Shown here in pieces: positions 1 to 64,000 of a stretch of 64,000 nt of DNA (within the stretch, counting starts at the first letter, position 1; every line of letters starts with the position of its first letter). Made by a program: the position numbers and the translations under genes. Source of the stretch: Saxidomus purpurata (taxonomy: Eukaryota; Mollusca; Bivalvia; Venerida; Veneridae); the NCBI GenBank assembly GCA_022818135.1, contig JAFMSR010000003.1, positions 12,454,861 through 12,518,860 on the forward strand, read 5' to 3'. A model generated the notes under the pieces. That model worked only from the letters and a program-made list of their open reading frames with translations. It did not search any database and was not told where the DNA came from.

Positions 1-920
1 GAGAAAAAGTCAATTTTGGTTGTGAAAGCGATTATATTTTTTAAGGTATATTCCAGTCTTACAGATATTTCCTTTCCCATGAAGTAACCCACCTCACCTG
101 GTTTGCTTCCATACGGTACTGCTCTTTCTGGTCAGTATGATTGTCCTGTTGAAATCTAGGTCAAGTTTAAATATTGCCCATCCGAGTACAAAATCTAGGT
201 CACCAGATCAAATTATACAAAAACTTTGTGCATGCAATGGAGTCTTCATTATTCATCTGAACTTGGGGTCAGAATGGCTATTTTGAAGAAAAACAGTGGT
301 GTTCAGATGTGGGTTTTCTTTGGTTAAAAACTAGGTCAAATCTGAATGTTTGACAAAACAATTTCTTGGGAAAGTTTGAAACTGGATTACTTGGGGGTCA
401 AAACAATGTCACTAGAACAAATCAAATTAATACCCAGTTGTCATGAAAATTGGGTGTGAGAATCAATCACCTTGTAAATTTTTCAGAATGTCCCACATCA
501 AGTTGTTCAGAATAGAAAATAGATATTGTTGAACTTTTATTAGTTAAAAATGCATTTTATGTGTAGCTAAACTTAGATTATATTCCTAATATGTCGTGGC
601 ATTATTTTCATTTTTAGCTCCCAATCTGTGTTTAATGTGAGCTATTGTGGTTGCTTGTTGTCTGTCATCTGTCCACTCTTAACCTTTTGTATGTAATAGA
701 GAGTGCATTTTTCATTGGATCTTTATGAAACTTGGTCAGAAATGATTGCCTAGGTCTAGTTTGTGTGTCAAATCATAAAATACGGGTTATCTAAGGTTTT
801 CAACTAGGTCACCAGATGAAATCCTGGATATACCTTGTGTTTTCAATAGAGGCCACATTTACAACCTACTCATTATGAAAATTGATGAACTATTTCCAAG
901 TTAAATTGGAATTTTTGGCA
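1..920. repeat. Diverged repeat units with CTAGGTCACCAGATC
   Basis: AAATCTAGGTCACCAGATCA at about 190 recurs as ACTAGGTCAAATCTG (330) and ACTAGGTCACCAGATGAAA (808). Related units occur at 6620-6830. A degenerate element end, TTTTTAGCTCCC...GTGAGCTATTGTGG, lies at 614-655. No gene is seen. Confidence 0.55.
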
Positions 921-1139
921 GATAAGTATTTTTTTCTATATAACGGGTTTGTATGCCTAAATTTTGTTTTTGCGCCCCATTGTTAGACATAAAAATAAAT
1001 ATATGGCTAACAACTGTGTGCATTAAAAAAACTTAGGCATGCCCGCCTCTGAAATGTATGCCAAGTTTTTATTTAATGGTGTGCATGTAATTTTTTAGTT
1101 CAGTCAATTTTCAGTATGGGTATGTTTGAGTCATGCCCC

Positions 1140-2418
1140 ACTTAAGTCCGGGTGTGTGCCTAATATTTTAGTCACACTCCAGTTGTCTAGATGCACACCT
1201 AAATTTAATTACACCCCACATAATTTTGGGTGTGTGCCAATTTTTTTTAGTTAAGTGGTGTTTGATTACAAAATTTGGCACGCACCCATACTTAAGTGGG
1301 GCGTACTTAAAAATTTAGGCGCACAGTCATACCTCAGTGGGGCGTACTTAAAAAATTAGGCGGGCACCCATACTTAAGTGGGGTGTACTTAAAACTTTAG
1401 GCGCGCACTCATACCTCAGTGGGGCGTACTTAAAAAATTAGACACGCACCCATACTTAAGTATGGGGGTGTACTTAAAAATTTAGGCGCGCACTCATACC
1501 TCAGTGGGGCGTACTTAAAAAATTAGACGCGCACCCATACCCAAGTGGGGCGTACTTAAAAAATTAGGCGCGCACCCATACCAGAGTGGGGCGTACTTAA
1601 AAATTTTGGCGCGCACCCATACCCGGGTGGGGCGTACTTAAAAATTTAGGCGCGCACTCCATACCAAAGTAGGGCGTACTTAAAAATTTAGGCGCGCACC
1701 CATACCCAATGGGGCACTTAATAAGTGGGGCGTACTTAAAAATTTTGGCGCGCACCCATACCCAGGTGGGGCATACTTAAAAATTTAGGCGCGCACTCAT
1801 ACCTCAGTAGGGTGTACTTAAAAATTTTGGCGCGCACCCATACCCAAGTGGGGCGTACTTAATAAGTGGGGCGCGACCCAACCAAACTGGGGCGTACTTA
1901 AAAATTTAGGCGCGCACTCATACCTGGATGGGGTGTACTTAAAAATTTTGGCGCGCACCAATACCTAAGTGGGGCGTACTTAAAAATTTAGGCGCGCACC
2001 CATACCAAAGTGGGGCGTACTTAAAAAATTTAGGCGCACACCCATACCCAAGTGGGGTGTACTTAATAAGTGGGGCGTACTTAAAAAATTAGGCGCGTAC
2101 CCATACCTGGGTGGGGCGTACTTAAAAATTTAGGCGCGCACCCATACCCCAGTGGGGCCTGCTTAAAAAATTTGGCGCGCACTCGTACCTCAGTGGGGTG
2201 TACTTAAAAAATTAGGCGCGCACCCATACCCCAGTGGGGCCTACTTAAAAAATTTGGCGAGCACCCATACCTAAGTGGGGTGTACTTAAAAAATTTGGTG
2301 CGCACTCAAACCTAAGTGGGGTGTACTTAAAAAATTGTGTGCACTCATACCTTAGGGCGTAACTGAAAAATTTGGCGTGCACCCATACCTAAGTGGGGTG
2401 TAACTAAAAAATTAGGCA
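1140..2418. repeat. 41-bp minisatellite, about 28 units
   Basis: The unit is close to GTGGGGCGTACTTAAAAATT plus TAGGCGCGCACCCATACCCA plus A. Units at 1504 and 1545 are exactly 41 bp apart. Both ends are more diverged (1140-1250 and 2290-2418). Each unit contains GGCGCGC and GTACTTAA, so the array alternates GC-rich and AT-rich blocks. Confidence 0.92.
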
Positions 2419-2439
2419 CACCCATTTAACTTCCGTTAT

Positions 2440-2650
2440 ATGAATTTCAAAATGATCTAGGAATACAAATTTTATATGGCAGAGAAATTGAAAAGTACGT
2501 CCCTAATTCTCTGCAATATAATTTGAACCGATCATTTTGAAATTTATATAATGAAAGTATCTACCTTTTATGCACCAATAGCTAAAAATAAGCTTAACTG
2601 ATACTTGAAGGGTTGATGATAAAATAAAAAAGGAAAAAGGCAGGTGGTCT
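2440..2650. repeat. Repeat family P, copy 1, with inverted-repeat arms
   Basis: ATATGAATTTCAAAATGATC (about 2439-2458) is inverted as GATCATTTTGAAATTTATAT (about 2530-2549). Downstream come GAAAGTATCTACC and GGGTTGATGATAAAATAAA, which recur at 5150-5305 and 45650-45745. Confidence 0.6.
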
Positions 2651-2689
2651 CGTTTAGTATATTTTTTGTTTGCCTAAATTTTTATGCAT

Positions 2690-3400
2690 CCCATTGTTAC
2701 TACTCACCGTCCGTTGTTCTTTCCTTCAAATGACATCTCTGAAACCGCTAGTCTAATGCTGATGGGGTTGGCATGGATGTTCCTTGCATGAAGCCTAAAC
2801 AAAAATGTTAAAAAAGTCCATTCATTGCAGAACTTTGGTATGAAGCACTGCCTAGTGGACAAGATTGTTCACATTATGCCCCTTAGCTTTAAATTGGCCT
2901 AGCATGGGGATCACTTGATTTTACATAGGCTTACTGGAGAAAAAAAAGTAAAATCTTCTCTGAAACCACAAAGCCTAGATCTTGGATATTTACCATGTAC
3001 CATTGTTGCCTAGTTGAGCTCAACCAAGATTTTTCAAATCATGACTAACTTATTAAAATTGACCCCTGCAGGGGTATCACTTGATTTTATATAAGCTTAT
3101 ATCAGAAAAATTATTTCAAAATTTTTTATCTGAAACTAGAGTAGATTATGTGGCATGTAGCATTGCCTAGTGGAAGTCTTCCAAGATTGTTCAAATTATG
3201 ATCTCAAAACTGACCTTGCCCTAGGTTTATATAGCAGAAAAATTAAAATCTTCTCCGAAACCGCAAGGCCAACAACTAACATTTTTGCCATGTACTATTG
3301 GGTAATGGACCTCTACCAAGATTGTTCAAATCATGACCCCCAGATCAAAATTGACCCTGACAGGATAAAGCCTGCATCCATCACACATTTGCCAGGAGCA
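2690..3400. repeat. F-family internal units, tandem
   Basis: Three to four diverged units of about 170-190 bp with AAGATTGTTCAAAT, GGGGATCACTTGATTTTA and CTCTGAAACC. The stretch begins after CACCGTCCGTTGTTC (compare the end of element F2) and probably represents another copy with unclear outer ends. It contains no gene. Confidence 0.55.
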
Positions 3401-3638
3401 TGACTATTTAAGTATTCAAGTGAATTAATTTAATCTGTACACACAGAGGACATTGAAAGGAAGTGCTGTGTACAAGAGCCTTCACTCTAGCTTGTTTTAT
3501 CTCCCGTTATTGAATTTTCTTGGCAGGGCCATTACGTCTTAAGTACTGAACTGAATTGATTCAAATTGAATACACTCACAGCGGAGTGTAGTGTATTGCA
3601 GAGCAGTGTATCAGAACCATAACCGTACCTTACTCTAT

Positions 3639-4338
3639 GTTTAGCTCATCAGTGAGCTTTTAGATCACTCTGTCCGGGTTCCGTCATACGTAGTCCGTCT
3701 GTCCGTCCACCATTTCCTTCAAACAACATCTCTGAAACCACAGGGCCAATGTTGATGAAACTTTGCAGGAATGTTCCTTGCATGAAGTTCTATCAAAGTT
3801 GTTCCAAGAATTTTATTCAATGCAGAACTCTGGTTGCTATGGCAACAAATAGGAAAAACTTTAAAAATCTTTTCTGAAATCACAAGGCCTACAGCTTAGA
3901 TATTTAGCATGTGACATTGGCTAGTGGAACTCTACCAAGATTGTTCAAATTATGAGCCCCTGGTCAAAATTGACCCTGCCCTGGGGTCACTGGGTTTTAC
4001 ATAGGCTTATATAGGTAAAACTTTATAAATCTTCTCTGAAACCACAAGGCCTAGAGCTTAGATATTTAGCGTGTAGCATTGTCCAGTGGACTTCTACCAA
4101 GATTGTTCAAATCATGACCCTCTAGTCAAAATTGACCCTTCCCGGGAGGGGGGAAGTCACTTGATTTCACATATAGGGAAAACTTAAAAAAAACACAAGT
4201 CCGACAGGCAGATAATAAATACTTGAAATGTTACTTAGCATTGTGTAGTGGACATCGACGAATTATGTTAGAATCAACCCCTTTTCATAGTCAATGGTAG
4301 TCACGTGAGCGATATAGGGCCATCATGGCCATCTTGTT
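3639..4338. mobile_element. F-family element, inverted relative to F1
   Basis: TTTAGCTC...GTGAGCTTTT at 3640-3662 and CACGTGAGCGATATAGGGCC...CTTGTTTA at 4302-4338 are the reverse complements of the F1 ends. Between them are F-type units with TCTGAAACCACAAGGCCTA and CTACCAAGATTGTTCAAAT, and TCCGTCTGTCCGTCC next to the left boundary. Confidence 0.65.
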
Positions 4339-4339
4339 T

Positions 4340-5337
4340 AGTTATCTCCCCTTGTTGTTTTTTCATACAACACTTTATACCGGATTCAAAGAAATGTGTT
4401 TAAATATTGTACACAGACAGGGCATTAATTTTACACACAAACAGAGGACATTGAGAGGGAATGCAGTGTAAAAGGACCTTAAATCTAGGTTGTCCTATTT
4501 TTTAATTATCTCCCTTTATTACTTTTTCTTGGTGGGACCATTACTCCCTAAGAGCTGAACTGAATTGATTCAAATTGCATACAGCCATAGAAGACATTTA
4601 GATGCTGTATAGTGTCCAATAACCATAACTCAAATTTTCCCTGGTTTTGAGTTCTCTCCCTTTATTAATTTTTGCACAAAGCGTATAATTTCAGATTTTT
4701 AGAGTAGAAGGGCGACATAGACACAGACAATGCAAGTCAATAACACTCAACACGTTTTAATTACTAATCTTTTATTAAATTAGAACCTTTACCTTATTCA
4801 TTCTTCTCGCGTCTAATTGCCTGGTCATAGAAAGAGAACTTAATGAAGTGAAGATAATGTCTAACATGGCTCCTTATATAGTCAAAACTTCAATACTCTT
4901 CTTGTCTAGAACTACAAGGGAATGCAGCATAATGTAATGGATGTCTACCAAGATCGTTCAAATCAGGATCCCACAGTCAAAATTTACGCGTTTTGCTATT
5001 GTTGACCATGTATTGGAGCCAATGGTATCAAGGTGAGCCACATAGGGGCATCTTGTGTTTATTTAATTATATACCCTTCCAATATCAACGCATGAAAGCG
5101 ACCATGTCAGGTCTTGACCTTAAATTAAAATCTCTGCCATGTGATTTGTACCACTTGATCATTTTGAATTTCATGCAACAGAAGTATCTACCCAGTGTCT
5201 TCATAAATGCAAGACATGGTAGCGTTCTTGCACCGACAGTTAAATATAAGATGGCATATATTGTAAGGGTTGATAATTAAATAAAGGAAAAGGCAGGTGG
5301 CACAATAGAATATAATATGGTTTTAACAGAGAACATT
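4340..5337. repeat. Element remnants and repeat family P, copy 2
   Basis: AAGGTGAGCCACATAGGGGC near 5030 is an inverted F-family end, preceded by F-type sequence (GTCTACCAAGATCGTTCAAA). From 5150 to 5305 a P copy carries GATCATTTTGAATTTCATGC, CATAAATGCAAGACATGG and AAAAGGCAGGTGGCAC. The rest (4340-4880) shows no gene. A 95-residue open frame here is chance. Confidence 0.5.
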
Positions 5338-5690
5338 GGTGGTGTTGTGGTCGAGTGGTTAATGTTCTGGACTACCAATCCGGAGGTCCCTGGTTCGAAT
5401 CGCGGCCGGGGCACTGGAAATTTCAGAGACGTTTTTCAGTGCTTTCCACCAATCTGGAGATGAACTTAAAACCCAGAAGTAGTCTCTACACACCGGGCAT
5501 AAAAGAACAAGGGGTCTTATAGTAAAAGAGCTAGGGTCTGGTACCCGGATTCCCTTGTATCTGCATCTGTCTCTCTTCGCCCAGGGTCGGCAAGGGTGTT
5601 TGGAGAAGTGCTGACAAGATTTTTGATATTCAGGTCCCAAGGACCTTCACCTTTGAGCTAGTGACCCGAAATTATATACTTTAGGACATA
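5338..5690 (+). repeat. tRNA-derived SINE
   Basis: The head has a box A (TGGTCGAGTGG at 5348) and a box B (GGTTCGAATC at 5392-5401) at tRNA spacing, followed by a non-tRNA body of about 290 bp. The antisense frame gives the AAIRTRDLRIGSP string typical of tRNA heads. Lack of a foldable acceptor stem and the long tail argue against a functional tRNA. The 3' boundary is approximate. Confidence 0.75.
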
Positions 5691-5699
5691 AGTTCTGTC

Positions 5700-6590
5700 C
5701 GGTTCAAAATTATTAAAATTATATTTCAATTATACGTTGCTCTTAGTTTTTTATTTGCATTTATATTTTGAGACTGCTTGCTACATCACAAGGTTATAAG
5801 AATTCTATACCAAAACATTCAATCAACCGTGACGGCATAAACCATGAATTTTAAATTTATCTAAATTTTATGTACATGAAGCTTATAACCCAAAACATTT
5901 CAAGTGATTTTTGTTATCAAAGGATAGTCCTATCGAAAGACGTAGATATTTTGACAAATACTCAAAAAATGATGTTATAACGAAGCTTTCAAGATTGCAA
6001 AATTTGCCTTTATGTTGACTGGAGGTCATAGCCTATAACAAATGATGCATATGCGTTAAAGCCACGAAATTCTATTCACGTCAAGAACATTGAAAATGTA
6101 TTTAGTTGTTCGAAATGACGTGACATTATTAGCTTTTCTAAGTATGAATAAAAATATTCAAATTCTTTATTGAGTTACCTAACAGAACTATTTAGTTTTA
6201 AGTATTGTATGCACAAACTTCATACTGATGTTTCCTGTAACAAACGAATATCTAGCAAGAGATGACAATATATTTAGTTTTCAGTCACTTGACCTATTTT
6301 TCTGTGAAAATTTGAAATCAATCTAACAAAAAAATGAAGAAGCTATGGCCAATTCTCAAAATCCGACAAAAATCATGATTTTACCCAAAAAAACAGGTCA
6401 CACTTAAGCATCTTAAGGAGATAATGTAAACAAGTTTCCCAAGTTTCAAAGTGATAGCTTTGACAGTTTCTAAGTATGTAACCTAAACGCAAAACTTAAC
6501 CAACGCCGACAGCAACGATGACGACGACGCGGACAATCAAGTGACGACAATAGCTCGTCATTTTTTAAACAAGATTCACACAAGCTAAAA
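5700..6590. other. AT-rich stretch; degenerate G-family right end
   Basis: No gene or clear repeat in 5700-6280. From about 6300 the sequence matches the inner right part of G-family elements (GTGAAAATTTGAAATCAATC; CAGGTCACACTTAAGCATCT), ending with a GACGACGACG run and CAATAGCTCGTCATTTTTTA at 6548-6570. The terminal inverted repeat itself is lost. Confidence 0.5.
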
Positions 6591-7910
6591 AGCTTCTTAG
6601 GTGAGCTTTTAGGATGGATGATTATCTAAATGAAATCTAGGTATAAATTGTATACAGGTTAACTTTGGTTAAAAACTAGGTCAGCAGATCAAAACATAGA
6701 AAACTTTTTGTTTTTTATTTTGGGGGGATTTTTACCTTAATTCATGAAAATTTGTAATGTATGTCCATATTAGGCAAACTTTAAATGTGGGTCACCTGGT
6801 GCTAAAAACTAGGTCACACGATCAAGTCAAAGAAACATTTTGTTAATACCATAAAATCGTCGTTACACATCAATATAAATTTTATTATCAAGGGCTTATC
6901 CAATGTTTAGCTGAACTTAGAGGAAAAATAAGAATTCATCCGGAATCTGAGAAATTACTAAAACCCTTGAGCTCCAACTCAGGTCAGTACCCAAGAGGCC
7001 ACGACTTGAAATGTCATCATATGTATGAAACCCTTTCCAAAATAACATAACTCGTGTCCCTGAATCAAAATGAAACAAGAGCCATGTCAGACACCCGCCG
7101 AGCACTCTTTCGATGACCAAACAATTTGAGGTGAGAGGCATGGATATGGTAAAGGTTCTGATTAAATAAAATATAAGCAATTGGCGGGAGATAATTAGGC
7201 AAGGTAGAGTTATTGTTCTTGGGCATGTACTCCCGATCACTGTGCTCTATCACTGTATGAAGTTTCAAGTAATATCCTTAAGTAATTTTGAGTTATGCTA
7301 GGGACAAGATTATGCTCTGTACAATCAATAAAGAGTGACAATAAAAAAACCTCAGAGTTATTGTTCTTTGACACTGAACTTTCCGTGTATTTGCAATTTG
7401 AAGGAATTTCTTACAGTGCTTTTCGAGCTATGATCAAGACAAGAAAATGTAATAAAGGGGGATACAAATGTATTTCAATATAAGAAAGGTACAGTAAAGG
7501 TTCTTGAGTACTGCACTTCCCTTCATTGTACTCTATAACTGTATAAAGTTTCAAGAAATTCCTTCAGTACATTTGGAGTTATGCTCCGGACAAGAAAAAT
7601 TAAGAACATGTAACAAAGAGAGGTAATTAAAAAAAGGGCAAGATAGAGTTAAGGTTTTTGAATAATGCACTTCCTATCATTGTGCTCTAACACCGTATTA
7701 AGTTTCAAGTATTTCCCTTCAGTAACAAATGGGAATAATTCAAAATTAGGCAAGGTAGAGTTATGGTTCTTGGGCACTGTACTTCCACTCATTGTGATCT
7801 ATCACTGTATTACGTTTCACGTAATTCCCTTGAATACTTTCATAGTTATTCTCTGGACAAAAGTGTGACGGACGGACGCACGGACGGAGCCCATTACTAT
7901 TTCCCCTCCG
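6590..7910. repeat. Tandem units with GTAGAGTTATGGTTCTTGGG
   Basis: From about 7190 four units share GGCAAGGTAGAGTTATGGTT, TCATTGTGCTCTATCACTGT and GTATGAAGTTTCAAGTAAT, and end with GACGGACGGACGCACGGACG and TTTCCCCTCCGCC at 7867-7912. The same units form part of copies E and H (20880-21280, 31860-32850). Upstream (6600-6830) are CTAGGTCA-type units. Open frames here are repeat-derived. Confidence 0.65.
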
Positions 7911-8310
7911 CCAAGGATATGAATGATCTATTACCTGACGATTTTAAATGGAGAGAAATTTACAAATTATAATCAAAACCAACAAATTCATCTTACACCC
8001 TCATGTGTTAGACGAGTCTCGTGCTCTGAATGGCGTCAGAACGAACTATTTATATGAATGACAGCTTAAAGGTATGTCATTAGTTTTATGCTTCTGCTAT
8101 TATTAGAAGATAATGGTATACAAGAGAAAGAATATATCACTGGCTGCAAGTGCGGATGGGGATATCTAGCTCTTTTACGAATAGACCCCTTGGTTCTTTT
8201 ACTTTTCTGGCGTATAACACGTGTCTCTAAAGGGGTGGGAAACACTGAAAAGTGTCGATTGCGGTCTATTTGTTACATTTGACCCTTCTGTAATCTACTT
8301 TTTAGGTATG

Positions 8311-8360
8311 ATAAACTTTGGCCCCTTTGGCCCCTTTGGCCCCTTTGGCCCCTTTGGCCA
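8311..8360. repeat. 9-bp tandem repeat (TTTGGCCCC)
   Basis: About five perfect copies of TTTGGCCCC, a self-similar GC-rich tract in otherwise AT-rich DNA. Confidence 0.92.
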
Positions 8361-8458
8361 AGAAAACGGTGATTAAACTGGTTTGCAAAAAAAAACAACC
8401 TGCAATTTGAATATTTCTATAAAAGTGATTCATTTACAGTCCCTGCAATAATGGAGAC

Positions 8459-8927
8459 AAACAAGAGCTGTCATTAGGACAGCGTACTCGACTTTTTTAG
8501 TGCTTGCCAATAAAACAAAACTTTGACAGTTAAGGGCACACGTGACTTTAACTAGGAATTTCTAAGTACAAATCAAGAAACATTTTCACCACAGAGTTAT
8601 CTTCTCTTGATACAGATGGGGGTAATGATGCAAACAAGTATTCCAATTTTCAAAGCAATAAGTCAAAGGGTTTAGCCAATAGTGGATTTGACCCCATTTC
8701 AAAGTCGAAAAAGGGCCATTATTCTGACAAAAAACCTTGACAGTGTTATTTTACCCTTGTCTGTTCATTGAGGTTATGATGGTAAACAAGTATGGTAAGT
8801 TTCAAGTAATACCTCTAATTGTTTTGAAATAAAGTAGGATGGCACGTAAAGCTTAACCAAGGTGTGACACCAACGCGGACGTCGACGCGAGTAGGATAGC
8901 TCCCCTTTTCTTAGAAAAGTCGAGCTA
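8459..8927. mobile_element. Hairpin/inverted-repeat element copy A
   Basis: Left hairpin GCTGTCATTAGGACAGC, then CTCGACTTTT (8487-8496), with AAAAGTCGAG inverted at 8915-8924. One and a half B-type units lie between. A second right-end fragment follows at 8935-9133 (GACAGAGTTATATTCTCTTG to GAAAGTCGAGCTAAAA), so the two may be a truncated tandem pair. Confidence 0.7.
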
Positions 8928-9229
8928 ACTAAGTGCCATAAACAGTGACAGAGTTATATTCTCTTGTCTGTAGATGGAAGATACGATGTTGAACAAGTAA
9001 GGTAAGTTTCAAAACAATACCTCTCATGGTTTTGAAATAAAATGGGGTGGTACGAAAAACTTAACCAAGGTGTGACACCAACGCCGACGCCGAGGCGAGT
9101 AGGATAGCCCCCTTTTCTTCGGAAAGTCGAGCTAAAATTATGAAATGTAGAGTTATGGTTCTTTAACCCTGAATATCCCCTCATTGTGCTCTATCATTGT
9201 ATGACGTTTCAAGTAAGTAGATATACATA

Positions 9230-9475
9230 ATGTGAAAAAGAAACAAAGGTTTTCTTCTATATATTACATGTGTAAAAAAAGCAAAGGGCCATAATTCAGG
9301 CAAAATTGATCCAAACACAAAACCCAGACAATATGCACGAGGGCACTTGATGACAACAGTTGTGTGAGAGTTTGGTTTAAATATCTTGAGAAATGTAGGA
9401 GGAAGTGGGCACGTGACAGTATTCTTCTATATATAACATATGTGGAAAAAAAAGCAAAGGGCCATAATTCAGGCA

Positions 9476-9511
<36 letters not shown>

Positions 9512-10383
9512 CTTGCTCTGTGTTGGGTTTGAACCGCTGGTCTCATGAGAAATTTTGTCATCTTACTGTAACAGAATACTCCAAAGTATACAGGACTGGT
9601 AATCTATTCTAAAAATAGACAGTAATAACAGAGTATTCTCCCTTTTATAATAACAGAGTATTCTCCCTTTTTTATATACTAAAATAAGGAGACACAAAAT
9701 TGCTAACGGACGGACTGACGGATGACCAGGGGCAGAACATTATATATTCAAAATTCTTTAGTTCACAATTATAGTTCTGTAAAAGTTTGGTTGAAATCCC
9801 TTGAGAAATGTAGGAGTTGCACACAGAAGAGTATTTCTCTATATATATTACATTATGTGGAAAAAAACAAAGGGCCATAATTCTGTCAAAAATGATCAAA
9901 TCACAAAACCCCGACAATATGCGCCAGGGCACTTGGTGACAACAATTCTGTGAAAGTTTGGTTGAAATCCCTTGAGAAGTGTAGAAGGAGTTGCGCACAG
10001 AAGAATTACATGTGAAAAAACAAAGGGCCATAATTCTGTCAAAAATGACCAAATCACAAAACCCGGAAAATATGCGCCAGGGCACTTCATGACAATACTT
10101 CTGTGAAAGTTTGGTTGAAATCCGTTGAGAAATGTAAAAGGAGTTGCGCACAGAAGAATTACATGTGAAATAAACAAAGGGCCATAACTCTGTCAAAAAT
10201 GACCGAATCACAAAACCCGGAAAATATGCGCCAGGGCACTTCATGACAATACTTCTGTGAAAGTTTGGTTGAAATCCGTTGAGAAATGTAGGAGGAGTTG
10301 CGCACAGAAGAAATTGTTTACGCCCGCCCGCCGACATACCCCAATCTAATAACCAGGATTTTTCCTTCGGAAAACCTGGTTAA
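9230..10383. repeat. 153-bp tandem units ending in a strong hairpin
   Basis: About six units share AAAGGGCCATAATTCTGTCA, ATATGCGCCAGGGCACTT and GTGAAAGTTTGGTTGAAAT. Unit starts at 9871, 10024 and 10178 are 153-154 bp apart. The right end is a hairpin (10351-10381), AACCAGG...CCTGGTT, with inner TTTTCC-TTC-GGAAAA, directly followed by sequence of a different family. A 221-residue antisense open frame here is repeat read-through. Confidence 0.75.
9482..9511. repeat. Poly(A) tract
   Basis: About 30 consecutive A within the 153-bp unit array, followed directly by unrelated sequence (CTTGCTCTGTGTTGGGTTTG). It may mark the 3' end of a retroposed fragment. Confidence 0.8.
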
Positions 10384-10790
10384 AAAACATTGGTGAAAAT
10401 GATGACAGTAAAGATAAATTTTAAGTTTCAAGTCAATACGTTCGATAGTATTCAAGATATTTGACTTCATAAAAATCTTTAATAAAAAATTCAAAGTTAA
10501 AAAGGGGCATAAATCTGTCAAAAATCAAAACAGAGTTATGGGGATTGTTTCCTTAGGTGTAGATGTTGATGGTAGACACATACTTTGAGTTTCAAGTCAA
10601 TGCCTTTAGTAATATTCAAGATATTTGACTTTATAAAATCTTTTACCAAAAATTCTAAATTAAAAAGGGGCATAAAATTGTCAAAAATCAAAACAGAGTT
10701 ATGGGGATTGTTTCCTCATGTGTAGATGTTGAGGGTAAACATACATTTTGAGTTTCAAGTCAATACCTGATATGTGCTTAGTACATTTAA
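10384..10790. repeat. Two to three C/D-type 164-bp units
   Basis: AAAAAGGGGCATAAATCTGT and GTAGATGTTGATGGTAGACA match the core of copies C and D. No terminal repeat is present on either side. Confidence 0.75.
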
Positions 10791-11910
10791 AAAAACGCAA
10801 CATTTTTTAAGTCAAATAATTTAATTTAACAAATAATGGGGAAAAACAGTTGTTTATATTCTAATTGTCCTTTCCATTGACTATTGTCTTGTGGTGTTAT
10901 TTTCTTATAAACGACACGAACAAATGGTAAAAATGCAAAAATTAAAAAAATCAATATTTGCAATTAAATTTTTATTCTGATAATTTTTCGAAAAGGTTAA
11001 CAAATCAATATGTTTAGAATTGAGACAACCTAAGAAAAATCACTTAACATTGATAATGTTTGTCATAACCAAAATGAAAATCTGGTATGTCTATTAATTT
11101 TGTAATTTTGTTAAATCTTAGCTACATTCCCCTTATTTGTTAATGAAACCACTATTTTAAGCATTAATTTTGTGAAATGAACCCATTTGTCTCACAAATT
11201 TTGAATGACTTAAGATATTTTCCGTAAAAATGGCAATATTTTCATTTAACCATAGACCCCACAAAACATTTATGATTGATGCAAAACCTATCACAACATG
11301 TTATTTCAGACTAAAACAATACTTTAGTGTTAACTTTGTTCACGACTTATTTTCAAATTTTCAAAGGCAAACAAGGGTCATAATTTGTACTAAATTTATA
11401 CAAGAGTTATCTGTCTTGGATGTGTGACACCACTTAAAACATTAACAAAGTTTCAGGTCAATATCATAAGAGGTTACTGAGAGATGTGCATGATAGTACC
11501 TAGCAGGCAAAACTTCAAAGTCAAACAAGGGCCATAATTTGTATCAAATTCATACAAGAGTTATCTGACTTGACTGTGTGACACCCCTTAAGACATTAAC
11601 AAAGTTCAAGTCAATATCATAAGTGGTCACTGGGATATGGGCATGATAGTACCTAGCAGGCAACACTTTAACCAAATTTTCAAAGTCAAACAAGGGTCAT
11701 AATTTGTACTAAATATATACAAGAGTTATCTGTCTTGATTGTATGATACCCCTAAATTCATGAAAAAAAATCAAGTCAATATCATAAGTGGTTATTGAGA
11801 TATGTGCATGAAAGTAATTAGCAGGCAAAACTTTAACCAAAGCTGCACCGCCGACGCACAAGTGACTGTAATAGCTCTCTATATTCACCGAATATGGTCG
11901 AGTTTATAAA
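10791..11910. repeat. AT-rich spacer then three ~160-bp units
   Basis: 10791-11330 shows nothing recognisable. From about 11350 three units (154 and 166 bp apart) carry CAAACAAGGGCCATAATTTG, CATACAAGAGTTATCTG and TGATAGTACCTAGCAGGCAA. The right end has GCACCGCCGACGCAC, CAATAGCTCTC and the small palindrome ATATTCACCGAATAT before TCGAG (about 11880-11902). Confidence 0.6.
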
Positions 11911-13389
11911 AGGAGACAATTAAAAAATAAGCAACATTTGGTTAAGGTTCTCGGGCATTGCACTTCCTCTGTGTCCTCTTTTGCGAATCATTAATCCATC
12001 CTATATATATTAGGGTGAAAACAAGAATTTGAAATAAAAAGAGTTTCAATTATTTTTTTCTGTATTTATATCAGTTACTTTTGGTATTAAAATGTATAAT
12101 GATTATCTGGGATCTAGTATTTGTGTTAAATAGAACAGTCAATATCGTGAATACTTCAGATTTTCGTTAAAGCACAAGTAGTATGATGTGGTCAACACTT
12201 TACTACTTGCACATAATTATGTCCACAAAGCTTTATTTAATTCAGCTTTGATACATGCAGCTATAAATTCACGCTGACTATTGAAGAAGGAGAGATATCT
12301 CTATTCGTTTTTACAAGTACTACTTGCAAGTAACAGTTTCCTTGGAAGAAAAACGTAAGCCATATCCATTATTATTAATCCAGTGAAAAATAGAAAATAC
12401 GACACTTACTTTCATTGAACAGCTCTAAGTTTGCATTTTGGGTCTGTGATAATTACCCCCTGAGTAAAAAAATATTGAAAAGTGTTGAAGACAAGGCCGT
12501 GTAATACAAACTTTAACCAATATGTGATGCCAAAGCCAAGGTTTTATGAATGATCATGTTGTCATGCAAACAAATTTATAGTGCTAAAAATGTTGCAAAC
12601 TTTTAGAACTAATGACCAGTAAGTACATAGCATCTGGTTATCCAACTTGCCAAAGACACTAGTTCTACACTCACCCAGAATGAAAACTTTACACTTTTAT
12701 TATACAAATATTTAACACAATATTAAATCAATATATTTCACTCTGACTCTATAAATAAGACAAATAACAAAGGCGGTAATAGGCCTTAAAGTTAAAGTCA
12801 TTTATCATGCATGAAAGGGAGATAACTCATATACTGAAAACAGACTGGTTGTCAAGACAAAATAATATATTTGCTGTCAGTTGAGAGAAACTAATGGCAA
12901 GACTAGAAAACTCAACAATGTTTTATGAAAACACAATGCAAACTTCAAAGATTCAAGTTCTTAAATTACCTCCCTTTGAATTGAATAATAGGTGGATTTA
13001 TGACCTTATATCTGAAAGCTCCTGTGATGATTTTTTTTTTTTGATAAACTCCCTCCCCAACTGATGAAGTTTAATATTCTTACAAATGATTGAATTCCAC
13101 CTCCTGCATTGTAAGATATTTGTGTTTCTTTCTCATGCATAATAAATCCCATTATAAACCTGTAAAGTTTTCATGTCGGGTCAGTGTATATTAAAGCATT
13201 GTAGCCATTTAGCTATCTAAAACTGACTTCTATAAGACATGAAGTGAATAAACCCCAAGAATAAAGATAAATTAAACAGGTTTATCACAAAACACTGAAC
13301 ATGATTATTCAACTCATTGCAGATAATAATCTTATGACTTCAACAATGTACAACACATATTGTCTGATGAAACATTTGATTTACTTTGT
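11911..13389. other. AT-rich, no gene seen
   Basis: I see no coding signal, tandem array or terminal repeat in this stretch beyond short AT-rich simple sequence. A short GTTAAGGTTCTCGGGCATTG fragment near 11940 resembles the 7.2-kb units. Confidence 0.4.
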
Positions 13390-14450
13390 GTCATATGTAA
13401 ACGTTAGGGAACAAACCGTGAGGCAGATAAATACTGCCTGGAATGTGATGACCTTTACTGCTAAGCCTGTGTGAAAGTTCACGAGCATATTCCGTTACTA
13501 TATGGACATAAGATCCTCGATAAGGGGCAGTTAAAATCCACCCATAAAAAGGCTTCAGTACAACAGAGTTCCGACAAGAAGTTGCCTGCGGCACCAACAG
13601 AGAGATGTGGCAAGCACAACCATTACTATATTGACATATACTGTCAAAACCACGATGATGTTAGCTGCTCTACATGTTTGGCCGTAATAATCGCCGGTAT
13701 ATCGCTAACAATGACATATACCTGTAGCGCGTTTCAGAAAACATGACAATAGCAAAAAATATTATTTCTGCTTCTTTCAAGAACTTGCCGCAACACATTT
13801 AACATACCCGTATTTCTTCAAAACAATATAAACACACCTTTGCTGGAGGAAACACAACGTATCCTAGAGGGAGTTGCAGCGACCCTGACTGAACACCATT
13901 ACAACCTTCAACATCAAAAACAACAACTCTTGAAACGCTCAACAGAATCAAATAATTCAGAAAGGAACTCAACGACAGACTTGATCAACTTCAGCAGAAC
14001 TCTGTCAGCGAAATCGAAAGTATATATAAAGCCTTGATCGATGAAATTGAAAAGGCAACAAAAACGATTAAATAAAGCAAAACCAACATTAGATCAGCTC
14101 GAGATAAAGTAACATCTCCAAGCAACAATGTATCACAGGCCTTTGTCAATGTAAAGAAAGGGAACATGTCTGCTAACATGGCATCTAAATGTACAGAAGA
14201 CGTAAAAGTAAAGATCCCCAAATTAGTGGTTATGATAATGGGCAATACACTAGCAGCCAGCTAAAGGGAGACTGTGATTGTTATCTTACAGCTACATGAA
14301 GTCTGCTTATGTGTGGACACCACTCACAGAATATACTTCAGTTTGGACCTGATGGAGAGCTGATACAAGAGGATGTGAAATTTGATGAAAATAAGAATTA
14401 TCAGGCGGTATTTGTAATCAACAAATGTCCACAATGATTGTAGGTTCATT
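13390..14450 (+). pseudogene. Decayed intronless TRIM-like (tandem B-box plus coiled coil) copy
   Basis: Frame translation shows a first B-box with its Cys/His spacing (ADKYCLECDDLYC, then ACVKVHEHIPLLYGHKILDK) and a second (PTERCGKHNHYYIDIYCQNH, then DVSCSTCLAVI). This is the tandem B-box pattern of TRIM proteins. After a frame change near 13690-13700, a coiled coil follows around 13955-14070 (LDQLQQNSVSEIESIYKALI, DEIEKATKTIK). Breaks include TAG at 13405, TAA at 13462, further stops near 13800-13830 and TAA near 14069. No RING domain is visible. The last recognisable piece, near 14330-14400, reads LQFGPDGELIQEDVKFDENK. The lack of introns over about 1 kb fits a single-exon TRIM paralogue or a retrocopy. 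TRIM expansions are common in bivalves. Confidence 0.7.
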
Positions 14451-14928
14451 CCTAGATAACATAGTAGTTTATGATTTGGTTGAGTGCACATAGGAATAAT
14501 GTGTTTGCAAACAAAACACCGTATTACACAATATTTTCTACTGATTAGACAAAACTCCAGTGGGCAGCGTTAGGGAGCTAGACCATATTTTTGTATTGTT
14601 AGAGGTGTTTTCTTAACGGCCGTAAGTTTCTTAAAACAAAAGATAAAATTATTTAACTAGTTTTACATCATTTGAAATTTGATAAAACGCACAATTTATT
14701 CATTATATTCAACTTTATTTAAATTCAGAATGAAAAATCGCGAGCACGTAACTTATACTGTTTTTATCAAAGGTTACTGCGATAACATGCCGTTATGAAA
14801 AACCAGATGGCATTAAACACATTAATTCTTTTTTTAAAGATATTTCAATGTGAAAGTATGAGTATCAAGAGTATTTCAAAACTGTTGTTAATTTTGAAAA
14901 TCCTTTGAAAAGCAAAAAAGCTATAACA

Positions 14929-15870
14929 TGAACACCACCTGCGGGTGCCTGATGCTCGTCTGATTTTAACCTTTTACAGTTTATTTATTACCATTTTTAA
15001 GTAACAGTGTCCTTGACCTTGACCCCAGGAGCCCCCAAATACAATCCAATTAAAGATCTTCTTAAATACTTACTACAACAAAAGTAATAATAATATAAAA
15101 ATATAATTTATGTCAACTGTAACTAAAGATATTGAATGATAGTTGATATTGACCAAAGAAGCCCCAAAACAAAATCCAGTTAAAGTTTTTCATAAATACT
15201 TCCTATACACTAAGTTTGGTTGCATTATGTTCACTTTTACAAATTTATTGTGTGTGTGGAACTTTCTAAGTTAAGAAGGGGCAATAATCCAGTCAAAATA
15301 CATGACTGGGTTGTAATGCAACTTGTAAAACTCTTCCTTAATTCTATTGTTCATTTGATAGTAAAACGATATTCCAAAATTCAAAGTGATGGCTTTGATA
15401 GTTTGCATGTAAGTAACCTACACGCACAACTTAAAATATCAGACTAGCTAAAAATGTCAAATTCTTAAAATACTAAAACATTCGCGCCTCCCCCAAATGC
15501 ATGACTCAAAAACCATTTGATATGTTGAAGTACATTATCCATTTATTGTTTGTGAAAAATTTGAAATCAATCTAACAAAAAAAGGAGAAGCTATTTCCAA
15601 TTCCCCAATCGATTAAAATCCATCAAAATTCATGTTTTTACCCCCCCAAAAAAAACAAAAAAAAAAAACAAGTCACACTCAGCATCTTTAGCATACAATA
15701 TAAAAAAGGGTATTAGATAAACAAGTTTTCAAAGTTTCAAAGTGATAGCTTTAATAGTTTCCATGTAAGTGACCTTAACGCAAAACATAACCAACGCTGA
15801 CGACGACGACAACGACGACGACAGAGAAGAAGACAATAGCTCTTTATTTTTTTAAATCAGACGAGCTAAA
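14929..15870. mobile_element. Hairpin/inverted-repeat element copy G2
   Basis: The left end has CACCACCTGCGGGTGC and GCTCGTCTGATTTT (14954-14967), with AAATCAGACGAGC inverted at 15854-15866. The core matches G1 (CTTGACCTTGACCCCAGGAG; CTAAGTTTGGTTGCATTATG) and a GACGAC run precedes the right end. It gives the uninterrupted version of the site that copy D occupies in G1. Confidence 0.72.
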
Positions 15871-16239
15871 AATTTGGCATTGAAAGTTAAGAGACATTTA
15901 TTTCACACAGTAATCAAGCAACTCTACATGTTGGAAACGTAGGGTTTGCTTTATTAGAAAAGTTTGGAAGGAATCTAGAAATAAATCTATCTTATATTAT
16001 AGACTTTCTATACATTTGTGCAATTCCTAGACCAGATTTGATTGATTAAACCACAGGAGCTTGAAATCAATTTTATCTGTATATTAGTTGATACCTGAAA
16101 AAATTGGAGGAGACACACAACGTTATAATCAGAATATATATGTGAAGGATATATGTGCGTTTGGGACTAGGGATTTAAGAGTATGTTTCACAATTTCAAG
16201 TTCCTGTGGTTAAACACAGAAACGTCTTTATATTTAAAG
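15870..16239. repeat. Segmental duplication, copy 1, first part
   Basis: AACTCTACATGTTGGAAACG and GCTTTATTAGAAAAGTTTGG recur at about 30160 and (diverged) 39880. The similarity continues to AAGTTCCTGTGGTTAAACAC. This part stops at the 3.3-kb TIR element and resumes at 19569. Confidence 0.75.
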
Positions 16240-17269
16240 TAGCAACAATCACCTATTTTGAAAGACATAAAAAACCTTTCAAAATTATACAGTTTCTGAA
16301 AGCCCTTGTTATATGGAAAAAGAAAATATATACTTTAACTATGTAGACAACGTATGAAAATATTGTATGGTATTTGACATTTGTAAAGAACAGTAACTCT
16401 GTGAATACTATTTTTATTTTTATTAGAAATCTGATCTCACTTAGTTTTTCAGATATTTTAACTTGTGAAAAAGCAAGCATGTATTCTGTCAAATATGTTT
16501 GTACATGTGGTTTTCAATATTCCTTTTATCTTCTGAAGGTCTTTATTTGTCATTATATAAAAATTTTACTGTTATTTTTAACTAAACATGTAAACAAAAG
16601 ATCTGAAAGTACTTACTATAAATGCAGTAATTTCATTAATGAATGGTAAACTTGTCAATATTTCAAAAAAAAGTATGTTTAAAATTAAGAAAGGACTGTT
16701 TGACACTATCAAATTAATATTGTTAATATAGTAGATTTTATGAATATTTACATGAATCTTAGGCCATTATATTATATTATGCAAATGACAGTGCAGTAAA
16801 ATGCGGTTAAACTACATTTTCTAATATTGTATTGTTTATAAGATTACTATACTTGCTGCTTATTGAACTTCACCAATTATCTAGTACTGCATATAGTGCT
16901 TTTAAAAAGCCTCAAGTTGACACAAATGTAATGAGTAACTTCCCCTGTCAGAACTTACCCTGCCTTTGTTTACACCCACCTAGAATTTAAGATTTTAAAC
17001 AAAAATATATGTTTTAACCAAACATTGTTAAATAGAGGAATACTTTGTCTTTAAAATGATACCAATTTTACATAAGTATTTGATGTCTTTGAACTTTTTT
17101 TCATGAAATGAAGATTTTAAAACAAATTTTCATATGCTCTTGCATTCAGTTTGTGTTATATTTGCAGATACTCGAACTGTAATCATATAACTTTGAATAT
17201 ATTGAATAATTTGTATAAGAAAACCTTGCACTTTTTCACAGTAATGTGTAGAAAGTACTTAGTGTCAAC

Positions 17270-19507
17270 TTTCAAGTTTCAAGTTTATTCAGCATAATCA
17301 GCAAAACATTTGCCTTTGGCCATTTACAAAATACCATATCAACGTATGGCAAAGACAATACAAACAAGAGCTGTCTCTCACAAGTGACGAATGCCCCCGA
17401 AAGAGGTGCCTCACAGTCTGTGTCCTCTCCATGTGCTCAATAAATGTGCTATGTAATTTTAAAATCCTTCCATGCATGACAGAGTAACCATGCATACAGT
17501 ATTCCATTACTTTAAACACTAAGTGTGACCTTGACCTTTGAGGTAGGGACTTGGGTCTTGCACGCGACACATCCGATGATGTGCTAGACATTTGTGCCAA
17601 GTTATTTTAAAATCCTTCAAAGCATGATAAAGTTATAGTCCGGACACAAATGTATGCATATATTACAGGATTCATATACCTATAAACTGTAAGTGTGACC
17701 TTGACCTTTGTGGTAGGGATGTGGGTCTTGCACGCTACACGTCGTCTTGATGTGCTAGACATTTGTGCCAAATTATTTTAAAATCCTTCAATGCATGACA
17801 AAGTTACAGTCCGGACACGAATGTGTGCATATATGCATATATAGAGGAATCCATTACCTTCAAACTCTAAGTATGACCTTGACCTTTGAGCTAGGGACGT
17901 GGGTCTTGCACGCGACACGTTGTCTTGATGTGCTAGACAGTTGTGTTAAGTTATTTTAAAATCCTTCAATGCATGACAAAGTTACAGTCCGGACACGAAT
18001 GTGTGCATATATGCATATAGAGAGGAATCCATTACCTTCAAACTCAAAGAATGACCTTGACCTTTGAGCTAGGGACGTGGGTCTTGCACGCGACACGTTG
18101 TCTTGATGTGCTAGACATTTGTGTTAAGTTATTTTAAAATCCTTCAATGCATGACAAAGTTACAGTCCGGACACGAATGTGTGATATAGAGGATCCATTA
18201 CCTTTAAACTCTAAGTAGACCTTGACCTTTGAGCTAGGGACGTGGGTCTTGCACGCGACACGTCGTCTTGATGTGCTGGACATGGGGGGGCAAGTTATTT
18301 TAAACTCCTTCAATGCACGACAGAGTTACAGTCCGGACACGAATTTGTAAGTGGGGACGCACAGACGGACGGACAGACGGTCAGACGGACAGACGGTCAG
18401 ACGGACAGACGGACGGTGCGATTTTAATATGCCACCCTTCGGGGGCATAAACAGTCAAAGCATAAATATATACAAACATAAAAGATCAGAAGACTAAATA
18501 ATTAGTGGTTATCTAGAATAGTGTTACGCATATATAAAGCATCTCTAATATATTTTACAAGATTAAACATACATTTCCTATTTTTAGTTGACATTATACT
18601 ATTGAATTTATGAATAGACGGCTATGAACAACGGCCTAGGTACTTAGATCTTAAGTCTCTATAACGAGGACAGCATAATATAAAATGGTATTCAGATTCT
18701 ACAACATTTTGTGTACATAATTTACATATTCTATTCTCTCTTTCTATATTATTATACCTCCCCACCTCTATTTCAAGAGAATGGGAAGACAATCTTAAAT
18801 TTGTTAAACACTTTCTCAATTTATCGTTTTTAACATCACATAAATATTTTTCAAAGCAAAAATAAGTCTTATATTTACAATAACTTTCCAATTTCGGTTG
18901 TGTAGCAATAGTATTGCGCCATTCCTGTATAAATTGGTCTCTTATTCTAATTTTAATAGCATTATAATAATTAACAGACGTATCAAATTGTAATCTAATA
19001 TTTGTGTAACCAATATGGTCAATTATGGAATGCATTCTATGAGGCCATCCATGATTCACGTATGTTTTATATGTATTTTGTCGGCTATAAATGTTATGTA
19101 ATATTTGATGCCGAATAAAGTATTATTGTTGTTGATTTACAGTTCGACACAAATCATGATATACAAAATTAATAGGTAAATCTACATTTTTCATTATTTT
19201 TCAACCAGAATTTTACAGACCGTTGTTTACATAAAATAGACAATGGCAAACGCCCAAGTTCACCGTATACAGCATAATTTGATGTTTGTTTTTTCACAGC
19301 TAAGATATATTTACAAAAACGAATATGAAGTTTGTCAACGTCCTTATAATTGTACACACCCCACACCTCACAACCATATGTCAGAACTGGTACAATCATT
19401 GTATCAAAAAGAGACAGTTTTGTTTTAATATCAAGATTTACTCTATCTAATATTTGTAAAAGATTATTGTAAGCTCTAAGAGCTTGATCATGAAGTGCTT
19501 TAAGGGG
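17270..19507 (-). mobile_element. 5'-truncated non-LTR retrotransposon, interrupted by another element
   Basis: Reading the minus strand from about 19507, the frame opens with KALHDQALRAYNNLLQILD and continues into LTYGCEVWGVYNYKDVDKLH, the conserved 'YG.E.WG' segment after the reverse-transcriptase core. A later frame (18622-19059) carries NHGWPHRMHSIIDHIGYTNI and a C-terminal zinc knuckle, ICKLCTQNVVESEYHFILCC. Between them are a one-base frameshift near 19190 and a stop near 19130. The 3' untranslated part resumes at 17270-17361 after the element at 17362-18451 and ends in an AATAAACTTGAAACTTGA-type tail. The RT core and endonuclease are missing, so it is a dead 5' truncation. The clade is not assigned. 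Confidence 0.8.
17362..18451. mobile_element. Hairpin/inverted-repeat element (family J) with five ~175-bp units
   Basis: It begins ACAAGAGCTGTCTCTC and carries ATGCCCCCGAA (17391-17401), matched inverted by TTCGGGGGCAT (18438-18448), then ends ATAAA. The core has five units of about 168-179 bp, each with TGACCTTGACCTTTGA and GTCCGGACACGAATG, followed by a GACGGACA run (about 18363-18416). It interrupts the 3' part of the minus-strand non-LTR element, with A-rich bases at both junctions and no clear target duplication. Confidence 0.75.
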
Positions 19508-19568
19508 TTAGAATTTCAAGATAATTTTTAAATTATCTCCCTTGATTGACAGGTGCTTGATTGTTGCT

Positions 19569-20635
19569 ATTTAAAGACCAACGTTGTTTCGCCCCTAAAT
19601 AAGCGCAAAGGGCTTTGAAGCTATTTTTTGCAAGAATTACGTTCAAAATGAAGATTGCTTATTCCAAACTTATTTATCACCGTTTTGCGGACCAAATGCG
19701 TCAAACTTGGTCATATCTTAAAAGTAGGACACAGAGATGTAAAGATGGACCTCAAGTATTATACATTTGCGTAGACAAAAAGAATGATGTATCACCTGAC
19801 CCCATTGAAATACATGTAAGAGACCCCACACCACTAATCCAACTTTTTACACTTCCAACGAGATCTATTTACACTTCATATTTAATGTTTACTTTTTCGC
19901 AATAAATATTGATGTCAAATAAATAAATAGAAGTAAAGAAGTAATTAAATAAATGAATAACTCACAAGTATCCAGCCCAGAACAGCGTCAAGTGAATAAA
20001 AAAAGAACATGTACACGCTCAAATATATAAGCCGTATTGACGGTGATCAGGTGATATTTGCAAAATGTCTCCGTGCGTGAAAACGGCTCTCACTGCTTAA
20101 AGCGTACACGCTATTGTTGTCAATACAATAGAAACTAAATCGTACAGTAAATTTTCATTCATCAGAAAGGAAAGCACACACATTATATACTTTCTGTGTA
20201 CTAAATATACATGTACGAAAAAGGTAAAATCATTTTACATTTCCTTTGTGTAAGTGTAGTTTGAATAATCTTGTCAAGCGTGGTCAAATTATTCACTTCT
20301 AACTTTTATGAAAAATAACATTTTTGACACAAATGAAAAATGTTAAAGCTTGATGTAAAAGTAACATGCATGCTGTACCCGAATTAAAGCTATAATACTG
20401 CCCAAAATGACCAGAAAAAAGTACGGTCAAGAAAACATCTTAAAACATGAAAAATGTTTAGACAATTAAAAGAAAACATTGCGCATGATCAACCATTTCT
20501 TTCATTAGGGCATGCAAATATAAATTTGTCATTTCAAATTGATGGAAAATCATTTGGTGAAAAAAGATTTTGTCATTTTTCAACTATGGTCAATAGGAAT
20601 AAACTGTGTTATATATTTTTTCAAATAGTAGAGCT
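19569..20635. repeat. Segmental duplication, copy 1, second part
   Basis: Matches 30500-31725 over nearly its whole length, for example ATTCCAAACTTATTTATCAC, AGAGATGTAAAGATGGACC and CAAAATGACCAGAAAAAAGT, and matches 40690-41130 in its later half. Short open frames are not conserved between copies, which argues against coding function. Confidence 0.75.
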
Positions 20636-21612
20636 AACAAGAGATGTCTCATTACAGCCCACTCGACTATTCGAGGGCTTGTCAGTAACATGGGGTTTTG
20701 TCTAATGATAGGTATTATGTGCAAACATTAAAAAAGGTGGAACTTATTTCCGTTGGCACAAATACGGTAATAAAAGGTTATGGTACTTTCTTTAAATGTT
20801 TTCTTTCACTGTATCCAATTTGAATGAATTTTCTTTGACATTTAAAGAGTAAAGCTCTGGACAAGCAAATATAAGAGAGGAATAATTAAAAACATATGCA
20901 AAATAAAGATATGGTTCTTGTACACTGCACATGTTCTCATTATGCTCTATCATTGTATGATTGTAAGTCATTCCCTTTAATACTTTTGGAGTTTGCTCCG
21001 GACAAGAAAATCCATTAAATCGAAATAGTTAAAAAATAAGGCTATATAGAGTTGCACTGCACTTCCCCTTAAAGTCCTCTCTTATTGGATCTAATTTGAA
21101 CATTTTTTTAAAGATTTTTTAGAGTTAAGGTCCAGATAAGAAAATGTAACGAAGGGAGATAATTGAAAAATAAGTCAAAGTAAAGTTACGGTTTTTGCAC
21201 ATTGTACAGTCTTCCTCAAATTGTTTTTTATCACTGCATGAAGTTTTAAGTAATTCCTTTTAGTACTTATAGAAGGTAAAACTTATAAAAATAAATTGCA
21301 GAATAATTGTTTGGGGCGGGTAGGCTATGAGGTAGGTTGGAGGGGGTGGGAGAGAGGTAAAGGGGGTGCATCATGACCATGTTGTCATAAGCAATATAAT
21401 TTGAAAGTTTGATGAAGAATAATTAAGAAATGGCAGCATTATAGCCACATTTCGGTGATCTTGAAAACAATCTAAGTGCAAACAGGGGCATAACTCTTCA
21501 AATGTGACCTTGACCCAAATTGTGGCTGCATCACAACCTTGTTGTCATAAGCAAAGCAATTTCAAAGTTTGATGAAGACATATTGAGAAATGGCAAAGTA
21601 ATAGCTAAGTAC

Positions 21613-22596
21613 AACAAGAGAAGTCAGTAGGACAGCGTGCTCGACTTTTTTAGTGCTTGCCAATAAAACAAAACTTTGACAGTTAATAGCACACAAGACT
21701 TCAACTAGGAATTTATAAGTACAAATCAAGAAGAGTTATCTTCTTTTGCTTACAGATAGGTCTTACGATGGTACATAAGTACTCCAACTTTCAAAGTAAT
21801 ATCTCTATTGGTTAAGTTAACAAGTGGAAATTTTAACTGAGTTTCTAAGTCAAAAAGGGCCATAATTCAAATAAAATCCTTGACAGAATTACCTTCTCCT
21901 CCCCATGTTTGGGAATCATGATGGTAAACAAGTATTCCAACTTTCAAATTAATATCTCAAACAGTTCAGTCAAAAGTGGACTGGTACGAAAAACTTAACC
22001 AAGATTCTAAGTTGATAAAAGGCCTTAATTTTTAAAACAAATCCCTGACAAGTTACCTTCTCTTGCTACAGATGGGGGTAATGATGTGAAATAGCATTAA
22101 AAGTTTCAAAGCAATATCTCAAAGGGTTAAGGTAATAAGTGGATTTTACCCATATTCAATGTATTTTCTAAGTCAAAAGGGGCATAATTCTGTCAAAACC
22201 TTGACAGAGTTATGTCCTCTTGTCTGTTGATGAAGGTCGTGATGGTAAACAAGTACGGTTAGTTTCAAAGCAATACCTCCAGTGGTTTTGAAATAAAGTG
22301 AGGTGGTACGAAAAACTTAACCAAGCTCAATACACTTTCTAAGTCAAAAAAGGGCCATAATTCTGTCAAAAACCTTGACAGAGTTATGTACTCTTGTCTG
22401 TAGATGGAGGTTATGATGGTAAACAAGTATGGTAAGTTTCAAAGCCATACCTCTAATACTTTTGAAATAAAGTGGGGTGGTACGAAAAACTTAACCAAGG
22501 TGTGACGCCAACGCCGACGCCGACGCAGACGCCGACGCCGACGCCGACGCCGGGGCGAGTAGGATAGCTCCCCTTTTCATAGAAAAGTCGAGCTAA
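21613..22596. mobile_element. Hairpin/inverted-repeat element copy B
   Basis: Starts AACAAGAG. GCTCGACTTTT (21639-21649) is matched by AAAAGTCGAGC (22583-22593). Units of about 173 bp contain GGGCCATAATTCTGTCAAAA and ACCTTGACAGAGTTATG, then a (GACGCC)n run at about 22505-22552. It is inserted between GTAC and AAAAGGAGCAT of copy E. The uninterrupted sequence is present at 33154-33170. Confidence 0.75.
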
Positions 22597-22732
22597 AAAG
22601 GAGCATAACTATGCAAATATGGTTGACAGAGTTATGCGACTTGATGCAGTTGTCTATATTTCCATAACAAACAAGTATGCCAAGTTTGAAGTAAACATCT
22701 TTAATGGTAAAGAAGAGATAAGCATTTATAAA

Positions 22733-23047
22733 ACAAGAGGGCCATGATGACCCTATATCGCTCACATGAATACAAGTCCACTTGTCATAATTTAAACAAT
22801 CTTGGTAGAGGTCCACTAGACAATGCCATTTGCTAAATATTTAAGCTAAAGGCCGTGTGGTTTCAGAGAAGATTTTTAAAGTTGTTCCTTTTTAGTGGCC
22901 ATATCAACCAGAGTTCTGCATAGAAGGAATTCTTTGAACAACTTAATAGAGCTTCATTCAGGGAACATTGGCCAAGTGGTCGTTTGAAGGAAATGGTGGA
23001 CGGACGGATCCTAAAAGCTCACTCTGGCACTTTGTGCCAGGTGAGCT
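22733..23047. mobile_element. Short hairpin/inverted-repeat element copy F1
   Basis: The left end has CAAGAGGGCCATGATGACCC (an imperfect hairpin) followed by GCTCAC. The right end has CAGGTGAGCTAAAA, so GCTCAC/GTGAGC form the inverted repeat. The core contains the TCTGAAACCAC-type segment seen at 2.7-4.2 kb and GGACGGACGGA near the right end. It sits in an A-run of copy E; the empty counterpart is at about 33289-33310. Confidence 0.7.
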
Positions 23048-23125
23048 AAAAAGCTTAAACCAACGCAGACGCAGACGGACGCTGGGGCGAATGCAATAGC
23101 CAAATTCTTCGAACAGTCGAGCTAA

Positions 23126-23579
23126 AAATAATCAAAAGTTCAAATGAACAATCTTCTTTCATGTGTGTTATACTCGAATCAGAGGAGTTGACATTGCTCC
23201 ACAGACAGACAGACAGACAGATATTCAGACAACGGACAGGACAATAATTACACGTTAAATAAATAATAAAGAAAGAACTCACAAGTATCTAGCTCAGAAC
23301 AGCATCAAGTGAATAAAAAGAACATGTACACGCTAAATGGGCGAGATTATTGTGAAAACTATGCATGGTGTTATTTTCTCAATTTTTCTGCGCGTGAAAA
23401 CGGCGTACACGTCCAAATTGGCGAGATTATCGTGAAATCTTTGCAAGGTGATATTTCTTCAATATTCACGTGCGTAAAAACGGTTCTTACCAGTAATAGT
23501 ATAGGGGCAACAATATGGTTATACATGAGAGAAATTGAGTCATTAAAGAGTTAAATATCGTTCTTTATTCCAAATTGAA
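23126..23579. repeat. Segmental duplication, copy 1, third part
   Basis: Matches 36930-37385. It contains two sub-repeats with GAACATGTACACGC, GCGAGATTAT(T/C)GTGAAA and GTGCGTAAAAACGGTTCTTA, and a short ACAGACAGACAG run. Confidence 0.75.
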
Positions 23580-24173
23580 ACAAGAGCTGTCACATGACAG
23601 CACGCTCGACTATTCGAAAGCTTGTTGGTAAAATGGGGTTTTTGTCTAAGAACAGGAGTATTGTGTAATTGTCTATAAGAATTAAGGTCAAAGATATGAA
23701 ACTTGTTCAAAGACCTTTGTAAATGTACATTGCATTCAAAGCCTTACTCTGGATTCTGCAAGCCAACTGGTGGGAGGATGGGGGGGATAATTTCAAAGAA
23801 ATACATGACCTTGTATATTTGATCATGAATAATTTTGTAATTTTTCAAAATTGATATGTATAGAATTAAAAAAGCATGACCGCTTCATGCGCATAATTAT
23901 TCTCTGACATTTCAAAAAGAAAGCCATTTTGAGTATTTCCATTTTAGTCTGGAAAAACTGTGACAAAATTCTAAGTTAAAAAGGGCATAAATATGTCAAA
24001 AATCAAAAACATTGGTGAAGATGTTGACAGTAAATACGTTCGATAGTATTCTATCTTTAACAAAAAATTCAAAGTTAAAAAGGGACACAAATCTATCAAA
24101 AATCAAAACAGAGTTATAGAGATTGTTTCCTCAGGTGTAGATGTTGATGGTTGACACATACTTTGAGTTTCAA

Positions 24174-25230
24174 CATGTCTTTACATCCCTTAAAACAAAA
24201 TGCATGGTCATTGGTTCAAATTATAAACTAAAACACACAGGTAACCTTCATTTAACAATCAACGACTGCATATTAGAAAACGTTACAACTCAAAAAATAT
24301 TAGGTGTGTATGTGGACAATGTTCTGAATTGGCATAACCATATTGATTATGTTTGCAAAAAAATAAACTCCAAAATCGCATTATTAAAAAACATTATATA
24401 TCATATATCGGATGAGATGAAGTTAATGTTTTATAACGGTTACATTCTTCCAATATTCGACTATTGTTGTACCATTTGGGGAAAAGGCAATACAAAAATA
24501 TGTACAAAAAATAAATAAATTGCAAAAACGCATAGCAAAACTTATTTTAAATCAACCTGTTAAATCCCATTCTTCAGATTTACTAAAAGGAATTGCATTG
24601 GTTGTCTTTTTTCGGACAGGTGCAAATACCACACTGCGCTGCTCGTTTATAAGATTTTTAACAATATGGCTCCAATATACATGTCAGAGTTAATAGCGTT
24701 TTGCCAAAATGATTCATATAGTCTGCGTTCTACATCTCGCAAAAGATCTTATACTACAAACAAAACCTAGGACTAATTTATACAAAGACTCATTTTCCTA
24801 TTATAGTTTTAAAGTATGGAATGATATTCCAATGGAATTGAGATTATTAAAAATACAGTCTTTTAAACGAAATTACAAAAATTATCTTTATAACAAAATG
24901 TAGAAATTACTTACATATACAACTTTGCACTGGTTATTTTAGTATCTAAGTAATGACATTAGATTAATTATATAATTCATAATATTATTTGCATTTGAGT
25001 GTCTGTCGTAGAGAGTATGATGTTTATTATATAAACGTATCTAATATGTTATTAATATTAGTATAATTAATTAATGTGTATGATTTGTGGTGTATGTGTG
25101 GTTTAAATGTATGTATGTTATGTTTCCTTTTCTCTTTTCTTTTCTTGTTCTGAAGGCCATATGAAAATAAGTTATGTTTTGAATGATTATGATTCATAAT
25201 GTAACTTTTATGTAACCTTCGTAAAATAAA

Positions 25231-25260
<30 letters not shown>
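24174..25260 (+). mobile_element. 5'-truncated CR1/L2-like non-LTR retrotransposon inside repeat copy C
   Basis: The first frame (to 24518) has KTKCMVIGSNYKL, LTINDCILENVTTQKILGVY, VDNVLNWHNHIDYVCKKINS and LPIFDYCCTIWGKG, the classic C-terminal reverse-transcriptase segments. A frameshift near 24480 moves the reading into QKRIAKLIL. A later frame (24709-24903) ends with the CR1/L2-type tail motif SFSYYSFKVWNDIPMELR. The 3' end is a (ATT)n tract at 25231-25260. Junctions are exact by comparison with neighbouring units: host sequence stops at TTTGAGTTTCAA and resumes at AATACTTTTGATAG, so only about three host bases (GTC) are missing. Multiple breaks make it inactive. Confidence 0.85.
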
Positions 25261-25263
<3 letters not shown>

Positions 25264-26125
25264 ACTTTTGATAGTATTCAAGATATTTGACTTTATAAAA
25301 TCTTTTACCAAAAATTCTAAGTTAAAAAGGGATATAAATCTGTCAAAAATCAAAACAGAGTTATGGGGATTGTTTCCTCAGGTGTAGATGTTGATGGTAA
25401 ACATATATTTTGAGTTTCAAGTCAATACCTTTGATAGTAGTCAAGATATTTGAATTTACAAAAAAAAAATACCAAAAATTCTAAGTTAAAAAGGGGCATA
25501 AATCTGTCAAAAATCAAAACAGAGTTATGTGAATTGTTTCCTCATCTGTATATGTTGATGGTAGACACATACTTTGAGTTTCAAGTCAATACCTTTGATA
25601 GTATTCAAGATATTTGAATTTAAAAAAAACTTTAACCAAAAATTCTAAGTTAAAAAGGGGCATAAATCTGTCAAAAATCAAAACAGAGTTATGGGTATTG
25701 TTTCCTCAGGTGTAGATGTTGATGGTAGACACATACTTTGAGTTTCAAGTCAATACCTTTGATATTATTCAAGATATTTGAATTTATAAAAACATTTAAC
25801 CAAAAATTCTAAGTTAAAAAGGGGCATAAATCTGTCAAAAATCAAAACAGAGGTATGGGGATTGTTTCCCCAGGTGTAGATGTTGATGGTAGACACATAC
25901 TTTGAGTTTCAAGTCAATACCTTTGATAGTATTCAAGATATTTGAATTTATAAAAAACTTTAACCAAAAATTCTAAGTTAAAAAGGGGCATAAATCTGTC
26001 AAAAATCAAAACAGAGGTATGGGGATTGTTTCCCCAGGTGTAGATGTTGATGGTAAACATATAGTTTGAGTTTCAAGTCAATACCTTTGATAGTATTCAA
26101 GATATTTGAATTTATAAAAAACTTT

Positions 26126-26179
26126 AACCAACGCAGACGCCGACGCCGACGCCGACGCCGACACCGACGCCGACGCCGA

Positions 26180-26218
<39 letters not shown>
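26126..26218. repeat. GACGCC/GACACC hexanucleotide array
   Basis: About fifteen GACGCC or GACACC hexamers near the right end of copy C. Shorter versions occur at 22505-22552 and 36258-36295, always just inside the right terminus of this element type. They give arginine-rich reading frames on both strands, which are not genes. Confidence 0.9.
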
Positions 26219-26258
26219 GAGTGCAATAACCTCCTTATTCTTCGAATAGTCGAGCTAA

Positions 26259-26480
26259 AAACGATCAAATGAACAAACATCTTGTCTGTAATACCCGAAT
26301 GAGGAATTGTCATACATTAAAGACAGACCGACGGACTAAAAATGGCAGTTGTGTGGTTAATCTTTTGTTTTTTAGCGACATAAGCCCAAAAATGGCCACA
26401 TAAGACATCAAAAAGAGGTTACTGTTACTTTGTGTTGCCATAGCCATTTAGCACGCACTTTTTTGGCACGAACAATTCCC
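26259..26480. repeat. Segmental duplication, copy 1, last part
   Basis: Matches 37400-37665: AATGGCAGTTGTGTGGTTAA, CATAAGCCCAAAAATGGCCA and GTTACTGTTACTTTGTGTTG. After about 26460 it passes into G-family core sequence (TCACATTCAGCATCTTTAGC) to about 26580. Confidence 0.7.
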
Positions 26481-27179
26481 CAATCGACAAAAACCCATCA
26501 AAATTCACGTTATTACCCCCAAAAAACGAGTCACATTCAGCATCTTTAGCATACAATATGAAGAAGGGTATAATTAAATATTTTTTAAAGATGCCTTTTA
26601 CGAGATATACATGTATAGCAGATATATGCAGTAAGTGTGTATTATTATGTGGAGTACTTGTTTGCCTATAATTGTGCCAAATTTTAGAGCTGTAGCATTA
26701 TCCGTTGAACAGTTACATTGAAATTTGTAGTCAAAAACGTCACAAGTGTAACGATTTTTGTGTGACATTTTTAAAATACCATTAGCGTGTTTTGTTAATG
26801 CATGTACAACTATTTTTGTATTGAAAAATGTCTCAAACTGAAAATTTGCTATAGCCACTACAAGTAGTTTTATTCTTTCACTTGGGATTCTGACTACTTT
26901 AATTCATATCTTGTATGTTTTAATTCACATCTGTCGAATTTCCAATCATTCAGAGTTCTCAAAGTACTAGTACTGACTTGAAAAGTTACAAGGCACTATA
27001 AAAAGAGACTGCTTTCTTGGTGATTAGCAATCTTTTGGCTATTTGAAATAACTCACATATTAACAAAAACAAAGAAAATTTGTATCCAGTCTCGACTAAT
27101 TAACATAACATAGGAATGTCACAAGTGTAACAATATGTGTTTAAAACATCAGCATTTTTCAAATCCTTGTATAGCACTT

Positions 27180-28830
27180 CAATTTTTGGGTTTAATCATG
27201 TCTAGAAAGTCCAACAACATTTATAGAAGAAATTTTCAAGTGGGTAACTGCCTGATCACATGTGATGTCACAAGTGTAACGCATTTTGAGTATATATGAT
27301 AAACACATGCAAGTGGCACATTTTAAGATATACATAACTTCATTAATCATTTTGTTGTGTTAAATTAACATGCAGGAACATCAAAATAGATTTGAAATAT
27401 GGAATGACCCAATTTTGAGTGAGTACCGGTTAAGATACTGGATAATTTGTTTCTTGTAGAAATGGGAAAGGCAATATTTATTAGTCAAGATGTTTGTGAT
27501 CTGATTTAGTGATTGCTAATTTGCATGCTTAGAAAAAAAGATAAAATGACATAAACATTATCAAAGAATATAAATTTTCAAATTTTGCAACATGCTATAG
27601 AATGTTAGACTTGTGACATAAAATTTAAATATTTTGACTTTTATGAATAATACTTTTAATTTGCACCTGTAAACAGTGAAAAATGACAACTAAACATGAG
27701 ACTGGCGGACAAAGATATACGTAGTGTAAAAAAATCATCTTCAAGTGCAAAAACCGGGTAAAGTTGTACAGTGAGAAACTAACATCAGATTCCATCAAGT
27801 AAGCAAAATTGATTTCTGTTTAGGGGAAGCATTTTTTATTAAATATTTCACTGTAAAGGAGATGTATGCATGAGGTTATTTTGGTAATATTGTTCTTGTA
27901 TATTCTTGTTCCCTGGTTTTCTGACTTGTTACAGCTGGTTTTGACTTTAATAACTTCACAGGTGTCTTATTCTCTTTACTTGAATTTTAACTTAAAGCAG
28001 CTTGTGTTTTAAGACGCAGCCGCCTTCATCTGCTTTAATCTGGCTTGAGCTTGTATTTCTGCATCATGTATTTTAGAGTTGTCTCAGCCCTATTTGTCTA
28101 TACGATTCATTCTTGGCGTGCTTCTTTAGTTTCAAATGTTTATACTTTTTTCTTAAGTTTGGGATCTGATTTAAGCTTCTCCCTCTACCTTTTTATCCAT
28201 TCTTTTTTTGCACTTGAACAGGGCTTGTTTTTACAAGATGTGTCCATATATTCTTATAATTTTTCTCTTTAAAATGGACTTTCACACCAGTCTCATGTTT
28301 AGTAGTTATTTTTCACTGTTTACCTGTGCACATCAATAATAATATTCTTAAAAGTCAAAAGATAAATTTTATGCCAAAACTGTTACAATTATGGCATATT
28401 GCAAAATTTGAATAAATTTAGTCTTTAATCATATTTATTGCAACTTTTCTTTATTTCTGAGCATGATAATTAGCAATCATTAAATTAGATTAAAGACAAC
28501 TTGACTAATCAGTTTAAAAAGATAAATATTACCTTGTGCATTTCTACAAGAAACAAATTCTCCAGTATCTTACTGGTACTCACTCAAAAGTTGGCTATTC
28601 CTACTTAAAATGTATTATGACGTTCCTGCATGTTAACTTAAAACAAAAATGATTAATGGACGTTTGTACGTCTTAAAATATGCCATTTGCATGTGTTTAT
28701 CACATATACTCAAATTGCATCAATTACACTTGTGACATCACTTATCAGCAGGTAATTTAGTCACTTCCCAACATGACCATTTTAATTCCTTGTATAAACG
28801 TTGTCTTTTGACTTCCTGGATCTGAAAAAG
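27180..28830. repeat. Diverged large inverted repeat
   Basis: The arms are about 27180-27730 and 28275-28830. GAAACAAATTCTCCAGTATC (from 28551) is the inverse of 27436-27455 (rc of GATACTGGATAATTTGTTTC), and CCAGTCTCATGTTTAGTAGT (28288) is the inverse of CTAAACATGAGACTGG (27694). The spacer of about 550 bp is unique. GTCACAAGTGTAAC occurs near 26730, 27118 and 27270, inverted near 28722, with variants near 29085 and 29165. No coding signal is seen. Confidence 0.75.
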
Positions 28831-30104
28831 TCCTATTTGTTGTTTGACATGGTGTGAAATATATGCTCTTCCATCAATAGGATGCAAAGTGGTTTAAAAC
28901 AGAAATTTCCTATCTGGGTATATTCAGGAATAATGACCATAAAATATAACGTTATTTTATAATTGCATTTACTCAACTGAATTTATCATTAAATTCACTT
29001 TAATACAGACACAAATTTTAATGACACATTTAAAAGAAACCTATTTTCAAATTGAATGATTTTTCCCGCTATTTCCCTATTTTTTGTCACAAGTGTTACA
29101 TCATGTATCATTTCCTTTTTCAGCTGCAACTGATAATTAACCTTTTACACTGCAATATCTAGTTGTAATTTACTTGTGTAACGCTTATATGATAACAGAA
29201 TGCTGGCTTTTCAACTATTTTCTCCTTATCTACAGACAGTAAGGGCTGTCATGTCTTTAATGTATTTTTTGTTCTATAAAAGTTAAGTAGTTGTGTGTTT
29301 TAGTGTATTTTGATAAGTTATTATTACATACATATAATTGATATTATGAGAATGCATATAGACTTGTTTTATTTAAAGAAGGAACTTATAGTACTGCAGT
29401 ACTGCAACAATTTCTAGGAAATATATACATTTTCACAACATGCATAACTACTAAACATACTTTAATGAATTTTGAAATATATTTTTGGAATACCCTAAAT
29501 GGTCTCTGAGTACAGTTTTTGTCACTGTAAGATACTTAATTTGTCAACAACAGAAACTTTTTCATATATTAAGTGAATATTCAGGGCTCAAATTTAACAT
29601 AAATTGGACAAAAATTAATTAGCGCGAGCTATTACAATAACAATATATTACAAATGTGTATCTATATGTCTATCATAAGATAAAAATGTACATAACAAAA
29701 ATAAATGATTCTTATAATCTCTATGTTTATTATCAAGTGGAAATCTGCTATATCAATTCTAAAAATGTAATGAAAGATTGACTTAAACATTAAATTTATG
29801 AAATAGTCATTTGTTCTGTCCTTTAACCAGTTGCAATTTCTTTAAATCTGAAGTCCAATAGTAACAAAAATGTAAAAGTTACATGTATAAAACTTGTTTG
29901 AAAATTTGACCCCTATGTCACACTTTGGCTGCATTATTTTCTAAATTGATGAACAAGTTTTTAAAGTTTCAAAGTGACAGCTTTGATAATTTCAATGACA
30001 TTGACCCAAACGAAAACCTTAACTAACGCTGACGACTACAACGACAATCAAGTGACGAAAATAGTATTTTTTCCTATTTTAATCAGATGAGCTAAACATT
30101 TGGC
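28831..30104. other. AT-rich; G-family right-end fragment at 29885-30095
   Basis: No gene is seen. From about 29880 a G-type fragment (CCTATGTCACACTTTGGCTG; GACAATCAAGTGACGAAAAT) ends with TTTTAATCAGATGAGCTAAA, a slightly mutated right terminus without a partner left end. Confidence 0.5.
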
Positions 30105-31726
30105 ACAAATTCAAACACATCCGATGTTATGAAACATTTATTTCACACAGTAATCTAGCAACTCTACATGTTGGAAACGTGTGATTTGCTTTATTAGAAA
30201 AGTTTGGAAGGAAACTAAAAACAAATCTATTCTTTAGACTAAAACACCTTTAAATTTACATAATTTTATAGATTGTCTATACATTTGTGCAATTCCTAGA
30301 CCAGTTTAAGTAGTAGTCAAGTTTATTTAAACCACATGAGCTTGAAATCAATTTCATCAGTTGATGATTGAAATCTTTGGAGAAGAAACACAAGTATATA
30401 ATTAGAATATATATGTAAAGGATATGTGTGCGTTTAGGACTAGAGATTTTAGAGTTTCAAGTTCCTGTGGTTAAACACAGAAAAGTCTTTATATTTAATT
30501 AAACACTAACGTTGTTTTGCCACCCTAAAAAGGGGTTTTTGAGCTAATTTTGCAGGGACTGTGTTCAAAATGAAAATAGCTTATTCCAAACTAATTTATC
30601 ACCGTTTTCCGGACAAAATGGGTCAAAGTTGGTCATACCTTAAAAGTAGGTCACAGAGATGTAAAGATGGACCCCATTTCCGTAGACAAAAAGAATGATG
30701 TATCACCTAACCCCATTGAAATACTTGTAAGAAACCACACACCTCTAATCCAACATTTTACACTTCATACTTAATGTTTACTTTTTCGCAATGTATACTA
30801 ATGTCAAATAATCCCGGAGGTTGCGGGTTCGGTCACCACTGGGGTCACGACATACCTCCTCATATGACACTAGTACTGGTTTTACCAGGGAGCAGACTCG
30901 GGAGTGACTCAATAAGCTGAGAGCTTTCGTCACAATCAGCTAAAATAAATGGGTGTAACCCTAACTACACTGAATAAATAAAGAAGTCATTAAATAAATA
31001 AATAAATAACTCACAAGCGTCAAGCACAGAACAGCGTCAAGTGAATAAAAAAGAACATATACACGCTCAAATTGACGAGTGTATCGTCTAAACTGTATGC
31101 ATGTAATGGTGATCAGGTGATGTTTGCTCAATTTCTCCGTGCGTGAAAACGGCTCTCACTGCTTACAGTGTACACGCTATTGTTGTCAATACAATAGAAA
31201 GTAAATCGTACAGTAAATTGTCATGCATCAGGCTGAAAAGCACACACACTATATACTTTCTGTGTACTGCAAATATATGTAGGGAAGTGGTAAAATTATT
31301 TTACATTTCCTTTGTTTGTAGTTTGAATAATCTTGTAAAGCGCGGTCAAATTATTCACTCGTAACTTTTATGAAAAATAACATTTTAGACATAATGATAA
31401 ATGTTAAAGCTTGATGGAAAAGTAAAATGCATGCTATACCCGAATTAAAGCTATAAAACTGCCCAAAATGACCAGAAAAAGTACGGTCAAGAAAAGATCT
31501 TAAAACATGAAAAATGTTTAGAAAATTAAAAGAAAATATTGCGCATGATCAACCATTTCTTTTATTAGGGCATGCAAATATAAATTTGTCTTTTCAAATT
31601 GATGGAAAATCATTTTATGACCAGGCGGATGAAAAAAGATTTTGTCATTTTTCAACTATGGTCAATAGGAATAAACTGTTAATATAGATGTTGTTATTTA
31701 TATTTTTTTCAAATAGTAGAGCTAAC
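30105..31726. repeat. Segmental duplication, copy 2 (interrupted by a SINE)
   Basis: Paralogue of 15870-16239 plus 19569-20635 without the 3.3-kb TIR element. It carries its own insertion at about 30808-30972 where copy 1 is uninterrupted (around 19917). It leads directly into copy H at the position where copy 1 leads into copy E. Confidence 0.75.
30808..30972 (+). repeat. SINE fragment (box B side of a tRNA head plus body)
   Basis: Begins ATCCCGGAGGTTGCGGGTTC; GCGGGTTCGGTCACC is a box B-like motif, and no box A is kept. The body includes CTCATATGACACTAGTACTG and GCTGAGAGCTTTCGTCAC. Its limits are defined by the empty paralogous site near 19917. Confidence 0.65.
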
Positions 31727-33957
31727 AAGAGATGTCTCATAACAGCACGCTCGACTATTCGAGGGCTTGTCAGTAACATTGGTTTTGTCTAAGAATAGTA
31801 TTATGTGCAAGCATTAATGTGAAACTTATTTCCCTTGGCACTTGAAGAGTAATACTCTGGACAAGCAAATATAAGAAAGAGGGATAATTTTAAAAAATAG
31901 GCAAAATAAAGATATGGTTCTCGTATATTGCACATTCTCTCATTGTGCTCTATCACTGTATGAAGTTTTAAGTAATTCCCTTTAGTTATGCTCCGGACAA
32001 GAAAATTGAATAAATCGAGATAATTAACAAGAGCTGTCTCATGACAGACAGTAAGCTATACTATTATAGGGTTTGTCAGTAAAATGTGCTTTTTGTCTAA
32101 GAATAGGTATTCTGTGCAAGGATAAAGGTGAAACTTATAAAACAACAAGAGCTGTCACTCATCCCAAGGTGGTGATGCTTGAATATGTGCATTGCACTAC
32201 TATTCATTGCCACAATTACACATATTACAAGATTGGTATAAAATCATTGGTCATTGCAGTAATGTGATCTGACAGAAAATATACAGAAAGAAAGGCAGCT
32301 AATTCACAAATACGGCAATAACAGGTTATGGTTCTTGGGCACTACAATTTTTTGAAATGTTTTCTCTCACTGTATCCAGTTTGAATGAATTTCCTTTGTC
32401 ATTTAAAGAGTAATGCTTTGGACAAGCAAATGTAAAAATGGGGGTGATAAAAGATAGGCAAAATAAAGTTATGGCTCTTGTACACTGCACATTCTAACAC
32501 TGTGCTCTATCACTGTGTGAAGTTTCAAGTAATGCCCTTTAAAACTTTTGGAGTTATGCTACGGACAAGAAAATTCAATGAATCGAAATAATTAAAAGAT
32601 AAGGCTATATAGGGTTATGGTTCTTTGGCACTGCACTTCCCCTTAATGTCCTTTCTCATTGTATCTTATTTTAACATTTTTCTTAAGAACTTTAAGAGTT
32701 AAGGTCCAGATAAGAAAATGTAACAAAGGGAGATAATTAAAAATAAGGCAAAGTAAAGTTACGGTTCTTCCACGTTACACTTCCTCTTGATGTGCTCTAT
32801 CACTGTATGAAGTTTTAAGTAATTCCCTTTAATACTTAAAGAAGGTAAAACTTATAAAAATAGATTCAAGAATAATTTTTAGGGCCGAGTAGACTAAGGG
32901 GTAGACTGATTAGCAGGGGTTGGAGGAGGTCGGGGAGAGGTAGGGGGAGGGGGGGGGGGGTACATCATGACCATAATTTTAAAGTTTGATGAATAACTAT
33001 TAAGAAATGGCAGAATTAAAGCCACATTTCGGTTATCTTGAAACAAATCTAAGTGCAGAAAGGGGCATAACTTTGTCAAATGTGACCTTGATGAAGAAAT
33101 ATTGAGAAATAGCAAAGTAATAGATAAGGTTAAGATTTTGTGACAACATCTCAGTACAAAAAGGAGCATAACTATGCAAATATGGTTGGCAGAGTTACGT
33201 CACGTGTTACAGTTGTCTATATTGCCATTACAAACAAGTATGCCAAGTTATAAGTAAATATGTTTGGTGGTATAAAAGATATTAGCAATTATCAAAAACT
33301 TAAACCAATGCAAACGCCGACGCCGGGGCGAGTGCAATAGCCTCCTTATTTTTCAAATAGTCGAAATAAAAATTTAAGACTATATACAGTATGGTTATGT
33401 TTTTTGGCACTGCACTTTTCCTTAATGTCCTCTCTCATTATAACTTATTTGAACATTTTTCTTCAGAACCTTTAGAGTAAAGGTCCAGATAAGAAAATGT
33501 AACAAAGGGAGATAATTAAATATAAGGCAAAGTAGAGTTATGGTTCTTGTACACTGCACTTCCTCTCATTGTGCTCTATCACAGTACGATGTTTCAAGTC
33601 CCTTTGAAAATATTCGAGGATTTGTTTTCGGGGTGGTTTGGGTAGGGGTAGAAGACTTATGAACAGGGGTTGGAGGGGGTAGGGGAGGAAGAAGAGGTAC
33701 ATCAAGTCCCTGTTATCATTAGCAATCTAATTTGAAAGTTTGATGAAGAACTATCCAGAAATGGCAGAATTATAGCAACATTTCGGTTATCTTGAAAATA
33801 ATCTAAGTGCAAAAAGGGGCATAACACTTCAAATGTGACCTTGACCCAAAACTTTTGGCTGCATCACAACCAAAGCAATTTCAAAGTTTGGTTAAGAAAT
33901 ATTGAGAAATGGCAAAGTAATATTTAAGCTTCAGTTTTTGTGACAAAATCCAAGTAC

Positions 33958-36261
33958 AACAAGAGCACCGCCTGCGGGTGCCAGACGCTCGTCTGATTTT
34001 TATCCTTTAAAGTTTATTTATCACCATTTTTTAAGTAATAGTGTCCTTGACCTTGACCCCAGAACACAATCCCACAAAATGTTTCAAAATTATAACTAGA
34101 CACTAAGTTTGGTCACAATAATTCAATTGCAACTAAAGATATTGTTTTTTTCCCATTTTTCTATTTTTAGAAAAAAAAGCCGGACTTTGACCCCATGAGC
34201 CCCATACACAATCCCAATTAATTTAAAAGTCTTTATTCATATGTATTACTCACTTAATAATTTAGTTACATTATGTCAATTGTAACTTAAGATATTGGAC
34301 ATATTACTGTTGTTTTTTTTTCTATTTTTAGCTAATGTCCTTGACAATGACCCCAGGAGCCCCAAAAGCCAACCCTATCTTCTTAAATACTTACGACAAG
34401 CAAAAGTTGGTTACATTATGTCAACTGTAACTAAAGATATTGAATATATTACAGTTTTCCTATTTTTAGTAACAGTGACCTTGACCCCATGAGCCCTAAA
34501 ATACAATCCAATTAAAGATACATTGTATTCATAGATACTTCTTATACACTAAGTTTGGTTGCATTATGTTCACTGTTACAAAAATAGTGTGTGTGTGAAA
34601 CTTTTCAAGTTAAGAAGCGGCAATAATCCAGCCAAATACATTACAGAGTTATGTAACTTGTAAAAACCTTCCTTTATTCTATTGTACATTTAATAGTGAA
34701 CAGGTATTCCAAGTTTGAAAGTGATAGCCTTGATAGTTTGCATGTAAGTGACCCAAATGCAAAACTTAACAAGAGCTGTCACATGACAGCACGCTCGACT
34801 ATTCGAAAGCTTGTTGGTAAAATGGGGTTTTTGTCTAAGAACAGGAGTATTGTGTAATTGTCTATAAGAATTAAGGTCAAAGATATGAAACTTGTTCAAA
34901 GACCTTTGTAAATGTACATTGCATTCAAGGCCTTACTCTGGATTCTGCAAGCCAACTGGAGGGAGGATGGGGGGATAATTTCAAAGAAATACATGACCTT
35001 GTATATTTGATCATGAATAATTTTGTAACTTTTCAAAATTGATATGTATAGAATTAAAAAAGCATAACCGCTTCATGCTGCATAATTATTCTATGACATT
35101 TCAAAAGAAAGCCATTTTGAGTATTTCCATTTTAGTCTGGAAAAACTGTGACAAAATTCTAAGTTAAAAAGGGCATAAATATGTCAAAAATCAAAAACAT
35201 TGGTGAAGATGTTGACAGTAAATACGTTCGATAGTATTCTATCTTTAACAAAACATTCAAAGTTAAAAAGGGACACAAATCTATCAAAAATCAAAACAGA
35301 GTTATGGGGATTGTTTCCTCAGGTGTAGATGTTGATGGTAAACATATATTTTGATGGTAAACATATATTTTGAGTTTCAAGTCAATACCTTATATAGTAT
35401 TCAAGATATTTGAATTTACAAAAAAAAAATACCAAAACTTCTAAGTTAAAAAGGGGCATAAATCTGTCAAAAATCAAAACAGAGTTATGGGAATTGTTTC
35501 CTCAGGTGTATAATGTTGATGGTAGACACATACTTTGAGTTTCAAGTCAATACCTTATATAGTATTCAAGATATTTGAATTTACAAAAAAAAAATACCAA
35601 AACTTCTAAGTTAAAAAGGGACACAAATCTATCAAAAATCAAAACAGAGTTATGGGAATTGTTTCCTCAGGTGTATATGTTGATGGTAGACACATACTTC
35701 GAGTTTCAAGTCAATACCTTTGATAGTATTCAAGATATTTGAATTTAAAAAAAACTTTAACCAAAAATTCTAAGTTAAAAAGAGGCATCAATCTGTCAAA
35801 AATCAAAACAGAGTTATGGGGATTGTTTCCTCAGGTGTAGATGTTGATGGTAGACACATACTTTGAGTTTCAAGTCAATACCTTTGATAGTATTCAAGAT
35901 ATTTGAATTTATAAAAAACTTTAACCAAAAATTCTAAGTTAAAAAGGGGCATAAATCTGTCAAAAATCAAAACAGAGTTATGGGGATTGTTTTCTCAGGT
36001 GAAGATGTTGATGGTAGACACATACTTTGAGTTTCAAGTCAATACCTTTGATAGTATTCAAGATATTTGAATTTATAAAAAAACTTTAACCAAAATTTCT
36101 AAGTTAAAAAGGGGCATAAATCTGTCAAAAATCAAAACAGAGTTATGGGGATTGTTTCCTCAGGTGAAGATGTTGATGGTAAACATATAGTTTGAGTTTC
36201 AAGTCAATACCTTTGATAGTATTCAAGATATTTGACTTTATGAAAAACTTTAACCAACGCA

Positions 36262-36296
<35 letters not shown>

Positions 36297-36778
36297 TGGG
36301 GCGAGTGCAATAGTCTCCTCATTCTTCGAATAGTCGAGCTAAAAATCAGACTAGCTAAAATGACAAAGTCCAAAAGTACTAAAATATCCCCCCACCTCCC
36401 CTTTCATATGTGTGACTCAAAAACCCGTTTGATATGTTTGGAGTACATTATCCATTTATTATTTGTGAAAAATTTGAAATCAATCTAACAAAAAATGAAG
36501 AAGCTATGTCCAATTCTCAAAATCAACCAAAATCCAATAAAATTAATGTTTTTTTTACCATAAAAACAGGTCAGACTCAGCATCTTTAGGATACAATGTG
36601 AAGAAGGGTATTAGATGAACAAGTTTACCAAGTTTCAAAGTGATAGCTTTGATAGTTTCCATGTAAGTGAGCTAAACGCAAAACTTAACCAACGACGACG
36701 TCGCCGACGACGACGACGACGACGACAATCAAGTGACGACAATAGCTCGTCATTTTTTTCAAAAATCAGACGAGCTAA
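33958..36778. mobile_element. Hairpin/inverted-repeat element copy G1, host to copy D
   Basis: The left end has hairpin GCACCGCCTGCGGGTGC and then GCTCGTCTGATTTTT (33987-34001). The perfect 15-bp inverse AAAAATCAGACGAGC is at 36761-36775. Units include GTCCTTGACCTTGACCCC, and a (GAC)n run precedes the right end. It lies between GTAC and AAAAGGAGCAT, exactly where copy B lies in copy E. Copy D (34769-36342) is nested within it. Confidence 0.78.
34769..36342. mobile_element. Hairpin/inverted-repeat element copy D, near-twin of C
   Basis: Has the same hairpin and GCTCGACTATTCGAA as copy C (34793-34807), with the perfect inverse at 36325-36339. The first ~500 bp are almost identical to 23580-24100, so the two are recent relatives. 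The core has five to six 164-bp units followed by GACGCC repeats. The related element G2 shows the empty target near 15428-15440 (CACAACTTAAAATATCAGAC). Confidence 0.8.
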
Positions 36779-36929
36779 AAAGGAGCATAATTATGCAAAT
36801 ATGGTTGACAGAGATATGTGACTTGATGCAGTAATAGCTTATTTAAAAAAAACACTTAAAACAACGCAGACGCAGACGGACGTCGGGGCGAGTGCAATAG
36901 CCTCATTCTTCGAACAGTCGAGCTAAAAT

Positions 36930-37665
36930 GAATTAAAAGTTCAAATGAACAAACTTCTTTCATGTGTGTTATACTCGAATCAGAGGAGATGACATTACTC
37001 CGCAGACAGATAGGACAGACAGACACACAGTCAATAATTACACGTTAAATAAATATTTAAATAAAGAAATAACTCACGTGTCTAGCTCAGAACAGCGTCA
37101 AGTGAATAAAAATAACATGTACACGCTAAATAGGCGAGATTATTGTGAAAACTATGCATGGTGTTATTTCCTCAATTTTCCTGTGCGTGAAAACGGCTCT
37201 TACCGCTTACAGTGTACACGCCCAAAGTGGCGAGATTATCGTGAAATCTTTGCAAGGTGATATTTCTTCAATATTCACGTGCGTAAAAACGGTTCTTACC
37301 AGTAACAGTGTAGGGGCAACAATATGGTTATACATGAGAGAAATTGAGTCATTAAAGAGTTAAATATCGTTCTTAATTCCAAATTGAAAAAAAAGTTGAT
37401 TAAACGTTAAAATAAACAAATTTCTTTCATGTCTGTTATACCCGAATGGGGAATTGTCATTACACAATATATTAAAGACAGACAGACGGACGGACGGATG
37501 GACGGACGGACTAAAAATGGCAGTTGTGTGGTTAATCTTGTGTTCCCTCTTTTGTACTTTTTAGCGACGTAAGCCCAAAAATAGCCACATAAGACAAACT
37601 GAATGAATACATCAAAGAGAAGTTACTGTTACTTTGTGTTGTCATAGCACTTTTTTTGCACGAAC
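36930..37665. repeat. Segmental duplication, copy 2, distal part
   Basis: Matches 23126-23579 joined to 26259-26460 and therefore lacks copy C. The junction is AAATTGAAAAAAAAGTTGAT at about 37381-37400. It includes a GACGGACGGACGGATGGACG run near 37490. Confidence 0.75.
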
Positions 37666-38277
37666 TGACATGTGTAATATTATACCCTATCAAACATTAA
37701 CCTGCTTCTCGAACAAGTTAAATTCTGCCTATAAAAAAATCAAAGCACTGAAAGTCCTGCAGCAACTTGGCTCGCTGCTGAGTACTGGACATTTGAGCAT
37801 ATGCAGTAATGATAAACTGAAGAAACATTCAAGCAAGATGCAAGTCCTGGTTCAAACATACTCAACATACAACTTTCAGGTTTGAATATAGTTTACAGTT
37901 TGTGAATAAACCCCATCAGATTTCAATAGTTTTGAACTCTTATATTATGTACGTTCAAACTACGACAGCGCGCATGCGCATAGGTTTTCACTGTCAATAT
38001 GAGCACACACGAAGGCTGAGCAAAAAGTTTGTGGGATTTTGCAATAACCTTTTTATTTGACGCTCTATAACTTTCATTTTCCTATAACTAATTGTCGCCA
38101 GCTTTCACCATCTCATGTATCACATGACCCCATTCTAGACCTAAGTTGTTTCACACAAAAAAAAACCGCAAAGGGTACACACTTTTTAAAAATTCAGTTT
38201 TCGAGCAAACATTTTTGTCTCCATTTTGGCAGGGACTGTAAATGAATGACTTTTGACTTCAATGTCACTTCACAAAA
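37666..38277. other. Unassigned; M-type repeat at 38080-38250
   Basis: 37666-38060 shows nothing I recognise. From 38080 the sequence CATGACCCCATTCTAGACCT, AAGTTGTTTCAC and TTTGGCAGGGACTGTAAATG matches repeats at 39230-39320 and 42580-43570. Confidence 0.45.
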
Positions 38278-39145
38278 ATATCTCCTTAAATGGAGGAGAT
38301 ATCTTTTAAATATTCAGAAATATCTATGTAAATTAGGAGGTATCTTTCATTTATTTGTGATATCTGTCATGTTTTGAAAGATATCTCACAATACTAAAGA
38401 GACATTTCTCGATGAAATAGAGATATCTCTCTACCATACAGAAATATCTGTCCACCATAAAAAGAAAGCACTGAAAAAGAAATATCTGTTGAAATAGAAA
38501 GATATCTCTTTAACTTAGAGATATATCTCTGTAACTTTGAGAGATATCGCTCAAAAATAAAAATACAGCACTCAAATGATGTTCAAAGTTACTTTTGTAA
38601 GTAGAAGAGATATCTCTTAAAGTTGATGAAATATCTTTGGTGATACAAATATATCTCTCAGTGTGAAAGAGATATATCTATAAAAATTAAGGAAATCTGT
38701 TTGAAAATAGAGATATTTCTTTTACCATTTAATCAAAAAAGATATATCTGATTTCATAGAGATATCTCCTAAAATAGGGGATATATCTCTTAAATTCAGA
38801 GATATCTTTGTAAATCAGGAGATAAGTTTCTTTTAATAGAGATATCTTTCATGTTTTGAAACGTATCTCCAGATTCTAAAGAGATATCTTTCAATGAAAG
38901 AGACATATCTACCGTACAGAGATATCCCTCCTGCATGAAAAGATATCTCTTGAAAGAATATCTGTTTTAAACAGAAATTAATCTTAAACTTAGAGAGATA
39001 TCTCTGTCACTGAGAGATATCTGTCAAAAATGGAAGGATATCTTTCAAATGATGTTGAATCGGTATCTTTGTTTGAAGAAGAGATATCTCGTAAAGTTCA
39101 GGAAATATCTCTCTGTGATACAAATACATCTTTCAAGTTTAGATA
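38278..39145. repeat. GATATC-core array with 20-21 bp period and ~482-bp higher-order copy
   Basis: Cores of GATATC or one-base variants, often extended to AGAGATATCTCT, recur with the final C at 38303, 38324, 38344, 38364, 38385, 38427, 38448, 38486, 38506, 38527 and 38548. The step is 19-21 bp, or a multiple of it where a core has decayed. CATGTTTTGAAA at 38368 recurs at 38850, so the array is two diverged halves of about 482 bp. No coding frame fits. Confidence 0.9.
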
Positions 39146-39845
39146 CTGACCAAGTAGTTAGTCCGGTAGACACCTCTCGATTTTCATGGATATACAAATT
39201 TATTTATTCTCGAAAGAATGTCGCAAAACAAAAACAATGATGTACCACATGTTCCCATTCTAGACCCAAGTTGTTTCACCCCGAAAAAAAAACAACAAAA
39301 GCGTATATCCTCTTGAAAAATTAACTTTGGTAAGATGCTTTATGGATATTGCCCATGAAATTTAACTTACCCCTGAATGTATGTTTGTATGATTTTACTG
39401 GAATTTAGTATTTAATCAATATAGTAGGCATACCCAAAAGCAAGCAATCGGCAGTCTTTTGCTTATATATGAATACAATTGCAAGCTCTCTTTATTGATT
39501 TATTTTGACTTTGAAACTTTTGAAACTACATGTACATGTATCTTGTAAGTCTTCAAAAAGTCTAGAATGTCCCATTTTACCATAATTTATTTGGACAGTG
39601 AATAGTAGTTTACATTCACTTTAACAAGTCTAGGAAATACGCAAATTTATGGACAGTTTATAGTAGACCATCTTAGAATTAAAATACCTTATAGAATTAT
39701 GATAAGACAATTCTTGAAAAGTGCTTAAATGTACAAAACGGAAATGGAAACGAATATAACCGTTCCACTGTTCCCATTTTAATGACAGTAAAATGAAATG
39801 TGATTTTTTCAAAAATTTAAAACAAACTTTGACGTCCAAAGTTAA
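39146..39845. other. M-type repeat fragment, then unassigned AT-rich DNA
   Basis: 39235-39320 carries CCCATTCTAGACCCAAGTTG and AAATTAACTTTGG, an M-type fragment. 39330-39845 shows no gene or repeat that I can place. Confidence 0.4.
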
Positions 39846-41135
39846 CTTCGGAAACATTTATTTTACACAGTAAGCTAGCAAATCTTCATGTTGGAAAGGT
39901 GCAGTTTGCTTTATTGTTTAGGAAAGTTTGGAAGGAAACTAAAAACAAATTTATTTTGTAGACTAAAACATCTTTTAATTTACGTATTGTCTATAATCTT
40001 ACAGACTATAATTTTATAGACTGACTACAAATTTGTGCAATTCTTAGACCAGTTTAACAGTAGTCAAGATTCATTAAACCAATTATACCTGCATATTACT
40101 CAACGTTTGAAATCCTTGTTGGAGACACAAGTTTGTAATTAGAATATTATATGTAAAATATATATCTGCGTTTGGGGCTAGGGATTTTAGAGTTTTACTT
40201 CACAAGTCCAAGTTCCTGTGGTTAACACTGTCAAATATAATAATACAGAAACGCCTTTAAATTTAAAGACGGTCTTTATATGTAGATGATTTTGGTCTTA
40301 AAATTTACATTTTTAGTGCCCGTCTTTTTACACCTGTAACAAGTTTTGTATAAGATAAGATATAAAGTCCGCAAGACAGAAAACAATTATATAACAAGTA
40401 AATATTTTGAACCGAATATAAAAACATGGATAAGAGCAGCTAAAAGCGATCACATATTAGGGAAAAGTATTGGATAATATAACATATTGTTAGAAGCTGT
40501 TTGGCTCGAGGTTGGGGGGTCGTGGTCTAGCCACTAGCCTGTCAATTAGTAGATTTCTGGTTCGATCCCCATGAAGTATGGACGGCCAATCTATTTCAAT
40601 TTGTTATATCTACAGTTTTCACATCTCTCGTTTTTTATGGATGTACTAATTGGATTGAATCTGGAATGAGTCTCGACTGCGAAACAAGTTCTTATAAATG
40701 ATAAATAAATAACTCACAAGTATCCAGTCCAGAACAGCGTCAAGTGAATAAAAAAAGAACATGTACACGCACAACTGGGCGAGATTATCCTGAAATCTAT
40801 GCATGGTGATATTTGCTCAATTTCTCCGTGCATGAAAACGGCTCTTACAGCTAACAGTGTACTCCTTTATTGTTGTCAATACAAAAGAAATTAAATTGTA
40901 CAGTAAAATGCCATGCATCAAAGCACACACACTATTATATTATAGTTTCTGCGTACTAAATATACATGTAGAAAAATGGTAAAATGGTAAAATGATTTTA
41001 CGTTTTCTTTGTGTAAGTGAATTTAGAATTAATCTTGTAAAAGTGGTCACTTTATTCACTTCTAACTTTTATGAAAAATAACATTTTAGACATAACTAAA
41101 AAATGTTAAAGCCTGATGAAAAATTCGCATGAACG
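39846..41135. repeat. Segmental duplication, copy 3 (most diverged)
   Basis: TTTGCTTTATTG...AAAGTTTGGAAGGAAACTA near 39910 and AATAACTCACAAGTATCCAG near 40707 match the other two copies. Between them is SINE-containing sequence. Similarity stops near 41130, before the point where E and H begin in the other copies. Confidence 0.65.
40510..40600 (+). repeat. tRNA-derived SINE head
   Basis: TGGTCTAGCCACTAG (box A-like, about 40523) and GGTTCGATCCC (box B, 40559-40569) lie at tRNA spacing. The body is unclear and probably runs to about 40690. Located in copy 3 of the segmental duplication. Confidence 0.65.
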
Positions 41136-42170
41136 CTGTAACAAATTGACTGTGATATGCTGGTTTTATATTATATATAAATCAAGTACTGGTAGTTGTT
41201 TATTTGAATTGTTCGGAATTCTGAAATTAGTTTTACGGATTTATACCGAGTATTGATGACGGTCAGGTAAATGATGTCGCGATATAATACACGTTTCCTA
41301 CATAGTATCATGGCAGTTAATGTAACAAATGGAAAATTGGTCTTACGGCCTCGCAGACTCATGCACAAACCGGCAGACCTACGTTTACTATGCCCGTTGT
41401 CTGGAGCATATAAAGATGAAAATAGGGTCTGAACAACCTTTGTCATAAAACAAGAGCCGATATCTATTTGTTGGATTAACAAAACTTCGTCGAGCTTGAT
41501 GTAAAATACATTTATAAAAATCTGATGCACACCTCTCATCTCAACAAACTTGTGTGTAAAGTCTATGTCAATTACTGAAGGAGCACTTGCCACATAGAAT
41601 GCCTTGATTTTGACTTAAGTCAAAGGGTCATAACCCTTGTGTTACTGGTTTGATATAAACACTAAAACCCAGGTGCACAACTTCTCATCCCAATGGACAT
41701 TTGTGTAAAGGTTGATGACTCTATGTAAATTCTTTAAGGAGCAAGGAGCAGTGCTACTGGGGCCAGAGTATTGAACTGCCCTTTAGTAAAATACCCCAAA
41801 TTTTGTCAGAAAATGTCGTCGGTTTGTCAGAAAGACTTTTCGATAGGGAACATCCCTCATTGATACTTGGACCATTCCATATCGATTTTCCTCTCAAATA
41901 GCGAAATATTGTCAAACCTGTGATAACAGACCACCTCTGAATAAAGTGAACAAGGGGATGAAGACCAGCTGGGAGAAAACAATGTGATTCAGGCCAGCTA
42001 CCAGTTAATTCAGCTCTACCTTCTTCAAGCCAATGATCTCCCTTTTTTCACACATTTTGTTCTACAGACAATAAACTGAAAACAGTTGTTTCTGTGTACC
42101 TTGAATTTCATTCAAGGAATGTATAATATAGATGGGCTAACATATATTTTCTATCCCTATGTTAGCATGT
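41136..42170. other. Unassigned; contains a 140-codon minus-strand open frame
   Basis: A frame at 41171-41593 (minus) starts MASAPSVIDIDFTHKFVEMR. Its first third lies in repeat-like sequence (CATCTCAACAAACTTGTGTG; compare CATCCCAATGGACATTTGTG at 41690). No recognisable domain, signal peptide or neighbouring exon supports it. The rest shows R-type repeat fragments and no gene. Confidence 0.3.
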
Positions 42171-42174
42171 AACA

Positions 42175-43600
42175 AGACAACCATGAGGACCCTATATTGC
42201 TCACCTGACTATCAACGTACTTTGAAAAGAAGAAAGTAGGTAAAAACAGTCATAATCAAGGTTAGTCATATATAGTTGAAATCTGCAATCGAAACTGTAC
42301 ACATCGTCCAAGTGTCATTGCTGAAGCTTCAGAAACAGGAAAGTAGGTCAGTAGGTCAATTTAAATGCCAATGTCATTTAATTGTGGCTTCTAGAGTGTT
42401 CACCGTGTGACCTAGTGTTTCATGTAGATCAGGTAGAAAATGGGACTCTAAGAGTGCTTACAAGGTTTTTCTACAACTTGACCGGGTGGCCTTGTTTTTG
42501 ACCCTAGGTAACTCAGTTTCAAACTTGACCTAGATTTTATATAGATAAACATTCTGATACGTGACCTACTCATGAAGACGAAGAGACTGATATATCACGT
42601 GATCTCATTCACCAAGAGTATACCCTTTGGAAAATGCAATTTTCGACACATTTTATTGGTCTCAATTTTTGCAGGGATTATGAATGAATCACTTTTATCG
42701 TAGGAACTGCATTTAAAATGAAGATAATTTATTGCAAACTAATTTGATCGCATTTTTAGGCCAAAGGGGTCAAAGTTAAGTATTAAATTTTTTGTAAGAG
42801 ACTGATGTATATTACCCCATTCTAGACCAAAGTTGTTAACCCCGACCCACCCTCGATAGACTTTGCAAAATGTTTTGGAAAAAATTTTAAAAACTTTTTG
42901 TATCCGATTTTTAAATTTTTTTTTGTAGATATTTTACTGCAACCAATTTTATTACCTTTTTATTCACCAAAGTTGGTCACAACTAAAATTGGGTCACAGA
43001 GGGATCAAATGTAGAGAGCCCAAGTATTATACGTTTCGATGAACTACACATCAAGACAAAAAGAGTGATGTATGCCATGGCCCTATTCTAAACCATAGGC
43101 ACTTAGTTTCAAATTAATATATAGTTTAATAAATAAAAAAAATTAAAAAATATATATATATATATAATAGTTTTTCTTTCCCACACATTTTCACCAACAT
43201 ACTAAAAACAGATTTTGTCCGAGGACATGTTCACCCATTTTCCTTACAATTGCAATACCTTTTTCTATCACTAAAGGGTTCGAGATCATAATGACTATGG
43301 TTGTATATGTTGGTCAGGGCTACAACACATCAAGGGTGATAACTCATTGTTATATTGTTTGAGTTGTCACCCTTTTACATACGTTTTCATAACCTACTCA
43401 TCAAGACAAAAAGAATGATGTATAACATGTCCCACTTCTAGACTAAAGTTGTTTCACCCCCCCCCCCCCCAAAGTCCATACTGGAAATTGTTCCAAAAAG
43501 TAATTGTTGTCTCCGATTACGTTCCATTTTAGCAGGAATTGTAAATAAATCACTTTGATCGATTTTATGTCATATTTTACATAAATCACCGAGTTCCCTC
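42175..43600. repeat. F-family left end, then M-type units
   Basis: 42172-42215 has AACAAGACAACCATGAGGAC and TTGCTCACCTGAC, an F-type left end; no right end is seen. From 42580 three units of the M type carry AGAGACTGATGTAT, CCCATTCTAGACCAAAGTTG and GCAGGAATTGTAAAT. Simple tracts are (TA)n at about 43148-43168 and poly(C) near 43457-43470. Confidence 0.55.
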
Positions 43601-43931
43601 AAATTAACAGTATTACATGTAGTCCACTGAACGGAATGTAATTGAACCACTTCTGGGGAAGTGTGGTGAACATCAACAAATAATGATTCGTAAGTATCAT
43701 ACTTGTGGCAACTTTTGCTGCGAGTTATTTTACCTTCTATCGACATTATCAGATGTATATTAAGTGTCACATCAAACAAGAAAATATTTTATTTTTCTAC
43801 AGTATTTATTTTCTGCATTTTAGGTATACATGTATCACAGCCATCTATTTAGTAAAACAACAATATTTCTCCTAAAACGCACAGAGCTAGCTGTTAAAAC
43901 AATTATTATGAATGGCGAAAATTATACAATA

Positions 43932-44450
43932 AAACAAAAGTGTCAAACTGTCCCAAAAATACGCCCGTCATGGAGGCATAACTCAGTATCTGGCAGTTCA
44001 TAGGTTTTTAAAACCTGTTAGAACTATAGAATAGACAAGGCTAATTCACCTGTTTGAACTATAGAGCTGAGAAAGCAAATTTCATCATTTTTCGATAATT
44101 TAAGAGCCATAATCCAAAAGTGCCTAGGGCGATTAAGCTGGTTATCGAATATGGACTAGACATTATGCCCACAAATATTTTCACCAAATTTGGTGAAGAT
44201 CAGATGAAAACTGATTAATGTAGAGAGAGGACAAGGCGAATTTAGCCAATATTGCATAATTCAAGGGCTATAATTCAAAAGTGCCTCGGTCGATTTGGTT
44301 GGTTATCAAACTTTTCCGAGACATTATGCCTACAAACATGTTCAGCAAGATTGGTGAAGATCAGATAAAAACTGATTGACTTAGACAGCGTACAAAGTGT
44401 AGAAGCTGCACGCATGTGTTCCCATAATACGTCCCATCGATCGTATTAAA
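43932..44450. mobile_element. K-family element, short copy
   Basis: Starts AAAACAAAAGTGTCAAACTG with AATACGCCCGTCA. The degenerate right end is ATACGTCCC...CGTATTAAA near 44427-44450. Two ~175-bp units carry CATTATGCCYACAAA and GGTGAAGATCAGAT. Confidence 0.6.
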
Positions 44451-45756
44451 GGTGATGAAATCTTCCAAGCTTTCATAGGCAACTCATTCCCCCCTACTAT
44501 GAACTAAAGTTTAAACAATGACATTGATCGACTAAAGCTACAACATAATTATTACAGTGCTAATCAAATGGCCGACGAAACTCATCCTTATTTTCTGCAA
44601 AGCAATGGGACTATACATTACTAAAGTTAAATCTCTGGCAACATGCAATCAAGCTGATGTTGTTATCTATGTAATTTTCACAACCCCTTGAATCAGAGAA
44701 AAAAAATGAAAAAGAGCACAGACGTTATTCTTGAGCCATTCATTACGTAGTGAAGAACGGCATAAATTTACGTCTAACCTGGGCTACAGGCCATCTCTAT
44801 TCACAGAGATTATCTCCTTAAATGGATTGAATGTTTTACCGCCTTTTTGTACGGGATAACACAGTGGTCCTCTGAAATTTGTTCCCAATTTATGGAAGAA
44901 AAGCAAAGGAATGTATAAAATACTTGAGAAATTACAATATATCCCATAAAACTAAAATCTGACGTGTAAAATCTGGTCACTGCACTAGCTGGCCTAAAAA
45001 TGTCAATTCAAAAAATAAAATAAGTACCCACAAAGTTACAATATTGATACATATAGTATGTGTACGTTCACAACAACTTTGACACAATACAGTTCAACTT
45101 TAGTACAGTTATGATATGTCTAAACTCTAATGATATATACAATAATTTACAATATCTTAAAATTTTATTAACAGTATTTTCAACTAAATCTTGAGTTACC
45201 TCCCTTAGTCTTCACACAGATTGAGCAAAAATAGCATTATAAATTCAAATTTACTAAAAAATACATCTAACATAAACTGTACATCTGGCACCTATCATAA
45301 AGTCAAAAACTCAGATGAGCTTTTATTTTATACAAATACCCCCTTTATGCACTTGGGCAAAAGGCAATACAGAGGTTACTGTGACCTTGACCTTTGGAAA
45401 TGTGACCTCAAAATTATTGGAGTCCATATGTCCTAAAAAATTTCAACCACCATGTGAGGTCTGCCTATAAATCATTTTCACTATAAAGTTTCAATATAGA
45501 TTTGTCAAAACTTACACCAGGAGTTCAACCTGTTTTATGCGGCAAAGTTGACCTTTGACTGAGTGACCTCAAAACCAGGGTCATCTCCTTCTCCAAAACA
45601 ACCATCCTGTGAAGTTTGATGACTTGAATGGTTTTTTTAAATTTACAACTCGAGATCATTTTGAAATTCATATAACATAAGTATCAAACTAATGTCGTCA
45701 TAAATGCAAGACAAGATGGCAGATATTGGAAGAGTTGATAATCAGTTCTAACACAA
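44451..45756. repeat. Unassigned, then R-type units and repeat family P, copy 3
   Basis: 44451-45190 shows nothing recognisable. 45360-45640 has two units with GTGACCTTGACCTTTGGAAA and GAGTGACCTCAAAACCAGGG. 45650-45745 is a P copy: GAGATCATTTTGAAATTCAT, CATAAATGCAAGACAAGATG and GAGTTGATAATCAG. Confidence 0.5.
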
Positions 45757-46150
45757 GCGGCTGCTTTTCCTATATAAACATATAGAGAAAAGCCTGTATT
45801 TTATTTTACGATAAAATACAGCACGTTTTCAAAGGACGTGCGCTTAAATGGGAGGCGAACGTATGTAAACAACGCGTCCAATCGTATCTCTTTTTTAAGT
45901 TACAATGATGTACTACTATGCGTAAATAAAGTTCGGGATTGTTTTCAAAGAAAATAACGTGTTAGAATCAAAATAAAAATTGTTCCCTATATTTTATCGT
46001 TGAATAAAATACAGGGGGGGGGGGGGGGGGGGGGGTCAGTCATTTGGATGGGGGGGGGGGGGGAAAAATTCGGTGGGGGGTGGGATTGAATTAATACGCA
46101 TCCAAAGTTCTGACTATATTTTATTCAACGATAGGAAAAAGGCAGGCGTT
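45757..46150. mobile_element. MITE-like inverted-repeat element enclosing G runs
   Basis: The ends GCTGCTTTTCCTATA and ATAGGAAAAAGGCAGGC are imperfect inverses. Inside, CTGTATTTTA/TAAAATACAG (45794-45803/45812-45821) is a perfect 10-bp hairpin. TATCGTTGAATAAAATA (45995-46011) is inverted as TATTTTATTCAACGATA (46117-46133). G runs of about 22, 14 and 6 bases lie between the latter arms. Confidence 0.65.
46014..46084 (+). repeat. Poly(G) tracts (G-quadruplex-prone)
   Basis: G runs at 46014-46035 and 46050-46063, then GGTGGGGGGTGGG at 46072-46084. Run lengths from any single assembly should be treated with caution. Confidence 0.85.
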
Positions 46151-46552
46151 AGTATAGAAAGACTTGTATCAATTTTCGGCGGAACCCTAGATATTCATGT
46201 TTATCAACTTCGTTCTAAATTTTTAGCTAAGTCTCGTGTATAAACATCGACTGACTAGGTAAAACACTAGCAATATTTTTATATCAATTATTACATAATC
46301 CTATCTTAGGTACCTAAAAAGAATACTAGTGTGCAAAAAATCCTATTTATCTAAAAGAAAAAAATCTCACAAAAATGTATAAATAAATTACACGAGTGCT
46401 TGCCTTAATGAGTACTGCCTTGTCCATAATATATAAATAAAGAAAAACTTACAACAGAACAAGCATTCTATGTCATATCTTGAAAAGGAGTCAATATCTT
46501 AAAATCATTTATAGCATTATTGTGGTACGGTAACTGGACATAACAGCTCCTT

Positions 46553-47287
46553 TGCGCTTAGTCAATATCACATACATTATGGCCATAGATTTGATAATTC
46601 ACCTGCTTAGTCAATATCACATACATCAGGGCCATAGATTTGATAATTCACCTGTAAATATCACATACATCAGGGCCATAGAAGATAATTCACCTGCTTA
46701 GTCAATATCACATACATCAGGGCCATAGATTTGATAATTCATCTGCTTAGTCAATATCACATACATCAGGGCCATAGATTTGATAATTCACCTGCTTAGT
46801 CAATATCACATACATCAGGGCCATAGATTTGATAATTCACCTGCTTAGTCAGTATCACATACATCAGGGCCATAGATTTGATTATTCGCCTGCTTAGTCA
46901 GTATCACATACATCAGGGCCATAGATTGATAATTCGCCTGCTTAGTCAATATCACATACATCAGGGCCATAGATTTGATAATTCACCTGCTTAGTCAATA
47001 TCACATACATCAGGGCCATAGATTTGATTATTCACCTGCTTAGTCAGTATCACATACATCAGGGCCATAGATTTGATAATTCGCCTGCTTAGTCAATATC
47101 ACATACATCAGGGCCATAGATTTGATAATTCACCTGCTTAGTCAATATCACATACATCAGGGCCATAGATTTGATAATTCACCTGCTTAGTCAATATCAC
47201 ATACATCAGGGCCATAGATTTGATAATTCACCTGCTTAGTCAATATCAGATACATCAGGGCCATAGATCCGAAAATTCACCTGATTG
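46553..47287. repeat. 49-bp minisatellite, about 15 units, beside the CAPS2-like 3' end
   Basis: The unit CTTAGTCAATATCACATACA plus TCAGGGCCATAGATTTGATA plus ATTCACCTG is repeated with few changes; one unit lacks the CTTAGT part (near 46650). It starts about 60 bp beyond the stop codon of the minus-strand gene, so it could be part of the 3' untranslated region. Confidence 0.93.
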
Positions 47288-47346
47288 ATCAGTATTTGTA
47301 TGACAACATTATATTATTACAAAAATATTGTATATAAACAGCTATT

Positions 47347-62966
<15,620 letters not shown>

Positions 62967-62990
62967 CGTCTTCTGAAACAAGATGAGATA

Positions 62991-63012
62991 TTTGCTCAGG
63001 TGAGCTAAAAGG
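62991..63012. repeat. F-family terminus next to the first coding exon
   Basis: GCTCAGGTGAGCTAAAAGG is the right terminus of F-type elements. It stands alone about 20 bp upstream of the acceptor of the first coding exon, so it lies inside the 5' intron. Confidence 0.5.
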
Positions 63013-63469
63013 TAAATGTACCGAAAGAAAGTAACATAGGTGACCAACATGACAAAGTAAACTGCGAATAGATTGTGACATTTCTGCTAATTATTGTTAT
63101 ACCAATCAGCACTGGCTGTTCAGTTAGTAGTGCACTTACTTCTCACCAATGCAACCCCAGTTTGTTCCCTATCCTGGGCAGTATGTGGGATGGTGACAGC
63201 TGGTCACCGGGTCATCTAAGGGCAACATACCCCAACATATGTGTGCTTGGCTCAAACTTATGTTGTACATTGTATACATGTATCATAACCAATGTTACAT
63301 TGGTAGGTTGTACTGTGTGGCACCAGTGTTCACATCTTTACCCTTTATTCCTAGTTCACTCACAGAATATTGCCAAGCATTTTTCATTTTATAGTTACAA
63401 AATCCTTACAACCAGGACTGGGACCTGATCCAGAAACTTGAAAAAGAGTGATCTACTTTTAATCTTTAT

Positions 63470-63520
63470 TGTCTTAATGTTACCTTCATAAAATAGTTTT
63501 ATTATTATTATTATTATTTT
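63470..63520 (+). mobile_element. CR1/L2-like 3' end with (ATT)n tail
   Basis: ATGTTACCTTCATAAAATAG then TTTTATTATTATTATTATT closely matches the 3' end at 25208-25260. Only the last tens of bases can be recognised. Confidence 0.6.
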
Positions 63521-63525
63521 AGTTT

Positions 63526-64000
63526 AAAAAAAATTGTACTGGCCCTGATCCAAAACTTCAAAGAGGCATCTTCCGTAATTTCCGGACAATAGGCCGCTTC
63601 ACTTTATTGGCCGCAACCCTACATTTTTTATGATTTTAGAAACAAAAATGTATAGGCCGCTCCGGCATATTGGCATACGGATATAAAAACAGTGGCACTC
63701 ATAGTTTTGGAAACCGCTGTAGTCAAGATAATTTGATATTCACACTGTTTATAATTTTTGACAGGAAATCTAACATGTCTAACCATCAAAATACCACAAA
63801 ACCAAAACAACCTAGGATTAACCTATGTATAAAAAATGTACAGCAGTGTATTTTATTTGGTTTTACATTAAGAAGTGTGTACATATTTTCTCCTTCCTGA
63901 CTAGGTTTAAATCGCCAATAAATTTGTTATTTTTGAAAATTTTGTAATAATCTTACATTGTACTTAGTTTTGGTTGGTAACTGTTAGGGATCATATCAAT
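63526..64000. other. Upstream flank of the CAPS2-like gene; possible DNA-transposon end
   Basis: TTCCGTAATTTCCGGACAAT, AGGCCGC repeated at 63591, 63610 and 63652, and GCTCCGGCATATTGGC suggest a degenerate transposon end at 63570-63680. No leader exon or promoter for the gene could be identified here. Confidence 0.35.

What the first reader, a model, noticed from the sequence alone, without database searches (positions are those of the whole stretch)
38278..39145. Array of GATATC palindromic cores spaced by two helical turns
Across about 870 bp, GATATC or near variants, often AGAGATATCTCT, recur every 19-21 bp although the bases between cores are poorly conserved. The spacing is about two turns of B-DNA, so all cores face the same side of the helix. 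The array is itself duplicated at ~482 bp. Retention of the core and phase but not the linkers is unlike an ordinary decaying minisatellite. A phased protein-binding platform or a curved-DNA segment is possible. This is inference.
Basis: partly seen in the sequence, partly recalled or inferred. Interest (0 to 1): 0.75.

Follow-up and report, generated by a model that had tools for sequence, protein, structure and literature searches.

The report
Decayed mobile element built of palindromes
The array is a worn double copy of a small non-coding transposable element that is scattered through this genome, and its evenly spaced palindromes look like something the ancestral element needed in order to spread, not a working protein platform at this spot.

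Summary
It is a decayed tandem dimer of a dispersed, non-coding DNA transposon. A strict core pattern occurs 2,371 times in the host genome against 0 for the reversed control. Copies of the family end in ~24-bp inverted repeats, TAT[C/G]GCAAGCCA[A/T]TTTACTATTTA, with TA..TA termini and 6-bp target duplications. This is the published terminal signature of IS3EU elements (PMC10045372, passages). Between copies the linkers are nearly as conserved as the cores. In co-duplicated copies octamers changed at 113/1871 sites, linkers plus ends at 136/2431 and flanks at 1199/19166 (sums). Resident arrays, this one included, therefore look neutral. Face-of-helix phase and bending are not unusual here. One striking fact survives one level up: in the family consensus 23 of 23 subunits carry an invariant AGATATCT, while linkers agree only 37% (chance 29%). 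Constraint, if real, acted on the mobile progenitor. My best guess is an array of binding sites for the transposase, or for a host factor. No transposase of this family was identified, so the mechanism is inferred. This is a new variant of a known kind.

The parts
38269..38723 (+). Unit A of the element (family positions 47-504); its outer terminus is missing
   Evidence: BLAST of family consensus, 85% identity; alignment
38721..38734 (+). Fusion point: remnant of the terminal inverted repeat (TTTACCATTTAATC) at the start of unit B
   Evidence: Read; alignment to family positions 11-24; a like fusion seen in six other loci
38721..39135 (+). Unit B of the element (family positions 11-439); truncated at its right end
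   Evidence: BLAST of family consensus, 86% identity; alignment
38277..39130 (.). Array of AGATATCT-type cores, mostly 19-21 bp apart; 13 of 42 aligned octamers still intact (counted by eye)

Best explanation
The feature is a degraded dimer of a non-autonomous DNA transposon (MITE-like) with IS3EU-type termini. Shown: a dispersed family, inverted repeat ends, 6-bp target duplications, an interior made of 23 ordered ~21-bp subunits, near-neutral decay of resident copies, and an invariant AGATATCT in every subunit of the family consensus. Inferred: while the element was mobile, each palindrome was a site for a dimeric DNA-binding protein, most likely the transposase that mobilised it in trans, possibly a host factor. 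An array spanning the element then helped synapsis of the ends by avidity, so that copies with broken sites left fewer descendants. After insertion the array has no use and decays, as here. I put about 0.93 on the transposon identity, about 0.75 on progenitor-level constraint and about 0.45 on transposase binding as its cause.
For: Dispersal: 2,371 strict core pairs against 0 reversed; 1,551 first-look candidates, 40 scored; 636 TIR sites with at most 1 mismatch against 1 control. Homology to the window stops at the array ends. TSD: exact 6 bp at 5 of 8 independent sites, 5/6 at 2 more, none at 1 (read by eye). TA..TA termini and usual 6-bp TSD are stated for IS3EU (PMC10045372, passages). Of 60 exact TIR sites fetched (of 100 listed), 41 run into an array. 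Consensus: AGATATCT 23/23, linker identity 0.37 against 0.29 by chance. A separate consensus from 16 loci fetched by TIR alone (but kept only if they matched the family consensus) covers 16 of the 23 octamers, all AGATATCT. Near-neutral decay. Shared variants (at least 15% of 84 aligned copies): 5 in 184 octamer columns against 23 in 196 linker columns, while singletons are 139 against 125 (p 0.0005). Precedent: piggyBac-type transposase dimers bind palindromes, and arrays of sites are thought to aid synapsis (PMC11707139, passages); Galileo's internal repeats hold extra transposase sites (cited in PMC4079207, passages).
Against: No transposase of this family was found. Of 6 intact rva_4 copies sampled, 0 had the TIR or an array within 900 bp downstream; one of them was partly masked. 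The one rva_4 remnant noticed beside an array (L012) has no matching left end, array or TSD, even with 2.2 kb more upstream. The shared-variant test weakens to p 0.12 when poorly matching segments are dropped, p 0.16 in the set with identity at least 85% and length at least 300, and p 0.055 at a 20% threshold. At G and C positions the octamers are more variable between copies than linkers (0.35-0.38 against 0.30-0.31), the reverse of A and T. The window copy lacks recognisable outer ends and a TSD.
Confidence: 0.6

Rival explanations
1. The same transposon, but the cores were kept alike by a mutational process: during element replication the palindromes of different subunits pair and template-switch, so that only the self-complementary cores are homogenised.
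For: Palindromy ends at the core: just outside it only 6-10 of 23 positions pair. A stem-loop mechanism at inverted repeats or palindromes is a proposed route to tandem repeats in MITEs (PMC8268682, passage).
Against: No homogenisation is seen in resident copies: octamers diverge at 6.0%, linkers plus ends at 5.6% (sums). It would have to act only during transposition.
Confidence: 0.2
2. The palindromes serve a host DNA-binding protein (enhancer, nucleosome or chromatin signal) that raised the element's success.
For: A perfect dyad octamer is a typical homodimer site (inference). The family consensus bends more than shuffles (64.7 against 46.3, p 0.005, with recalled wedge values).
Against: No factor is known here and no expression data are at hand. 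Phase at 10.5 bp is not above the null.
Confidence: 0.2
3. A phased protein-binding platform or curved-DNA segment functioning at this locus.
For: Local spacing of about 19-21 bp.
Against: Cores are not better kept than linkers in this copy or in co-duplicated copies; phase and bend are ordinary; 13 of 42 octamers are intact.
Confidence: 0.03
4. A plain young or randomly decaying 20-bp minisatellite.
For: Autocorrelation at 21 bp.
Against: Dispersed copies with shared linker order, TIRs and TSDs; octamers 100% and linkers 37% alike within the consensus.
Confidence: 0.03

Closest known systems
IS3EU/GingerRoot DNA transposons (non-autonomous families)
   Same: TA..TA termini, terminal inverted repeats, 6-bp TSDs (PMC10045372 passages)
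   Different: No IS3EU transposase tied to these ends. I saw no report of an interior made of phased palindromes in the listings and passages.
Foldback-type elements (Drosophila FB, Galileo, Tetris)
   Same: Inverted ends with internal short tandem repeats; units in opposite orientation in L012, L026 and L027. Galileo repeats hold extra transposase sites (cited in PMC4079207, passages).
   Different: Subunits here are ~21 bp around an invariant palindrome; units are mostly direct or single (of the array loci only L028 shows self-inverted arrays over 100 bp at its threshold); the TSD is 6 bp.
piggyBat/piggyBac transposon ends
   Same: Palindromes near the end bound by transposase dimers, several sites per end (PMC11707139 passages)
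   Different: A few sites per end, unrelated sequence; TTAA target (recalled).
Bivalve satellite-like arrays carried by Helentrons (pearl type) and the oyster satellitome
   Same: Short tandem arrays scattered by mobile elements (PMC7492417 listing only; PMC8268682 listing and passages)
   Different: Helentrons lack TIRs and TSDs (recalled); this family has both.

Membership tests
IS3EU/GingerRoot superfamily | TA..TA termini | tested here: met
   TAT[C/G]GCAAGCC..GGCTTGC[G/C]ATA in most two-ended copies; the IS3EU statement is from PMC10045372 (passages)
IS3EU/GingerRoot superfamily | TSD usually 6 bp | tested here: met
   5 of 8 independent sites exact (one after a one-base shift), 2 of 8 with one mismatch, 1 of 8 none; co-duplicated loci counted once; L025, a co-duplicate of L011, matches at only 3 of 6
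IS3EU/GingerRoot superfamily | IS3EU-type DDE transposase in an autonomous partner with the same ends | tested here: inconclusive
   rva_4 is present in the genome (151 matches; its link with IS3EU is recalled). One remnant lies beside an array (L012). 0 of 6 sampled intact copies carry the TIR. The search for relatives of the L012 remnant did not complete.
Foldback elements | Long inverted repeats made of short tandem subrepeats | tested here: inconclusive
   Opposite-orientation units in L012, L026 and L027; L028 arrays self-inverted; the window's dimer is direct
Helentron/pearl elements | No TIR and no TSD (definition recalled) | tested here: not met
   TIRs and 6-bp TSDs present
Ordinary minisatellite | All positions of the unit about equally alike between subunits | tested here: not met
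   Octamer 1.00, outer core 0.73, linker 0.37 in the family consensus

The most novel reading that the evidence does not exclude
A transposon whose whole body, and not just its ends, is a selected array of 23 dyad binding sites at about two-turn spacing. Mobility itself purged broken sites in the source lineage, while the many dead copies now record the neutral control for that selection.
Probability: 0.45. Interest if true: 0.6.

Novelty: new variant of a known kind. Interest (0 to 1): 0.42.

Why it matters
It replaces a locus-level story (a phased platform) with a family-level one, and it makes a clean test possible: constraint on mobile lineages against neutral decay of resident copies within one non-coding element. 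If the sites bind the transposase, the family would be an unusually complete natural record of how many sites, at what spacing, a transposase of this type needs.

Tried and rejected
Rejected: phased platform or curvature at this locus; plain minisatellite; RNA gene (no Rfam match at the gathering threshold, no tRNA). The core-pair pattern is absent from the viral collection and met in 3 stretches of the prokaryotic one. A TA-only TSD was considered first and dropped when 6-bp duplications appeared. An empty-site search with the joined flanks of L025 found no empty site among the 40 scored of 239 candidates: the right flank is itself a repeat that abuts the TIR. The autonomous partner was sought by TIRs without an array (19 of the 60 read; one followed 2 kb inward, L119, no second TIR within 7 mismatches) and by rva_4 without success. 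Papers: searches listed no paper that I recognised as describing this element. They covered only the held open-access library, and I saw listings and, for four papers, passages; no whole paper.

Limits of the counts: the consensus used 44 unit copies after leaving out most near-duplicates (L035/L042 and L023/L025 both stayed) and segments under 300 bp or 74% identity. The 84-row set dropped those of the loci L059-L118 that bear the two recurring flanks and further co-duplicates, and took segments of at least 180 bp and 74% identity. TIR sites read were 60 of the 100 listed, of 636 counted. Loci came from pattern, homology and TIR searches, so they favour better-kept copies. The pairs are not all independent (L011/L023/L025 and L013/L014/L015 are trios), and single pairs vary: octamer 5.6% against linker 3.3% in L045/L051, 0 of 57 against 3 of 100 in L013/L015; in four pairs or more flanks changed more than both.

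Full report
Observation. GATATC is strongly clustered: 17 of the window's 23 exact sites lie in 38298-39088. The array autocorrelates at 21 bp (0.47) and 482 bp (0.44), against about 0.30 expected from composition. Tandem Repeats Finder sees only short fragments of it. The self-match is 38269-38660 against 38753-39135, 77% identical.

It is a dispersed family. The window lies in a 1.135-Gb assembly. The strict pattern AGAGATATCTCT-N5-12-GATATC has 2,371 matches there and none for the reversed control. By my count the first 100 listed matches fall in 53 clusters on contig C1. A similar pattern is met in 0 stretches of the viral collection and 3 stretches of the prokaryotic genome collection. 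A homology search had 1,551 first-look candidates, of which 40 were scored; the best relatives are 70-80% identical. Homology to the window starts near 38269 or 38721 and ends near 38724 or 39135, and the window's flanks next to the array are not shared with the loci compared. Some other loci share flanks with each other (see below).

Anatomy. A complete copy such as L056 (about 530 bp) has one end close to TATGGCAAGCCAATTTACTATTTAATC and, at the other, the inverse of TATCGCAAGCCATTTTACTATTTATTCC. Of 8 independent insertion sites with both ends, 5 have an exact 6-bp duplication: TGAGTG (L035/L042), ATTTTG (L045/L051), ATGTTT (L056), CGAAAC (L034, outer left end at 1267) and GAGCGA (L028, allowing one base at the TIR end). 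Two have 5 of 6 (L043/L044, with a one-base shift, and L011), and one has none (L012). L025, a co-duplicated copy of L011, has 3 of 6. All were read by eye. TA..TA termini and usual 6-bp TSDs are what PMC10045372 states for IS3EU families (passages). The TIR with at most 1 mismatch occurs 636 times (control 1). Of 60 exact TIR sites read (of 100 listed), 41 have at least 4 cores within about 350 bp and 19 do not.

The window copy is a direct dimer. Unit A covers family positions 47-504 and unit B 11-439; the outer ends are gone, and no similarity to the missing ends exceeds shuffles. The fusion point (38721-38734) keeps an inner TIR remnant, and a like fusion occurs in L019, L028, L034, L037, L046 and L047. 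The ~482-bp duplication is therefore probably an inherited dimer form (inference).

Cores against linkers between copies. In 44 aligned unit copies, mean pairwise difference is 0.230 at GATATC, 0.202 at the outer core and 0.228 at linkers plus ends. With inner linkers only it is 0.246, against 0.209 for the octamer AGATATCT, a ratio of 0.83 (95% CI 0.73-0.95). By base, A and T of the octamer vary less than in linkers (0.155-0.159 against 0.205-0.239), G and C more (0.351-0.378 against 0.296-0.309). In the 84-row set the non-major fraction is 0.106 against 0.145. Cores are thus modestly, not strikingly, less variable. In the window, linkers plus ends are 88% and 90% identical to the consensus, and GATATC cores 84% and 88%. 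In nine pairs of copies that share flanks, summing, octamers differ at 113/1871 (6.0%), outer cores at 48/932 (5.2%), linkers plus TIR at 136/2431 (5.6%) and flanks at 1199/19166 (6.3%). Resident arrays decay much like their surroundings. Only 565 of 1,491 octamers in the 84 rows are intact.

Cores against linkers within the ancestor. The family consensus has 23 cores spaced 22, 21, 19, 20, 20, 21 (x5), 17, 21 (x4), 25, 21 (x5) and 22 bp. All 23 carry AGATATCT; the 15 linkers of exactly nine bases (of 22) are all distinct and agree at 0.37 against 0.29 by chance. A consensus from 16 loci fetched by TIR alone covers 16 of the 23 octamers, and all are AGATATCT; those loci were kept only if they matched the family consensus, so the check is not fully blind. 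A minisatellite that decays at random should not give this, so something kept the cores while the source element's linkers changed. A site-frequency comparison agrees in part. Variants shared by at least 15% of copies are 5 in 184 octamer columns and 23 in 196 linker columns, while singletons are 139 and 125 (p 0.0005). It holds at a 10% threshold (p 0.0015) and in the sets with identity at least 85% (p 0.0045) and few gaps (p 0.0005). With poorly matching segments dropped it is p 0.12, with identity at least 85% and length at least 300 it is p 0.16, and at a 20% threshold it is p 0.055. I call it suggestive.

Phase and bend. Local spacing is mostly 19-21 bp, but the phase at 10.5 bp is not above a null of random 17-25 bp gaps: R 0.38, p 0.08 for the consensus; R 0.23, p 0.24 for the window. 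With recalled wedge values the window array is not unusually bent (p 0.125; 12 of 73 window segments bend as much or more), while the consensus is more bent than its shuffles (p 0.005). Regular spacing alone does not need selection: a tandem origin gives it and indels are rare (inference).

Mechanism. Palindromes bound by transposase dimers, and arrays of sites that aid synapsis through avidity, are described for piggyBac-type and other elements (PMC11707139, passages). Galileo's internal repeats hold extra transposase sites (cited in PMC4079207, passages). By analogy the AGATATCT array was most likely a multi-site handle for the mobilising protein. The main rivals are a host factor, or palindrome-limited homogenisation during replication.

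Partner. rva_4 (PF24764; its link with IS3EU is recalled) has 151 matches in the genome. One broken remnant (L012 1746-2186, E 1.4e-12) lies about 500 bp before an array ending in a TIR. No left TIR, left array or matching TSD is found, even with 2.2 kb more upstream, and that array has two ends of one type, so it may be an independent insertion. Six intact rva_4 copies show neither TIR nor array in 900 bp downstream, one of them partly masked. The partner is unresolved.

Verdict. The sequence observation is correct in outline, the reading 'cores retained, linkers lost' is wrong for this copy, and the feature is a relic of a mobile element. The surviving question, why an ancestral transposon kept 23 perfect palindromes, is testable.

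Noticed in passing
window 38115-38200 and 39240-39328: An 80% identical ~85-bp direct repeat flanks the array on both sides, 1125 bp apart; perhaps a host repeat split by, or duplicated around, the insertion. Its genome copy number could not be checked.
   Followed up: partly
L011, L023, L025 (and flanks of L060, L061, L065, L082, L089, L093, L107, L111, L114): A ~2-2.5 kb repeat carries the array element inside it and abuts its TIR (239 first-look candidates for the flank, 40 scored); by eye it has inverted ends near ACGTACTTCGG / CCGAAGTACG.
   Followed up: partly
flanks of L074, L075, L077, L086, L100, L101, L108, L109 and more diverged ones: A second recurring flank (close to GACGTAGACGTTTTTCTTA) beside the TIR: perhaps another host repeat that co-amplified the element.
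   Followed up: no
window 25261-26214 and 35351-36296: Tandem ~164-bp repeats followed by an (ACGCCG)n microsatellite, at two places; resembles bivalve pearl/Helentron-like elements (recalled).
   Followed up: no
window 46556-47283 and 1270-2417: A 15-copy 49-bp array (94% matches) and a ~41-bp array with higher-order units.
   Followed up: no
L012 751-2492: Broken rva_4 integrase-type transposase remnant just before a GATATC array with a TIR end.
   Followed up: partly
family consensus: 4 of the 5 shared variants inside octamers are G-to-T or C-to-A changes, consistent with ATAT-to-ATATAT slippage that makes GATATATC.
   Followed up: no
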